A stretch of DNA of 64,000 bases. It comes from Bacteroidota bacterium. GTDB taxonomy: Bacteria > Bacteroidota > Bacteroidia > JABDFU01. Numbering within the stretch: the stretch's first letter is position 1; every line of letters starts with the position of its first letter. Positions 1 to 64,000 of the stretch are shown here, one piece after another. The notes beneath the pieces are model-generated. The model searched no databases, was not told where the DNA came from, and was given only the letters and a program-made list of their open reading frames with translations. The position numbers and the translations under genes are program-made. The stretch covers positions 1-64,000 of the forward strand of contig JACPDY010000074.1 in assembly GCA_016183775.1 (NCBI GenBank). Reading direction: 5' to 3'.

Positions 1-230
1 TGCCTGACCGGCAGGCAGGTTTGGCTTAGAACAGTAAATACCACCTCCGAATTTCCTTAAACTCAAGTAGCAGTGGCATAATTCAAATCATATAATTTCA
101 ATTTCAACTATCAGAACATTTGGTTTAACGAAAAAAATGTTAACTGAGGAAAATATTACCGTATTTCAGGAATTATTACAACAAACTAACATAGCTTCCT
201 TAATTGATACCGTTAATATAAAAGATTCAA

Positions 231-408
231 TAGAGATTATACCGAATACGAATATTATATGGAATTTTCAGAAAAACATTTGGTAAATATTTTGAGCTTT
301 CATGCCTGCCTGTCGGTAGACAGGCTTTGGTGGCGAAAATCCATTTGCCACTAAAGCACCAAAACACAAAAGCCCACCAAAAATCCTTATTCGATATAAA
401 CTCTAATA
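231..408 (+). repeat. Dispersed repeat, copy A (three copies in window)
   Basis: This stretch shares an ordered series of blocks with 4661-4812 and, reverse-complemented, with 17945-18091. The blocks are an AT-rich head beginning AGAGATT, a middle block reading close to TGCCACTAAAGCAC, and a tail ATTCGATATAAACTCTA. Copy A has a diverged head and an extra palindrome (304-325) between the AGCTTTC and TTTGGTGG blocks. It has no ORF of its own. All three copies lie directly beside two-component regulator genes. Confidence 0.75.
304..325. repeat. Short palindrome nested in repeat copy A
   Basis: The core is GCCTGTC, loop GGTA, GACAGGC, a perfect 7-bp stem, preceded by a partial GCCT repeat. Copy B of the host repeat runs directly from AGCTTTCGTG into CTTTGGTGG without it, so the palindrome looks like an insertion. 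A related palindrome is present at the equivalent place in copy C (18026-18043), and relatives occur at 1-17, 4971-4990 and 26800-26840. The behaviour is like that of REP-type elements. Confidence 0.65.
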
Positions 409-427
409 ACTATTAAAAAAAACAAAA

Positions 428-1876
428 ATGGCTAAGATTCTTATTGTAGATGATGACATTATGATATGTCAGGTATTGGATCATTTTTTGAAAAAAAAAG
501 GTCATGATGCCTGTTTTTTTACTACAGGTAAAAAAGCTATTGATAACTTAAAAACCAATATGGTTGATATTGTTTTCTGTGATTATCGTCTTCCGGATAC
601 AGATGGGAAAGAGATGCTGCAGAAAATAAAGGAAATTAATTCTGCTATCCAGGTAATTATTATCACAGCCTATTCCGATATAAAAACCGCTGTGGATATT
701 ATTAAAATGGGAGCCTTTGAGTATGTAACTAAGCCTCTTTTACCTGAAGAAATTGTGTTGATGATGGATAGGGCACTGGCTCTGAAAAAAAATATTAATG
801 AGCAAAAAATAGATGTTTCAGAAGATGGTAAACATCCGAAATCCGACAAGCTTATACAGCAAAGCAGTGGAATCCTGGTTTCGGCCAATACCAAAAGTTA
901 TATTGTTGGAAGGAGTAAGGAAGCTAAAAAGCTGGAGGCCCAGGTTGAGTTAGTTGCTCCAACTAATTATTCCGTGATTATATACGGTGAAAGTGGTACA
1001 GGAAAAGAATCTATCGCGGCCAGTATACATAATTCAAGCTTACGTAAGGATAAACCTTTTGTCGCCGTTGATTGCGGTGCATTAACAAAAGAGCTTGCCG
1101 GAAGCGATCTGTTCGGGCATGAAAAGGGAGCTTTTACCGGAGCATTACAATTAAAAATAGGGCAATTTGAATTGGCAAATGAGGGCACTATTTTTTTAGA
1201 TGAGATAGCAAATCTTTCATATGAAATACAAATTTCTTTATTGCGTGTCATCCAGGAACGAAAAATAAAAAGATTGGGTTCATCCCGGGAAACAAATGTA
1301 GATGTCAGAATTATTGCGGCTTCCAATGAGAAGCTGAATGTAGCAACAGCAAGCGGAAAGTTCAGGGAAGATCTATATCACAGGCTTAATGAATTTTCAA
1401 TTGATCTTTCGCCCTTGCGTGAACGGAATGATGATATTTTAATTTTTGCCGATTTCTTTCTTAAAAATGTAAATATTGAACTCGGAAAAAACATTGAAGG
1501 CTTTGTCCCTGAAGTTAAAAAAGTTCTGCTAGAATATAATTGGCCCGGTAATTTGCGGGAGTTGAATAATGTTATAAAAAGAGCTGCCTTACTAAGCAAT
1601 AAGAGCATGATCACTCTTGAAGTGCTTCCACCGGAAATTATATTTCGTACAAAATTTAACCCGGTAGCCGAGGAGAAGAAAAGCGATCAGCAAAATACCA
1701 CACCAAAAAAATTTCCCGAATTGAAGTCGGCTGCATTAAATGCGGAGTATGAAAAAATACTGGAAGTTTTGCGTAAAGTAAATTACAACAGATCCAAAGC
1801 GGCTCTGCTGTTAAATATTGACAGGAAAACCTTATACAACAAGGTCAAAAATTTTAATTTAATAAATAGCGGCTAA
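428..1876 (+). CDS. Sigma-54-dependent response regulator, NtrC family
   Basis: A 482-residue transcription activator of the NtrC type. The receiver domain (about 1-120) has the acidic pocket D8-D10, phospho-acceptor D52 in FCDYRLPD and the conserved lysine in VTKP. The central AAA+ domain has Walker A GESGTGKE near 186, the sigma-54-contacting GAFTGA near 234 and Walker B IFLDEI near 255. The C-terminus is a Fis-type helix-turn-helix (NRSKAALLLNIDRKTLYNK). When phosphorylated by a kinase it should oligomerise and drive sigma-54 promoters. No kinase gene is adjacent; the nearest is the membrane kinase at 5165, so the partner is unknown. The start ATG follows a long A-rich tract immediately after repeat copy A. 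All hallmark residues are intact and the length is normal for the family. Confidence 0.95.
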   Translation: MAKILIVDDDIMICQVLDHFLKKKGHDACFFTTGKKAIDNLKTNMVDIVFCDYRLPDTDGKEMLQKIKEINSAIQVIIITAYSDIKTAVDIIKMGAFEYVTKPLLPEEIVLMMDRALALKKNINEQKIDVSEDGKHPKSDKLIQQSSGILVSANTKSYIVGRSKEAKKLEAQVELVAPTNYSVIIYGESGTGKESIAASIHNSSLRKDKPFVAVDCGALTKELAGSDLFGHEKGAFTGALQLKIGQFELANEGTIFLDEIANLSYEIQISLLRVIQERKIKRLGSSRETNVDVRIIAASNEKLNVATASGKFREDLYHRLNEFSIDLSPLRERNDDILIFADFFLKNVNIELGKNIEGFVPEVKKVLLEYNWPGNLRELNNVIKRAALLSNKSMITLEVLPPEIIFRTKFNPVAEEKKSDQQNTTPKKFPELKSAALNAEYEKILEVLRKVNYNRSKAALLLNIDRKTLYNKVKNFNLINSG

Positions 1877-1886
1877 AGCAAAGGAA

Positions 1887-2042
1887 TTAAACCGGATCTC
1901 TTCCCTTTATTATCCTTAATAGTATCGCAATTAGGGCAATTACTAACAGGAAATTTATTAATCCACCTGCGCCATAAGCAAAAAAACCAATTGCCCACGC
2001 AATGATTGCTATTATTGCAACTGAATAAAGTAAGCTATTCAT
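1887..2042 (-). CDS. Small lmo0937-like membrane protein
   Basis: A 51-residue ORF with ATG at 2042 and TAA at 1887. It encodes two hydrophobic helices separated by a glycine turn (FAYGAGG) and ends with a charged tail RIIKGRDPV. The size, the helix-GAGG-helix pattern and the short basic tail match the lmo0937/DUF5670 family of tiny inner-membrane proteins, which in Bacteroidota often lie near stress genes. Function is unknown. It converges with the NtrC-like regulator, with only 10 bases between the stops, and lies downstream of a UspA gene on the same strand. The family assignment is from pattern only. Confidence 0.7.
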   Translation of the reverse strand: MNSLLYSVAIIAIIAWAIGFFAYGAGGLINFLLVIALIAILLRIIKGRDPV

Positions 2043-2180
2043 GATTGAATGATTTAAAGGTTAATAGTTATTTATATGGCCAATTATTATGCCAGCCTAT
2101 TGTTGTTCTATATTGTTTCTGATAATCGGATGTGAATTTATAGCACGGCACCCTTCGCCAGATTCAAGGTACCTTAATAT

Positions 2181-2200
2181 TCGTTGAGCTTGTCGAAACG
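2181..2200. repeat. Short dispersed palindromic repeat (GAGCTTGTCGAA type)
   Basis: The sequence CGTTGAGCTTGTCGAAACG lies between the UspA stop and the small membrane protein gene. TTCG/CGAA arms flank the centre. It is of the same type as the 20-mer at 31027-31046 inside a coding sequence. In transcripts of the minus-strand UspA gene it could act as a weak 3' hairpin. Confidence 0.5.
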
Positions 2201-2243
2201 AGCGTTAAATACAGTAGCGAATTTGTCATGCACCGTTTCTTAA

Positions 2244-3137
2244 TCAATCAATTCCATACCCCGGTGTTGTGATTGCAAAATGACCTTCCGTATGCTTAAT
2301 ACTTAATACCGGCGGCTTCGCATGATTTACGATCTGTTGCGCAAATCCATTGAGAAAAATGCCTGATATTTTTGATTCATGACCGGTATTTATCACGATA
2401 AGGTCACATTTATTTCTTTTGGAATAGCTTAATGCTGCTTTGGCAATATTATCTCCATGGGTAATTGTAATTTTTGATGATAACTTTTCAGAATTAATAA
2501 TTTTTTTTACAGATTCTATTTTAACATTAAACCTATCAAGCGCTTTGGTTTCTTTTGAGTTAGGAAGTCCGAGAAGATGAATTTTAGCATTAAATATATG
2601 TGCGATAACCATAGCCATATTTATTTTTTCCCTGCTATGTAATGAATCGTCAATTGGTATAAGGATATTTTTGAAATCTGATGTTTTCCCATTCTTTTGC
2701 ATTGTGAGTACAGGAATATTGGAAAGCGTAACCACGCGTTGTGCATTACTTCCAATGAACAGTTCTTTATAACCTGACGCACCATGTGTTCCCATTACAA
2801 TAAGATCAATACCCTTTTTTTTTGAAAAATCAATTATTTCATCACAGATATTGCCGGTACTGACAAATACTTTACATATTACACCGGATTTCTTTTCGAT
2901 ATTATATCTTATCCCGTCCATTTTTTTCTTTACTTCTACTTCAATAGTTTTAATGGGTGGGACGATAGTTTTCATTTCCGGGACCACGGAAAAATAATAT
3001 CCGTTAAATTCTACTACATGCAGCAGAAAAATATCTGCTTTTATATGTTTTGCTATTTCTATTGCTTTTGAAGAAGCGATATCAGATGTTTCCGTAAAAT
3101 CAACCGGAACAAGAATTTTTTTGATAGTTGAGTTCAT
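2244..3137 (-). CDS. Universal stress protein, tandem UspA domains
   Basis: A 297-residue cytoplasmic protein with two UspA domains (about 5-148 and 155-285). Domain 1 starts KKILVPVDFTETSD and carries the nucleotide-binding loop GTHGASGYKELFIGSNAQRV, close to the G-2X-G-9X-G-S/T pattern of ATP-binding Usps. Domain 2 starts FKNILIPIDDS, and its loop (NTGHESKISGIFLNGFAQQI) is degenerate, so probably only the first half binds ATP. Such proteins are induced in stationary phase and stress. A second tandem UspA protein is encoded at 14103. The ATG at 3137 opens directly into the domain, so the start is secure. It appears monocistronic. Confidence 0.92.
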   Translation of the reverse strand: MNSTIKKILVPVDFTETSDIASSKAIEIAKHIKADIFLLHVVEFNGYYFSVVPEMKTIVPPIKTIEVEVKKKMDGIRYNIEKKSGVICKVFVSTGNICDEIIDFSKKKGIDLIVMGTHGASGYKELFIGSNAQRVVTLSNIPVLTMQKNGKTSDFKNILIPIDDSLHSREKINMAMVIAHIFNAKIHLLGLPNSKETKALDRFNVKIESVKKIINSEKLSSKITITHGDNIAKAALSYSKRNKCDLIVINTGHESKISGIFLNGFAQQIVNHAKPPVLSIKHTEGHFAITTPGYGID

Positions 3138-3637
3138 GAGTATATGTTTTAAGATTTAATCGTTAACCGCTTATCCTTGTGTTTAAATATGTTGTCAAGA
3201 CTTCCAGTTTCTAAAAACATTTTTTTTCTCTGTAACTCTCTGTGAAACTTCCTTTTTTTCTATGTAATTTTTTTGTTACCCAGGGCTTCACATCTGTGAA
3301 TCAAAACACTTCGGTGTGCAGGTATGCCGATCGAAAGGAGAATACAGTTTCTAATTGGATTAAATTATATATAGCATCTGTATTACACGAGAACAACAGC
3401 GCATTTTTAAGTATTTCATTCTTTCTTTATCACAACCTATGGACTTCCAGTGGTTTAGTTTGTATAGATTCTTATAATGGAATTATTCAGGTTCAGTCTG
3501 TCACGCCTTTTGGCGCGATGACTATTTCATCTGGTGCCGGTTTCCGTATCATGATTTCTGTTTTTTTTGGCAATTTGAGCCAGGTTATCAAATGTTGCCG
3601 GCACCGATTTTCCGGATAACTTAAAAGTGATCTCACA
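3138..3637. other. Intergenic, no supported gene
   Basis: About 500 bases between the UspA start and a small minus-strand gene. A 125-codon plus-strand ORF (3242-3619, GTG start) and a 60-codon minus-strand ORF (3493-3675) exist, but neither has a domain, signal peptide or plausible start. A palindrome TTCACA-TC-TGTGAA lies at 3287-3300, about 150 bases upstream of the UspA start and oriented so that it could be an operator for it. That role is only a guess. Confidence 0.4.
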
Positions 3638-3976
3638 TCAGTAAAATGCGGAGGCTGCATCCCCGGCAAATGCACCTTCTGGATAAGGTTTCAACTGACC
3701 ATTCAGAGTGACGCTGTCAGCAAAAAACAACTTAACTTCTCCCACGATAGTACTATCATGAATAACCTTTAGTTTTTCATCAAGCAGGCAGGCATATAAA
3801 TCTTTGTCTGAATTATTCATTTTTGTATAATAATTATCTGCTTTTTTTACTATTCCTTCATACGGTCCCTGCGATCGGGATTTATCCGTTGAAATCAAAA
3901 ATATTGTGACAAAAATAAATACTGCCAAAAATGCTTTTACCTGCGCAAATTTTAGAATTGTAGTTATAACTTCCAT
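3638..3976 (-). CDS. Small exported or membrane-anchored hypothetical protein
   Basis: A 112-residue protein with no recognised family. Residues 13-30 are a hydrophobic segment (VKAFLAVFIFVTIFLI) followed by polar sequence, which fits a signal peptide or a single membrane anchor. The remaining 80 residues are soluble, with no cysteine pair or repeat. The start overlaps the end of the upstream ORF (3964-4206) by 13 bases, which suggests translational coupling. The reading frame ends soon after a low-complexity GDAASAFY tail, so a degraded C-terminus is possible. Confidence 0.5.
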   Translation of the reverse strand: MEVITTILKFAQVKAFLAVFIFVTIFLISTDKSRSQGPYEGIVKKADNYYTKMNNSDKDLYACLLDEKLKVIHDSTIVGEVKLFFADSVTLNGQLKPYPEGAFAGDAASAFY

Positions 3977-4206
3977 TTTAATTTTATTTTTTTGAGTTTG
4001 AGTTTGGATTTAGGTTTAGCTAATACTTTGTCACCCGGCAATGGTTCATCAATACGGGTGGGGTCAATTTTTTCGGGTTCGTTACCTCCCGGCAACGGCC
4101 TTGTTGGATCGGGGTTTGGATAGGGCTTTGCCGGAATATATTTTTCAGGGTCGTTGGGAGCCGGGTTATTTGATTTTTTTTGTGAATTTCTTTTCTTTTT
4201 TTTCAT
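3964..4206 (-). CDS. Small proline/lysine-rich hypothetical protein
   Basis: An 80-residue highly charged, probably disordered protein. The first 12 residues are basic (MKKKKRNSQKKS). The middle is proline-rich with a repeated motif (DPTRPLPGGNEPEKIDPT and DPTRIDEPLPGD), and the tail is lysine-rich (KPKSKLKLKKIKLKWKL). Short proteins with similar DPTR/DEPLPG repeats are common in Sphingobacteria-type genomes and have no known role. It is probably co-transcribed with the overlapping gene at 3638. No signal peptide is seen. Confidence 0.5.
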   Translation of the reverse strand: MKKKKRNSQKKSNNPAPNDPEKYIPAKPYPNPDPTRPLPGGNEPEKIDPTRIDEPLPGDKVLAKPKSKLKLKKIKLKWKL

Positions 4207-4238
4207 TTGGAGCTCTTTGCCTGATTGAAAATTTATTT

Positions 4239-4345
4239 TATACCAAATTGATTTATATATAGTCCAATCAGTATTTGGTATAATACCGATCGGATAGCTG
4301 TTTGGGCCAATGCAATTGGATCATTACAGATATCACATCGGTATT
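4239..4345. repeat. Two consecutive inverted repeats
   Basis: The first pair is TATACCAAAT (4239-4248) with ATTTGGTATA (4273-4282), 10 bp perfect. The second is AATACCGAT (4282-4290) with ATCGGTATT (4337-4345), 9 bp perfect, sharing the junction base. Similar words (ATAATACC...GGTATTAT with ATTTGAT inside) occur at 57016-57061, so this may be a dispersed palindromic element, not a local operator. Confidence 0.5.
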
Positions 4346-4660
4346 ACTGCTTTTCTCATTGCTCTTTAAAACCAAAGCCTCCTTTTGACAGGAGGCTGGG
4401 TTTGATTTCCTGTTTTCCCTGGGTCGGCTGGCTAAGAGCCCATATTAACCGATCCATGTTGTGAGGGCTTATTTCTAATTTTTTCAGATTTCTATTGATT
4501 TTGAAATCTTCATGATTTTGAAATCTTCCCTAAACAGTTAATCGTAGAAGTATATGTAATTATTATGCCAATAGTTATATTATTAATTACTAATGGATTG
4601 AGAATAATGGAATCAAATGAATGAGGAATTAATTAAAATATGTGAGAAATATTTTTCCCA

Positions 4661-4812
4661 TTAGAGATTCGAATTAGATTATTATATACAATTTCAAAAA
4701 ATATATGGGGGAAAATTTAGAGCTTTCGTGCTTTGGTGGCTAAAATTCAATTGCCACTAAAGCACAAAAACACTAAAACCCACAAAAAAGCTTATTCGAT
4801 ATAAACTCTATT
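4661..4812 (+). repeat. Dispersed repeat, copy B (lacks nested palindrome)
   Basis: The most compact copy. It has a head with GAATTAGATTATTATATAC, a middle with TTGCCACTAAAGCAC and a tail with ATTCGATATAAACTCTA. The head matches copy C at 18050-18091 (reverse strand) almost base for base. The AGCTTTCGTG block runs straight into CTTTGGTGG, so it appears to be the uninterrupted form of the element. Confidence 0.75.
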
Positions 4813-5164
4813 AAAGAATAATGACCCAAAATGTAATATGTGTATATTTTTTTCCTGATTAAAGAAGAACAAAATATTTTGTTTCACTTTAAAATAAAGT
4901 ATACCAGAGGGCTACATGAGTTTGCGAAAAACCAGCCTGTTATCACTTGGTATCACGAGAACTTGTGCATCGGCAGACAGGATGCCTGACAAATTTACCT
5001 TTTGCACCTCATCCTACTTTCTCCAAAGAGAAGGTAGCCTGGATGCGAAATTTGTAGTGCTACGTATTACTGCCATTTCAACTAAGAATTTATATGGTTT
5101 ATCGAAAATCAGCCTTTCGTTAAAACCTCTTTTTATATTTTAAAGGTGTTTTGCTTTAACCCAA

Positions 5165-6976
5165 ATGAAAAAAAGTATCAGTATTAAATTGGCATTTGTA
5201 ATTGGAATTTTGCTGATACTCACGCTCGTAGTGGGATTAATGGCTTTTTTTCAAACCAGGTATGTAAATGATAAAATAAAACAGATTGCTGATATAGATC
5301 ATAATACAAGTGTTACGGCATACCAAATGGAGATAAATATAGTTGGGACCAGTTTTGCAGTACTCAGGTATTTGCATGAGCACGACACAACACTTTTAGT
5401 AACTATAGAAAAAGAAGAAAAGGATTTTAATATTTTTCAAAATAATTACCGGGAAATATTGCAAACTCCCAAGATCAAAAAACTGGGTCAGGAAGTAGAA
5501 AAGTCGCATTCGGAATTTATCCATCTTTCGAAAGTGCTTATAAGTATGGAAAATCAGCAAAGCGAAAAAATAGAAATGCTCCAGGGAAATCTCGCGGAAT
5601 TAAACAGATTCCTGGAAGAAAAAATACAGGATTCTATAAAAAAACTGGATCTTAATAAATACAGGAAGCTGAAAGCTGCCCTTAAAATGCAGGTAAATGC
5701 TAATCATATAAACCGGAACCTTGAAAACTATTTAAGGACTCACCAGGAGAGATTCAAAGATGGAATTATTCAAAATCAGAAGGATTTCAGAACTAATTTT
5801 GGTTCATACATGCGTTATACTCATTCGGACAGAAAGCAGCAATTGCTTGCCACTGCCCGAAATAAATTTAATGAAACCGTTGAGTTATCAAAGGCAATAA
5901 TGAATGTTGAATTGATTAAAGAAGAAAGTCTTTTACAGTTTGAGTTGACTCAAAAACAACTGGTGGTATTATTAGAAAGACAAATTCTAATTCTTGCTCA
6001 AAGAAACCTTATAAAGGCGAAGGAAGATGCATTAGATGCTTCGCGTAATTCCATGAGCGTTATAACAATAATACTTATTGCAGGACTTCTGTTTGGAAGT
6101 ATTATGTCGGTCATTTTTGCCCGCCATATCAGCAGGCCTTTAAAACAACTTGTACAGATTACTAACCTGGTTGCCAAGGGAGATTTTTCACAAAAAGTAC
6201 GTGTTGCATCTGAAGATGAATTGGGGATTCTTGGCCGCTCATTTAATCTGATGATCGATGAACTGGATCGTATTAAACAACAACAGGCAAAGCTGCTTCT
6301 GAAACTTGAGAAGTCTAATAATGAATTAAATGATTTCGCATATGTCGTTTCCCATGATCTCAAGGCCCCGCTCAGGGCCATCAGCACTATTTCTGATTGG
6401 GTGGTAACTGATTATATAGACAAGCTGGATCAAAACGGAATTGACCAGCTGCATCTTTTAAAGGACCGGGTAAAACGCATGCAGGATTTGATCGATGGGA
6501 TTCTTAAATATTCCCGGATTGGAAGACAAGAGGAGGAAAAGGAGATAATTGACATCCGGCAGCTTTTAATTGATACACTGCAATTGATAAACAAGCCGGA
6601 TAATATTGAAATAAATATACTTGACGGGTTCCCGACACTTTCCTGCCAGAGAGTTCGCATTCAGCAGGTATTTCTGAACCTGATAGAAAATGCTGTAAAG
6701 TATATGGACAAGCCTAAAGGAATCATTAATGTTAAATGCAAAGAAGAAAGGGATCAGTATGTTTTCAGTGTGTCTGATAACGGGCCTGGAATAGAAGAAA
6801 AATATTTTGAGAAAATATTTCAGATGTTTCAAACATTGAGACCAATTGATGAAAAAGAAAGTACGGGTATTGGGTTGACAATTGTAAAAAAGATTATTGA
6901 AAATGCCGGCGGGAAAATATGGGTGGAATCGGAAATAGGCAAGGGTAGCACTTTCTATTTTACAATTGTCAAATAA
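5165..6976 (+). CDS. Membrane sensor histidine kinase (HAMP-HisKA-HATPase)
   Basis: A 603-residue orthodox sensor kinase. A transmembrane helix at about 8-28 is followed by a long helical, coiled-coil-rich extracytoplasmic sensor to about 290, a second helix at about 296-316, a HAMP domain (315-370), a dimerisation and phosphotransfer domain with H397 in VVSHDLKAPLRA, and an HATPase domain with N-box NLIENAVKYM, G1 DNGPGIEEKYFEKIFQMFQ and G2 STGIGLTIVKKIIE. The four-helix-like sensor region resembles MCP/CHASE3-type input modules. It has no receiver of its own. It lies 46 bases before a T9SS protein gene and may be transcribed with it. No cognate regulator adjoins; the receivers at 12426 and 12903 lie downstream of the T9SS pair. 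Confidence 0.93.
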   Translation: MKKSISIKLAFVIGILLILTLVVGLMAFFQTRYVNDKIKQIADIDHNTSVTAYQMEINIVGTSFAVLRYLHEHDTTLLVTIEKEEKDFNIFQNNYREILQTPKIKKLGQEVEKSHSEFIHLSKVLISMENQQSEKIEMLQGNLAELNRFLEEKIQDSIKKLDLNKYRKLKAALKMQVNANHINRNLENYLRTHQERFKDGIIQNQKDFRTNFGSYMRYTHSDRKQQLLATARNKFNETVELSKAIMNVELIKEESLLQFELTQKQLVVLLERQILILAQRNLIKAKEDALDASRNSMSVITIILIAGLLFGSIMSVIFARHISRPLKQLVQITNLVAKGDFSQKVRVASEDELGILGRSFNLMIDELDRIKQQQAKLLLKLEKSNNELNDFAYVVSHDLKAPLRAISTISDWVVTDYIDKLDQNGIDQLHLLKDRVKRMQDLIDGILKYSRIGRQEEEKEIIDIRQLLIDTLQLINKPDNIEINILDGFPTLSCQRVRIQQVFLNLIENAVKYMDKPKGIINVKCKEERDQYVFSVSDNGPGIEEKYFEKIFQMFQTLRPIDEKESTGIGLTIVKKIIENAGGKIWVESEIGKGSTFYFTIVK

Positions 6977-7022
6977 AATTAACAATCTGTAAGCCGTTTC
7001 AATAAATAAAAATTATTCCGTT

Positions 7023-10000
7023 ATGCTCATAAAAATAAATTTTAAGAATTTCTTCCAAATTAAAAGGGCAATTGCACTTTTTAATATTTTACTGATTCTC
7101 AATATTGTTTCTGCACAACCGGATGTGGGAATTACCGGGAGTACGTCTCCTATTTCAGGGTGTATGTTGACAGCAAGTGAAACTGTTTCTGTTAAAATAT
7201 GTAATTATGGTGATTCACTTAAAGTACCCTTTAATGTATCATATATGATCAATAACGGTTCCCCGGTTACAGAAAATGTACCTGCGAACACTATAATGCC
7301 CGGCGACACGCTTACCTATTCTTTTTCTACAAAAGCAAATCTTTCATCACCGGGGTCATTTAGCATAAAGGCATATACATCGCTCACCGCTGATGTAAAT
7401 TCTCTAAATGATACACTTACAATTATCGTCATTTCATATGCTGCTTCCATCGGGGGGAGTGTTTGGGTGGATTCAACGGTTTGCAGTCCTTCTAACAAAG
7501 GAATGCTAACATTAAAAGGACATAATGGCAATGTGATACGATGGGAGTCTTCAACAGACGGAGGAACGTCATGGACCGGTATTGCTAATACAGATAGTAC
7601 TCAGAATTATAACAACCTTACTGTTAAAACCCAGTACCGGGCCGTAGTACAAAATGGTATCTGCCCTATCGCCTTTTCGTCTGATGCCACGATCAAAATT
7701 GATGTACCTCCCGTTGGTGGAAGTATAGGCGGAAGTACAGTTGTTTGCAGTTCTGCTAATAATGGAACACTAACCTTGTCTGGTTTTACGGGAACTGTAT
7801 CCATGTGGAGTTTTTCTTCCGATGGAGGTATAACCTGGAGTACGATTGCTAACACCGGAACTACTCAAACATATTCCAACCTGACCCAAACCCGGCGATA
7901 TAAGGCTATTATACAAAATGGAGTATGCCCTCCAAAAAGCTCAAGTATTGCCGTTATAAACGTTGATTCGGCAACTGTGGGAGGAACTGTTTCCGGGAGT
8001 ACCATGGTTTGCAGTGGCATTAATGGTGGAACACTGGAGCTCACTGGTCATGTTGGAGCTATTTTAAGTTGGGAATTTTCAACTGATGGAGGATCAACAT
8101 GGATGTCTGTTTCTAACACTACGGTTACCCAGAATTATTCTAATCTTACAAATACAACCAGTTACAGAGCTCTTGTTCAAAGTGGAATCTGCCCTTCAGC
8201 CTATTCCTCTATTGCCACAGTTACCGTGAATCCATCTCCTTCCTCGGTAGGAGGAAATATATCAGGAAGCACGACCGTATGCAGTAATTCCAACAATGGC
8301 ACTCTTTTATTAAACGGTTACACCGGAAATATCGTAAAATGGCAATCTGCAGCTGACACAGGGGCCAGCTGGACAGATATTATATATACAAATCCAACGC
8401 TGAGTTATACGAATATACCTGCAACAAGATACTACAGGGTTATTGTAAAAAGTGGCACCTGTTTTTCCGACACATCGGATATTGCAATTCTGACCGTTGA
8501 TTCTGTAAAAGCGGGCGTTGTCAGCTCAAACCAGGTTGTTTGTTCGGGTTCCAATGGTGGAACACTTACTCTTAGTGGATACTTAGGCAGTATTTCCGGA
8601 TGGCAATTTTCGACTGATTCCGGAAAAACATGGAGTAATTTAGGGAATACTTCCGCTGCTTACCAATATGCAAACCTAATCACTACTACGCAATATCGTG
8701 CTCTGGTTAAAAATGGGGTGTGTCCTGTGGTAAGCTCTTCCGCCGCTGTAATTGCAGTTGATCCAGCTACTGTTAAAGGAACGATTTCGGGAGCTGCGAC
8801 TTTTTGTGGTACCCCGAATAATGGAGTCCTTCAATTAAACGGGCATGTTGGTAATGTATTAAAGTGGCAATATTCATCCAATTCGGGTTCAACATGGATT
8901 GATACGAATAAAGCCAATACATCCTGCATGTATAATAATTTGCTCAAAACTTCATGGTACAGGGTAATTGTTCAAAGCGGAGTTTGCAAATCGGATACAA
9001 CAGCGGTGGCAATTATTTCAATTGATTCCGTGACAGTAGCGGGAACAGTTTCGAAAAGTGATTCGGTTTGTGCTTCATTAAGTAGCGATAGTTTGAGATT
9101 AAGCGGTTATACAGGAAACATTTTGAATTGGGAGTATTCCATTGATGGCGGGGGAAGCTGGGTGGCAATACCCAATACTACTCCGGTACAAAAATATAAT
9201 AATCTTACTGTCACAACAATGTACAGAGCTATTGTCAAAAGCGGGATGTGCAGTGTTAAAACTTCAAATGGAGTTACAATTAAAGTACTTCCCGCTACTG
9301 TTGGTGGTATTGTTGAAAATAATACAATTGTTTGCAGCGGTTCCAATTCTGGCACATTGAGGCTATCCAGTTTTGTCGGTAAAATATTAAAATGGGAGTC
9401 GTCAACTAATGGCGGAGCAACATGGGAAACTATCGCTAACACTTCCGACACGCTGCATTATTCTAATCTTGTAAATACCACCTGGTACCGGGCGGTTGTT
9501 AAAAATGGAATTTGCTCTGAGGAAAATTCGGCGGAAGCCCGTATCGGCGTTGATGCCAGTCCTTATTCTGTAGGAGGAACAGCCTCATCGGACACCACTG
9601 TTTGCAGTAATTCAAACAGTGGGCTGATAAAATTAAGCGGGCAAACCGGAAGTGTAATCCGCTGGGAATATTCAATTGATGGCGGAGGCAGTTGGGTCAG
9701 ACTCTCTAATACAACCGGTACGCAAAGTTATTTTAACCTCAGCGCTACCACTTTGTTTCATGCTGTTGTACAGAGTGGTGTATGCAACGCGGTCAACTCA
9801 TCGGATGTGGTAATCACTGTTAATCCTAAATCGACTGCCGGAAATATTATTAACAGCGCGTCTGTCTGTAGCGATATAAACAATGGTATGCTCCAGGTTG
9901 TAAATTATACAGGGATGCTTGATTGGCAGTCTTCGTCTGATGGAGGGGCCAGCTGGAATGCTATAAGCAATTCCGGCCCCAATCAAAACTATAGCAATTT

Positions 10001-11054
10001 GACTGCAACTACTTTTTATCGTGTGATCGCGAAGAGCGGTATTTGTCCGGCAGATACTTCCTCGAACGCGGTAATAGTTGTGGACCCACGGCCGACAGCA
10101 AGCTTTAATGCATCTGTCACATGCCTGGGCCAGAATACTTTATTTACAAATACTTCAAATGCCAATGGAAGTGTTGTTCAAAGTTACCAATGGGATTTTG
10201 GAGATAATACGACTTCCATCGTGGCAAATCCAACACATGAGTATATTAATGGAGGGATTTATAAAGTAATATTAACTATCAACAGTGATAAAGGATGCAG
10301 AGATACCTCCGCTGTAAATGTTAAAGTTAATACACCTCCTGCTGCTAACATAGGCACTTCGGGACCTAAACAATTTTGTTCCGGCGGCCAGGTTATTTTA
10401 TCGGCCCCTTCCGGTTTGACTTACAGTTGGAATACAGGATCTTCTAATCAAACGATAAGTGCTGTTTCTTCAGGCACCTATGCGGTAAAAGTTACGCAGC
10501 CTTTAACAGGTTGTTCAAATTCTGATTCTGTAAGTATTAATGTATTTCCGCTGCCTGCAATAGATGCCGGAAAAAATATGACCATAAGTTTAGGAAGCAC
10601 TATTAATTTGAATGGTACAGGCGGACTATACTATTCATGGAGCCCGCCTGAAGGGATTGACGACCATACGGTTGCCAATCCATCTGTTTTGCCTCTTTCA
10701 ACAACAACATACTCACTCACGGCTATTGATAATAATGGCTGCGCAAATACAGATTCAGTTACTATATATGTAGTTGCGGATTACAAAATAATTGCGTCAA
10801 ACATGGTAACGCCAAATGGAGATGGTAAAAATGATACATGGTATATTGAAAACATTGAAAATTATACAAACAATGAGGTGACTATATTTAACAGGTATGG
10901 TCAGCAGGTATACCATTCATTTAACTATATAAATAATTGGGATGGCAGATATAACGGGAGTTATCTTCCTGACGGGGCCTATTATTATGTTTTGAATTTT
11001 GTTGGTCACGACCAGCTTTTTAAAGGAACAATTACAATTTTAAAAGAACAATAA
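7023..11054 (+). CDS. Secreted multidomain protein, T9SS type B C-terminal domain
   Basis: A 1343-residue surface protein. A signal peptide (cleavage near VSA-QPD, residue 31) is followed by a CARDB-like beta domain (33-140), ten tandem modules of about 88 residues (143-1019), a PKD domain (about 1020-1105, with YQWDFGDNTTS) and a C-terminal gliding-motility/CHU_C-type domain (about 1255-1343, NMVTPNGDGKNDTW to GTITILKEQ). Each module contains a VCS...GTL motif, then W-x-SSTDGG-x-W and YRA-x-VQ-x-G-x-C, so two cysteines per module probably form a disulphide. Such proteins are exported by the type IX system and often act as adhesins; the actual ligand cannot be read from sequence. The gene is followed after one base by a PorP/SprF-family gene, the standard pairing for type B cargo. 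Confidence 0.93.
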   Translation: MLIKINFKNFFQIKRAIALFNILLILNIVSAQPDVGITGSTSPISGCMLTASETVSVKICNYGDSLKVPFNVSYMINNGSPVTENVPANTIMPGDTLTYSFSTKANLSSPGSFSIKAYTSLTADVNSLNDTLTIIVISYAASIGGSVWVDSTVCSPSNKGMLTLKGHNGNVIRWESSTDGGTSWTGIANTDSTQNYNNLTVKTQYRAVVQNGICPIAFSSDATIKIDVPPVGGSIGGSTVVCSSANNGTLTLSGFTGTVSMWSFSSDGGITWSTIANTGTTQTYSNLTQTRRYKAIIQNGVCPPKSSSIAVINVDSATVGGTVSGSTMVCSGINGGTLELTGHVGAILSWEFSTDGGSTWMSVSNTTVTQNYSNLTNTTSYRALVQSGICPSAYSSIATVTVNPSPSSVGGNISGSTTVCSNSNNGTLLLNGYTGNIVKWQSAADTGASWTDIIYTNPTLSYTNIPATRYYRVIVKSGTCFSDTSDIAILTVDSVKAGVVSSNQVVCSGSNGGTLTLSGYLGSISGWQFSTDSGKTWSNLGNTSAAYQYANLITTTQYRALVKNGVCPVVSSSAAVIAVDPATVKGTISGAATFCGTPNNGVLQLNGHVGNVLKWQYSSNSGSTWIDTNKANTSCMYNNLLKTSWYRVIVQSGVCKSDTTAVAIISIDSVTVAGTVSKSDSVCASLSSDSLRLSGYTGNILNWEYSIDGGGSWVAIPNTTPVQKYNNLTVTTMYRAIVKSGMCSVKTSNGVTIKVLPATVGGIVENNTIVCSGSNSGTLRLSSFVGKILKWESSTNGGATWETIANTSDTLHYSNLVNTTWYRAVVKNGICSEENSAEARIGVDASPYSVGGTASSDTTVCSNSNSGLIKLSGQTGSVIRWEYSIDGGGSWVRLSNTTGTQSYFNLSATTLFHAVVQSGVCNAVNSSDVVITVNPKSTAGNIINSASVCSDINNGMLQVVNYTGMLDWQSSSDGGASWNAISNSGPNQNYSNLTATTFYRVIAKSGICPADTSSNAVIVVDPRPTASFNASVTCLGQNTLFTNTSNANGSVVQSYQWDFGDNTTSIVANPTHEYINGGIYKVILTINSDKGCRDTSAVNVKVNTPPAANIGTSGPKQFCSGGQVILSAPSGLTYSWNTGSSNQTISAVSSGTYAVKVTQPLTGCSNSDSVSINVFPLPAIDAGKNMTISLGSTINLNGTGGLYYSWSPPEGIDDHTVANPSVLPLSTTTYSLTAIDNNGCANTDSVTIYVVADYKIIASNMVTPNGDGKNDTWYIENIENYTNNEVTIFNRYGQQVYHSFNYINNWDGRYNGSYLPDGAYYYVLNFVGHDQLFKGTITILKEQ

Positions 11055-11055
11055 A

Positions 11056-12225
11056 ATGAAAAAAACATTATTTGTATTGTTTTTTGTTTTGATTAACAAA
11101 CTATATGGTCAGCAGGTTCCATTGTATAACTTTTATTATCTTAATCCCTATTTGTATAATCCTTCCATGGCCGGGTCGGATAATCATGTAAATGCCTTCC
11201 TCTCGCATTGTATCCAATGGAACGACATACAGGGCGCACCTGTTACAAGTATTTTGACAATTGAAGGCCCGGTAAAACACAAAAATGCGGGGCTGGGGCT
11301 TAATTTATTCAGCGATGTTACAGATATTTCAAATAAAATTGGCGCATACATTTCATATTCTTATAAATTAAATATTAATGAAAATAATAAGCTGTTAATG
11401 GGAATATCATTGGGTGTTCTCAACAGCCGGATTGATTTTTCGAAAGTGATCGTGAAAGATTATACAGATCCTTATCTGCTGAATCAAAATCAGCAAAAAT
11501 ATGCGGCGGATGGCAATATCGGATTTACTTATTTATTGAAAAAACTTCAGGTGGGATTAACAATTCCTCAACTGATGGGAAATTCAATAGAATACTCCGA
11601 CAATAACGCACGCAGCTATTACAATCTTTCGCGGCATTTTTTAACAAGTGTAAAATATGTTTTTAACATAGGTGACGATAAAAGTGTTCGGTTTGCACCC
11701 CTGATAATGGTTCGCGCTACTCCTGGCGCGCCTGTTCAATATGATATAAATGCCGGTATAAGCTGGAAGGAAATGCTGTGGTTTAATTTAAATTACAAGA
11801 GTAGTTATGCAATTGGAGTAAGTGCCGCTATTCGAATTCACAATAATTTCAGGTTTGGGTATGCTTATGATATTATTACAAATCCATTGAGTTCATGTGC
11901 CGGGATATCTAATCAGGTTATGTTAAGTTATATTATTGGAGGCGTAGAAAAGGATTCAGCTGATGCAAAAATTAAAAAGCAGGAAGCAGCAATTTCAGCG
12001 TTTGAAATCAAGCTAAAACAGAGTGAAGAAGAAAACAAACAACTTAAAATGCAAATAGATAACTTAAAATCGGATATTGAAAAAACGACACAGGAAATTG
12101 AAATGATGCAATTGGGGTCAGATAAACTGAAAACAGATACGAATGATACTATTACTGCACTTAAGGTACGCCTCCAGTTACTTGAAGATAAATTAAAGCT
12201 TATTATATCAATGATGGGAGAATAA
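11056..12225 (+). CDS. PorP/SprF family T9SS outer-membrane protein
   Basis: A 389-residue outer-membrane beta-barrel protein. It has a signal peptide (MKKTLFVLFFVLINKLYGQ) and the family N-terminus QVPLYNFYYLNPYLYNPSMAG, then a barrel ending near residue 300. SprF-type proteins are needed for surface display of the type B cargo encoded next to them, here the 1343-residue protein whose stop lies one base upstream. An unusual addition is a roughly 90-residue C-terminal coiled coil (from DSADAKIKKQEAAISAFEIK to the end) with heptad leucines and charged positions. It would extend from the barrel, probably into the periplasm, where it could contact peptidoglycan or the secretion machinery. That role is inferred. 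Confidence 0.92.
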   Translation: MKKTLFVLFFVLINKLYGQQVPLYNFYYLNPYLYNPSMAGSDNHVNAFLSHCIQWNDIQGAPVTSILTIEGPVKHKNAGLGLNLFSDVTDISNKIGAYISYSYKLNINENNKLLMGISLGVLNSRIDFSKVIVKDYTDPYLLNQNQQKYAADGNIGFTYLLKKLQVGLTIPQLMGNSIEYSDNNARSYYNLSRHFLTSVKYVFNIGDDKSVRFAPLIMVRATPGAPVQYDINAGISWKEMLWFNLNYKSSYAIGVSAAIRIHNNFRFGYAYDIITNPLSSCAGISNQVMLSYIIGGVEKDSADAKIKKQEAAISAFEIKLKQSEEENKQLKMQIDNLKSDIEKTTQEIEMMQLGSDKLKTDTNDTITALKVRLQLLEDKLKLIISMMGE

Positions 12226-12425
12226 CATGTTCTGATTATTACTTACCAATTTTACCGAGTATTATTACCCGTTTATCGAAATATGAACCTTAATCCATTA
12301 TATTCTTGTAAACTTCGTAAACTTACTTATTTGATCAAGTTGTATAGGAATTTGTCAGCCTTATTGAATTAAAATTGGGGTAAAAATAGCTAAAAGATTG
12401 TTTAGGAGACGAAAAACCGACAAAG

Positions 12426-12839
12426 ATGAGACCCGGTAAAACAATTCTTCTGATAGAAGATGATCAAGTGGATGCCATGACTGTCGAAAGGGCATTTAGT
12501 GAGATAAAAGTTGAAAATTCTATTAAAAAAGTAACTGAGGGAGAGGAGGCGCTTGAATACCTGCAATTAAATAAATCTCAGAGACCAGGAATTATTTTCT
12601 TAGATCTGAATATGCCAAGAATGAATGGGATTGAGTTTCTGAATGTTTTAAAAAAAGATAAAGACTTAAAAACTATTCCTGTGGTAATATTTACCACCTC
12701 GAATGAAGAAAAGGACAAGCTCGAATGTTTTAGATTGGGAGTAGCCGGATATATGGTAAAACCACTTAATTACAAGGATTTTTTGAAAATAATAGCAGCT
12801 ATTGATACCTATTGGACGTTTAGCGAAATGTTAAATTAA
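12426..12839 (+). CDS. Single-domain response regulator (RcpA-like)
   Basis: A 137-residue stand-alone receiver without an output domain. The acidic pocket is E11-D12-D13, the phospho-acceptor D60 in IIFLDLNMPRMNG, T/S in FTTSN and the lysine in MVKPL. The extended D60 loop and sequence resemble the RcpA/CheY-like receivers that serve bacteriophytochrome-type kinases such as the one at 5165. It sits 63 bases before a receiver-PAS-HisKA gene on the same strand and is probably co-transcribed with it. It would act by protein-protein signalling or as a phosphate shuttle. Confidence 0.92.
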   Translation: MRPGKTILLIEDDQVDAMTVERAFSEIKVENSIKKVTEGEEALEYLQLNKSQRPGIIFLDLNMPRMNGIEFLNVLKKDKDLKTIPVVIFTTSNEEKDKLECFRLGVAGYMVKPLNYKDFLKIIAAIDTYWTFSEMLN

Positions 12840-12902
12840 TTTTTCAGGAAACTCCGAAACAGAAGCCGAAATAAGTTTAATTGCTCTTTATACAACCTGA
12901 TA

Positions 12903-14006
12903 ATGATTAATAGTGAATATAAAATATTGTTAGTGGAAGACGATCCCATTGACCGTATGGCTTTTAAAAGGTTCGTACAAAACGAAAACCTGCAATATGA
13001 ATATAGAATTGTGGAATCTATAACGGAAGCGAAAAGGCTGATATCTGACTTTAAGTTTGAAGCTATTATTACGGATTACCTTCTTGGGGATGGAACCGGA
13101 TTTGATATTTTAAATCTCGTAAAAGATATTCCTATAATTTTTGTTACAGGGGCCGGAAATGAACAAATAGCTGTCAGAGCCATTAAAACAGGTGCTTATG
13201 ACTATCTTATTAAAGACATTGACAGGAATTATCTTCGTTTTTTGCCTGTAACACTGGACAATGCTATTAAGCATAAAAAAGCGGAGGAAGAATTAAAATT
13301 GGCAGAACAAAAAATAGATAAACTTTCATGGATAGCGAGCAAAACAGACAATGCCATTATTATTGCCAATCCCGGTGGCCGGATCGAATGGGTAAATGAA
13401 GGTTTTACAAGACTCTCACATTATACACTTGAAGAGGTAAAAGGAACGTATGGTGAAATATTAAGAAAGGGCGAGTCTACAGGCCTTACTCCCGGAAATA
13501 TCCAATATGAAACGCTTCAAAAAGATAAAACATCAGTAACATATGAGGCTCAAAATTATACTAAGGAAGGAACACCTTATTGGATAGTAAGTACACTTAC
13601 ACCTGCATTGAATCAAAATGGCGAAATAGAAAGAATTATTGTTATCGATTCTGATATCACAGTGAGGAAGCAAATGGAAAAAGAATTGGTTATTGCAAAG
13701 TATGTGGCGGAAGATTCCTTCCAAAAAGTAAATGAAACACTTCGTAAATTAATGAGTATGCAAAAGCAACTGGAAGAAACTGTAAGAATGAAGGAGAAAT
13801 TTATAGCTGATATGAGTCATGAAATACAAACTTCTATGAATAGCATTATCAATCTTGCAGATACATTACTCAAAACCAATTTAAATGAAGATCAGGTAGC
13901 CTATATTGATGTTATTAAGAAATCAGGAGTTAAATTGCTTCTTGAAATAAAGGATATCATTGATCTTTCTAAAAGAGACGCTCATAAAATGATTCCTGAA
14001 AAATAA
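12903..14006 (+). CDS. Receiver-PAS-HisKA protein lacking the ATPase domain
   Basis: A 367-residue cytoplasmic protein. The receiver (about 5-125) has D58 in IITDYLLGDGTG. A PAS domain (about 142-255) starts ASKTDNAIIIANPGG and ends with the PAC-like IVIDSDITVRKQME. After a coiled coil, a HisKA-type segment carries H306 in ADMSHEIQTSMNS and ends at residue 367. There is no HATPase_c domain: no N, G1 or G2 box follows, and the 96 bases to the convergent UspA gene contain none. The usual SHELRTPLN motif is SHEIQTSMN here, losing the arginine and proline. It may be a remnant of a hybrid kinase or a phosphate-accepting scaffold phosphorylated by another kinase. It follows the receiver gene at 12426. 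Confidence 0.88.
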   Translation: MINSEYKILLVEDDPIDRMAFKRFVQNENLQYEYRIVESITEAKRLISDFKFEAIITDYLLGDGTGFDILNLVKDIPIIFVTGAGNEQIAVRAIKTGAYDYLIKDIDRNYLRFLPVTLDNAIKHKKAEEELKLAEQKIDKLSWIASKTDNAIIIANPGGRIEWVNEGFTRLSHYTLEEVKGTYGEILRKGESTGLTPGNIQYETLQKDKTSVTYEAQNYTKEGTPYWIVSTLTPALNQNGEIERIIVIDSDITVRKQMEKELVIAKYVAEDSFQKVNETLRKLMSMQKQLEETVRMKEKFIADMSHEIQTSMNSIINLADTLLKTNLNEDQVAYIDVIKKSGVKLLLEIKDIIDLSKRDAHKMIPEK

Positions 14007-14102
14007 TCCTCTCTTTTAAAATTTCCGGATAAGCATCTAATTAAAGACTTTGCGGTCCTGGTGTCCTTGCGAAAAAAATAAATGGAAACTTGACGTATGT
14101 CC

Positions 14103-15014
14103 TTAATTATTCTCCGCTATTTCTTCATAGATTTTTTCTGCATTTTTTGCGTTATCTGCCAGGGGAATTGCAAGCAGGGGAAGACGGGTATGAAAACTCA
14201 TTTTTCGGGTAGTGTTTGCAATAGGATCGAATGCTTTTTTAATCAATGGTTTTTTTCCAACCGGCATGGCGAGCCAACTCGCATTGCTCCGTATGCAAAA
14301 ATCATTGAGTCCTTCAATAATATTGTCGTAATGCGCCATTTGCATATTTGATTTTTTATATGACATCCTTTTTTTTAATGTCTCTGAAAATTTTTCAAAC
14401 AGGACTTTTTCAAATTTTCCGGATAACACATAATTGGTAATATTAAGAACGATAATGTTTGCATTAAATTCTTTTGTAAATTCAACAAGGAAATCAAGTG
14501 CGGTGATATCTTCTTCATGACATTCAGTAGCGAAAATAACCGTTTGTATTTCATTAAACAGGGTGCCTTTTGGCACCACAAGCACCGGCACGTTTGACCT
14601 TTTTATCATGTCCCAGGTGTGGCTGCCCAACAATAATTCTCTGAAACTATTACTGTTGCGTGTGCCAATTATAATAAGATCAGCCTTTATTTCGCTTATT
14701 TCCCCGCGGATCTGATTTATTATTTTTCCTTCACGAACAACACAGCTGTATTGCAGTTCATCCGGCGTTATATTTAAAGTGGCAAGAAGTCCATCAACAT
14801 GATCAATAAGTTTTGTCAACTCATATTCCACCGGGTTAGCATCAGTTTTTTCGAAGTTGAATGAATCTATGATTGATGAAAAGGAGGGAGGATATACATG
14901 AAGCACCTCTAACTGTGAGCTGGTAAATTTTGCAAAAAGCACCGCATAATATTCAGCATCGATTGCTTCATTTGAATAGTCGGTTGCGAGCAGGATCTTA
15001 AAATTCTCATCCAT
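14103..15014 (-). CDS. Universal stress protein, tandem UspA domains
   Basis: A 303-residue tandem Usp. Domain 1 (about 5-150) begins FKILLATDYSNEAIDAEYYA and has the loop GTRNSNSFRELLLGSHTWDM with a following SNVPVLVVPKG, so a full ATP-binding signature is only partly kept. Domain 2 (about 155-290) is more diverged (VIFATECHEEDITALDF). It differs clearly from the UspA protein at 2244. The ATG at 15014 is the only sensible start. It is the last of a minus-strand stress group, downstream of the CBS protein and Hsp20 and separated from the Hsp20 stop by a strong hairpin (15078-15101), so it may have its own promoter. Confidence 0.9.
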   Translation of the reverse strand: MDENFKILLATDYSNEAIDAEYYAVLFAKFTSSQLEVLHVYPPSFSSIIDSFNFEKTDANPVEYELTKLIDHVDGLLATLNITPDELQYSCVVREGKIINQIRGEISEIKADLIIIGTRNSNSFRELLLGSHTWDMIKRSNVPVLVVPKGTLFNEIQTVIFATECHEEDITALDFLVEFTKEFNANIIVLNITNYVLSGKFEKVLFEKFSETLKKRMSYKKSNMQMAHYDNIIEGLNDFCIRSNASWLAMPVGKKPLIKKAFDPIANTTRKMSFHTRLPLLAIPLADNAKNAEKIYEEIAENN

Positions 15015-15077
15015 CTTTAGTTAAAGCATATGTTTTGTAGTTTGTTGATAATAATAAAAAATTATGGGTAAAAAGCA

Positions 15078-15101
15078 AGAGCAGCCTTACGGGGCTGCTC
15101 T
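15078..15101 (-). terminator. Rho-independent terminator after hsp20
   Basis: AGAGCAGCC, six-base loop, GGCTGCTCT forms a perfect 9-bp stem. Read on the minus strand it starts 10 bases after the Hsp20 stop and is followed by TTGCTTTTTACCC, a short T tract. It should end the CBS-hsp20 transcript before the UspA gene. Confidence 0.75.
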
Positions 15102-15111
15102 CTATCCCTAA

Positions 15112-15573
15112 TCAGGAAATCGGAATTTCCTTTTTAGGTTTTGAAACAGTTATCTCCTTTTTGGGGATTTCAATTTTTAAAATGCCGTCTTCATATTTAG
15201 CTTCAATTTTCTCAGCTTTACTGTTTTCCGGTAACCGGAATGAACGTGAAAAGTTTTCGTATGAAAATTCCCGGCACCTGTAACCTGTATCCTTTTTCTC
15301 CTTGTTCTCCTTGTTTTCGGTGCTGATGCAAATTGTATTGTCATCCAGTTCCACTTTAAAATCTCCCTTGCTCAATCCCGGAGCTGCAAGTTCAATCAGA
15401 TAATCCTTTTCTCTTTCAATGATGTTTGCATATGGAGTTTTATAAAAGAAGTCCCCGGCAATAGGTCCTGCGCTTGTGTCAAGAAATCCTGGCCCCAAAA
15501 ACCTATCTGTTTCGAAAATATCGGTGAGTAATGATGGAAAGGGTATTCCGTTCTTTTTAATTATGAGTGTCAT
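15112..15573 (-). CDS. Small heat-shock protein, Hsp20/alpha-crystallin family
   Basis: A 153-residue holdase chaperone that keeps unfolding proteins soluble under stress. The alpha-crystallin domain spans about 45-140: YANIIEREKDYLIELAAPGLSKGDFKVELDD, then REFSYENFSRSFRLPENSKAEKIEAKYEDGILKIEIPK, with the conserved A-x-x-x-x-GIL-motif form YEDGILKI. The C-terminal tail has the IPI-like motif KEIPIS that docks neighbouring subunits. An in-frame extension to 15726 exists but overlaps the upstream CBS gene and adds 51 non-family residues. The ATG at 15573, opening MTLIIKKNG, is preferred. It lies 43 bases after the CBS gene on the same strand. Confidence 0.93.
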   Translation of the reverse strand: MTLIIKKNGIPFPSLLTDIFETDRFLGPGFLDTSAGPIAGDFFYKTPYANIIEREKDYLIELAAPGLSKGDFKVELDDNTICISTENKENKEKKDTGYRCREFSYENFSRSFRLPENSKAEKIEAKYEDGILKIEIPKKEITVSKPKKEIPIS

Positions 15574-15616
15574 TATAAATAAATTTTTTGTTAAAATATT
15601 ATTTAGGATGTAAACT

Positions 15617-16096
15617 TCAAAAAATGGCTTCTGTTTTACGATCAGAAATGGCGTGCAATGTTTTAATGATGTTCTCTTCTCCGGCATATTGTATCTGGGC
15701 TTCTTCATTGCTTCCGCGCGTTTCATTTAAAATATGACCGAGGGTAACAATGCCTTTCAGGTTCCGGTCTTTGTCTACAACCGGAACTCTGCCTACTTGC
15801 TTGGTTCTCATTATTTTTAAAGCGGTTTGTATGTTGTCATCGGGCAGGCAGGTATGTACTTCTTTATTCTTTATAATATCCTGGATTTTAATTTCGGAAG
15901 CACTCTTTTTACTATCTTTTCCAAGCGACAGGCAAATATCACGATCGGTGACCATGCCAACAACCTTCTTATTTTCATCCAACACCGGTAATGAGCCAAT
16001 ATTAGCATTCGACAACCGTTCTATTGCGGACTGCACTGTTTCGTTTTTATCGCAATACTTTGGTGATTTAACCATAATTTCTTGAATTGTTTTCAT
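15617..16096 (-). CDS. CBS-pair domain protein
   Basis: A 159-residue protein made almost only of two CBS domains: the first about 1-62 (MKTIQEIMVKSPKYCDKNETVQSA...GMVTDRDICLSLG), the second about 70-132 (IQDIIKNKEVHTCLPDDNIQTALKIM...GIVTLGHILNETRG). CBS pairs bind adenosine nucleotides and act as energy sensors. Stand-alone forms with the TDRDI motif are common in stress loci. The neighbours are Hsp20 and UspA downstream on the same strand, supporting a role in a general stress regulon. The 30-residue tail ends NIIKTLHAISDRKTEAIF and has no motif. Confidence 0.93.
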   Translation of the reverse strand: MKTIQEIMVKSPKYCDKNETVQSAIERLSNANIGSLPVLDENKKVVGMVTDRDICLSLGKDSKKSASEIKIQDIIKNKEVHTCLPDDNIQTALKIMRTKQVGRVPVVDKDRNLKGIVTLGHILNETRGSNEEAQIQYAGEENIIKTLHAISDRKTEAIF

Positions 16097-16134
16097 GTTT
16101 TTTTATTTTTTATTGTTTATACTTTCTCGGTATT

Positions 16135-16290
16135 TTATCCGGAACTGGTTTGCTGTTTTTGTTTTTCAGCTTTTGTATCTGCTGTCTTCTGTAACTTTTG
16201 TTTCTGTCTTGTTATTGTACTTCTGACCTAAGTTGCAATAGTTGTTCCTATTAAAAAAGCCAGTACCGAGATTAGATTTTTTGTTTTCAT
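16135..16290 (-). pseudogene. Possible small exported peptide gene broken by a TAG
   Basis: From ATG at 16290 the frame encodes a good signal peptide (MKTKNLISVLAFLIGTTIAT), then an in-frame TAG at codon 21, then 30 more codons in the same frame rich in K and Q (ending KAEKQKQQTSSG) to TAA at 16135. Signal peptide plus charged tail would be a typical small periplasmic protein. The TAG makes this a probable recent pseudogene or a read error. It could also be a chance ORF. Confidence 0.3.
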
Positions 16291-16343
16291 GTTGTCGATT
16301 ATTAAGAGACTGTTTAAATTTCATATAAAATAAATGTTATGTC

Positions 16344-16444
16344 GCCCCGATGGGGCTTCGCATCATTGGGTTTTAATTTTCTACCAAGATTTCGCTCCTA
16401 ACGGAGCTATTAAAATCCCGTAGGGATGGAATCTTGGTAGAAAA
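16344..16444. repeat. Structured palindromic element (multi-hairpin)
   Basis: A 15-bp perfect inverted repeat, TTTTCTACCAAGATT (16377-16391) with AATCTTGGTAGAAAA (16430-16444), encloses two small hairpins: GCTCC-TAAC-GGAGC and ATCCC-GTA-GGGAT. A third hairpin, GCCCC-GAT-GGGGC, lies at 16344-16356 just before. The whole could fold into a long stem with a branched head. It has no coding capacity. The layout suggests a small non-autonomous palindromic repeat, of a kind I associate with Bacteroidota intergenic regions. Only one copy is in the window. Confidence 0.65.
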
Positions 16445-16864
16445 ATTATACTATGATCATTCAAGAACAATACCAAAATGAAAACCTCTCTTAATTTCCC
16501 CGCCTATATGGATAACCGGTTCTTTTTCCGATTATAGTTGAGCAAGGGCGGCCTCACTATAGGGAATAAAATACTTATTGTACATCAGGATTGTTGTGGC
16601 TTCTACTTATTTGTTTGGTCGGCTGGAGCAAATGTTAAAATCTGCCGTTAGGATACATCTCTGAATTATTTATAATGGTTATTTGCTGTTTCCTGAAGGA
16701 TAATTACTTCCCGGTTTTGGCACATTGTTCCACATAATGGGATAATTTTTACACAAAGTGATTCAGTATTGGCTATGTAACGATGATTGTTATCGGAATA
16801 AGGCTTTGGTATCTTTCTTGAATAACTGTGATGTGAATTTATTAACCATATAAAAAAGCTAAAA
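16445..16864. other. Intergenic region upstream of the ferritin-fold gene
   Basis: About 420 bases with no ORF of note. It should contain the promoter of the YciE/F-like gene at 16865. No clear TTG/TAnnTTTG pair was found. A minus-strand ORF (16666-16917) overlapping the start of the gene has no domain and is treated as a shadow. Confidence 0.4.
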
Positions 16865-17443
16865 ATGAAAACAAACACAAATTCCAGAGCAACAAATCGT
16901 TTGGCTAAAAAAAGCAAAAAGGAAGAGTCCTTAGAAGAAAGCGAGGTTATAGATTCGGCCTTAGGTGAGTTATTTATTAATGAATTAAAGGATATTTACT
17001 GGGCTGAAAAGGCCTTATCGAATGCTATACCTGGAATGATCAACGAAACGACTTCCGATGAATTAGCAAAGGCCCTTGCGGAGCGTTTATCCTTAACAAA
17101 AGACCATATAACGCGGGTAGAAGAAGTTTTCGCATTGATTGGTGTGAGTGCCCAGCTAAAAAAATGTGAAGCGATGATCGCTTTGATTAAAGAGGCCAGG
17201 GAAATTGTGGAAAGTACCCAAAGGGGATATGTACGTGATGCTGGAATTATTTCAGCCATTCAGAAGGCAGGACACTATAGTATAGCAACTTATGGAACGT
17301 TATGTGCATTCGCAAATATATTAGGTGAAGAAAAGGCTTCTACATTACTTACTGAAATATTGAATGAAGAGATTGAGAGTGATAAAAAATTATCCCGGGT
17401 AGCTGAATTCTCAATTTATTTTGAAGTCGCTGATCAAGACTAA
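16865..17443 (+). CDS. YciE/YciF-like ferritin-fold protein (DUF892)
   Basis: A 192-residue predicted four-helix-bundle protein of the DUF892 family, relatives of E. coli YciE and YciF, which are stress-induced. After a basic, polar 28-residue N-terminus comes the family opening LGELFINELKDIYWAEKAL, then helices carrying the carboxylates expected for a di-iron site (E in INELKD, E/H in TKDHITRVEEVF, E in AREIVE, H in KAGHYSIATYGTL, E in EILNEEIESDKKL). The NELKD-YWAE, H-x2-R-x-EEVF and GHY-x3-YGTL motifs are diagnostic. It belongs by context to the stress group (UspA, Hsp20, CBS) but on the opposite strand. Confidence 0.92.
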   Translation: MKTNTNSRATNRLAKKSKKEESLEESEVIDSALGELFINELKDIYWAEKALSNAIPGMINETTSDELAKALAERLSLTKDHITRVEEVFALIGVSAQLKKCEAMIALIKEAREIVESTQRGYVRDAGIISAIQKAGHYSIATYGTLCAFANILGEEKASTLLTEILNEEIESDKKLSRVAEFSIYFEVADQD

Positions 17444-17568
17444 AAAAGATTTGTATAACAATCCGGAATTCATGAATATTTTTTTTTGGGTACCCAATAG
17501 TTAATTTAAGTACCCATACATTATGTGAAATATATTTGAAACTATCCTCTGATTCGAAAACGTTGAAA

Positions 17569-17946
17569 ATGAAAGAAACGATTCTTATTATAGAAGATAA
17601 CACAGATTTACGTGAAAATACCGCTGAACTTTTGGAAATAGCAGGTTACAATACCATTATAGCCAATAATGGCAAGCAGGGTTTGGAATCGGCCAGTAAA
17701 TATAAGCCCAACCTGATACTGTGCGATATTGTTATGCGGGAAGTGGATGGTTATGATGTATTACGCACATTAGAAAATACGCCGGAGGGAAGTAGAATTC
17801 CCTTCGTTTTTATAACTGCCAAGTCCGAGAAATCAGATTTGAGAAAAGGAATAGATTTAGGAGCAGATGATTACATTACAAAACCATTTACCGAGGAAGA
17901 TTTGTTAAAAACTGTTGCTGAAAGATTGAAAAAAACCATTGCTTAA
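17569..17946 (+). CDS. Single-domain response regulator
   Basis: A 125-residue receiver: E9-D10 pocket, D53 in LILCDIVMREVDGYD, T in FITAKSE and K in YITKPF. There is no output domain. The frame is open further upstream to a TTG at 17536, but the ATG at 17569 begins at the first beta strand (MKETILIIEDN) and is preferred. The stop codon overlaps the tail of repeat copy C. It lies 125 bases downstream of the ferritin-fold gene and converges on the receiver gene at 18158, so it may pair with the kinases encoded there. Confidence 0.9.
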   Translation: MKETILIIEDNTDLRENTAELLEIAGYNTIIANNGKQGLESASKYKPNLILCDIVMREVDGYDVLRTLENTPEGSRIPFVFITAKSEKSDLRKGIDLGADDYITKPFTEEDLLKTVAERLKKTIA

Positions 17947-18091
17947 TAGAGTTTATATCGAATAAATTTTTTTGTGGGTTTTAGTGCTTTTGTGCTTTAG
18001 TGGCAATCGGATTTTGGCCATCAAAGCCTGTCTGCCGGGCAGGTTTTTCCCATATATATTTTTTGAAATTGTATATAATAATCTAATTCGG
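17945..18091 (-). repeat. Dispersed repeat, copy C (inverted, with nested palindrome)
   Basis: The reverse complement matches copy B from head to tail: ATTCGATATAAACTCTA at the 17947 side and CGAATTAGATTATTATATAC at the 18091 side. A GCCTGTCTGCCGGGCAGG-type palindrome occupies 18026-18043, where copy B has AGCTTTCGTG. It fills the gap between two convergent receiver genes and overlaps the stop codon of the first, so it may also serve as a shared 3' end. Confidence 0.75.
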
Positions 18092-18157
18092 TATGATCTA
18101 ATGAAATAGTTGAAAATGTCATTAAGGGATTGGATTAGATCCCGTAAAGGAATTGTT

Positions 18158-18607
18158 TCAAATTTTATTTTCAGAAATTATGGGATTAATTTGCCTGCAA
18201 ATATTTTTTACTATTTCTACCAATTCATTAAATCCACAAGGTTTGGTAATACAATTTAATACTCCCAGGCGGTATACAAATAAATAATCCTCCTTAGAAA
18301 TGGAGGTGGAGAAAATAATAATATTCAATTTGTTGAGATATGGGTTTGATCTTATTTCCCCCAAAGCAGCTCTGCCATCTTTCTTGGGCATATTAAGATC
18401 TAATAAAATCAGATCCGGAACCTGATCTCTTTTTTCATTCATTGCCAATGGCATGAGATATTCCATTAACTGTTCTCCATTTGTAACAAAATCAACTCGG
18501 TGCATCAATTTTGCCTCTTTAAAAGCAAGTGCAAGCAATTGTCTGTCGTCAGGATCATCTTCTGCTATAAGAATTTTCAGTATTTGACTTTTGAGCATTG
18601 ATTTCAT
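18158..18607 (-). CDS. Single-domain response regulator (RcpA-like)
   Basis: A 149-residue stand-alone receiver: E16-D17-D18 pocket, D70 in LILLDLNMPKKDG, S in IFSTSISKED and K in CITKPCG. The long loop before D70 is typical of the Rcp1 class. The start region overlaps the end of the upstream hybrid kinase gene by 53 bases in another frame. A second ATG three codons in (18598) reduces this little, so translational coupling is likely. It is the last gene of the minus-strand series poly-HAMP kinase, receiver-kinase, receiver, and may be the diffusible output of that series. Confidence 0.92.
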   Translation of the reverse strand: MKSMLKSQILKILIAEDDPDDRQLLALAFKEAKLMHRVDFVTNGEQLMEYLMPLAMNEKRDQVPDLILLDLNMPKKDGRAALGEIRSNPYLNKLNIIIFSTSISKEDYLFVYRLGVLNCITKPCGFNELVEIVKNICRQINPIISENKI

Positions 18608-19859
18608 ATGGAGTTTGATTTATTGGAAGAGAGATCGTAAATATTGATCCTTCATTGAGCTTTCCTTTTGCACTAATAAATCCTTTGTGTTGCTCAACAA
18701 TTTTTTTGCAGATAGCCAGTCCGATTCCTGTCCCTTCGAATACGGCACTATCATTCAGTCGTTTAAACAAAGTAAATATTTGTTCTGAATAGGAATCGTC
18801 AAACCCAATACCATTATCCTTTATATAGATATTACAATATAATTGAGGGACAACATTGGCTTTATCTTCAGTCTGGACCATTTTACTGCTAATATCATAC
18901 GTAATGTTTATTTCAGGATCGGTATTGGGGCGTAAAAATTTTAATGCATTTCCAATAATATTCTGGAATAATTGCCTGATCTGTCCCGGGTTTACATATA
19001 AATCAGGTAATTCACAAATGTTAATTTTCGCATTAGTTTCTTCTATTATCATTTCAAGATCGACCAGTATCTCCTGAATAATAATGTTCAGATCAGATTT
19101 AACAAGAGAAGCGCTGTCGATTGTTAGTCTGGAGTAAGACAGAATATCCTTGATAAGGTTTTGCAAACGTTCTGCTCCCTTTTGTATTCTATTTATATAA
19201 TATTGTCCTTCCTCATCTATAACAGAGGTGTATTTATTCTTCAGTAGGTCTCCATACGTCCGGATTTTCCGAAGAGGTTCTTGCAGATCATGTGAAGCCA
19301 CGTATGCAAATCGTGCAAGTTCTGTATTGGCATTTTCAAGGTTTTCTATGTTTTCAATCAATTGTATGTTTAGCTGGTTAACCTGGTTTTCTGAAAACTT
19401 CCGCACACGTATCTCATCAGCAAGGTCTTTATTTATAGACTTTAAACTTTGCTCCTGAATCATAAGCTGATGAGTCTTTTTATAGAGGTCAATAAAAACA
19501 GCCACTTTGGCTTTTAACAATTGTGGATTGATCGGTTTATAAATATAATCCACAGCTCCTGTTTTATATCCTTCGTAAACCTTGTCGTCACTATAACTAT
19601 ACGCAGTAATAAATATAATTGGAATATGTTTGAGTTTATCTCTTTCATATATTAAAGAAGCGGTCTCAAACCCGGAAAGGCCGGGCATCTTAACGTCCAT
19701 CAACACTAAGTTAAAATTCTGGTCCTTGAGCAGGATCTTTAAAGCCTGCCGGCCTGAATTTGCCTTGATAAACTCATACCCATCCGATGCCAAGATAGTT
19801 TCTATTGAAAGTAAATTATCTTCCCGGTCATCTACCAATAAAATTTTTATGCCAGACAT
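18555..19859 (-). CDS. Receiver-histidine kinase (REC-HisKA-HATPase)
   Basis: A 434-residue soluble kinase with an N-terminal receiver (1-122, D55 in LVLMDVKMPGLSG, K in YIYKPINP), a coiled-coil linker (about 125-178), HisKA with H190 in YVASHDLQEPLRK, and an HATPase domain (N-box FQNIIGNALKFL, G1 DNGIGFDDSYSEQIFTLFKRL, G2 GTGIGLAICKKIVE). No membrane helix. The receiver-first order means its kinase activity is probably set by an upstream phosphodonor, with the poly-HAMP hybrid kinase encoded 7 bases upstream the obvious candidate. The overlapping downstream receiver would be its target. The phosphorelay is inferred from order and spacing. Confidence 0.93.
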   Translation of the reverse strand: MSGIKILLVDDREDNLLSIETILASDGYEFIKANSGRQALKILLKDQNFNLVLMDVKMPGLSGFETASLIYERDKLKHIPIIFITAYSYSDDKVYEGYKTGAVDYIYKPINPQLLKAKVAVFIDLYKKTHQLMIQEQSLKSINKDLADEIRVRKFSENQVNQLNIQLIENIENLENANTELARFAYVASHDLQEPLRKIRTYGDLLKNKYTSVIDEEGQYYINRIQKGAERLQNLIKDILSYSRLTIDSASLVKSDLNIIIQEILVDLEMIIEETNAKINICELPDLYVNPGQIRQLFQNIIGNALKFLRPNTDPEINITYDISSKMVQTEDKANVVPQLYCNIYIKDNGIGFDDSYSEQIFTLFKRLNDSAVFEGTGIGLAICKKIVEQHKGFISAKGKLNEGSIFTISLPINQTPYEINAQKSNTENSYSRR

Positions 19860-19866
19860 GTGTTAT

Positions 19867-22800
19867 TTATTTTCTGTAAAGCCATAAGCGCATTAGGGAT
19901 AAAAGCTGGTCAACCTTTACCGGTTTGGTAATGTAATCAGAAGCTCCGGCTTCAATACATTTTTGCCTGTCACCTTTCATCGCTTTTGCGGTCACTGCTA
20001 TGATAGGCAGACTATTATTTTTAGCTTCTCTTCTTATTTTCTGAGTGGTTTCATAGCCATCCATTTCGGGCATCATTATATCCATCAGGATTATATCAAT
20101 GTTATCCTGTCCATTCAAAAAACTTATTGCTTCCTGGCCGCTCTCGGCAGTTATTACATTCATTTTATATCTTTCGAAAGCAGTAGTCAGCGCAAAAAGA
20201 TTTCTTACATCATCATCAACCACCAGGACATTTTTATTTGTAAGAACATCTTCTTTCAGTTTAATATTTTCAATGATCTTACGTTTGGCCGGTTGCAACT
20301 CCTTATGTTCCATATGCAGGTGCATCATGGATTCTTCAAGTAAACGCTCAAGTGAGTTGACGTCTTTTAACATGATGCTGTTTGCCATTTGTTTCAGCTG
20401 AGCATTTTCCTGTTCGGTAAATTCCTTGGCGGAATAAACTATAACCGGGGTGATCTCTTCAGAATGCTTCTGGTCAATTATTCTAAGCAATTCCATTGCT
20501 GTAGTATCCGGAAGTGTATAATCAAGTATCACACAATCGAACGTTTTTTTCTTTAAAAGCTTCATTGCCGCATTTCCTGTGCGCGATAATGTTATTTTAA
20601 TATTATTGTTCTCAAGCATCTTGATTATATTGGACGAATCAAGCTCATTATCTTCAACCAATAGCAGACTTTTTACTTTCTTGCTATTGTAATCAATAAT
20701 TTTTTTAAATAAGTGGTCAATAATTTTATTATCAAGTGGTTTTAATAAAAAACCTTTTGCTCCCCGTTTTATAGCTAACGACCGGTTTTCTTCACCTGAA
20801 ATTAAATGAATGGGTATATGACGTAAGTTGAGATCATTTTTAAACAGATCAAGTATCTTCCACCCGCTTGTATCCGGCAGTTTTATATCTAGTGTTACAG
20901 CCAAAGGTTTGTGTTTGGTGGCAAATTCAAAAACTTCACCGTAATTTGTCGCTACCAGGGCTTTTAATCCTCTCGTGTGAGCTTTCTCGATCATAATCCT
21001 GGAAAACCTGATGTCATCTTCAACTATCAGGATAACCTTGTCGCTTGCCTGGATGTTACTTCTATCATCACCGCTTTCATTGATCATTTCGTTTATAAAC
21101 TCCAGGTCTTTTATTTCACCTTTTGCTGTTACAGTGGTTCCGGATAATTGATCGAGCTTAAATTCCTCGGAATTATTAGACTTTGTTATTGTATTTGCTT
21201 TTTGTTCGGGAACATAGTCGATCGGCAGAAAGAGCGTGAATGTACTTCCCTGCTCCAGGTGACTTTCCAATTCAATTGCTCCGCCCAATAAATCTGCAAG
21301 GCCGCGACTAATTGATAAACCAAGCCCTGTTCCGCCGTATTTACGGCTGGTAGAACCTTCCGCCTGTTGAAATGCCTCGAAAATAATATTTTGTTTGTCT
21401 TTTGAGATGCCGATTCCCGTATCAGTAATGGCAAAGGCAATTACTGAGGATGCGGCATCAAGATTAGGATTTCTTGTCTTCCAGTTTTTATTCGCTTTGT
21501 ATATTCTGAGTTTAACTTCTCCTTTTTCCGTGAATTTAAATGCATTCGACAATAAGTTTTTCAGGATCTGGTTCAAACGCTGAACGTCGGTTTCAATCCT
21601 TTCAGGCATATTCTTATCTATTTCGATGGCAAATTTCAGATTCTTGGCCTCGGATATATGTTTGAATGTAGATTCGACAAATCCACTGATCTCTGTAAAA
21701 CGAATGGGAGCGAAATCAGTTGAAATAAATCCGGATTCGATCTTTGATAGGTCGAGAATGTCGTTGATCAGCTGGATAAGGTCATCGCCACAAGAATGGA
21801 TCGTTTTAGCAAACCCGATTTGTTTTTCAGTTAAATTACCCTCGTGATTCTCAAATAGTTGTTGTGCCAGGATCAACAAGCTATTAAGCGGTGTTCTTAA
21901 CTCATGCGACATATTTGCAAGGAATTCAGATTTATATTTGGACGTTAATTGCAATTGTTCCGCCTTTTCCTCTAGTGATTTACTTGTATCCTCAATTTCT
22001 TTATTTTTTTGCTCCAGCTCGTCCTTTTGTTTAACCAACAGGAGAGCCTTGTCTTCAAGTTCTTCATTGGTTCTTCTTAACTCTTCTTGCTGTGTTTTCA
22101 ATTCACCGGCAAGCGACTGGGATTGTGCGAGAAGTTCCTGGGTCTTTGTATTTGTTTCGATAGTGTTCAATACAATACCAATACTTTCTGTCAATTGCTC
22201 AAGGAAGTCCAGGTGGGTTTCACTGAAATGTTCGAAGGAAGCCAGCTCAATTACGGCTTTTACTTTTGTTTCAAACAATACGGGAAGAACAATCAGGTTG
22301 GAAGGCTTGGATTCACCAAGGCTTGAACTGATCTTGATATAATCTTCAGGCGCATGGGAAATGAGAATTCTTTCTTTTTCCAATGCACATTGGCCTACAA
22401 GGCCCTCTCCTAATGCAAATTCTGTTGGAATATCTTTACTTGATTTGTATGCATAAGCAGTAAATAATTTCAGTTTTGAATCCTCCTGAAATATATAAAA
22501 GGCCCCGAAATTAATTGATACCACCTGGGCAAGTTCAGAAAGTATACGTTTTGTAACCGTATTCAGATCTTTTTGCCCCTGAAGCATTTGGGTGAATTTT
22601 GCAAGGTTGGATTTCAGCCAATCCTGTTCCTGGTTACGAAGTGTGGTTTGCTTTAAGTTCGCGATCATCTGGTTGATTGTGTCTTTCAGGGCCTCCACCT
22701 CGCCCTTCGCATCTACGCTTATAGTTCGTGTTAAATCTCCTTTTGTTACCGCGGAAGCCACCTCGGAGATCGCTCTCACCTGTGTTGTTAAGTTTTCGGC

Positions 22801-25800
22801 TAATTGGTTTACGTTCTCCGTTAAATTTTTCCAGATACCGGATGTTCCGGGTACGTTTGCCTGTCCGCCTAATTTTCCGTCAACACCTACCTCACGTGCC
22901 ACCGTAGTTACCTGGTCAGCAAATACCGCGAGCGTATCAATCATTTCATTTATCGTTTCTGTTAACTGGGCAACTTCACCCTTTGCATTAATAGATAGTT
23001 TTTGCTTTAAGTTTCCTGTCGCCACCGATGTCACAACTTTAGCAATACCACGAACCTGGCTCGTCAGGTTCGAGGCCATCATATTTACGGAGTCAGTCAG
23101 ATCCTTCCAGGTTCCGGCAACACCCTGTACGGTTGATTGTCCGCCAAGTATTCCTTCCGTACCTACCTCACGTGCAACCCGGGTTACCTCGGATGTGAAT
23201 GAGTTCAGCTGATCCACCATTGTATTGATCGTATTTTTCAGATCCAATATCTCTCCTTTAACATCAATGGTTACTTTTTTGGATAAGTCGCCGCTGGCTA
23301 CTGCTTTTGTTACCTCAGCAATGTTACGTACCTGGGATGTTAAGTTCCCTGTCATCTGGTTCACCGAGTCGGTTAAATCTTTCCAGGTTCCCGCAACACC
23401 CGGTACAAATGCCTGTCCGCCGAGTTTGCCGTCTGTTCCCACTTCACGGGCTACACGCGTTACTTCTGACGCGAAAGCACGTAACTGATCCACCATCGTG
23501 TTAAGTGTTTCTTTTAATTGGAGGATCTCCCCGCGTACATCCACTGTAATTTTTTTTGACATGTCACCGTTTGCAACCGCGATCGCAACATCCGCGATAT
23601 TTCGCACCTGCGCTGTAAGGTTACCGGCCATTTGGTTCACGGAGTCTGTTAAATCCTTCCAGGTACCGGCAACACCCGGTACGTTTGCTTGTCCTCCCAG
23701 CTTTCCTTCAGTTCCAACCTCACGCGCAACACGCGTTACTTCGGAAACAAACCCCCGCAGCTGATCCACCATCGAATTGATGGTGTTTTTTAATTCAAGA
23801 ATTTCACCCTTTACGTCGACCTCAATTTTTCTTGACAAATCACCGTTTGCCACGGCTGTTGTTACTTCCGCAATGTTACGTACCTGGCCGGTGAGGTTAC
23901 TTGCCATTTTATTTACAGATTCTGTTAAATCTTTCCAGGTTCCGCCTACACCCGGCACATCGGCCTGTCCGCCGAGCTTGCCTTCAGAACCCACTTCACG
24001 CGCCACACGTGTTACCTCGGATCCGAATGAGTTCAGCTGATCCACCATTGTATTGATCGTGTTTTTTAACTCAAGAATTTCTCCTTTAACGTCAACAGTA
24101 ATTTTGCGTGATAAGTCTCCTCTCGCCACCGCTGTTGTTACTTCAGCCACATTACGCACCTGGGCTGTAAGATTACCCGCCATTTGGTTCACCGAGTCTG
24201 TTAAATCTTTCCATGTACCCGCAACGCCGGTTACCTGTGCCTGACCGCCGAGCTTACCTTCGGAACCGACCTCACGGGCTACACGTGTTACTTCCGAACC
24301 GAAGGAGTTCAGCTGGTCAACCATGGTATTAATTGTATCTTTTAATTCAAGTATTTCTCCCTTTACATCCACAGTGATTTTACGGGACAAGTCGCCTTTC
24401 GCCACCGCTGTTGTTACCTCGGCAATGTTACGCACTTGCCCGGTAAGGTTACTTGCCATCTGGTTCACCGAATCCGTTAAATCTTTCCATGTACCTCCAA
24501 CACCTTTTACTTTGGCTTGCCCGCCAAGCATCCCTTCAGTACCCACTTCCAACGCAACACGTGTTACTTCGGAAGAGAATGAGTTGAGCTGATCCACCAT
24601 CGTGTTAATGGTTTTTTTCAACTCGAGAATTTCACCCTGTACGTCTACCGTTATTTTTTTCGATAAGTCACCATTCGCAACCGCTGTTGTTACCTCGGCG
24701 ATGTTACGTACCTGTGAAGTGAGGTTACTCGCCATTTGGTTCACCGAGTCTGTTAAATCTTTCCACACACCACCAACGCCCTTTACTGTCGCCTGTCCGC
24801 CCAACTTTCCTTCCGAACCTACTTCGCGTGCCACACGCGTTACTTCCGAGCCAAAGGAATTCAACTGATCCACCATTGTATTGATTGCATTCTTTAACTC
24901 CAGGATTTCTCCTTTAACGTCAACTGTTATTTTTCTTGACAGGTCGCCATTTGCCACGGCCGTTGTTACTTCGGCAATGTTACGTACCTGACCGGTGAGG
25001 TTACTCGCCATTTGGTTTACTGAATCCGTTAAATCTTTCCAGGTGCCGGCCACTCCTTTTACCTGGGCTTGTCCACCCAGCTGACCCTCCGAACCGACCT
25101 CACGCGCTACGCGGGTTACCTCCGAACCAAATGAATTCAGCTGATCCACCATCGTGTTGATAGTATCTTTTAACTCGATAATTTCCCCTTTTACATCTAC
25201 CGTAATTTTTTTTGATAAATCTCCTTTCGCCACAGCTGTTGTTACTTCGGCAATGTTACGTACCTGACCTGTTAAATTTCCGGCCATCTGGTTCACCGAG
25301 TCCGTCAAATCTTTCCATGTGCCGGCCACACCCTTTACCTGTGCCTGTCCGCCAAGTTTTCCTTCTGTACCTACCTCAAGTGCCACACGTGTTACTTCTG
25401 ATGAGAAGGAGTTTAACTGGTCCACCATTGTGTTAATAGTATTCTTTAATTCAAGAATCTCTCCTTTAACGTCAACTGTTATTTTTTTTGATAAATCACC
25501 TTTAGCCAATGCCGTTGTTACCTCGGCAATGTTACGCACTTGTCCTGTAAGGTTACTTCCCATAAGATTCACTGAGTCCGTCAGGTCTTTCCATACACCG
25601 GATACGCCTTTTACTTTAGCCTGTCCGCCCAATTTGCCTTCAGAGCCGACTTCCCTTGCCACCCGTGTAACTTCCATGGAAAACAGATTCAGCTGTTTTA
25701 CCATGTCATTCACTTCTTTCGCTATACGGAGGAATTCGCCCTGCAACATTTGTCCTCCGATTTCAAGAGGCATTTGTTCAGATAAATTTCCTTTTGCCAC

Positions 25801-26172
25801 TGAACTAATAACGTTGGCAATTTCTATGGTGGGATGTACGAGATCGGAAATCAGCGTATTCAGGGAATCAACCCCGCTGGCCCAGCCTCCCCGTGCATTC
25901 GGAATTGCCAGGCGCTCTGTAAGTTTTCCCTGTTTACCAATAATACTGCCGGCTTTTGTAAATTCTGCTATCATCCTTTCGTTTAGCCGGATAATATCGT
26001 TTAATATATCGTATATTTTACCGGAAAGGCCAACCTGGTGAATAGGCATGCGTACTGAAAAATTGCCGTTTTTAACTTCAGAAAGAATTTGAAATAGCAA
26101 TTTATTGTCGACCAAGTCCTGTTCCTGAGGCTCAACCTTCTTGTTTTTATTTTTTACTGCTGCTGTTTCCAT
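19867..26172 (-). CDS. Giant poly-HAMP hybrid histidine kinase with three receivers
   Basis: A 2101-residue cytoplasmic kinase without membrane segments. After a basic N-terminus and a divergent HAMP-like region (about 40-160) come eleven tandem modules of about 92 residues (about 164-1175), each reading [25 protein letters not shown], and [19 protein letters not shown]. Then follow a GAF domain (about 1210-1340), a coiled coil, HisKA with H1423 ([12 protein letters not shown]), HATPase ([26 protein letters not shown]) and three receivers near 1710 ([10 protein letters not shown]), 1835 ([10 protein letters not shown]) and 1980 ([11 protein letters not shown]). The third is the most canonical. 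The modules are strikingly like the HAMP repeats of fungal group III (Nik1/Os-1) osmosensing kinases. Input is probably a cytosolic cue relayed along the HAMP stack. A receiver-kinase and a receiver follow on the same strand. Confidence 0.95.
22650..25680 (-). repeat. Tandem 276-bp coding repeats (HAMP modules)
   Basis: The DNA coding for the eleven HAMP modules repeats every 276 bases, with strong identity between units in both the EVTRVA and [12 protein letters not shown] segments. Units 2 and 5 share the variant [15 protein letters not shown], while units 3, 4, 6 and 7 share [15 protein letters not shown]. That suggests duplication of a three-unit block. Units 8-11 are more diverged. The region is expected to be prone to copy-number change and assembly collapse. 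Confidence 0.85.
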
Positions 26173-26210
26173 AAATTTATAGGGAGTTTAATTTCTCAAT
26201 TCAGCTATTT

Positions 26211-26273
26211 ATATCTCAACTCTCAATATATCTCAATCCTCAATATATCTCAATCCTCAATATATCTCAATCC
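26211..26273. repeat. 17-bp tandem repeat in the kinase leader
   Basis: The unit ATATCTCAATCCTCAAT occurs about 3.7 times in a row (26211, 26228, 26245, 26262), the first unit with two mismatches and the last cut short. It lies 39 bases upstream of the poly-HAMP kinase start, so it is in the promoter or the 5' untranslated region. On the minus strand it reads GATTGAGATATATTGAG. Confidence 0.85.
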
Positions 26274-26799
26274 AACTATTCATAATTATTAACGGAAATT
26301 CAGCTAGCAGAATTATTAAAGGAACCAAATACTGTTTACAGAAAGAAAGTTTTTTCGATAAACCATGCTTTATTATCGGTTAAGCACTATCACTCTTTCG
26401 GTAAAAAATGGGCTAACGATTACAATACTTATGTTATTTCGTACGTATCAATTCATTATATGTTTATATATCCTTTTCTTTTATTTTTTGACTGTGGCAA
26501 TATCAGGTTCATCGAAAAAAATAAATTTATTGGAATAAGAACACGTAAAATTGTAACCTATATAAAAAGTGTTGTAGTGAAAGATATTCTAATGTCTGCT
26601 GATTTTTCAGGCATTTCGGCCCTTCGCAATCGATTTTACCGATGATTATTTGCTGAACAACAAATCACGGATTTACCTGCTGATATTGATCACAAGAAAA
26701 CTTTTTTCGTTGCTGATGATAATGTAGATGTTACCTGAATGAACAGCCGTTGATTTATTAGTAATGGTTAAGCGAAAACGGGTTAGCATTGGCCAGTTT

Positions 26800-26840
26800 C
26801 CTGCCTGCCCGATGTATAAACTCTCGTAATGGCAGGCAGG
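26800..26840. repeat. Inverted repeat CCTGCCTGCC / GGCAGGCAGG
   Basis: Perfect 10-bp arms at 26800-26809 and 26831-26840 with a 21-base loop (CGATGTATAAACTCTCGTAAT). The arms are of the same sequence type as the palindromes at 1-17, 304-325 and 18026-18043. The loop contains TATAAACTC, resembling the tail of the large dispersed repeat, so it may be a fused or degraded pair of elements. Confidence 0.6.
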
Positions 26841-26989
26841 CTTTCCGCAGACTTATGTAGGGTATATTAAATGATCCTCTATCTACTTATCGCACAGGGT
26901 ATTTACAGTAATATAATCCGGTGAATCTTGCTATCCATTTCCTGAACCTGCTCAGGTTCCTGTGATTTGATTATTATAACTTCTGCGAT

Positions 26990-27250
26990 TTAACTCTTGT
27001 AAATGAATGAACTGGGGTGGTCAAATTTTACAACAATTGAATCAGGCAGATTTAATTGTTTCTCTAGTTTTTTTTGAATATTTAAAGGCGCCTTCCTGAT
27101 AGCCATTTGTTTTGCCTCTTTTATATTTTTTGCTACAGCGTAGATAGTATAATTTCCTTCTTTCAAAGGTAAATCATGCCAAACAAACAATTGTAATCTC
27201 TTTTGATTAATTTGTTTTTTGATAAAAAAATCTCCATTGTCCATATTCAT
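26990..27250 (-). CDS. Small hypothetical protein
   Basis: An 86-residue soluble protein with no signal peptide or known domain that I recognise. The central part (LPLKEGNYTIYAVAKNIKEAKQMAIRKAP) reads like a compact alpha/beta fold, and the C-terminal half has charged helices. A second ATG two codons in could be the start. It stands alone between the kinase promoter region and another small gene on the same strand. Confidence 0.55.
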   Translation of the reverse strand: MNMDNGDFFIKKQINQKRLQLFVWHDLPLKEGNYTIYAVAKNIKEAKQMAIRKAPLNIQKKLEKQLNLPDSIVVKFDHPSSFIYKS

Positions 27251-27441
27251 TTTTTTACATTTTATTTTTTTACGTTTTACTTTTTACCCTGGTAATTTAA
27301 AACGGAAGCAAAAGTAGTGTCCGGTAAGAAATAGAAATTTATTATTCGATTAACAATGGAAAATAAAAGCTAAACGTGTCAATACTCGAGTTAATACTAA
27401 TGTCATCAGTTCAAAATACTATATGTGCTATAAACCGCTGT

Positions 27442-27702
27442 TTAATTTTGTTCAAAAATTCTGGAAATAGTATTTGCAATAGCATTGCTGGCATTCATGC
27501 AGCAAACCGATTCTCTGTTTGGATGAGATTCTATTTGCTTTGTTTCACCATTGTAATTTATATAGACCATTTCAATAAGCAGCTTGTTGCAATGACGGCA
27601 TCTTTTATCCGCAAAAGCTGAATGTAGTTCAACTACAACTTTATGAGTATTGTTTCTTTTATAAAACATATTGAAATGGTGCCGAAAGTACAATTTATTC
27701 AT
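27442..27702 (-). CDS. Small zinc-ribbon-like hypothetical protein
   Basis: An 86-residue protein with a C-R-H-C knuckle (DKRCRHCNKLL) near residue 34 and further cysteines (ESVCCMNASNAIANTI) near 67. The pair spacing resembles a small zinc ribbon such as Mu Com-like proteins (RCxxCxKLLxE), which bind RNA, but the second pair is adjacent (CC) and not C-x-x-C, so the match is weak. There is no signal peptide. It lies 191 bases upstream of the 86-residue gene on the same strand. Confidence 0.5.
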   Translation of the reverse strand: MNKLYFRHHFNMFYKRNNTHKVVVELHSAFADKRCRHCNKLLIEMVYINYNGETKQIESHPNRESVCCMNASNAIANTISRIFEQN

Positions 27703-28114
27703 ACCCCAAACATCCGTATATATACGTGTTTTACTATTCGCATAAATGCGTTTTTAATCTACGTATTTAAGCCTATTAATCCCGGTATTTAAACGTACAT
27801 GATTGCGTTGTTTCACGCTTTACAGAATCTGATCAGAATCCATCTCATTTGTAAATAAAACCAATGCGGCTGGGCAGTTGGCAGGCTTTTTCACTGGTTT
27901 TTAACGGAGATCAATGGCATTAACTTACATCTGCTCAAAACAGGTTTTGCCTGACTTTTTTATTTCCTCAGGGACGATATAAAATCCGGAAAATTGTTCC
28001 CGGGAATTTTTATATTTTTTCAAAAGCTACTTATTGCATTGTTCATAAATTACCTTCTCGCTATGTATAATTCCGGATTTCTATTCCGTAATTTGGAATT
28101 ATTTAGGCAAATCA
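27703..28114. other. Intergenic region upstream of topB
   Basis: A divergent promoter region of about 410 bases between a small minus-strand gene and topB. A 60-codon ORF (27994-28176) overlaps the topB start in another frame and has no domain. No repeat or clear promoter box was recognised. Confidence 0.4.
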
Positions 28115-30259
28115 ATGAAGCTTATTATCACCGAAAAGCCAAGTGTGGCCCAGGATATTGCCAAAGCATTCTCTGATCCGCAGAGAAAAGACGGGTATAT
28201 TGAATCCGGTGATTATTCCATTACATGGGCTTTTGGCCATCTCATTGAAATTTCTAAGCTGAATGCTCCGCCAAGATGGGATTTGAATAACCTGCCCATA
28301 CTTCCCGGTGATTTTACGTATGATGTGGTGAAGGATAAGCATAAGCAATTCAACACAATCAAACACCTGTTAAGCAGATCTCAGGAAGTCATAATAGCGA
28401 CGGATTCCGGAAGGGAAGGGGAATTGATCGCCAGATTAATTTTGAAACAATCCTTTTGGAAGAACTGGGACAATACCTTTCGATTTTGGTCAAGCCAGGC
28501 ACTCAGCGAGCAGGTGGTAAAAGCTGAAATGAAAAATTTAAAACCTGCACGTAATTACGATAGTCTTTATTTTTCAGCTCTTGCGAGGCAGCAAAGTGAT
28601 TGGCTTTGCGGGATCAATTTAACACAACTCATCAGTCTGCGAAGCGGTAAAGGACAAGTTTGGAGTGTGGGGAGGGTTCAAACTCCAACTTTGGCGCTTA
28701 TTGTGCAAAGAGATAGGCTCCGGAAAGAATTTGTTAAGGAAGAATATTATCTGATAAAGGCTCAGTTTCTTGCCAAAGGCCAACAGTATACGGGTATTTA
28801 CAAATTCGGAGAACTTCCCGATGAACAACCAGCGCCTGATAAGGAAGAGGTTGTTAATCCGAAAAAAATATTGAAGAAGGAGCCGGCTGAAAAGGTATTT
28901 GCCGATGTACAAGGCTCAGAAAGCGGCACCATCAGGCTGATCAAAAAGGAGGATAAACAAGAAGTTCCGCCGCTGCTGCATTCACTTACCTCATTGCAGC
29001 AGGAGGCCAACCGGGTTCATGGATTTTCTGCAAGCCGAACACTTGATCTGGCACAGGCTTTATATGAAACTCATAAAGTAATTTCATATCCGCGTACAGA
29101 AAGTCAACACCTGGGAGAGTCCGGTAAAGAAATGGCCAAAAATGTATTAGTTCTGTTGTCAAAAAATGATCTTGTGCAGGAAGTAGATAAAGTTGGCAAG
29201 CGGGTGTTTGACGACAGTAAGCTGACCGATCACCATGCGTTAATACCTTTGCAAGCTCTTAACAACAGGCTTTCCGAAGAGGAACGGAAAATTTACATTC
29301 TTATAGCCCGGAAGTTCACAGGTGCATTTATGTCATTGTATAAATTTCAGAAAACAACCCTGATCACCGGAATAAAAGAACATGAATTTGTGAGTACAGG
29401 AACCACTGTTTCACAATGGGGCTGGAAGGCACTTTACAGGGAAGATAAAGCAGCAGAGGAGTTGTTGCCCAATGTGATTGAAGGGGAAACGGTTAAAAAG
29501 GAGCATGTGGAGATGGAACAAAAATTTACACAGCCTCCTTCGGCCTTCAATGAAAGTTCGCTTTTAAAACGTATGGAATCTCTTTCACTTGGAACGCCCG
29601 CAACAAGGGCTTCTATTATTGAAACCCTCATAAACAGGCAATATATTGTAAGAGAAAAGAAAAGCCTGGTCCCGACAGGTAAGGGCATCGAACTTATCAG
29701 TATATTAAAAGAAAGCCAGATCGCTTCACCGGAAATGACAGGCGCCTGGGAACAAAAACTCGAAGAAATTTACAAGGGTAAAAAGGGTCGTAACGGATAC
29801 AATTTATTTCTTTCAGAGATCAGGAATTTTGTTTCAGGGCAGGTTAGTAAGTATAAAAATATTCAGATCAACACCCTGAATAAAGCAACGGCGGCTATGC
29901 TTACCCTTGCCAAAAAGCTCGCGAAGGAAAGAAAGCTTAGTCTTGAATCGGATAATTTCGAATACATAAAGAAATTTATTGATGCCACAATTAAAATTCA
30001 GGTGATTATCGGAAAATGCCTTTGCGGAAAAGATGTTATAGCAAAGCAAAGTACATATTCCTGCGAATGCGGTAAGTCGGTAAGTAAAGAGTTCAGCGGC
30101 AAAAAATTAAATGCAAAGCAGGCTCTTGAATTGATCCAGGGGAAGATAATACCGGTTAAAGGTTTAAAAGGGGCCAATGGAAAGTTTGATGCAAAACTTA
30201 AATTGAAATCAGATAATGTGATCGGGATTATAGCTGATAGCCAACTTGCCTTTGGATAG
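28115..30259 (+). CDS. topB: DNA topoisomerase III (type IA)
   Basis: A 714-residue type IA topoisomerase that cuts one strand through a 5'-phosphotyrosine and decatenates replication or recombination intermediates. The Toprim domain opens MKLIITEKPSVAQDIAKAF and has the DSGREGELIAR motif near 89. The active-site tyrosine is Y325 in VISYPRTESQHLGE. The C-terminal region ends with a cysteine cluster (CLCGK and CECGK, near 630-650) like the zinc ribbons of this family. The length matches plasmid- and chromosome-borne TopB. The ATG at 28115 is the only start that keeps the conserved N-terminus. It appears monocistronic; the next gene starts 123 bases on. Confidence 0.95.
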   Translation: MKLIITEKPSVAQDIAKAFSDPQRKDGYIESGDYSITWAFGHLIEISKLNAPPRWDLNNLPILPGDFTYDVVKDKHKQFNTIKHLLSRSQEVIIATDSGREGELIARLILKQSFWKNWDNTFRFWSSQALSEQVVKAEMKNLKPARNYDSLYFSALARQQSDWLCGINLTQLISLRSGKGQVWSVGRVQTPTLALIVQRDRLRKEFVKEEYYLIKAQFLAKGQQYTGIYKFGELPDEQPAPDKEEVVNPKKILKKEPAEKVFADVQGSESGTIRLIKKEDKQEVPPLLHSLTSLQQEANRVHGFSASRTLDLAQALYETHKVISYPRTESQHLGESGKEMAKNVLVLLSKNDLVQEVDKVGKRVFDDSKLTDHHALIPLQALNNRLSEEERKIYILIARKFTGAFMSLYKFQKTTLITGIKEHEFVSTGTTVSQWGWKALYREDKAAEELLPNVIEGETVKKEHVEMEQKFTQPPSAFNESSLLKRMESLSLGTPATRASIIETLINRQYIVREKKSLVPTGKGIELISILKESQIASPEMTGAWEQKLEEIYKGKKGRNGYNLFLSEIRNFVSGQVSKYKNIQINTLNKATAAMLTLAKKLAKERKLSLESDNFEYIKKFIDATIKIQVIIGKCLCGKDVIAKQSTYSCECGKSVSKEFSGKKLNAKQALELIQGKIIPVKGLKGANGKFDAKLKLKSDNVIGIIADSQLAFG

Positions 30260-30382
30260 CAATGGTCCGGTTTTTAATCTAATGATCATCCGTTTTATTT
30301 TCATAATAAGAGTAACTCTCATGAAGACTTGTATGTTTAACAAAAGAGTAGTAAATTGAACGTCAATCCACAGTGAAAATTT

Positions 30383-33300
30383 GTGAAAGCGAATCGGATT
30401 ATATTTTTCGGCAGGAGTTTAATGAATTGGATATGCCTTTTTTTGATCTTCTTTTCTACCCATTTTGTAATTGCAGGCAGAAATGCCAATGCCAAATTCG
30501 GCGATAAACACCCCAAACTAAGCAAATATATTGCCTCTGAAAAGGGGCAGTCCTCATTAAGTCAGAATCTGAGGGGTAGTGGTATGTGCTTTACAGAAAA
30601 TAAAGGACAAATTGCGGATATGAATGGTAAACTTTGCTCCGATATATTATACAGAAGTGAAAGCGCCGGTGCTGATATTTATATACGTAAAACGGGAATG
30701 AGTTATGTGTTGAATAATTCAGCCGAATTGTTACACAGATTGGAGGAGCAAGAGGCAGAATTTGAAAGAGAGGGGAAAGTAAATTCTGAAAATGTGAAAG
30801 AGAAGAGGGAGGAGTTGAAGAGCCGGCAGATGCTTAAGCTTCACCGTGTAGATGTAGATTTTGTAAACTGTAATTTGAATAGCAATATAGAAGTTGATGA
30901 TAGGGTTGAGGGGTATTCGAACTATTACTATTCACATTGTCCGAAAGGAATTACGCATTTAAACTCTTATAACAAAGTCACCGTAAAAAATATATATGAT
31001 AATATAGATGTAAAATATTATGCCTGCACTGAGCGAAGTCGAAGTGGAGGTAAAGTACAAGGTTTAAAATACGATATAGTAGTGAATCCGGGAGCAGACC
31101 CAAATCAAATAAAGCTTCGCTGGACGGGCGTGGAAAATTTACATATTAACAGCGGAGGGCATCTTGTTATCAAAACGAGTATAAATGAATTTTTTGAGTC
31201 GATGCCCAAAGTGTACCAGGTAATTAATGGAAAAATAGTTGATGTGCGTGCACGGTATATTCTGAACGGAATAACCGTGAACTTTGAACTTGGAACGTGG
31301 AACCCTGAACTTCCTTTAGTGATCGATCCCTGGGCTACCTATTACGGAGGAGGGAGTTCTGATTATTGTTATTCGTTGAGTGCAGATAATTCAGGGAATG
31401 TTGTATTTGTCGGACAAACCTCTTCAATAAATTTTCCCGTTTCTATCGGCGCTTTTCAGACAATAAACAATGGAAATTCAGATGCCTTTATTGTGAAAAT
31501 GGACGTAGGAGGGAATCGTCTTTGGGCAACTTATTTCGGCGGCACAGCTGCAGAAACCGGTTATGATGTATCTGTTGATCCGACGGGTAACATTCTTGCA
31601 GTGGGATCTACAGCCTCCGGTGATCTGCCGGTAGGCGCAGCACCGACTAATACTGTTTATCAGAATACCAGTGGTGGAGGTACAGATGCTTTTGTTTTAA
31701 AGTCCGATGCCGCGGGAATATTGCAATGGTCCAGTTATTATGGTGATACAGGTACTGATGCGGGATTTAGTGTATGTTCCGATGGAAGTAACATTTATGT
31801 TTACGGAGAAACAAATTCAACAGGTGCTATTTCCAGTACAGGCGCTTACCAGACTGCTCTCAAAGGGAGTGTGGATCTCTTTTTGGTCAGTTTCAAATTT
31901 GATGGAAGCAGGAATTGGGCAACTTATCTCGGGGGTGCATCAAAGGAGAATGCGGGAGGTATTACCTGGGACTTTGCATCAGGCAATTTGTATTTAACCG
32001 GAATTACAGACTCATCAGATCTTCCGGTTTCTGCAGGAGCATACCAGACCTTATATGGGGGTGTGAGCGATGCATTTGTTTTTAAGTTTGATCAAAGCGG
32101 CGCTTTGCAATGGGGCAGTTATTTTGGAGGTTCATCTTCTGAGAAATCTTTATGGGGAACATACCCGGAAACGGTTTGCGATGGATTGGGGAATGTTATA
32201 ATTGCCGGTGGCGGAACAGGTTCTACGGCTAACATCGCAACAGCAGGAGCATACCAGACACTATTTGGCGGAGGTGAGGATGGGTACATTGCTAAGTTTA
32301 ATACGAATGGTGTAATTCAATGGGCCACTTACCTTGGAGGCAACATGAACGAAAGTATTGTTGATATTGCAGTTGATGTGTATGATAATATTTATGTATT
32401 CGGAACCTGGGAAGATACCGATGCCGGAAATTACCCAATAAGCCAGTGCGCTTACCAGACTCAATTTGGCGGAGTTGAAGATCAGTTTGTCGCAAAATAC
32501 AATTCAAATGGAATTCAAACCTGTATGACGTATTTGGGAGGTACAGGGCATGATGAGATAGATACTTACTCCCGTTCGGGAGGTATGGCATTAAGTGGAA
32601 GTACTGTTTATTGCGGAGGCATGACGGATGGTGGATACCCAATTACTACTGGTGCATTTCAAACCACAGCCAACAGTACATTAACAATTTTTATTACCCA
32701 ATTGAATTCCAATATATGCAGTCCCAATTTAAAATTTATTGCCGACAAATCAGAAGTCTGTCCCAATACCTCCATTGCATTTACATCATCCATGGATTCA
32801 TCTTGTGATACAACAGGATTAAAATTCGCCTGGAGTTTTCCCGGAGCAACTCCCTCGGCTTCATCGTTACCAAATCCGTCTGCCGTCTATATATCCCCCG
32901 GTTTTTATAGTGTTAAATTAGTTTACACCAATAATGGACAGATCGATTCTGTTGATAAGGTAAATTCAGTTTTTGTCAAACCCTGTAACAGCACAATAAC
33001 TGTTGCTGCAACAGGAGCTACGGCTTGCCCTGGTCATTGTAATACAATCAGTGCTTTAGGTTCGGGTGGAACAGGGCCGTATACATACAGCTGGAATACC
33101 GGGGACACTGCTCAGGCAATTAATGTTTGTCCTACTGCTAACGCTACTTACACAGTTCTTGTGAAAGACGCAGTGGGAGGGATTGGTTATGACACGGTAT
33201 CAGTAAATCTTATTCAGAATATAAATGTACAAGTGTCGATTGATACAATTTCCTGTGCAGGGAATAATGCAACAGCTATGGTGATCGCCAATGACGGAAC

Positions 33301-35080
33301 ATCACCGTATGTTTATTCCTGGAGCAGCGGGCAAATCTCCCAGACTTCTTCAGGTCTTGGTACCGGAACCTACACAATAACGGTTACCGATGCGATAGGT
33401 TGTGCAGGTACCGGCACTTTGCAGGTACAAGCTATGGCTATTAATTTGTCTGTAGTAAGCATTCCAAGCTGTTATGCAGATAGTAATGGAGCGATTACAG
33501 GTAGCGTTTCGGGTGGTTCAGGTTCTTTTAGCTATAGCTGGAGCAATGGAGCGACGGGGTCAACAACTATCTCGGGCTTATCTGCCGGCACTTATTCCGT
33601 TGTTGTGACAGATGCAGCGGGATGTGTCGCAGTAAGCACTGTAACTATCACACAACCTTCCGCGATCAGCAATCCCGTGTTCACAAAAACAAATGAAACT
33701 TGTGGTGCTGGTAATGGTTCTGTGGTCGTAACAAGCGGAGGTGGAACCGGAATATTAAACTATAGTTGGAGCAACGGAGTTTCCGGTTCAACGGTTTCGG
33801 GTTTAAGCGCGGGGTCTTATACTGTTACTCTGGCCGACGCAAACAGTTGTTCTAAAACCGCTTCGGTCACGATCAGTAATGTTGCAGGTCCCTCCATAGA
33901 TTTTGTTTCTGCAATTCATGTTTTATGTTCGGGCGGATCAGGCCAGGCAGTCGCTTCGGCAAGCGGAGGTTCGGGCGCATTAATATATTCATGGAGTACA
34001 GGTACAACCGGACAAATAGCAAATAATCTTTCTGCAGGAACCTATTCGGTTACAGTTACTGATGTAAATGCCTGTACTGCGATAAGTACTGTCAGTATTA
34101 CATCGCCGCCTGTGATGGTTGTTTCCGCTTCACAAACCACACCTGAAAAATGCAGTAAGAGTAACGGAGTTGCTACATCCACAGTCAGCGGTGGAATAGG
34201 TTCGTTCACTTTTTCATGGAGTAACGGACAAACAACGAATACCGCGACCGCATTAAGCGCAAATACATATACCGTAACAATAACTGATAATAATGGCTGT
34301 TCAAAAACAGCTTTCACAACTATTGACAGTATTGGCGCCCCGGTTTTTAGTTCCGCGTTTACCAATGCAACATGCGGACAAAACATTGGAACGGCATCAG
34401 TAGCAGCTTCCGGTGGAACAGTGCCTTTTTCTTATACCTGGGCACCGGGAGGAGGAACCGGTTCATATATAACAAACCTTTCTGCCGGAATATATACGGT
34501 AACAGTTATGGATGCAAACAGTTGCAGTCGTTCTGCTGTACTGAATGTCGGAAACAGTCCTGTTGCGGTTGCTGATTTCACCACTATACCGCTAAAAGGT
34601 GTAGTACCTGCAAAGATCGATTTTGTAAATACAAGTTCAGGAACAACTGCGTGGTTGTGGAATTATGGCGACGGTCAAACGGATTCGATCCAAAATCCAA
34701 ATCATACATATACCGGCGAAGGAACTTACAAAGTCTGCCTGATCGCAAAGAGTTCGGCGGTATGTATAGATTCTATATGCAGGGATATTGTAGTATTTGG
34801 TAAACCTGTGATTGTTATTCCCAATGTTTTTAGCCCTAACTCAGATGGCAGGAACGATAATTTTGATATAACAACGGTGGGCATATCAAAAATTGAAATA
34901 ACCATTTGGGATCGGTGGGGATTAATAATGTGGGATAATGAAGGAGTTCCTGTGAACTGGGATGGCAGAACTATGGCCGGAAAAGAGGTTCCGGACGGAA
35001 CATATTATTACCTCGTGAAGGCGTATGGTTATGATAATAAAGTATATGGCTATAAAGGATTTTTGACTCTTGTAAGGTAG
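30383..35080 (+). CDS. Secreted SBBP/SprB-repeat protein, T9SS type B C-terminal domain
   Basis: A 1565-residue surface protein. The GTG at 30383 gives a signal peptide with a basic n-region; an ATG at 30422 with AGGAG just upstream is an alternative. The N-terminal region (about 65-315) is a DUF7948-like module opening CFTENKGQI. Then come beta-propeller SBBP repeats (about 316-780, with WATYFGG...DAFIVK units), a PKD-like domain (about 780-870), about seven SprB-type repeats (870-1395, SYSWSNG...AGTYTVTVTD), a PKD domain (WLWNYGDGQTDSIQNP) and the type B CHU_C-type domain from about 1478 (IPNVFSPNSDGRNDNF). Export is by the type IX system. The residues ACTERSRSG near 214-222 come from a dispersed repeat inserted in frame (31027-31046). 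No PorP/SprF partner adjoins. Confidence 0.93.
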   Translation: MKANRIIFFGRSLMNWICLFLIFFSTHFVIAGRNANAKFGDKHPKLSKYIASEKGQSSLSQNLRGSGMCFTENKGQIADMNGKLCSDILYRSESAGADIYIRKTGMSYVLNNSAELLHRLEEQEAEFEREGKVNSENVKEKREELKSRQMLKLHRVDVDFVNCNLNSNIEVDDRVEGYSNYYYSHCPKGITHLNSYNKVTVKNIYDNIDVKYYACTERSRSGGKVQGLKYDIVVNPGADPNQIKLRWTGVENLHINSGGHLVIKTSINEFFESMPKVYQVINGKIVDVRARYILNGITVNFELGTWNPELPLVIDPWATYYGGGSSDYCYSLSADNSGNVVFVGQTSSINFPVSIGAFQTINNGNSDAFIVKMDVGGNRLWATYFGGTAAETGYDVSVDPTGNILAVGSTASGDLPVGAAPTNTVYQNTSGGGTDAFVLKSDAAGILQWSSYYGDTGTDAGFSVCSDGSNIYVYGETNSTGAISSTGAYQTALKGSVDLFLVSFKFDGSRNWATYLGGASKENAGGITWDFASGNLYLTGITDSSDLPVSAGAYQTLYGGVSDAFVFKFDQSGALQWGSYFGGSSSEKSLWGTYPETVCDGLGNVIIAGGGTGSTANIATAGAYQTLFGGGEDGYIAKFNTNGVIQWATYLGGNMNESIVDIAVDVYDNIYVFGTWEDTDAGNYPISQCAYQTQFGGVEDQFVAKYNSNGIQTCMTYLGGTGHDEIDTYSRSGGMALSGSTVYCGGMTDGGYPITTGAFQTTANSTLTIFITQLNSNICSPNLKFIADKSEVCPNTSIAFTSSMDSSCDTTGLKFAWSFPGATPSASSLPNPSAVYISPGFYSVKLVYTNNGQIDSVDKVNSVFVKPCNSTITVAATGATACPGHCNTISALGSGGTGPYTYSWNTGDTAQAINVCPTANATYTVLVKDAVGGIGYDTVSVNLIQNINVQVSIDTISCAGNNATAMVIANDGTSPYVYSWSSGQISQTSSGLGTGTYTITVTDAIGCAGTGTLQVQAMAINLSVVSIPSCYADSNGAITGSVSGGSGSFSYSWSNGATGSTTISGLSAGTYSVVVTDAAGCVAVSTVTITQPSAISNPVFTKTNETCGAGNGSVVVTSGGGTGILNYSWSNGVSGSTVSGLSAGSYTVTLADANSCSKTASVTISNVAGPSIDFVSAIHVLCSGGSGQAVASASGGSGALIYSWSTGTTGQIANNLSAGTYSVTVTDVNACTAISTVSITSPPVMVVSASQTTPEKCSKSNGVATSTVSGGIGSFTFSWSNGQTTNTATALSANTYTVTITDNNGCSKTAFTTIDSIGAPVFSSAFTNATCGQNIGTASVAASGGTVPFSYTWAPGGGTGSYITNLSAGIYTVTVMDANSCSRSAVLNVGNSPVAVADFTTIPLKGVVPAKIDFVNTSSGTTAWLWNYGDGQTDSIQNPNHTYTGEGTYKVCLIAKSSAVCIDSICRDIVVFGKPVIVIPNVFSPNSDGRNDNFDITTVGISKIEITIWDRWGLIMWDNEGVPVNWDGRTMAGKEVPDGTYYYLVKAYGYDNKVYGYKGFLTLVR
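31027..31046. repeat. Dispersed 20-nt palindromic repeat inside a CDS
   Basis: CACTGAGCGAAGTCGAAGTG lies in frame in the 1565-residue protein and encodes CTERSRSG with its flanks. CACT/AGTG arms flank a GAGCGAAGTCGAA core, related to GAGCTTGTCGAA at 2182-2200. The peptide CTERSRS is a recognisable scar of this repeat in Bacteroidota proteins. It falls in a loop between beta strands (KYYA and GLKYDIVV). Confidence 0.7.
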
Positions 35081-35118
35081 TATGTGATTTTTACAATTGC
35101 CTTTTCGATTTTCTTTTT

Positions 35119-35469
35119 TTAACCCAGCAAAACTTCATAAGGTAACTTTAATCCAATATGTAGTGCTTTTATCATTTTTAATGATAAATTTCTTTGTCTT
35201 TTTAGAACCTGTGAGACAAGACTTTTACTTCCAAAATATGAAACAACGTCCTTATTGCTGAGACCTTTTTCTTCCATAGTGGATTTTATCGCTTCGATCG
35301 GGTCAGGTGCGTCAATAGGATAATGTTTCTTTTCATAATCTTCTATCAATAGAACAAGCACTTGTCCTTTATCACCATCAGGAGTGTTAGGTTTGGCATC
35401 AAATACTTTTTCAAGCTCTTGTAATGCTTTTTGATAGTCCCTTTCGTTTTTAATCGGAGCGATCTTCAT
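35119..35469 (-). CDS. higA: HigA-type antitoxin, HTH
   Basis: A 116-residue antitoxin of a type II toxin-antitoxin pair. The N-terminal half (MKIAPIKNERDYQKALQELEKVFDA) is the toxin-binding part typical of COG5499-like HigA proteins. The C-terminal half is an XRE-like helix-turn-helix (KDVVSYFGSKSLVSQVLKRQRNLSLKMIKALH). The longer in-frame ORF to 35517 adds 16 residues and overlaps the toxin gene. The ATG at 35469, 10 bases after the toxin stop, is preferred. It should neutralise the HigB toxin and repress the operon. Confidence 0.88.
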   Translation of the reverse strand: MKIAPIKNERDYQKALQELEKVFDAKPNTPDGDKGQVLVLLIEDYEKKHYPIDAPDPIEAIKSTMEEKGLSNKDVVSYFGSKSLVSQVLKRQRNLSLKMIKALHIGLKLPYEVLLG

Positions 35470-35479
35470 TTTATTTTTT

Positions 35480-35773
35480 TTAAATTGTTTCTGCATTAAT
35501 CTTATCATATTGAGCATGTGTACCTATAAACCGTATCCATGCCCATCCATATTTATAATTAAACTTTACTATTAACCTGTATTCATTTCCCTTTATATTA
35601 AAAACAACCCTGTTATCTGCTATAATACTTGCCGAAGGATAGTCTGCTTTGATTTCCTTTGGTGATTTCCAATTATCTGAAACAGCTTTTTTATACCATG
35701 TTTTTAATTGCGTTTCACAGTCCTCATGCTTTTCATAGAAAGCCCTTAATGTTCTGAATGCAACAATATTCAT
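35480..35773 (-). CDS. higB: HigB-family toxin (mRNA interferase)
   Basis: A 97-residue toxin of the HigB/RelE fold, a ribosome-dependent mRNA nuclease. Family marks are the start MNIVAFRTLRAFYEKH, the middle DNRVVFNIKGNEYRLIVKFNY and the end AWIRFIGTHAQYDKI. The basic and aromatic residues in the last segment are those expected at the active site. The gene is first in the operon (toxin before antitoxin), the usual higBA order. The pair looks intact. Confidence 0.9.
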   Translation of the reverse strand: MNIVAFRTLRAFYEKHEDCETQLKTWYKKAVSDNWKSPKEIKADYPSASIIADNRVVFNIKGNEYRLIVKFNYKYGWAWIRFIGTHAQYDKINAETI

Positions 35774-35844
35774 TTACAAGGTAAATATACAAAAGAAAGT
35801 TCGCATTATGCGAACCAACATTGAAAATATTTAATTTACTCATT

Positions 35845-36756
35845 TTATAACTCTTTCATCAACACCCCATAAAGGTTCACCATACTTTCAATATCTTTTT
35901 TATGCACCTTTTCATCCGGGGAATGCACATGATCCTCGGGTGCGCCTACAAAGCACCAGTCAATAGGGTAGGGTGAACGCTGAACTGAATTTCCATCGCT
36001 GCCTCCGCTGGCTTCCACTTCAAGCTGGTATGCAAGTTTGTGTTTTTTTGCAATGGAAATAATTTTGTTCACATAACTTCTGCGCGGCAGTCCTGAATCA
36101 CGTAAAGAAATCGCGACACCTTTTCCATGCTGTACACCTTCTGTAACCCAGGTAATATCACTGATCAGCGTTTGCTGAACTTTATATTTTTTATAAATGA
36201 ATTTTGTGAGGTATTCAACGCTTCCTCCGCCATGTTCCTCCCAGCAGGAGAACACGATGATTCCGTCCTTCAATGTTTCAGCAACTTTTAATGCATTCCA
36301 TACGCCGAGCCGGTTGTCCATATAACAGCATTGTACAAAATCTTTTGTTTCCCTGAAATCCGGTTTGAAAGTTAACATAGTTCCGCGGTCTATATCGCGC
36401 TTAAATGCGTATGAAAGACTTTTATCGTTGTGAACTTTCAAGGTACATTCAATTCTTCCCTGGCTATCCGCCCCAACCAGTTTGTAACCGTTTTTGGTTT
36501 GTGGGCCACCAATTTTTATTAATTGTTTATTATATCGTACGGTAAAACCAATGGAATCCATATGGGCAAAAATGGCGGTTCGGGGTTTTCCAAATACCAA
36601 TACAATACAATCCTGGAAAGCCTTTCCATGAAATATTTTTGGTTTAAAGGCCCATTTTGACTTGTTTTTTTCAATATAGTTGAGTAAAAAATCTTTCATG
36701 GCCACTTCATTTCCGGAAGGAGCCTCGATCTGGCACATTTTCTTAAGTAATTCCAT
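35845..36756 (-). CDS. M42-like metallopeptidase
   Basis: A 303-residue probable aminopeptidase of the M42/M28-like di-zinc class. Metal-binding and catalytic motifs are in order: AHMDSIG (H65, D67), CYMDNRLG near 145 (bridging Asp), CWEEHGG near 171 (catalytic and metal Glu), ISDITW (Asp) and HVHSPDE near 278 (His). It is slightly shorter than M42 enzymes such as FrvX (about 350 residues), with a reduced inserted PDZ-like domain. There is no signal peptide, so it should cleave peptides in the cytoplasm. It is transcribed towards higBA, with 71 bases between. Confidence 0.85.
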
Positions 36757-36803
36757 GTTAATAATTTGTTGAAAAGTTTGATTTTAAGCCAAAATAGCCA
36801 TAC

Positions 36804-36815
36804 ATTTGTTGCGTT
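36804..36815 (+). promoter_or_regulatory. 12-mer shared with 37621-37632, upstream copy
   Basis: ATTTGTTGCGTT lies 172 bases upstream of the ECF sigma start. The same 12 bases occur at 37621-37632, 32 bases upstream of the 63-residue gene that follows, and both are followed by T/A-rich sequence with an ATAAT word. It could be a promoter element read by the sigma factor itself (autoregulation) or a regulator site. Confidence 0.4.
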
Positions 36816-36945
36816 GTAAAAATAATAACTATTTTATGCAACATTTTAAAATTAGCTGCGTTAAAGTTAATTAAACAAGTTTTGTTTCACCCGTTTTCTT
36901 TAAACAAAGGAAACCTAAAAAAGGAAAGCCATAAGATAAAACTGC

Positions 36946-36983
36946 TACTTTTTAGTTAGTGTTAACTAAGTTAAAAAGGAGGT
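36946..36983 (+). promoter_or_regulatory. Inverted repeat and strong Shine-Dalgarno before ECF sigma
   Basis: TTAGTTA (36952-36958) and TAACTAA (36963-36969) form a perfect 7-bp inverted repeat preceded by TACTTTTT, close to the Bacteroidota -7 box TAnnTTTG. Then AAAGGAGGT (36975-36983) stands 4 bases before the ATG. This is an unusually strong ribosome site for this phylum, where most genes in the window lack one. It decides the start of the sigma gene. Confidence 0.55.
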
Positions 36984-36987
36984 ACCT

Positions 36988-37593
36988 ATGCGTACGCAGC
37001 AGCAACTTATGGACGACCAGAAACTCGTAAGCCTTTATATACAAGGTAACGAAACAGCCCTCGAAACACTTATTCTTCGTCACAAGAGACGTTTATTCTC
37101 TTACATCATGACCATTGCCAATGATCGTGACCTGGCTGAAGATGTATTCCAGGAAACTTTTTTCAAAGTAATTAATACACTTCGTAAGGGTCAATATAAC
37201 GAAGAAGGTAAATTTTTGCCCTGGGTGGAGCGTATTGCGCATAACCTGTTAATTGATCATTTCCGGAAGGATAACCGTATGTCCACTGTCAGCGGAGGAT
37301 CGAATGAGGATGGTGAGGAATTTGACATTTTTGACCTGATCAGTAATGGTGAGTTGAATGCTGAACAGGAAATATCAAAACGTCAGTTAAATAAGGATAT
37401 CCGTAAAATGGTAGTCAAACTACCTGAGGATCAGCGGGAAGTACTTATGATGCGTCATTATTACGATATGAGTTTTAAAGAAATTGCCGATAGTACGAAC
37501 GTGAGTATAAATACCGCGCTTGGCCGCATGCGGTATGCCCTCATCAACCTTCGTAAAATGATCGAAGAGCATGGTTTGGTAATGTCGGCCTGA
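36988..37593 (+). CDS. RNA polymerase sigma factor, ECF type
   Basis: A 201-residue sigma-70 family factor of the extracytoplasmic-function group. Region 2 (about 12-90) has LILRHKRRLFSYIMTIANDR, DLAEDVFQETFFKV (promoter melting) and WVERIAHNLLIDHFRK. Region 4 (about 135-195) has LPEDQREVLMMRHYYDMSFKEIA and the DNA-reading helix SINTALGRMRYALINLRK. It has no anti-sigma gene beside it. Instead a conserved-looking small gene follows, and both have the same 12-mer upstream. The ATG has a perfect ribosome site (36975-36983), so expression is probably high. The target regulon cannot be read from the window. Confidence 0.92.
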   Translation: MRTQQQLMDDQKLVSLYIQGNETALETLILRHKRRLFSYIMTIANDRDLAEDVFQETFFKVINTLRKGQYNEEGKFLPWVERIAHNLLIDHFRKDNRMSTVSGGSNEDGEEFDIFDLISNGELNAEQEISKRQLNKDIRKMVVKLPEDQREVLMMRHYYDMSFKEIADSTNVSINTALGRMRYALINLRKMIEEHGLVMSA

Positions 37594-37620
37594 TTTTTTA
37601 GAGGAACACAATATGTAAAA

Positions 37621-37632
37621 ATTTGTTGCGTT
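37621..37632 (+). promoter_or_regulatory. 12-mer shared with 36804-36815, downstream copy
   Basis: The second copy of ATTTGTTGCGTT, 32 bases before the start of the 63-residue gene and 28 bases after the sigma stop. Its position suits a promoter element giving the small gene its own transcript. Confidence 0.4.
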
Positions 37633-37664
37633 ATATAGTTGTAATAATCAAAACCTACAACTGA

Positions 37665-37856
37665 ATGCACAAAACCATTACTCTAAAAAACGTAGTTAAA
37701 TTAAACATTAAAAGTTCGGAACCAATTCATGAGGCATTTGCCGGCAGAGAGTATGAGCCATCAGCCATGGTTATTAATAACATACTTAATTACTCAAAGG
37801 TGCTGAGTGTACATAAAACAAATTTGTTAGGTGCAGTTGATATGGTATTGAACTGA
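37665..37856 (+). CDS. Small hypothetical protein after the ECF sigma gene
   Basis: A 63-residue protein with no signal peptide or cysteines. The C-terminal half (VINNILNYSKVLSVHKTNLLGAVDMVLN) looks like one amphipathic helix. I recall similar short proteins ending NYSKAL-x-V downstream of sigma genes in Bacteroidota, but cannot confirm it. It might act as a partner or inhibitor of the sigma factor, since no anti-sigma gene is present. The gene has its own upstream 12-mer and a strong terminator 22 bases downstream. Confidence 0.65.
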   Translation: MHKTITLKNVVKLNIKSSEPIHEAFAGREYEPSAMVINNILNYSKVLSVHKTNLLGAVDMVLN

Positions 37857-37877
37857 AGATTTTATTTAACTTACAGG

Positions 37878-37904
37878 AACGCCTCCGATTAAATCGGGGG
37901 CGTT
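37878..37904 (+). terminator. Rho-independent terminator
   Basis: AACGCCTCCGAT, loop TAA, ATCGGGGGCGTT gives a 12-bp stem with a single T-G wobble, followed by TGTGTTG. It ends the sigma/small-gene unit and lies about 100 bases before the convergent patatin gene. Confidence 0.85.
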
Positions 37905-38005
37905 TGTGTTGAGAGCCTGTTTAAGTTTCACTCTCTAAATTATACCCATATTGATTGGACCCAAATAAAATCAATATTAAGCTAACCTGTTTTTCAGGTT
38001 AAAGA

Positions 38006-40276
38006 TCACTTCAATAATTCTTTCAACTTTTTAAAGGCTTCCTGATTCTCGGGCAGGTCAATTGATCCGAGTACCTGACGTTTTTCTTTGTTGGTAAGGT
38101 GCCAACTTAAAGAAATATTCTCTTTTTGGTTACGTTTCATTTCAAAATTGATAATATCCACTTTTTGATCGAACCACAGGCTGGCGTATTGTAGCAATTG
38201 ATCCTGGTTGAAATCCTGAATGTTAAACAGGTTGCTGTATAATAAGCCTAATGGCAACAGAACATTCTGAAGAATATTCCGGGTAGGATTCTCATCGATC
38301 GGCCATTCTTTCTTTTTGTCACGGATTTGTATAATTATAACTCCGCTTGTATTGCTGGTTATCCAGTTCCGTAAAGCATACATGTACTTAAGGGATATTT
38401 CAAGTCCGAAGTTGTCCCGCATACCCGCGTCAAGAACTTCAATGCGGGGTTCACTGGGTAGTGATACGATCGGGGAAATATAGGGGAATGTAGCGCTCAT
38501 GCGTAGCACACTGGTGAAGTGTACGTTCTGTGCGCCTTGCTTTTCAAAGAGGCGGCCAAAATCCATCGCATCATAAATAGGTTGAATGTCCAGGTTCTTG
38601 GTATATGAATTTTGTGTTAGATAGGAGATCGGTTGTGCCGATATAAGCATCTTCCGTCCGTCATTCGCAACGGTCGGTGAAAAGATCATCATCGGTATAA
38701 TAGCTTCCGATTCTGCCTGCTTATAGTCATGTAGTCTTTTATCAAGTATACCATTTGTGTTCTGGTTAAGCCTCCATTCAAAAGCGTAGGCACGGTCCTT
38801 ATTGTATTTATAGTATCCCTTTTCAACTTTTTGAAGCGGAAAAAAGAAATCATTTACGGCAAGACTGAAAGCAATGGGGTTGAGGATATCTTTTCCCATA
38901 TTGTTTTTATATTCGGGAAGATACATGTTGTCTATTTTTCCAGACTGCTGCTGCCAGTATAATTCCCGCAGGTAAGCGGCGCCGATCATTCCGCCGGAAG
39001 AACCTGTAATGAGTTGTGTATGCTTCAACAATTCTCCGCCTGATATACTGTCGGCATATTGCAGTGAATAAAATGTCCACAGCGAAGCCCTTAATCCGCC
39101 GCCGGTAGTGTTTACAAGAACAAGTTTAGGTTTGGCCGACTTCTCACTGATATTTTTTAACCGCCAGCGATTCAGTATCTCAACAGCGTATTTAATATCG
39201 ATCTGGTCACAAACACTGTCGCAGGACATTTTGTTGAGCGCTTCATTTGTAAAGGGCGCTTTTTCAATTCCATAATTCAATCCATACGCTTTATTATAAT
39301 TGCTGAAAACATCGAGTTTGTAAAGCGAATTGACGATCAGAAAAATAGCTATAAGAAGTAAACTTGCCCAGCCTCGTATCCACACATAAAGCGCGCTGCT
39401 TAGCATAAGGAACATCGTGAACAAAAGAAAGATACTTGCCCCGGCGGGTATTATGAAAAAGGGAACATTTTGAAAAAAACTTAAAACGAACAATGTAATA
39501 GCGGCCAATAAAACGAAGATAAAGGCGTTGCGATGATTTTGTTTGAATACATTACGGAGCATTTCCTTCTTGTAGTGCCGCACAGGGCGTACCAGCTTAT
39601 TTACAAAGGGCATGGTCCAATAAGTTTCCACATACCAGTCGCGCGATTCCTTGATAAGGTTCAGATTTTTCCATTCTATTCTTTGCCTGTTAGGACGCAG
39701 TGTTTCTTTGGCAGTATCCTGACCGCGGACGCCGAACATTTTGTAGATGTCTTTGTTGATCGTGAAGAAATAAGAGGTAGAAAGGATTATAAAGGTAACA
39801 ATGCCGGCGATGAGTCCCGCAATGAGGATGATGATCTGGAAAGTACTGTACACCTGCTCACTTAGCTGGAACCTGAAAATATTGTAAATATATGTGGCAA
39901 TAAATAAAGCAGGAATAACAGAATTGTTCGTACAGTATTTAAAGAACGGATTATATAAAGTAGCTATGAATGGAAACCTATAGCCATTCATGATATAACT
40001 CGAAATGTTGAAAGCCATAATAAAACCACCACAGGCAAAACCAACAATAAAATAGGATAGAAAATTTATTCTGTCAAAGTATTCAGGACTGAGGAAAAGG
40101 TAAGGTACACCATACCGTGGAGCGACGTGTTCGGTTACAAAACCAAACATGATGGCCCAAAAGATCATTAAAGTCAGGTTCTTCTTGATGTGAACCATTA
40201 ACAGTTGAATGGAGAAAGAGAATATAAATCTCCTTAACCAGTCGTACTTGAGCAATATTCTGTTCATCCAGATCAT
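38006..40276 (-). CDS. Patatin-like phospholipase with N-terminal membrane domain
   Basis: A 756-residue protein. Residues about 15-340 contain a series of hydrophobic helices (for example LTLMIFWAIMFGFV, IVGFACGGFIMAFN, FIIPAGASIFLLFTMFLML and SLLLIAIFLIVNSLY). The C-terminal half is a patatin domain: VNTTGGGLRASLW (oxyanion hole), GSSGG with nucleophile S427, and the dyad Asp D616 in VLDAGMRDNFGLE. Patatins hydrolyse acyl esters of phospholipids. With this anchor the catalytic domain would sit at the inner membrane. All catalytic residues are present. The substrate is unknown. It is separated from ftcD by 54 bases on the same strand and may follow it in one transcript. Confidence 0.88.
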   Translation of the reverse strand: MIWMNRILLKYDWLRRFIFSFSIQLLMVHIKKNLTLMIFWAIMFGFVTEHVAPRYGVPYLFLSPEYFDRINFLSYFIVGFACGGFIMAFNISSYIMNGYRFPFIATLYNPFFKYCTNNSVIPALFIATYIYNIFRFQLSEQVYSTFQIIILIAGLIAGIVTFIILSTSYFFTINKDIYKMFGVRGQDTAKETLRPNRQRIEWKNLNLIKESRDWYVETYWTMPFVNKLVRPVRHYKKEMLRNVFKQNHRNAFIFVLLAAITLFVLSFFQNVPFFIIPAGASIFLLFTMFLMLSSALYVWIRGWASLLLIAIFLIVNSLYKLDVFSNYNKAYGLNYGIEKAPFTNEALNKMSCDSVCDQIDIKYAVEILNRWRLKNISEKSAKPKLVLVNTTGGGLRASLWTFYSLQYADSISGGELLKHTQLITGSSGGMIGAAYLRELYWQQQSGKIDNMYLPEYKNNMGKDILNPIAFSLAVNDFFFPLQKVEKGYYKYNKDRAYAFEWRLNQNTNGILDKRLHDYKQAESEAIIPMMIFSPTVANDGRKMLISAQPISYLTQNSYTKNLDIQPIYDAMDFGRLFEKQGAQNVHFTSVLRMSATFPYISPIVSLPSEPRIEVLDAGMRDNFGLEISLKYMYALRNWITSNTSGVIIIQIRDKKKEWPIDENPTRNILQNVLLPLGLLYSNLFNIQDFNQDQLLQYASLWFDQKVDIINFEMKRNQKENISLSWHLTNKEKRQVLGSIDLPENQEAFKKLKELLK

Positions 40277-40330
40277 CTTTTTCCTGCTTTCGTTATACGT
40301 GAAAAGCCCTTAAAAGGTTGTATTTACAAG

Positions 40331-42028
40331 CTACTTGAGCTTATCGGATACAATTTTTAAAATTACTTCTTCCAATTGCCGGGCCTTTGTCTGTAATTCT
40401 TCACCTTTTTTTAGTATATCATCGGCAAAAGACTTGTCCTGCAAGCCCTGTGCGTTCACCCGAACATTCAGGTAGGCACCCATCACTGCGCTGCGTGCGC
40501 AAAGGGCTCCGACGCCGGCATCTGTGACCGAATTAGGATTGCCCGTTTCCGCCATCGCTTTAATGATATCCATTGATCGCAATGTTACCTGCATCACTTT
40601 AAACGGTATTTCAGTGGCGTATTTAGTAGCTTCCTGTATGGCCGCGGTGCGCGCCTTTTTTTCCTCATCGTTTGTTTTAGGCAAACCAAAGGCTGTCATT
40701 ATTTTATTGAAAGCATTGGTGTCTTCGTCAACAAGGTTCACTAATTCCGATTTAATATGCTGGCCTTTTTCGGCCCATTGGGAAAACTCTTCCCAACGCT
40801 CGTCCCAACCCGGTTTGTGTGAAGATAGGTTGGCCACCATTGTTCCTAAAGCTGCTCCCAGCGCGCCCATATAGGCCGATATTGATCCGCCGCCAGGTGC
40901 GGGACTTTCACTCGCCGTTTCGTCGGCAAAACCGGTGAGCGACATATTTATTAACCGGCTTTTTGATGCGTCCTTCAGTAAATATTCAATGATACGTTCT
41001 TCGGGTTTGAAAGGTCCGAGTTCATCAAGTCCCAATGATTTAATAGCAATTTTGATCAGCTCTTTTTCTGAAACACCCGTTGAACGTTTTTGTTTTTTCA
41101 GAAAATAAATTCCGGCGTCAAGCAAAGACTGAAGGGGTATTAACCCTACCAATTCGGAACCCGTAACACGCACACCCCGTTCGGCAGCCTTTTTAGAGAC
41201 CTCGTCAAACGCGATGTGTACAGGTGTTATATTGATGTTTGTTAAATTCATTGAAATCTGCGCGACACCATACTCCTCAATGTACCAGCCAATAGCCTTC
41301 ACGCTTTTTAAAGTGCCGGGGATGTAAACAGGGTTACCTTTAGCATCGTTCACCACTTTTCCGGTAACCGGGTTTCCTTCACGCTTTACGCGTCCTGTTT
41401 CACGTACATCAAAGGCTATGGCGTTAGCTCTGCGTACAGAAGTTGTATTCAGGTTAATGTTGTAGGCCACAAGAAAATCACGCGCGCCAATGACCGTGGC
41501 ACCGGTTCCCGCAGGAAACTCAGCCGGACCGAAATCAGGTTTCCATTCCGGCAGTTTTATTTTTTTGAAAAAGCCTTCATATTCACCGGCACGTATTACC
41601 GAAAGATTTTTGCGTGCAGGATTGCTTTGAGCGGACTCGTATAAGTAAACAGGTATGTTTAATTCCTTGCCGACACGGGCTCCAAGCTTTTTAGCATACT
41701 CCGCCGTTTCCTCCATACTTATTCCCGATATGGGTATCAGCGGACAAACATCAGTGGCTCCCATGCGCGGGTGTTCGCCCTTATGTTTACTCATGTCGAT
41801 CATTTCAGCGGCTTTTTTAATGGCATTGAAAGCCGCTTCACAAACGGCTTCAGGTGAACCTACAAAAGTCACAACAGTGCGGTTGGTGGCTTTGCCGGGA
41901 TCCACATTCAAAAGACGTATGCCGTCTGTTCTTTCGATCACGTCTGTGATCTGTTTGATAACTTGCATGTCGCGTCCTTCACTGAAGTTGGGAACGCATT
42001 CGATCAGTTGGTTGTTTACAGAGCTCAT
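40331..42028 (-). CDS. ftcD: Glutamate formimidoyltransferase / formimidotetrahydrofolate cyclodeaminase
   Basis: A 565-residue bifunctional enzyme ending histidine degradation by the formimidoyl-THF route: it moves the formimino group of N-formiminoglutamate to tetrahydrofolate, then releases ammonia to give methenyl-THF. The transferase part (about 5-325) opens LIECVPNFSEGRD and has HKGEHPRMGATDVCPLIP at 82-99 with the conserved catalytic histidine. The cyclodeaminase part (about 355-560) has FADETASESPAPGGGSISAYMGALGAALG. Fusion of both halves matches mammalian FTCD and many Bacteroidota. The start codon overlaps the hutI stop by 4 bases (ATGA type), so the two are coupled. Confidence 0.95.
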   Translation of the reverse strand: MSSVNNQLIECVPNFSEGRDMQVIKQITDVIERTDGIRLLNVDPGKATNRTVVTFVGSPEAVCEAAFNAIKKAAEMIDMSKHKGEHPRMGATDVCPLIPISGISMEETAEYAKKLGARVGKELNIPVYLYESAQSNPARKNLSVIRAGEYEGFFKKIKLPEWKPDFGPAEFPAGTGATVIGARDFLVAYNINLNTTSVRRANAIAFDVRETGRVKREGNPVTGKVVNDAKGNPVYIPGTLKSVKAIGWYIEEYGVAQISMNLTNINITPVHIAFDEVSKKAAERGVRVTGSELVGLIPLQSLLDAGIYFLKKQKRSTGVSEKELIKIAIKSLGLDELGPFKPEERIIEYLLKDASKSRLINMSLTGFADETASESPAPGGGSISAYMGALGAALGTMVANLSSHKPGWDERWEEFSQWAEKGQHIKSELVNLVDEDTNAFNKIMTAFGLPKTNDEEKKARTAAIQEATKYATEIPFKVMQVTLRSMDIIKAMAETGNPNSVTDAGVGALCARSAVMGAYLNVRVNAQGLQDKSFADDILKKGEELQTKARQLEEVILKIVSDKLK

Positions 42029-43275
42029 TGCTTTATAATAGTTCCGTTAATAATTACTGTTTCAATTAAATTACTTCCGAAAGAGTAGGGTAAAAAAGAA
42101 TAACCCGGAATTTCTGTAGTGATGAATATATTCGCCTTTTTGCCGATAGCGATACTCCCATGTGTCGCGCTTATGTCCATCGCGTAAGCTGTATTTAGTG
42201 TTGCCGCGTTAATGGCCTCTTCCGGAGTCATTTTGTATTGGATGCAGCTCAAAGCTACCATTAAATTCATATTTCCGCTTGGGCTGCTGCCCGGGTTGTA
42301 ATCGCTGGCAATTGCTACGGGCAATCCGGCATCTATCATTTTACGCACGGGCGGATAGGGAAGCTGTAAAAAAAACTGGGCGCCGGGCAATAGAGTGGGC
42401 ATGGTCTTCGAATTTTTAAGCAGGTTGATTTCTTTTTCACCTGCATATTCCAAATGATCAACACTTATGGCTTTGCAATGTACCCCCGCTTCAACACCGC
42501 CTGAGTTGCTGAGTTGCTCGGCGTGAACTTTTGGTTTTAAACCATGTTTCAGACCGGCTTCTAAAATTTTTATTGATTCGTCCTTTGTGAAATAGTTATT
42601 CTCACAAAATACATCGCAGTATTCTGCTAATTTCTCTTCAGCGATTGCCGGAAGCATTTTATCAATGATCAGGCTGATGTATTTGTCTTTATCTCCTTTA
42701 TATTCTGCTGGTACAGCGTGCGCGCCCAGGAAGGTTGCCTTGATAGTGAGCGGTGACAGCTCTTTCAGTCTTTTTATCACGCGAAGCATTTTTAATTCGC
42801 TTTCAAGGCTCAGTCCGTAACCGCTTTTAATTTCAACCGCGCAAGTACCCTGTTTCATGATCTCATCGAGACGAATTAACGCGCTTTGGATAAGTTCTTC
42901 CTCTGAAGCATTTCTTAATCGTTGCGCCGAATTTAAAATACCGCCACCCCTTTGTGCAATTTGTTCGTAACTAAGGCCATTCAAACGATCAACAAACTCG
43001 CCTTCGCGGCTGCCGGCATAAACAATGTGGGTATGCGAATCGCACCAGCCGGGGAGAACCAATTTATCGCTAGCATCGATCACAGTAAGGTTTGTCCAGT
43101 CCGATATACCCGGGAAATCTTCCATTGTACCATGATCAGCGATCAAACCATCGTCAATAGCCAGCCAGGCATTATTAATACAAGGAAGGTTTGTCATTTC
43201 CGCGCCACAAACCCTGGAACGGTCATTTGCATCAACCTGAACCAGTGTTTTTATATTCTTAATGAGAATGCGCAT
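42025..43275 (-). CDS. hutI: Imidazolonepropionase
   Basis: A 416-residue amidohydrolase that opens 4-imidazolone-5-propionate to N-formimino-L-glutamate, the substrate of the ftcD product downstream. Metal and substrate motifs are present: DSHTHIVYAGSREGEF (HxH metal ligands), EIKSGYGLSLESELKMLRV, FLGAHAVPAEYK, HAEQLSNSGG (His), SVDHLEYAGE and ASDYNPGSSPSGN (Asp). The length is standard. hutH and hutU are not in the window. The start at 43275 gives the family N-terminus. Confidence 0.96.
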   Translation of the reverse strand: MRILIKNIKTLVQVDANDRSRVCGAEMTNLPCINNAWLAIDDGLIADHGTMEDFPGISDWTNLTVIDASDKLVLPGWCDSHTHIVYAGSREGEFVDRLNGLSYEQIAQRGGGILNSAQRLRNASEEELIQSALIRLDEIMKQGTCAVEIKSGYGLSLESELKMLRVIKRLKELSPLTIKATFLGAHAVPAEYKGDKDKYISLIIDKMLPAIAEEKLAEYCDVFCENNYFTKDESIKILEAGLKHGLKPKVHAEQLSNSGGVEAGVHCKAISVDHLEYAGEKEINLLKNSKTMPTLLPGAQFFLQLPYPPVRKMIDAGLPVAIASDYNPGSSPSGNMNLMVALSCIQYKMTPEEAINAATLNTAYAMDISATHGSIAIGKKANIFITTEIPGYSFLPYSFGSNLIETVIINGTIIKQ

Positions 43276-43551
43276 AAGCCGGATAGAAGACGATAAAGAT
43301 AAGCATTAAAGGAAGAAGGTTCTATTCTTTGTGGTTGATTAGCTGAGACTTGGAAAACTTTGTCCTTCTTCATTTGGAAAGCCCCGCGTGCATTCCTTAT
43401 TTTTCCATTCTGTAATAATGAATATCATCAGAGATGCGATCAAAGAAAGCGGTAGCATTGATGGACCAGAACATTCCGTCGTTTGAAAGCGCTTGCCATC
43501 TGGATGGCTTAATATTAATAAACGAATACCCTGTTTAATCTTCAAAATCCG

Positions 43552-43559
43552 TACTTTTG
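43552..43559 (+). promoter_or_regulatory. TAnnTTTG-type box just before aroC
   Basis: TACTTTTG fits the Bacteroidota -7 consensus TAnnTTTG and stands 5 bases before the preferred aroC ATG. If used, the transcript would be nearly leaderless. No TTG partner was seen at the expected distance upstream, so this is weak. Confidence 0.3.
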
Positions 43560-43564
43560 TTTGC

Positions 43565-44644
43565 ATGGCAGGTAATACTTTCGGAATACTTTTTAAGTTG
43601 ACCACTTTTGGTGAATCGCATGGCGAAGCTTTGGGTGGAATTATTGATGGCTGTCCTTCGGGATTGGCCCTTGATCTTGATTTTATTCAGCACGAACTGG
43701 ACAGGAGAAGGCCAGGCCAATCTCATATTGTTACCCAGCGCAAAGAAGGCGATAAGGTGGAGTTCCTTTCAGGTAATTTTGAGGGTAAAACCACCGGTAC
43801 ACCAATAGGTTTTATCATCCGGAATGAAAATCAGCGTTCTAAAGATTATGACCATAATGTGGATTCCTATCGTCCATCGCATGCCGACTATACTTATGAT
43901 GTAAAATACGGGATTCGTGATCATAGAGGCGGAGGACGCTCCTCGGCCCGCGAAACGGTGAGCAGGGTAGTGGCAGGCGCCATCGCGAAATTAATTTTAA
44001 AGCAATACGGGATCGCCATAAACGCTTACACTTCGCAGGTAGGCGAAATAAAGCTGATGAAGGATTACCGTAAACTCGATCTGACAAAAACGGACAGCAA
44101 TATTGTGCGTTGTCCCGATGCGCTGATCGCAGAGACAATGATCAATCGTATTGAACAGGTGCGCAAGGATGGCGATACCATTGGAGGCGTTATTTCATGC
44201 GTAGCTACCGGAGTTCCACCCGGACTGGGTGAACCTGTTTTCGATAAGCTGCATGCCGATCTTGGCAAAGCCATGTTAAGTATAAACGCGGTAAAAGGTT
44301 TTGAATACGGTTCGGGTTTTGATGGTGTAACTATGAAAGGCTCTGAGCACAACGATCAGTTTGTCGTTTCAAATAAAGAAGTACATACGAAAACAAATCA
44401 TTCCGGCGGCATACAAGGCGGGATAAGCAATGGCGAGGATATTTATTTCCGTGTCGCTTTTAAACCTGTTGCCACCATTATGAAAAAGCAAACTACCATC
44501 AATTCAAAGAAAGAAGAAGTTGAAATGGCAGGCAAGGGTCGCCACGATCCTTGTGTATTGCCCCGCGCGGTACCTATTGTTGAGGCGATGGCGGCTTTGG
44601 TATTGGTCGATCATATTTTAAGAAATAAAACGACAAATTTTTAA
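43565..44644 (+). CDS. aroC: Chorismate synthase
   Basis: A 359-residue enzyme for the last shikimate step, 5-enolpyruvylshikimate 3-phosphate to chorismate, needing reduced FMN. The signatures are GESHG near 16, [17 protein letters not shown] near 47 and [18 protein letters not shown] near 117. The C-terminus has [21 protein letters not shown]. The frame is open 24 codons further upstream, but [20 protein letters not shown] is the family N-terminus and fixes the start at 43565. It is divergent from hutI and probably monocistronic. Confidence 0.97.
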
Positions 44645-44763
44645 TTACATATTAAGTCATTTTAAAATAAAGGTAGTGCGGTTGCTTACAGGCAAAGCTT
44701 CCCACATATTTCGACGGAGTTCAACATGACCCGGCACACAAAAAAACTATAAAATAAATAATC

Positions 44764-47424
44764 ATGAAAAAAGTTCTCAAGTGGACTGGTATCGTCCTTT
44801 TAATTTTAATAGTACTGATCATTTCAGCTCCGTTTATTTTTAAGGATAAGATCATCGCGAAGGTGAAAGAGGAGGCCAACAAAAGTCTCAATGCCAAAGT
44901 TGATTTCGGTAAGTTCGACCTTACACTCATCAGCAGTTTCCCGAAATTCACATTGTCGATCAATGATGTAAGTATCGCGAATGTCGGGTTGTTTGAAGGT
45001 GATACCTTGTTCAGCACAAAAAATCTGACTGTGTCGCTCGACCTGATGAGTGTTATTAAAGGTGAGCAATACAGCATCCGATCAATTGTATTTGATCATC
45101 CCCGCATTAACGCACAGGTATTAAAGGATGGTAAGGCGAACTGGGATATAACTAAAGCTGACAGCGCCGCGAAACCGGAAGCAGCTTCTGAACCCGCAAA
45201 GTTTAAAATGAAACTAAGCAAGTTTGAAATTAAGGAGGGTTATCTCGTTTATAACGATGCCTCCATGAATTTTAATACTACAATTAAAGGGCTCAATCAT
45301 ACGTTGAGCGGAGATTTTACACAAGACCTGTTTGATCTTCAAACACTCACTTCTATGGAGCAGTTTACCACCACGTATGAAGGAGTTACCTATTTAAACA
45401 AAGTGAAAACAAATTTGAAAGCTGATTTGGCTGCCGATATGCCGAATTTTAAGTTCACATTTAAGCAGAACGAAATTGCCCTGAATGAATTATCATTTGG
45501 TGTTGACGGTTATTTCGCCATGCCCAAAGACGACATGGACATGGATATTAAATTCAAAGCCAATCAGAGTGAATTCAAAAGTTTTTTGTCGCTCATCCCC
45601 GCTGTTTATTCAAAAGATTTCGCCACAGTTAAAACCTCAGGAAAACTTGCATTCGATGGTTTTGTAAAAGGTATTTACAATGATAAGCTAATGCCGGCTT
45701 TCGGTGTTCATGTAATGATCAACGATGCTATGTTCCAGTACCCATCATTACCTAAAGCGGTAAAAGATATTACGGTTGATATTAAAGTAGACAACAAAGA
45801 CGGCAAACCCGACAACACCATTATCGACATACATAAATTCCATGTGGAGATGGCCGGAAACCCTGTTGATGTGAAGATGCATGTTACCACGCCTGTTTCG
45901 GATGCTAATATTGATGGATCGATAATTGGTCGTGTTAACCTGGCCAGCCTGAAAGATGTTGTGCCGATGGATAAAGGTGATGAATTGAATGGAAACATCA
46001 CAGCCGACCTGAAACTGAAAGGCCGTGTTTCAAAACTTGAACAGGGAAAATATGAAGAGTTTGATGCCAAAGGCCAGCTTATTGTGATGGATGTAAATTA
46101 CAAGAGTGAAAAAGATAATTACGATGTATTGTTGAAATCAATGACACTCAACTTCTCACCAAAGTTTGTTGAATTGGCCGGCTTTGACGCGAAGATGGGC
46201 AAGAGTGATATTAAGGCCGATGGCCGCATTGATAACCTTCTGCAATATGTATTTAAAGAACAATTGTTAACGGGTACATTTAACATGAAATCGAGCCTGA
46301 TGGACCTGAACCAGTTCATGACCGGTTCAACCGAGGGGCAAACACCAACTCCGGCGGATACCGCTTCAATGTCGGTTATACCGGTTCCGGCCAATATTGA
46401 TTTTACTTTAACTACCAGTATCGGCAAATTGCTTTATACCAACCTCGAGTTATCCGACATTGAGGGAAAAGTGGTTATCAAAGATTCAAGGATCGATCTG
46501 CAAAATCTGAAAATGAATACTACAACCATTGAGGGATCAATGGCACTCAGCGGTTATTACGATACAAAGGATGTGAACAAACCCAACATTAATTTTAAGA
46601 TCGACGCGAAAGATCTGAATGTAGAGAAAACCTTCAAAACATTTAATACCGTTCAAAAGCTGGCACCTGTTGGTAAATATGCCAATGGTAAATTCTCCAC
46701 CCAGCTTGATTTTATTGCCGCCCTCGATAAAAAAATGATGCCGGTAATGAACACACTTACAGGCGGAGGCAAATTGCAAACCAAAGCTGTTAAAGTGGAA
46801 GGCTTCGGGCCGATGAATAAACTGGCCGATGCCCTGAAGATGGAAAAATTTAAAAAGGCCGATTTCAGTGATCTCGATCTGAGTTTCCGTTTTGAGGATG
46901 GCCGTGTAAAAGTTGATCCCTTTGATTTTAAACTGGGTGATGTAAAAGGAAAGATAGGAGGGTCGAACGGGTTCGACCAGACTATTGATTATATCTGGGA
47001 TCTGCAAATGCCGCGTTCGGCTTTAGGTTCACAGGCTAATAGCGTAATAAGCGGTTTGGTTTCGCAGGCCAACAGCAAAGGAGCTGACTTAAGTGTGGGC
47101 GACAACATCAGTCTGAAAGCCTTGTTTGGCGGCACTGTAATGAACCCTACTGTTAAAACCAGCTTGAAGGATGCCGCAGGCAATGTAAAGGAAGATCTGA
47201 AAGCCAAAGTCACAGAAGAAATTGACAAGAAAAAGAAAGAGCTGGAAGACAAAGCCAAAGCCGAAGCCGACCGTTTGAAAAAGGAAGCCGAAGATAAAGC
47301 CAAAGCCGAAGCCGACCGTCTGAAAAAGGAAGCGGAAGATGCCGCAAACAAGGCTGCCGATGAGGCGAAAAAAAAGGCCGCTGATGAAGCGAAGAAAAAG
47401 TTGAAGGGTTTGTTTGGGAAGTAG
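44764..47424 (+). CDS. AsmA-like protein with C-terminal coiled coil
   Basis: An 886-residue protein anchored by one N-terminal helix (MKKVLKWTGIVLLILIVLII). The AsmA N-terminal pattern follows: LNAKVDFGKFDLTLISSFPKF, then LTVSLDLMSVIKGEQYSIRSI. The bulk is repeating beta strands like the bridge-like AsmA/TamB family, which span the periplasm and help lipid transport or outer-membrane assembly. A distinct AsmA C-terminal block (KFKKADFSDLDLSFRFEDGRVKVDP) lies near 700. The last 80 residues form a lysine/alanine/glutamate coiled coil with a duplicated 15-residue unit (DKAKAEADRLKKEAE), an unusual addition. Confidence 0.85.
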   Translation: MKKVLKWTGIVLLILIVLIISAPFIFKDKIIAKVKEEANKSLNAKVDFGKFDLTLISSFPKFTLSINDVSIANVGLFEGDTLFSTKNLTVSLDLMSVIKGEQYSIRSIVFDHPRINAQVLKDGKANWDITKADSAAKPEAASEPAKFKMKLSKFEIKEGYLVYNDASMNFNTTIKGLNHTLSGDFTQDLFDLQTLTSMEQFTTTYEGVTYLNKVKTNLKADLAADMPNFKFTFKQNEIALNELSFGVDGYFAMPKDDMDMDIKFKANQSEFKSFLSLIPAVYSKDFATVKTSGKLAFDGFVKGIYNDKLMPAFGVHVMINDAMFQYPSLPKAVKDITVDIKVDNKDGKPDNTIIDIHKFHVEMAGNPVDVKMHVTTPVSDANIDGSIIGRVNLASLKDVVPMDKGDELNGNITADLKLKGRVSKLEQGKYEEFDAKGQLIVMDVNYKSEKDNYDVLLKSMTLNFSPKFVELAGFDAKMGKSDIKADGRIDNLLQYVFKEQLLTGTFNMKSSLMDLNQFMTGSTEGQTPTPADTASMSVIPVPANIDFTLTTSIGKLLYTNLELSDIEGKVVIKDSRIDLQNLKMNTTTIEGSMALSGYYDTKDVNKPNINFKIDAKDLNVEKTFKTFNTVQKLAPVGKYANGKFSTQLDFIAALDKKMMPVMNTLTGGGKLQTKAVKVEGFGPMNKLADALKMEKFKKADFSDLDLSFRFEDGRVKVDPFDFKLGDVKGKIGGSNGFDQTIDYIWDLQMPRSALGSQANSVISGLVSQANSKGADLSVGDNISLKALFGGTVMNPTVKTSLKDAAGNVKEDLKAKVTEEIDKKKKELEDKAKAEADRLKKEAEDKAKAEADRLKKEAEDAANKAADEAKKKAADEAKKKLKGLFGK
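47245..47334 (+). repeat. Tandem 45-bp coding repeat
   Basis: Two adjacent 45-base units (47245-47289 and 47290-47334) differ at three bases and encode the EDKAKAEADRLKKEA unit at the end of the AsmA-like protein. A degenerate third unit follows. The copy number is expected to vary between strains. Confidence 0.85.
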
Positions 47425-47522
47425 AGGGGTGACCATTTCTCCTTCATGCTTATGATTTAAACACGTTTACGAAACAGTAATGAGTAAAAATTGGTTTATG
47501 AATCAGATTAATGCAGATACTT

Positions 47523-50500
47523 CTATCTGATAATTAATTTTTGCTTATAAATAGAATTATCCGATGTCGCAGATATAATATACACTCCCGGAGAAAGCGT
47601 ATTTGAAGGATCGATAGCCGTGACCTGTCCGCTGTTATTGTTGTCCACTACAATAACTTTGGATAAGACCTGTCTTCCCATTGCGTCATTCACTACCACC
47701 AGAATGGGGTGGCCATCCTCAATAACTCCTGCTAAATTCAGATAAACGCTTGTGTTTGGATAAACTGGGTTAGGGAACAAGCTAAAATAAAACGTGTCTT
47801 TAAAATTTACGGCAACCGATACCGAATATTGATATGCACCATCATAATCAGTTTGTTTTAATCTGTAATATTGAATGCCAATAACTGGTTCCATATCAAA
47901 TTTTTCATAGTTCAGTATTTGTGATGAATTTCCGGCACCTTTAGTTGTTCCGATAATTTTCCAGTCGATGCCATCTATTGATCTTTCAATTGTAAAATAG
48001 TCGTTGTTTGTTTCCGTTGAGGTTGTCCAGTTTAATTGTGTATACCTGTTATCAACAGCTTTGGCTGTAAAGTTGATCAGTTCTACCGGCAAAGGATTGT
48101 CGCTTGCATCACCTGATTCATCTGTAGCTAAAGTAAACGGACTGAACGAAGTCACAGTACTACTTGTTTGCAGGGTTCCTGCGGTTGTATTGCCGCTCAC
48201 GTTAAGTGCACCCAGGTTTATCCACTTTGTTCCATCCCATTTTGCTACTCTTAGTAAAGACAGCGTTGCAACTCCACCGCTTCGCGGTGAATCCCAATAA
48301 AGCTTTGGGGTGATATTTGAAGCGCCGTTTGTCCGGTCCAATATCCAATATTCAGCACTGCTTACGTGATTTATTGTAACTTCTTTAAGCGTTCTGGTAT
48401 AAGGAACATTAGGACTTTTATTGAAGTATTGAGCTGTAAAATGATCAGTAGTAAGAGATGGCATGGAAATTTCGATTGGTCCATATTTGGTAGTAGTAAT
48501 GTAATCTCCTGTAGGGTATACAAATATATCATCACCTATCTTTCTCACCTTACCATCAACGAATGAATTGTCACTGGCCCCGCTTGTTGTGGCATCATCA
48601 TTAAATATTGTAAGTTTTGTTGTTGGGTTGGCGGTAACTACACCATCTGTAAACGTGCCTGAGTGAGTAATGACCATATCCGATGCTATTGTAACAGAAC
48701 CATTTGCTACAGTTGGCGTAACTGTATTATTAAAAGTAATATCATAATAGGTTTCGGTTCCTGCACCTGCTGCACCCGCGCTCATAGTTTGAAGGGCCGA
48801 TCCATTATATGTGACCATGCCGAGCCGCTCGGTAAAGCTACCAAGGTCGGTCCAGTTACCCGCCAGCGTAATTGAATAATTAAAAGCAGTTACATCCATT
48901 ACATTACTCGGATCGATCAATAAATTTCCACGTATTACAGTATTTGCATTTAATACTTTGGTTGCAGCTGCTGCCGGAGAATTGCTACATGTTAAATGAG
49001 AATAACTGGCGGTACCTGCACCAAAGAGGCCTTGTATGGTTTGGTTCAAGCCGGCATTATAAACGACCGTTGAAGGATGAGTGAAGTCGACCAATGCGGC
49101 AGTGTAATTTACAGGAAACAAAGTAGCAGTACCCGCAGAACCCAGCGTAAACTGGCTATTGGCTTCCATTATGGTAGCATTCGGACCGGCAGCATCGTAA
49201 CTGATCTGGAAACCAGCGTCATAAAAGTTTACATAAGATGCCATATATATGGAAGTATTGACAGTAACAATTTCAGTAAGTGTTTTCGTTCTTAAAGTTG
49301 TTCCTGAAACAGTTACTCCGGGTAAAAATCTAACGAGGTAGAGGTTTCCGTAATCGGGTACACCCGAAACTGTTTGATTGGCTTCTGCACCAAAGTAAAC
49401 GGTACTTGTCGGATCGAGAGAAATATTTGCTACAACATAACTGGTTGGAAACAGTGTTGCCGATGAACCACTTCCAAGGAACAGCCTCGATCCGGAGGAC
49501 ATAATAAACGTGTTGGCCGCATTGCCCGTGATCTGATATCCTCCATCATAATGGAACCCCGACGTATTTAAATAATTATGAGTAATAGTGATGGTCGTAT
49601 TATCAAGCACCCAACTGCTTTGTGTAGTGCCGTTTGCCCTGAGTATGATAAGGTCATAGAAAGATGATTGTGTGTCGATGTTTTGATCCAGTGGATTTTG
49701 TGCCGCGGCACCGTCGAAAACTACTTTTCCTGTACCACATAAAAAGTTGGTTTTAACATTAAAGTCACCCTCAAGGTTTATAGTTGTCGCATTTGCATGA
49801 ACAGTTCCGTTAAGCATTATAAAATCTGCGTAATATCCGTATCCTGCCTGGCAATTAATGTTTGTATTATCAGCAAGCGTCCAATCTCCTGAGGAATTAT
49901 CAAAAACCATAGGGCCGTAGAACTGTTGTGTATTACTTGTTATTGTTTTAGCGGTGCCGGCATTAAAATAGAATACACCCTCGTAATTATTTGTCATGTT
50001 TGCCACTAAAGTAACATTACCCGAAACAAAGAATGTTCTTCTGAATGAACTGGAAATACCATTATCAAAAAAACTTCCGGCAGTAGCTCCGGTGCAATTA
50101 AGATCGTTTATATAAGTATATACCTGATCAATGTCACAGGTTTTGTTAGTTACAGATGTAAATGAATTCACGTCAAATAATGCGTTATCCTGGGGACTTG
50201 GAACGCATTGGTTTGTGCCCGTATAACTGCCAGAAACTAACGACCAGTTATCCGGATTTGACCAGTTATTATTATTTCCGGTGGAGTAGGTTCCTGTTTT
50301 GGTGTTGCCTGCAGTTCCTCCAACCCAATAATACGATACCGCTCCAGGCGAGGCATTAAATGTTATTCCGGTATTATTACCCTGATTTATACCGGAATTA
50401 ACTGTAAAGTTTGCACTTGTAATATTCAGGTCCTTACACTGTACATAGTTTATACTTGGTGCATTTGTGAAAGCTATCTTAGCAGCAGTTCCCGGCGTGT

Positions 50501-53500
50501 AACTGCGAATTATGCTCCATCCGTTACAACTGCCAACATAAGTAAGTCTTCCAATGGTATGTGTGCTGGTTCCGCTCGCGCCAAACTGGATTGTGCTTTT
50601 GGTGTTCATAATAAATTCATTGATACTGCTTGTTCCTGCAGTGGTAGCCGGTAAAATCGAAACAAAAGAGTTGGTTCCGGCAACAAGGCTGTCAAGAGCA
50701 AGGGTGCATGCCTGTTCATTACCTATTGTTAAGGTCGAACCCGTTCCTGTTGTTATAGTTCCGGAGCATGTAACTGTATTCGCAGTTGCAGTTGTTGCGA
50801 AAGTGGCAATGGTATTAGCCGAGGTAATTATGTTACCGGAAAATGTAGCTGTTTTGTAAAGCGTAAAAGTGTAATTATCTTTTAATCCATACGTAATACC
50901 GGTTGCATTATTAATATATATATTTCCCAGAATTCGTATCTCATCCATTGCCCTTGTAACAACACTACCCGATGGAAGCCCGAATACAGGCTCGGGGCCA
51001 AGACCTACTGTAAAACTACTCATCAACCGGACTTTTGAATAAAAGATTGAAGTTTTACCCCCAGGTGATTTGTATGATGTAGGTGTGGCAGCAGTTGCTG
51101 ATCTGCTTTGTATAAATGATCCGGTTACTTCAGCATAATCACCGTAGATCTGAAAGTCGCCCACCTTTACAGTTCCAGTAAACTGCATAATATCGGCTGC
51201 GCCCCATGTTGTACCATTTGCTCCGGAAATGGAAACAAATCTGCTGGACGTAATATTTCCGAATGTTTTTTGATTCGTATTAACACTGGAATTATCAATA
51301 TATAAAAATGCCGCGGTATCCAAAGGTGAAACATCCTGAGTTGTTATATCCCGGAATGTGATACGTTCAGATGTGGTTGCAACAGAACCGGACGTAATTT
51401 GAATCCTTCCTGTGCAATAAAAAACATTTATGTTTGGTATTGTTTTAGCTTTCGATCCGACCTCCATAGTGATCGTCGCTGCCCCCGCATAATTAAGATA
51501 GATCTGACTGGCAGCCGTGGATGATAGCGTAAAGTTTGCTGTGTTTCCCCTAAAGTCGCAGGCTGTTCCCGATCCGGATATATCTACCCTTGATGCGCCC
51601 AAGTCAAGTGTGCGGACATTATCAACTATATTACAATTTAGTACTCTGCAGCTAACAGGTTTACCATTTGTGTTTAATGTACCGTTCTGTAGACCAATTT
51701 GCCCGTAAGTGGGATTGGTTGCGTATAAAAAATCCTGTACTGTATAAGTTCCTCCCGCTGAGTTGAACGTTACATTTCCGTTAAAGGTTTGTCCGGCAGT
51801 AGTTAGTGTGAGTAAGCCAGTGCCATTAAAGGTAACATTACCTGCAAAAGTTAATGACGCTGTTGCCCATGTCCATGAACCTGAACATGTAAATGAATAG
51901 GTGTTGGAGCCTGCTACAGTCGGATTATTAAGTACACCCGTTAAATTCAGATTTTTGCAGGTGGCATTTACATTAATTGTAACGGTTTGGCCTGCAGAGC
52001 TGAAAGAATTCGCATCAAAATACACGTTATCTAAAGCTGAAGGTGGTGAATAATAAGCGCCTCCCGCTCCTCCTGATGTACTGGCCCAATGATTCATGTC
52101 ATTCCAGTTTCCTCCATTGCCTACCCAATAATAATTCACCCCGCTACCATCACGCAGACCCAATTTAAATGTGCCTCTGTATCCAAGTCCCACATAATTA
52201 TCCACGGAGATATAATATGTTGCGCCAGGAGTGAGTCCGGTATAGCTGGCCACCTGAAGTCCATATTGCTGGCCGACATAAGGAGAACATGCCAATTGAG
52301 TAAGTGATGAATTCCATAATGTTACCCAGTCGAATTGCATGGATCCTGCGGTTCCACCGGTTAATACCCCAACTTCCATGAATGTTGTTGCTGTAGCAGT
52401 GAATTTGAACCACCTGTTGTAATTTGGTCCGTTTGCGGCACATGTGCCTGCAGACCTGTCTGGTGTTGCTGCTATTGTTGTGTATGCAGCATTGGCTGAA
52501 GCGGTGTTGATCAGGGAACTTACATCAATAGCACCTTCTTTATAATTATAATCAACCACATCGTTCAGACACAACTTAAAAGTACCCCTGTATCCAAGTC
52601 CTGCATAGTTATCCACAGAAATATAATATGTAGCTCCGGGGGTAAGTCCAAGATAACTAATCTCCTGGGTTCCGTATTGTTGACCATTGTATGCAGCACA
52701 CGCTACCTGGGTAAGAGACGAATTCCATAGTGTCAGCCAGTCGAATTGCATGGAGCCGTATGAGCCTCCGGTTTTAACCTGTATGCTTATGAAAGTTGAT
52801 GCTGTAGCTGTGAATTTAAACCACCTGTTGTAATTGGGGCCGTTAGCAGCACAAGTGCCTGCTGCCTGATCTGCGGTTGCTCCTATTGTTGAATAAGCTG
52901 CATCGGCCGAGCATCCGTTGATCAAAGCGGTTACATCAATTGCGGCAACTTTATAATCATAGTCAACAGCATCATTCAGGCACAATTTAAACGTGCCGCG
53001 ATAACCAAATCCAGCATAGTTGTCCACCGAAACATAATATGTTGCACCGGGAGTAAGCCCAAGGTAACTTGCTTCATGTGTTCCATATTGCTGGCCTATA
53101 TATGGCGAACATGCAATTTGTGTGAGAGAAGAATTCCACAATGTAACCCATCCGAATTGCATTGATCCTGCGGACCCTCCGGTTATAGCCTGTACCCTTA
53201 TAAATGTTGAGGCTGTGGCAGTGAATTTAAACCACCTGTTGTAATTAGGCCCATTTGGAGAACAGCTGCCTGTTGTTTGATCTGCAGTCGCACCTATGGT
53301 TGTATACGCGGCATCCGCCGAACATCCATTGATCAATGATGTCACGTCAACCGCGGCGACTTTATAGTCGTAGTCAACGGCATCACTAAGGCACATTTTA
53401 AATGTTCCCCTGTAACCAAGTCCTACATAATTTTCTACTGAGATATAATAGATGGATCCGGGAGTAAGTCCAAGATAGCTGGCCTGATGAGTTCCGTATT

Positions 53501-54308
53501 GCTGGCCAATGTAAGGTGAGCATGATAGTTGATTAAGTGAAGCATCCCACAATGTAACCCATCCGTATTGCATTGAGCCGGCACTTCCTCCCGTTATAGC
53601 CTGGATCTTCATGAATGTTGTGGACGTAGCAGTAAATTTGAACCACCTGTTGTAATTCGGGCCGTTTGGGGCGCAACTTCCGGCCGACCTATCCCCAGAT
53701 GCTCCATAGGTTGTATATGCCGCATCGGACGAACATCCGTTGATAATAGAGGTTAGATCAGTTGCTCCTTCTTTAAAGTTATAATCAATAACATCGCTCA
53801 GGCATAACTTGAATGTTCCTCTGTAGCCGGCCCCGACATAATTATCCGCCGAAATATAATACGTTGCTCCCGGTGTAAGCCCGAGGTAGCTTGCGTGTTG
53901 AGTTCCATATTGCTGGCCGTTGTAACCGGAGCATGAAAGTTGGTTAAGCGACCCATCCCATAATGTTACCCAATCGTATTGTAATGATCCCAGTGCTCCT
54001 CCTGTCTGAAGTTGAATGCCTATATATGTTGTTGCTGTAGCTGTGAACTTGAACCAAACATTATAATTCGGCCCGTTTGCAGCGCAAGTGCCTGCTGCCT
54101 GGTCGGCTGTTGCATTAACAGTGGTGTAGGCAGCATTAGCTGAACATCCGTTAATAATCGAAGTTATATCAGTTGCGTTTGCAAAATTATCATTTGCCGG
54201 TTGAGCGAATGATAAGGTTGGTATAATAAAAGCAAATAAGACAGGCGTTGTATTTTTAAACAAGGTTCTTAAAATAAAATTTTTAACGAATCGGATATTT
54301 AAAAACAT
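47523..54308 (-). CDS. Giant secreted repeat protein, T9SS type A sorting domain
   Basis: A 2261-residue exported protein. A signal peptide (cleavage near LSFAQ, residue 35) is followed by five tandem modules of about 137 residues (about 37-725), each with a SxxNGCSxxAAYTT, GPNYNRWFKFTATA, W-VTLW-SSL, CSPY-GQQYGT and GLTPGATYYISVDNY series. A long beta-rich region follows (about 725-2170, with two YYWVG...NW sections starting near 730 and 1325, reminiscent of beta-helix or filamentous adhesin repeats). The last 80 residues are a type A sorting domain (SLFPNPVYPNTSVYLNL to IYKQKLIIR). It is a likely surface adhesin or polysaccharide-binding protein. Its tail nearly matches that of the neighbouring gene at 54405. 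Confidence 0.93.
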   Translation of the reverse strand: MFLNIRFVKNFILRTLFKNTTPVLFAFIIPTLSFAQPANDNFANATDITSIINGCSANAAYTTVNATADQAAGTCAANGPNYNVWFKFTATATTYIGIQLQTGGALGSLQYDWVTLWDGSLNQLSCSGYNGQQYGTQHASYLGLTPGATYYISADNYVGAGYRGTFKLCLSDVIDYNFKEGATDLTSIINGCSSDAAYTTYGASGDRSAGSCAPNGPNYNRWFKFTATSTTFMKIQAITGGSAGSMQYGWVTLWDASLNQLSCSPYIGQQYGTHQASYLGLTPGSIYYISVENYVGLGYRGTFKMCLSDAVDYDYKVAAVDVTSLINGCSADAAYTTIGATADQTTGSCSPNGPNYNRWFKFTATASTFIRVQAITGGSAGSMQFGWVTLWNSSLTQIACSPYIGQQYGTHEASYLGLTPGATYYVSVDNYAGFGYRGTFKLCLNDAVDYDYKVAAIDVTALINGCSADAAYSTIGATADQAAGTCAANGPNYNRWFKFTATASTFISIQVKTGGSYGSMQFDWLTLWNSSLTQVACAAYNGQQYGTQEISYLGLTPGATYYISVDNYAGLGYRGTFKLCLNDVVDYNYKEGAIDVSSLINTASANAAYTTIAATPDRSAGTCAANGPNYNRWFKFTATATTFMEVGVLTGGTAGSMQFDWVTLWNSSLTQLACSPYVGQQYGLQVASYTGLTPGATYYISVDNYVGLGYRGTFKLGLRDGSGVNYYWVGNGGNWNDMNHWASTSGGAGGAYYSPPSALDNVYFDANSFSSAGQTVTINVNATCKNLNLTGVLNNPTVAGSNTYSFTCSGSWTWATASLTFAGNVTFNGTGLLTLTTAGQTFNGNVTFNSAGGTYTVQDFLYATNPTYGQIGLQNGTLNTNGKPVSCRVLNCNIVDNVRTLDLGASRVDISGSGTACDFRGNTANFTLSSTAASQIYLNYAGAATITMEVGSKAKTIPNINVFYCTGRIQITSGSVATTSERITFRDITTQDVSPLDTAAFLYIDNSSVNTNQKTFGNITSSRFVSISGANGTTWGAADIMQFTGTVKVGDFQIYGDYAEVTGSFIQSRSATAATPTSYKSPGGKTSIFYSKVRLMSSFTVGLGPEPVFGLPSGSVVTRAMDEIRILGNIYINNATGITYGLKDNYTFTLYKTATFSGNIITSANTIATFATTATANTVTCSGTITTGTGSTLTIGNEQACTLALDSLVAGTNSFVSILPATTAGTSSINEFIMNTKSTIQFGASGTSTHTIGRLTYVGSCNGWSIIRSYTPGTAAKIAFTNAPSINYVQCKDLNITSANFTVNSGINQGNNTGITFNASPGAVSYYWVGGTAGNTKTGTYSTGNNNNWSNPDNWSLVSGSYTGTNQCVPSPQDNALFDVNSFTSVTNKTCDIDQVYTYINDLNCTGATAGSFFDNGISSSFRRTFFVSGNVTLVANMTNNYEGVFYFNAGTAKTITSNTQQFYGPMVFDNSSGDWTLADNTNINCQAGYGYYADFIMLNGTVHANATTINLEGDFNVKTNFLCGTGKVVFDGAAAQNPLDQNIDTQSSFYDLIILRANGTTQSSWVLDNTTITITHNYLNTSGFHYDGGYQITGNAANTFIMSSGSRLFLGSGSSATLFPTSYVVANISLDPTSTVYFGAEANQTVSGVPDYGNLYLVRFLPGVTVSGTTLRTKTLTEIVTVNTSIYMASYVNFYDAGFQISYDAAGPNATIMEANSQFTLGSAGTATLFPVNYTAALVDFTHPSTVVYNAGLNQTIQGLFGAGTASYSHLTCSNSPAAAATKVLNANTVIRGNLLIDPSNVMDVTAFNYSITLAGNWTDLGSFTERLGMVTYNGSALQTMSAGAAGAGTETYYDITFNNTVTPTVANGSVTIASDMVITHSGTFTDGVVTANPTTKLTIFNDDATTSGASDNSFVDGKVRKIGDDIFVYPTGDYITTTKYGPIEISMPSLTTDHFTAQYFNKSPNVPYTRTLKEVTINHVSSAEYWILDRTNGASNITPKLYWDSPRSGGVATLSLLRVAKWDGTKWINLGALNVSGNTTAGTLQTSSTVTSFSPFTLATDESGDASDNPLPVELINFTAKAVDNRYTQLNWTTSTETNNDYFTIERSIDGIDWKIIGTTKGAGNSSQILNYEKFDMEPVIGIQYYRLKQTDYDGAYQYSVSVAVNFKDTFYFSLFPNPVYPNTSVYLNLAGVIEDGHPILVVVNDAMGRQVLSKVIVVDNNNSGQVTAIDPSNTLSPGVYIISATSDNSIYKQKLIIR

Positions 54309-54404
54309 ATTTTTTAGTATTCAATTTTTCAGTGTTAATGGTATTGTATTGAACATACATTAGGAACTATTATGCATTAAGCGCATTTAACTAAACAGCA
54401 CAAA

Positions 54405-55088
54405 TTACCTGATAATCAGTTTTTGTTTATATATAGAATTATCCGATGTCGCTGAAATAATATATACACCCGGAGAAAGAGTATTTGAAGGGTCTATTGC
54501 TGTGAGCTGACCACTACTGTTCTTATCTATATTGGTTACTTTGGACAGCACTTCTCTTCCCATCGAATCATAAACTACTACAATAATGGGTTGTTCATCG
54601 TCTGCGCCCATATTAAGGTTGAGATAAACGCTGCTGTTTGGCTGAACAGGATTAGGATATAAACTGAAACTGAAAGCGTCTTTGAAATCCACTGCAACCG
54701 ATTTAGAATATTTAAACTTTCCGTCAAAATCGGTTTGTTTCAGCCTGTAGTATTGAATACCAATTACAGGTTCATGATCAAAACTTTCATAGTTTATTAT
54801 TCGTGTTGAGTTGCCCGCACCTTTAACAGTACCGATCATTTTCCAATCTGTACCATTTAGTGATTTCTCAATAGTGAAAAAATTATTATTTGTTTCGCTC
54901 GCCGTGCGCCAGTATATGCGGACCTTGTCAGTCTGCCCTATAGCATTAAAATTCAGGAGTTCAATGGGTAAATAAACACTGGATATTGTTGCCATAACAT
55001 CCCCGCGGCCCTGCCCGCCAAAATACTGAGCTTTTGTGGTTAAGGGTAAAGTTAAAAGTAATATCAGGTATGTGTAAATTCTTTTCAT
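54405..55088 (-). CDS. Small secreted protein with T9SS type A tail
   Basis: A 227-residue protein. A signal peptide (MKRIYTYLILLLTLPLTTKAQ) is followed by about 30 residues of linker, a fibronectin-like beta domain (LNFNAIGQTDKVRIYWRTASETNNNFFTIEKS, about 45-135), and a type A sorting domain (SLYPNPVQPNSSVYLNLN to the end). The last 24 residues are the same as those of the 2261-residue protein, and the fibronectin-like domain is also closely similar, so the two share a recent origin. It is essentially a targeting module with almost no payload. Separated by 31 bases from the upstream FGE-like gene on the same strand. Confidence 0.9.
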   Translation of the reverse strand: MKRIYTYLILLLTLPLTTKAQYFGGQGRGDVMATISSVYLPIELLNFNAIGQTDKVRIYWRTASETNNNFFTIEKSLNGTDWKMIGTVKGAGNSTRIINYESFDHEPVIGIQYYRLKQTDFDGKFKYSKSVAVDFKDAFSFSLYPNPVQPNSSVYLNLNMGADDEQPIIVVVYDSMGREVLSKVTNIDKNSSGQLTAIDPSNTLSPGVYIISATSDNSIYKQKLIIR

Positions 55089-55119
55089 TGTTTACTTTTT
55101 CAATTTTACTCAACTAATC

Positions 55120-56793
55120 TTATGGCGCTGTACGCACGCCGCGTCCTCCCTGTGAGTCGTGACGAAATGAATGCAGACCATTTCCGCTTGCTGCTGCTCC
55201 CCGGCTTGAAGTGGTCAGGTAAGAAGCATCACGATACCAAGTTCCTCCCCTGAAGCCATAACCTTGAAGCGAAGTTGAGCCCGGGTTATAACCGCCTGTA
55301 CCCGGCCATGATGCAACATCATTATGACCTGAGCTATTCAATAAACCATTTCCGTGATCTCCTGTAAAGGCGCGGGCTAATGGTTTTGCCACAGGAACTA
55401 TCATGTGCCAGGTGCTGCCTCCCAAATCTAATACACCATAATAGGTGGCTCCCGCTTGTTCGCGAGTGGTACCTGCACCTGCAAAAGCTCCGACACGCAT
55501 GGTACCCCAAACAGCAGCATTATAGGATTGATTGGCCCCGGCATTGCTTGCCGTTTCAGTAATCTCACCCGAATTAGTCAGTCCTGTGGGAGCTGTAGCC
55601 CCTGTTGTACTACCCCATACGTATTCGTTGGCCACAGGTGCCTGGTCACCCCTACAGACTTTTTCGTATTCTAATTCAGTCATTGGCCGGAGGCCCGACC
55701 AATCCAGATAAGCCAAAACATCCAGCCACGACAACCAGTTGCATTCATTCCCGAGACCATCGTTGGCTTCTCCACCAACCCAGTTTCCCCGTAATACAGT
55801 TGCATTTATTGGTGGGGGTACATATTGCAAAGTACCGCCTCCTGCATAATCACAAACAAAGGTGAGGGGGATGTAAGGTGCAAATGCAGTGTCACATCTT
55901 ATACCCTGCCTGAAATTAATTGTAGAGCTGTTTCGCATTACATAACATCTTTGAAGCCATGTTGTGGTATCATAAAGCACAGTAGCTACCCTTGAAGCTT
56001 GTTGGGTACGGGTAAGTGTATTCAAAAAATTTGCATAACCTTGCTGGGTGATGGCATGTTTCATACAATAAAATGCTTTATAGCCTTTCGGGAAACTTGC
56101 CGGAAGAGTTACGGGTCTGGTTGTGCCGGGATAAATTGTACTTATCGCACTCTTTGCAAATAAGCTTCCGGGAACCGAGTCCATTACCATAGCATCTTCT
56201 GATGTTATCTGGTAAGGTATTGTATTGCCCGCACTCCACGATCCATCTGTAAAACTACCGCTTTCTGTTCCACCGCTTCCCACATAAAAACTTGCCTGGG
56301 GTATATATACCATTTCCATAGCGTAAACCTGGACATCCGCTACATCGGCATTCGCGCAGCCATTAGCTCCGTAGTTCCAACGCAGCTGCACACCAGTCAG
56401 TGAAAAAGTTCCGGTTCCATCAGCACTACGGTAAATAAATGCGCCAAGTCCCGGGTTAGTTGTAGAATTAAAAGGAGAATCTGGTGTCAATAAACCAATA
56501 TCTATTGTACATCCGGTAGGTGCTGTATGTCCGGAGCTATTTAACCAAGCATGCTGCCAGCTTCCACCCGAGATACGAAATTTTATGAACACCCATACGG
56601 CATCCCGGTTATTTGGGGCCGCGCTTGTGCGCCAGGAATTTTCCCAGGAAATATCAAATTGAACCATTGTATACTGCTCCGCCTGATTGGAACCTACTAG
56701 TTTGGCGTTAGTGACAGTAAGATTATTGGCAAAAACACCTGAACTTAAAAACAGGTATATGATCATAAGCTTACTATGTATAACTGTTTTCAT
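55120..56793 (-). CDS. Exported formylglycine-generating-enzyme-fold (SUMF1) protein
   Basis: A 557-residue protein with a signal peptide (MKTVIHSKLMIIYLFLSSGVFAN). The first 150 residues are a beta domain (VQFDISWENSWRTSAAPNNRDAVWVFIKF). From about 175 (MEMVYIPQASFYVGSGG) a SUMF1/FGE-sulfatase fold follows: FYCMKHAITQQGYANFLN, NWLSWLDVLAYLDWSGLRPMTELEYEKVCRG and RGGTWYRDASYLTTSSRGAAA. In T9SS Bacteroidota such proteins are related to GldK/GldJ and also occur as exported FGE-like proteins. The C-terminal GFRxxR pattern is altered to GGRGVRTAP and the paired active-site cysteines of true FGE were not seen, so it is probably a structural relative. First of a series with two T9SS cargo genes. 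Confidence 0.85.
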   Translation of the reverse strand: MKTVIHSKLMIIYLFLSSGVFANNLTVTNAKLVGSNQAEQYTMVQFDISWENSWRTSAAPNNRDAVWVFIKFRISGGSWQHAWLNSSGHTAPTGCTIDIGLLTPDSPFNSTTNPGLGAFIYRSADGTGTFSLTGVQLRWNYGANGCANADVADVQVYAMEMVYIPQASFYVGSGGTESGSFTDGSWSAGNTIPYQITSEDAMVMDSVPGSLFAKSAISTIYPGTTRPVTLPASFPKGYKAFYCMKHAITQQGYANFLNTLTRTQQASRVATVLYDTTTWLQRCYVMRNSSTINFRQGIRCDTAFAPYIPLTFVCDYAGGGTLQYVPPPINATVLRGNWVGGEANDGLGNECNWLSWLDVLAYLDWSGLRPMTELEYEKVCRGDQAPVANEYVWGSTTGATAPTGLTNSGEITETASNAGANQSYNAAVWGTMRVGAFAGAGTTREQAGATYYGVLDLGGSTWHMIVPVAKPLARAFTGDHGNGLLNSSGHNDVASWPGTGGYNPGSTSLQGYGFRGGTWYRDASYLTTSSRGAAASGNGLHSFRHDSQGGRGVRTAP

Positions 56794-57015
56794 AGTTTAA
56801 ATTGTTTTGATTTATGACCACACCAACTGCGTATTTATACGTAGTCAATTGATTAAAGGTTGCAATTTTTTACTTTTTGAACCCATTTAGTTTTAAACAG
56901 GGTTTGTTAATTTCTAAATATTTTTTAACAATATATTGATTTTCAATATATTATGAAAAATATTAGATTGATCAGGAGACTTAGTTGATGAAGGGATTTT
57001 ACGTATTATGCAGAT

Positions 57016-57061
57016 ATAATACCAATTTGATGGGTCGGAATAGGTAGTCCGTCGGTATTAT
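57016..57061. repeat. Inverted repeat ATAATACC / GGTATTAT
   Basis: Perfect 8-bp arms (57016-57023, 57054-57061) enclose AATTTGAT and GTCGGAATAGGTAGTCCGTC. Words and layout resemble the palindromes at 4239-4345, so both may belong to one dispersed family. It lies 24 bases downstream of the flavoprotein stop (minus strand) and could serve as its 3' hairpin. Confidence 0.45.
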
Positions 57062-57084
57062 TTCTATGTTGATTGATCTACTGT

Positions 57085-58281
57085 TCAATTGGAGTTAAGG
57101 TATTTGCCCAGGTAGTTTCCCATACTAAAACAGGCCTGTAGTAAGTAACCACCGGTTGGTGCGTCCCAATCCAGCATTTCACCAATGCAAAAATGGCTGG
57201 GTAATTTTTTTAATTGAAAATATTCATCCACTTCTTCCGGTGAAATACCACCGACTGTAGAAATAGCCTCATCGATCGGAGCCATGGCTGCTACTTTTAA
57301 GGGTAAATGTTTTATTTTATCAGCAAGAATTAACGGATTAACGAACTCTTCTTTTGTTAGAATAGTTTTTAGCAGTGCAATTTGTACGTCGTTTAAATTC
57401 AATTCGTCCTTCAATTGTTTTGTGTATGATCTGTTCCCTTTGCTTCTTAGTTTATTTTTTATTTCATTTTTTGTAAAATCCGGTTTCAGGTCGATAAACA
57501 CAACCGCGGTATTGTTTTCATTAAGTTGTTTACGTATCTGTGGACTTAATCCGTAAATGGCTCCGCCCTCTAATCCAAATTGTGTAATTACCAACTCTCC
57601 TTTTTTTATAACATTATCGCAGGTGATAGTAATGTTTTTTAATGAAGAACCTTCAGCCTGATCTCTAAATTTTTTATCCCATTCGATCTTATAAGCACAA
57701 TTGGAAGGTTGAAACGGAACGATAGTGATCCTTTTCTGTTCAAATAAGTTTGTCCAACTACCGTCTGAACCGGTAATACTCCAACTGGCACCCCCGAGCG
57801 CGAACACAACAATACCCGCTTTTATAAAATGCTCTTTTTTATCGTGTTCGAAAATAAGCTCATTATTGCTGTTCCAGCCTTTCCATGTGTATTCTGTCAG
57901 CAGCGTAACATGCTTTTTCTTCAACTCATTTAATATAGCGTTGAGTACATCAATTGGTTTTATTCCCTTAACCGGGAATACTCTTTTACTTGTTCCGACA
58001 TAGGTGTCAATACCAATATCTTTTAGCCAGTTGCGCAGATCAGTGTTTGTGAATGAGCGAATACTATCAGCTAAAAATATTTTCGGGGTGTAACGTGAAA
58101 TAAATTGCTCCCGCTCTTCGGAATGTGTTAAATTAAAACCTCCGTCACCTGCCACTAAGAATTTGCGCGCGGGAGCCGCTTTTCGTTCATAGATGGTAAT
58201 GTCAAACAGGTTTTGATCAAGTGTGGCTGCCAACAATAGGGCGGAAGGGCCGCTGCCTATGATCGCTATTGTTTTTTTCAT
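57085..58281 (-). CDS. HI0933-like FAD-dependent flavoprotein (TIGR03862-like)
   Basis: A 398-residue cytoplasmic flavoprotein. The dinucleotide-binding N-terminus is IAIIGSGPSALLLAA (G9, G11, G14-type motif), followed by ERKAAPARKFLVAGDGGFNLTHS, TSKRVFPVKG, ALGGASWSITGSDGSW and, near the end, CIGEMLDWDAPTGGYLLQACFSMG, all typical of the BaiN/HI0933 group. The reaction is unknown in most members; some reduce enoyl bonds of bile acids. The start codon overlaps the stop of the upstream 137-residue gene by 4 bases, so they are coupled. Confidence 0.9.
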   Translation of the reverse strand: MKKTIAIIGSGPSALLLAATLDQNLFDITIYERKAAPARKFLVAGDGGFNLTHSEEREQFISRYTPKIFLADSIRSFTNTDLRNWLKDIGIDTYVGTSKRVFPVKGIKPIDVLNAILNELKKKHVTLLTEYTWKGWNSNNELIFEHDKKEHFIKAGIVVFALGGASWSITGSDGSWTNLFEQKRITIVPFQPSNCAYKIEWDKKFRDQAEGSSLKNITITCDNVIKKGELVITQFGLEGGAIYGLSPQIRKQLNENNTAVVFIDLKPDFTKNEIKNKLRSKGNRSYTKQLKDELNLNDVQIALLKTILTKEEFVNPLILADKIKHLPLKVAAMAPIDEAISTVGGISPEEVDEYFQLKKLPSHFCIGEMLDWDAPTGGYLLQACFSMGNYLGKYLNSN

Positions 58282-58691
58282 TTATACTGATCGTCAGGTA
58301 CACCAACTTCAGGCATTTCTTTCCCCGCAGAAAATAAAAAGTCAATTGGAGTGTCAATGTCATAAAGCCATTGATAACCGCTTGATTCTCTTCTGCAGAA
58401 TGGCTCTACCAGTTGTATCATGTCTTTGTAATTGTTTATTGTGAGATCACAAAAGAAATTATGATCATCAACTGTTGATATTCCTTCGTCACTTTCGCCA
58501 ACACGAAGGGTAAGTTTGCAATTTATGGGTTGAATAAAACCAAGAGAGGTTAAATCTATGTGATCTTCATGGTTTGCAATCAACTCGTTAATAGCCTGGC
58601 GAAATTCTTTTGCCTGCAACGAATTGAAGTCGAATAGCCGGACTGCATGTTCGTTATACTCAGTAATATTTTTTAAAAATTCTAATTTCAT
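58278..58691 (-). CDS. Conserved-looking hypothetical protein
   Basis: A 137-residue cytoplasmic protein with no signal peptide or family that I recognise. Hydrophobic beta and helical segments alternate (NFFCDLTINNYKDMIQLVEPFC and IDLTSLGFIQPINCKLTLRVGES). The tail is acidic (MPEVGVPDDQYK). Its stop overlaps the start of the flavoprotein gene by 4 bases, suggesting a joint role. Codon use looks like that of its neighbours, so the ORF is probably real. Confidence 0.75.
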   Translation of the reverse strand: MKLEFLKNITEYNEHAVRLFDFNSLQAKEFRQAINELIANHEDHIDLTSLGFIQPINCKLTLRVGESDEGISTVDDHNFFCDLTINNYKDMIQLVEPFCRRESSGYQWLYDIDTPIDFLFSAGKEMPEVGVPDDQYK

Positions 58692-58762
58692 ATATTTTTC
58701 ACTTAGGGAAAAAGTGTGTGTCAGCGATGCGGAATTTAATCAATCGTATTATCTGTAAAGAC

Positions 58763-60104
58763 TTATTCGATAATTACCTTAGAAGCTCCAACACATTGCT
58801 GTTTTAGGAAATACCGGACAAAATAGATTCCTTCCTGCAAATTTCCTTTGTCCATTTGCAACTCAATACTTTTGTTCCCGGAGTCCATCACTCTATAGGT
58901 GGGAGTGCAAATTCGCCCGCTGATATCGGATAGCACCAGGTTAAGGTCTGTAGGATGAATTTCTTCATTAGAAGTGATCGTAATATGAGTTTGAACTGTG
59001 AATGGGTTGGGGTAGGTAATGGAGTTGATCTGACCATTATTTATATCATTAACAGAAAACCAGAATTTCATTTTAGGCAGCTGACCTGTTGAATCGGTCT
59101 TAATGAGAAATAAGTTAGGAGCGTTAAAGCCAATTTTTGTTGAGTCTGTAAAGCCACAGATAATAAATCCCTTATCGCGTGTAATCGCAACAGAGTAACA
59201 TTCATCTTTGCCACCGGTGCCGTAAGTTGGGCCGTCAATAAAACCTCCTGAACTATTTGTAATAAGCAAATAGCCTTCATTCTTTCCTCCTCCGTAAGAG
59301 AAGGTAACACCTATACAAGCAAGGTTTCCGTTTTGCAGTTCAACCAATCCCTCTAGGCTATCGTAAATAGAATCTTTAAGCAGGCCATTTGAAATCTGCC
59401 AGTTGATCGATCCGTTATTGTAGATCCTTGTAAGGTACATATTGGCATCTTTGCTACAATAGCTGTAACTACGTCCGCAAAAAACATAATCGCCGTTTTT
59501 GCATTCAATGATATCATTGGCAAGGTCTTCTTTTAGTCCGCCAAAACTCCTTGTCCATAATGTATCTCCGGTTGAATTTGTTTTTACCACATAAGCATCT
59601 CCGCCCGTAGTATCTGCAAAACTTTTAGTGAAGCCGGTCAGTATAAAATCACCTGTAGCAGTCTCCCGCACTGATCTTGCTTCATCATCGTATCGTCCAC
59701 CGAATGTTTTTGTCCACGTAGTGTCGCCAGTTATGTTCGTTTTAATAAGGTACATGTCTTCACTACCTTTTCCGTAGCTGTATGTGCCCCCGGCTATAAT
59801 AAATCCTCCGTCACTTGTTTGGTGTATGCTGTAAGCAAATTCCCAATCGGTACCGCCATAGGTTTTTTCCCAGACTTTATTTCCCCAGCGGTCGAGCCGC
59901 GGTTCGTACAACATATATATCTGAGTTTCCATTTGTAAAGCTGCTGGTGGTACCAACGGCAATATATCCATTGTCGTATGTTTGCCTCGCGCAGTATCCG
60001 TGATCAGGAGAGTTGCCGCCAATGGAATGTTTAAACTGTATTGATGCGGCATAACAGGTTGACGCCGCTGTAAATACAATAAAGAATAAATATTTTATAC
60101 CCAT
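58763..60104 (-). CDS. Secreted repeat protein with T9SS-type tail, frameshifted
   Basis: Read in one frame from ATG 60104: signal peptide MGIKYLFFIVFTAASTCYA and the first repeat IGGNSPDHGYCARQTYDNGYIAVGTT...GNSDIYVV, ending in a stop at 59877. The other frame (to 58763) continues with LDRWGNKVWEKTYGGTDWEFAYSIHQTSDGGFIIAGGT and further repeats of about 50 residues, then a C-terminal sorting domain (YPNPFTVQTHITITSN to GASKVIIE). The repeats match across the break, so a single gene of about 446 residues is shifted by one base between about 59885 and 59905. It resembles delta-60/beta-propeller repeat proteins. It could be a true mutation, phase variation or a sequencing error. The upstream gene ends 6 bases before it. 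Confidence 0.8.
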
Positions 60105-60110
60105 TTTTAT

Positions 60111-61367
60111 TTAAAAACTCTTTGTTAATGATAATGCTGCACCCTGTCCCGTAGCCAGTTTGGGAACTATAAAACCTTCTATGTTATTGCTATAAGCACG
60201 AAGCATAAACCCTTTTCCAAAATCAATGGCTAAGCCGGTATTAGTGTTGAACAGGCTGTAACCTCCATAAGCAAGACCGAGGCTTACCATGAGTTTTGGT
60301 GTTAAATAGCGGTTAACAATAAAATAAATGTTGAATTTATTGTTGGCATTGAATATAAAGCGGATGCCCTTAGAGAACTGCCATTTGCCAACAGTGGATA
60401 AAGAGTTAAAATGAAATACCGCCGGAAGGGTTGTGATAATTTTACCGGGAGAAAACTTTACATTTTTGTTTAATATACTGTCGGCGTTAGTGTTTCCGAA
60501 TGCCGAACTATTCAATTCAAAAATATTATCAACGCTTACCCCGTCATAATGATGAATAGAATCAACGGATGCGGTAGCGGAATTTCCGTTCCACCATATC
60601 ATGCCAATGTCGCGCAGTTCAATGGTCATACGTTCTGCCCTGTTTTCTTTTGTCATGTATGGAATATCGGCGTATACATCAATGCTGAAGCCCATTCCGT
60701 TATTTCTTCCGAGGCTGCTGTTGGCGGTATCCGACCGTTTGTAAATGATATTGCTGTTAAAATCAATGTATTGGCCATCCAATGCAGTATAAAGTTCAGC
60801 TTTTTTGGCATGTATTGATTGATATTGCTGCCCATTAAGTGCTGAGAGACCAAGGGCATAGGTCACCTCGCCATTATTGATCTTTTTGGTCATCCCAACC
60901 TGGAATTGCTGGTATTGGTATAGGTTCAGATTAAAGTTTGTAAGATCAGCCGTTTCACCTGCAAATTGTTTGTTGCCATAAAAGCCAAGTTTGAACAGGT
61001 CATTGGAGAATCGCGCATCAACATGGTTTCGGTTTTTGAGGCTGGTAAAAAAACTTATTTTGGAATTTTTAGAAAGTGTATCGGGTTTATACCTGTAATA
61101 AACAGAGTAATTTAGCTCCGCGCCCAAACGGTTTTCAAGGATAAGGTTACTGCTCACCCGGTCTTTCATTGGTGTAGTGATATTCCCGCTTTTATAAAAA
61201 GTATTTACAAACTCAGCAGTGATCGCGTTCGAATTAAAAAAATAATCGGCATTTACACTTAAAGTTGATTTATGTCCGAGGTAATTTTTATCGAAAGGAG
61301 TATAAATGTCCTGAGCCAACAGGCCCGTACAACTTAAAACGAATAGTATATAAATTATTTTTCTCAC
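60111..61367 (-). CDS. DUF5723-like exported protein
   Basis: A 418-residue protein with a signal peptide (MRKIIYILFVLSCTGLLAQ), then alternating beta strands across its length (LNYSVYYRYKPD, ISFFTSLKNRNHVDARFSNDLFKLGFYGNKQFAG and FMLRAYSNNIEGFIVPKL). This fits an outer-membrane beta barrel of the DUF5723 type found in Bacteroidota. The start overlaps the stop of the upstream lipoprotein by 4 bases. The downstream T9SS-type gene begins 6 bases after its stop, so three genes probably form one operon. The function is unknown; a PorP-like partner role for the downstream cargo is a possibility. Confidence 0.8.
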   Translation of the reverse strand: MRKIIYILFVLSCTGLLAQDIYTPFDKNYLGHKSTLSVNADYFFNSNAITAEFVNTFYKSGNITTPMKDRVSSNLILENRLGAELNYSVYYRYKPDTLSKNSKISFFTSLKNRNHVDARFSNDLFKLGFYGNKQFAGETADLTNFNLNLYQYQQFQVGMTKKINNGEVTYALGLSALNGQQYQSIHAKKAELYTALDGQYIDFNSNIIYKRSDTANSSLGRNNGMGFSIDVYADIPYMTKENRAERMTIELRDIGMIWWNGNSATASVDSIHHYDGVSVDNIFELNSSAFGNTNADSILNKNVKFSPGKIITTLPAVFHFNSLSTVGKWQFSKGIRFIFNANNKFNIYFIVNRYLTPKLMVSLGLAYGGYSLFNTNTGLAIDFGKGFMLRAYSNNIEGFIVPKLATGQGAALSLTKSF

Positions 61368-62980
61368 TTTTTGGTTGAAAAGCTGTAGTTGATATCCGCT
61401 ACTAATCTGAACTCGAGTTTGTAGTGATTGTAAAGGCTTATAGGATTGGGTTGGTTAGCTGTATTAAAACGCGCCACCACCAATACTTTTCCGGAATGCA
61501 CTAATTTGTCGAGTTTTTCTTTTGTTACGGGAATGGTAAGCTTTGTATTAACCGGCTGCGAAACTTTAAGATTTGTACCAAGTAAAGCGCTTGCCACATT
61601 ATTGTTTGGAGGCACGAGTAACGAATCGGTCTTTGAAAGAGTATTATCCAGCAGATAGATCTGTACAGCGGCGTCAAATGGCAGGCCGTTCACTGTATAC
61701 AAATATAAATTGCCATTGTTTATTTTTTCATGCTCCCGGATGCTGCTTAGATCAAGGAGCAGTGTATCTGATAAGGTAAGGTTGGTAGCTAAAACCGACA
61801 ATGGAATTTCGATATTCATTTTTGCTTTTATGCCGTAATCCGAGTAAACAAAATCGTTTGATCCCGAAATATTTCCGAGGGGATTTACATTTACCTGCAT
61901 GGTATAGCTTAATTTATCCGGCATATTGCCGACCAGGGAGCTGATATTGGAGTTGCCGCTGTTCAGGAGAATCGTTTGAACAGTTGGAATTACTGGTGTA
62001 GCCATAACTCCTGTTTCAACAGCCCTGTTAATGTTTATTGATTTATTGATCGCCGCAGAACTGACCAGGTCTACATTTGTTCCGGTCCTGGTATTCATGG
62101 AAGTTATTTTACTGATCTTCAACCGCGCGTCAACACCGATCGAATTCTCAAGATCGAGTTTTACATTTACGTCAGGAAGGCTTAAGGTGCCCGACTTGAT
62201 ATTTTTAAACATTGTAAAATCACTTTGCTCCGGACCAACTGTAACAACGGTTTGGCCCAGGTATCCGCGGGCGTATCCGGGCTTAATGCTGTATGCGCTG
62301 TTGGTGATGAACAGGCTGTCATCGAGGGCTACTGTGACATAATCCACCGCCTTTGAAATGTATGCTTTTACCTGCGTTGTTACAATGTTGTATTTGGTAC
62401 CGGTTAATCCCGTGAGATCAATGGTATAGCCTGCCAGATCAATAATCGTATCATAAATAGCGGGGACTAAATTGCTTCCTCCGGGAACAGAGTCAAACAA
62501 GGAGAAAGGAATGCTGTTGAGAGTAGCGCATGGAATTTTATATTCAAAAACAATCGTACTGTCCATTCGGTTCTCTACATGCAATTTGATGTATTCTGTT
62601 TTAATGATTGCTTTCTTTAGTTCTATGCCGCTCAGGTCGAAATCGATCTCCGAGGTTTTGTTTATAAGTACATCACCGGGACTATAGCTATAAGGTATGG
62701 GTGTAACGAATGAAAAACTTACTGTAGTGTCAGGCACCTGCGCAAGTGTATCGGACGAGAAATTAATAAGGTCGCTATTGTATACAATTTTAATGGAACT
62801 ATCAGGGTTGCTCACTAAAAGCGAATCAGTGACTAAGTCGTTAATACTCAGGCTTGATTTAATAAGAGGAGCCAAAACATCAACATCCCACGTTGGCTGA
62901 CTTGAATCTTTTCTGCAAGAAGTAAAACTTAAAGCAGTCAAAAAGAGGAATAAAATACTTTTGAGGACCGGTTTGATCAT
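61364..62980 (-). CDS. Lipoprotein of unknown function
   Basis: A 538-residue predicted lipoprotein: signal peptide with lipobox SFTSC at 18-22 (C22 lipidated), followed by RKDSSQPTWDVDVLAPLIKSSLS. The rest is beta-rich with no known domain seen, containing repeats of the type ISGSNDFVYSDYGIKAKMNIEIPLSV and LLLDLSSIREHEKINNGNLYLYT. It heads the probable operon with the DUF5723-like barrel and the frameshifted T9SS-tailed protein, a combination that suggests a surface complex. The opening WDVDVLAPLIKSSLSINDLV is typical of Bacteroidota proteins paired with DUF5723 barrels, by my recollection. Confidence 0.82.
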   Translation of the reverse strand: MIKPVLKSILFLFLTALSFTSCRKDSSQPTWDVDVLAPLIKSSLSINDLVTDSLLVSNPDSSIKIVYNSDLINFSSDTLAQVPDTTVSFSFVTPIPYSYSPGDVLINKTSEIDFDLSGIELKKAIIKTEYIKLHVENRMDSTIVFEYKIPCATLNSIPFSLFDSVPGGSNLVPAIYDTIIDLAGYTIDLTGLTGTKYNIVTTQVKAYISKAVDYVTVALDDSLFITNSAYSIKPGYARGYLGQTVVTVGPEQSDFTMFKNIKSGTLSLPDVNVKLDLENSIGVDARLKISKITSMNTRTGTNVDLVSSAAINKSININRAVETGVMATPVIPTVQTILLNSGNSNISSLVGNMPDKLSYTMQVNVNPLGNISGSNDFVYSDYGIKAKMNIEIPLSVLATNLTLSDTLLLDLSSIREHEKINNGNLYLYTVNGLPFDAAVQIYLLDNTLSKTDSLLVPPNNNVASALLGTNLKVSQPVNTKLTIPVTKEKLDKLVHSGKVLVVARFNTANQPNPISLYNHYKLEFRLVADINYSFSTKK

Positions 62981-63074
62981 AACAGATACATAAAAATACT
63001 AATTTTAGCTAACTTGTCGGTTATATACTAAAACGAAACTTTATAAGTTTATTGTTCAGGTAAATCTGGTCTTT

Positions 63075-63746
63075 GTGTGTAAAAGAATCAAATATCCCTT
63101 TATAGCCTTTGTATGTTTGGCTTGCTTTTCTGTAAAAGCGCAGATCACTGAAGGCATTTACAGGTTTGATACCCGAATTAATGGTTTAGTACCCCATCCT
63201 CTTTCCAACAAAGCGTTTAAAAGTACCTTTATCGGAGTTTATTCGGTGAGCGGTTCGCAGAATGTTCAATTGTTTAAAAATTTTTATGCCGGTATATGCG
63301 GTGGCAATTCGCTTTATAAGATACCAACCAATAAGCTGGTAGCAGGTAATGGATATCGGTTAAGCAATCAATTTCAGCTTAACTGGGCAGGACTAAATAT
63401 AGGTTATGACTATTATTTCACACCGCATGGATTTTTATCAACCTCCATCTCGATCGGGCAGAGTTTCGGCAAGTTCAGTTCGATACAAACCATTACTCCT
63501 GCTACTATTAAAGATGAGTTTAACACAGCTTATCTGCAGATCACGGAGAACATTAATTTCATCCTGGAGGATCATTTTGGAATAGGGTTTCTTGTGAGTT
63601 ATACATATATAAATCACTCATTTGACCCTGCAGATATTGCATTGGATCAATTTAAACATTATGAAAGTGGAGATATGAACGGAGCAGTAAGTCATTTGGA
63701 AGTTGGCTTCAACCTTTATTTCGGCTATGTGAAGAAAAAGAAATAA
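63075..63746 (+). CDS. Small exported protein, probable outer-membrane barrel
   Basis: A 223-residue protein with a GTG start and signal peptide (MCKRIKYPFIAFVCLACFSVKAQ). Paired aromatic-rich strands (LNWAGLNIGYDYYFTPHGFLSTSISIGQSFG and GIGFLVSYTYINHSF) and the last strand (SHLEVGFNLYFGYVKKKK) suggest an eight-stranded outer-membrane barrel. No named family recognised. It is divergent from the lipoprotein operon and 70 bases upstream of sucC. Confidence 0.75.
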   Translation: MCKRIKYPFIAFVCLACFSVKAQITEGIYRFDTRINGLVPHPLSNKAFKSTFIGVYSVSGSQNVQLFKNFYAGICGGNSLYKIPTNKLVAGNGYRLSNQFQLNWAGLNIGYDYYFTPHGFLSTSISIGQSFGKFSSIQTITPATIKDEFNTAYLQITENINFILEDHFGIGFLVSYTYINHSFDPADIALDQFKHYESGDMNGAVSHLEVGFNLYFGYVKKKK

Positions 63747-63785
63747 ATTAATCATTCAAAGGGGATCATCGTATTCATTTTTTTT

Positions 63786-63793
63786 TACTTTTG
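63786..63793 (+). promoter_or_regulatory. TAnnTTTG-type box before sucC
   Basis: TACTTTTG, a match to the Bacteroidota -7 consensus TAnnTTTG, 23 bases before the sucC start. No clear TTG at -33 was found, so the call is tentative, but the distance is suitable for a short leader. Confidence 0.4.
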
Positions 63794-63816
63794 ATTGAAT
63801 AAAAATCAATTGCAAT

Positions 63817-64000
63817 ATGAACATTCACGAATACCAGGGAAAACAAATTCTTAAAAAATTTGGAATAGCAACAGGTGAAGGCATTATTGCCGAAACTCCT
63901 GAATCGGCTGTTGAAGCCGCAAAAAAGCTACAGGAACAAACCGGAACAAAGATATGGGTGGTGAAGGCCCAGGTGCATGCGGGAGGACGCGGGAAGGCCG
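63817..64000 (+). CDS. sucC: Succinyl-CoA synthetase beta subunit (5' part)
   Basis: The first 61 codons of sucC, cut by the window edge. [22 protein letters not shown] and [17 protein letters not shown] are the family N-terminal motifs, with the ATP-grasp loop [11 protein letters not shown]. The enzyme couples succinyl-CoA hydrolysis to ATP or GTP synthesis in the TCA cycle. Whether sucD follows cannot be seen. Confidence 0.95.

Follow-up and report, generated by a model that had tools for sequence, protein, structure and literature searches.

Three copies of one short repeat, here named A, B and C, lie in the window, that is, the whole stretch of 64,000 nucleotides of a Bacteroidota contig that was analysed. 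Copy A (232-404, + strand), delimited by reading of the sequence and by genome search, is bordered by AAT at 229-231 and 405-407. Copy B (4663-4809, + strand) has a small deletion in its left terminal inverted repeat (TIR) and is bordered by ATT at 4660-4662 and 4810-4812. Copy C (17948-18099, - strand) is located between two convergent response-regulator genes, with ATT (AAT on the + strand) at its low end (17945-17947) and its high end (18100-18102). These limits are given without the 3-bp target duplication, which is perfect in all three copies (AAT/AAT in A, ATT/ATT in B and ATT/ATT in C). In copy A a nested palindrome, CCTGCCTGTCGGTAGACAGG, occupies 305-324 (+ strand; TTTCATG^CTTTGG) and is followed by a central hairpin, GCTTTGGTGGC ... 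GCCACTAAAGC, at 324-357 (+ strand). The corresponding hairpin of copy B, which was also folded (as L001), lies at 4730-4763 (+ strand); the palindrome is missing from this copy, as the initial annotation of the locus had said. Copy C carries the palindrome CCTGCCCGGCAGACAGG at 18027-18043 (- strand). The contig start (window 1-20) falls within a further copy of the nested palindrome (TGCCTGACCGGCAGGCAGG), and the assembly probably broke at this repeat at window base 1. The window further contains two tandem arrays (22931-25714 and 52148-54176) with periods of 276 and 411 bp, both multiples of three, which probably encode repeat-rich surface proteins.

That the three copies represent one real repeat is evident from a 19-mer of the tail, which has three exact matches in the window as compared to 0.01 expected from shuffles; a fourth match is the inverted head of copy A. 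Head and tail of the repeat are inverted copies of one another. The initial annotation overlooked that they are TIRs; it did propose a genome search with copy B and a look for target-site duplications. Against its own 4.54-Mb genome (a draft assembly of 164 contigs, 97.7% complete) copy B found 51 pieces with E<=0.01, which correspond to about 40 separate copies. The repeat is ~150 bp long, has no coding capacity and is dispersed nearly always between genes. Its TIRs are imperfect, AGAG(T/A)TTATAYCGAATAAG, also given as AGAG(T/A)TTATAYCGAWTAAG. A 20-mer from the tail matched the genome 48 times, as compared to one match with a reversed-pattern control, and many of the matches were paired ~150 bp apart. 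A pattern joining tail and core gave no matches over the genome contigs, the TIR gave none in viral contigs, and no Rfam family matched the repeat.

From the aligned flanks we initially assumed a duplicated TA, as in IS630/Tc1 elements. Flank statistics replaced this by a 3-bp ANT. The two flanks agreed in the base outside TA in 22 of 26 clean copies, taken from the source genome and from a sister species (shuffle mean 12.7, p 5e-5); A preceded this base in 23 and T followed it in 22. Eighteen further elements from public genomes behaved alike (17 of 18 equal). Over all 44 elements the informative base agreed in 39, the shuffle mean being 22.3, and none of 20,000 shuffles was as good (p<5e-5). 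Positions beyond the AWT triplet showed no match between the two flanks. The duplicated target is thus the 3-bp AWT, with the element spanning AGAG to CTCT. A MITE-free allele of an occupied site was not recovered in our searches, and copy C showed no conserved synteny in the genus. Mobilisation by another DDE family, e.g. IS630/Tc1 acting at TA, with only convergent similarity to IS5, would account for TA at both element borders (TAGAG...CTCTA). However, the base outside TA is duplicated too (39 of 44) and the next base is nearly fixed as A or T, as for a 3-bp ANT, and four IS5-type transposase ends adjoin this TIR. We regard the IS630/Tc1 reading as very unlikely.

Evidence for an IS5-family mobiliser comes from the element ends. 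Thirty-four public-genome stretches contain the 20-bp end TAGAGTTTATAYCGAWTAAG; their titles name Bacteroidota, the neighbouring Kapaibacterium and Ignavibacteria. The elements that it delimits there are short, from 73 to about 190 bp, and have differing or unrelated interiors. At L139 such an end directly adjoins the final ~33 codons of a gene that resembles a transposase gene. Alone, this fragment of 35 residues matched no Pfam or NCBIfam family, and it led to a 1,015-bp element with two overlapping ORFs in another genome (G008; L157:1474-2488). The ORFs match DDE_Tnp_4 (PF13359, 4.9e-21) and HTH_Tnp_4 (PF13613, 1e-7); the NCBIfam model IS5_4 is matched at 7.2e-17, under its curated cut-off, the ORF being split in two. 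The ends of this element, TAGAGAATATATCGATTAAG and TAGATAGTATACCGATTAAG, agree with the MITE TIR at 17 of 20 and 15 of 20 positions, and its flanking triplets are ATT and AAT, which are not identical. Transposase genes of the same type also abut such an end at L158 and L166. By its domains the L157-type element is assigned to the IS5 family, and the shared ends indicate that the MITE was very probably moved by a transposase of this family. In the source genome, searched in its 97.7% complete assembly, neither a match to the L157 protein nor a transposase with the TIRs of the MITE was found; two other DDE_Tnp_4 proteins are present, neither with the MITE's ends. The family may thus be dead, or its mobiliser may be unsampled. 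With its TIRs, target duplication, size, copy number and an autonomous relative elsewhere, the repeat is a non-coding MITE. A literature search for an IS5-related MITE with a TA target in Bacteroid-group bacteria retrieved no report.

MITE copies fold as one long hairpin, the z values of the tested copies being about -4 to -7.5 except for copy C (z only -1.6), which carries a deletion. If transcribed, such a hairpin could possibly affect neighbouring transcripts. Two apparently orthologous MITE copies in two species (L028 and L109) have the central hairpin loop inverted as compared to other copies. Other families of the class have long hairpins of CACYAAA heptads (GCCACTAAAACAC...GTGGC) as repeats in their own right, at loci including L057, L061, L062, L066, L070, L073 and L077, and the MITE core is similar to them. 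At L040 and at L017 (~355-520 on its + strand; 2576-2741 on its - strand), repeats of another kind combine the MITE hairpin core and the context of the AAA^TTT palindrome site with different surroundings, which suggests module exchange between repeats.

The initial annotation noted that all three copies abut regulator genes and left open whether this was chance or a regulatory role. An ORF check of 34 copies placed nearly all of them between genes, often a few tens of bases from the next gene; two (L021, L024) overlap predicted ORFs, and a neighbouring gene takes its TAG stop from the MITE border in four (L014, L016, L017, L044). A non-transposon reading, in which the repeat is a conserved element that serves two-component and other regulator genes in cis or as RNA, could point to the two-component genes next to three of three window copies, to the strong fold, and to insertions apparently common to two species at the same gene (L028/L109 and L024/L072). 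Yet Response_reg domains occur in just 4 of 64 flanking proteins, and three of these four flank A and C in the window, so that the link to two-component genes is a chance, local coincidence. The flanking genes are otherwise mixed in kind, with SprB-repeat domains in 6 of the 64 proteins. Copies lie at gene starts, at gene ends and between convergent genes alike, and the target duplications are transposon features, as is the sharing of these ends by a large family of elements whose interiors are unrelated. On the tally of flanking genes we rejected a regulatory element of two-component genes, a reading that is extremely unlikely, and of the two options in the initial annotation chance is the one retained.

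The nested palindrome is a separate dispersed repeat, independent of the MITE. A loose pattern of its consensus, CCTGCCTGnCGGCAGnCAGG, gave 109+118 matches in the source genome as compared to 6+8 in controls; since a palindrome is matched on both strands, places are counted about twice. A tighter pattern was found in 87 of 395 genomes of the class, with almost no control matches; genome G011, for example, is rich in the palindrome (90+92 matches). Many unrelated loci have the palindrome on its own, and it also sits within other repeats (L078, L079-L085). A second repeat family (CAGATG^GAATA...) carries it at one fixed point (L079-L081, L083-L085, L099, L100, L104). In being a short, extragenic palindrome of high copy number it resembles REP elements. 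The GT[AG]G tetranucleotide was not found at its foot, the flanks being AAA/TTT, GTG/CTTT, ATG/GAATA or unrelated, and none of the eight Y1 transposase loci of the source genome is flanked by a full copy of it. A RAYT/Y1 mobiliser in the source genome was rejected as a candidate, several of the eight Y1 genes being near other palindromes and none being flanked by this one. Because these two defining features are lacking, we call the palindrome REP-like only. Five of the eight Y1 loci are L047-L051; several adjoin palindromes of their own, for example AACCCCGACAGGGGTT-like at L050 and GGTGCAGAGCACC at L047, and look like distinct REPtron-like units. A literature search for the letters of the present palindrome retrieved no report. 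The initial description as a REP-type palindrome in a MITE-like element is thus right in outline, as borne out by TIRs, 3-bp duplications and filled and empty copies; strict membership among the REPs does not hold.

Within the MITE the palindrome uses three sites: site 1 (AAA^TTT), site 2 (GTG^CTTT), which is the one filled in copy A, and site 3, which mirrors site 2 on the opposite hairpin arm and is occupied in L038 and L044. Each copy was scored as filled or empty by visual inspection of the aligned sequences. L003 and L008 are a natural filled/empty pair: after removal of the palindrome they share 154 identical bases with a single 1-base gap. On a tree of 43 copies (155 columns, six of 40 inner branches starred), the pattern at site 2 takes 6 gains or 20 losses, that at site 1 10 gains or 11 losses; in view of the modest branch support these counts are indicative. 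Site 2 is accordingly better explained by gains than by losses. The earlier suggestion of an excision from B is not supported for B's own site, B being one among many empty copies. The initial annotation also placed the palindrome at the same internal position in A and C. This is only partly right: it is present in both, but in copy C its left half is that of the site-1 palindrome (AAA followed by CCTGCC...) and its right half that of site 2 (...CGGCAGACAGG followed by CTTT), with ~43 nt missing between them. In copy C, then, the site-1 and site-2 palindromes seem to have been fused. Deletions of a similar kind, likewise linked to the palindrome, are seen in L032 and L041.

How the palindrome came to occupy these sites can be read in more than one way. 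It might be ancestral in the MITE and have been lost copy by copy via hairpin excision, rather than having inserted repeatedly. Palindromes are prone to deletion, and copies C, L032 and L041 carry palindrome-linked deletions. Moreover, site 1 can be explained equally well by losses (11) and by gains (10), and it is filled in all of the four G002 copies of the young subfamily as well as in at least two main branches. Against this, site 2 would take 20 losses instead of 6 gains, and the same palindrome is present at the mirror site 3 and in other repeats. An ancestral palindrome hence appears unlikely, if worth considering. Somewhat less probable still is that the palindrome, instead of being mobile itself, is carried from one of the ~40 MITE copies to another through template switching or ectopic gene conversion. 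Such transfer would fit the identical sites and orientation in divergent copies, the short, similar and hairpin-forming templates, and the loop inversion in L028/L109, which suggests template switching in the MITE family; but the palindrome stands alone at many unrelated loci and so disperses without surrounding MITE sequence at least sometimes. We propose tentatively, as a possibility that we rather doubt, that the CCTGCC palindrome is an independent 20-nt mobile element whose targets are set positions (TTTNGTG^CTTT, AAA^TTT) within stems of other mobile hairpins, the MITE serving as a reusable landing pad.

Taken together, we favour, with a probability of roughly 0.85, a ~150-bp non-autonomous MITE moved in trans by an IS5-family transposase, into which an independent REP-like palindrome has entered repeatedly; no host function is needed. 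Judged from the shared ends, an IS5-family DDE transposase acting in trans would recognise AGAG(T/A)TTATAYCGAWTAAG, insert the MITE at ANT trinucleotides and duplicate these 3 bp, the ends and the duplication being seen directly. The interior is predicted to fold back as one hairpin. As the ends start with AG after the duplicated T, a MITE inserted at the end of a gene can provide it with a TAG stop codon, as in the four cases seen, and this would help the MITE to lodge harmlessly between genes. The 20-bp palindrome would repeatedly have entered the stem at AAA^TTT and TTTNGTG^CTTT in either arm, and would sometimes be lost again or set off deletions such as the presumed fusion in copy C; for these steps we infer both the direction and an enzyme.

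Many nameless short repeats across Bacteroidota can now be linked to one IS5 transposase type, while the suggestion that the repeat regulates two-component genes is removed. The L003/L008 pair and the contrast of 6 gains to 20 losses offer means to test the spread of 20-nt palindromes in bacterial genomes.

As compared to the IS5 family (PF13359, DDE_Tnp_4), the L157 relative is alike in transposase domains and in its size of ~1 kb, its ends are common to the MITE, and the 3-bp ANT target duplication is found in the MITEs; the MITE, unlike IS5 elements, encodes nothing. For the mobiliser the ISL2-like subgroup of ISfinder, with its ANT target, may be the nearest, a placement that stays tentative since the L157 relative has two overlapping ORFs. 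The small dispersed repeats (SDR) of cyanobacteria are very short palindromic repeats within other repeats, like the present palindrome; they belong to a different phylum and are likened here by description. SDRs are named in PMC3116915, and REP dimers inserted in longer palindromes are on record for GTAG-15 of A. variabilis (PMC3733652). REP/REPIN elements and REPtrons (PMC3116915, PMC6006769) are likewise short intergenic palindromes of high copy number; the present palindrome differs by lacking the GT[AG]G foot and, in the source genome, a Y1 transposase gene that it flanks. As far as the available text of PMC9769881 goes, MITECca01 of Cardinium (Bacteroidota) has no nested palindrome, and its parent is an IS982-family element in the same genome, in both respects unlike the present MITE. 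By the same text, MITECca01 is an abundant, mostly intergenic, IS-derived MITE, and as in the present case its ends are common with those of the parental IS.
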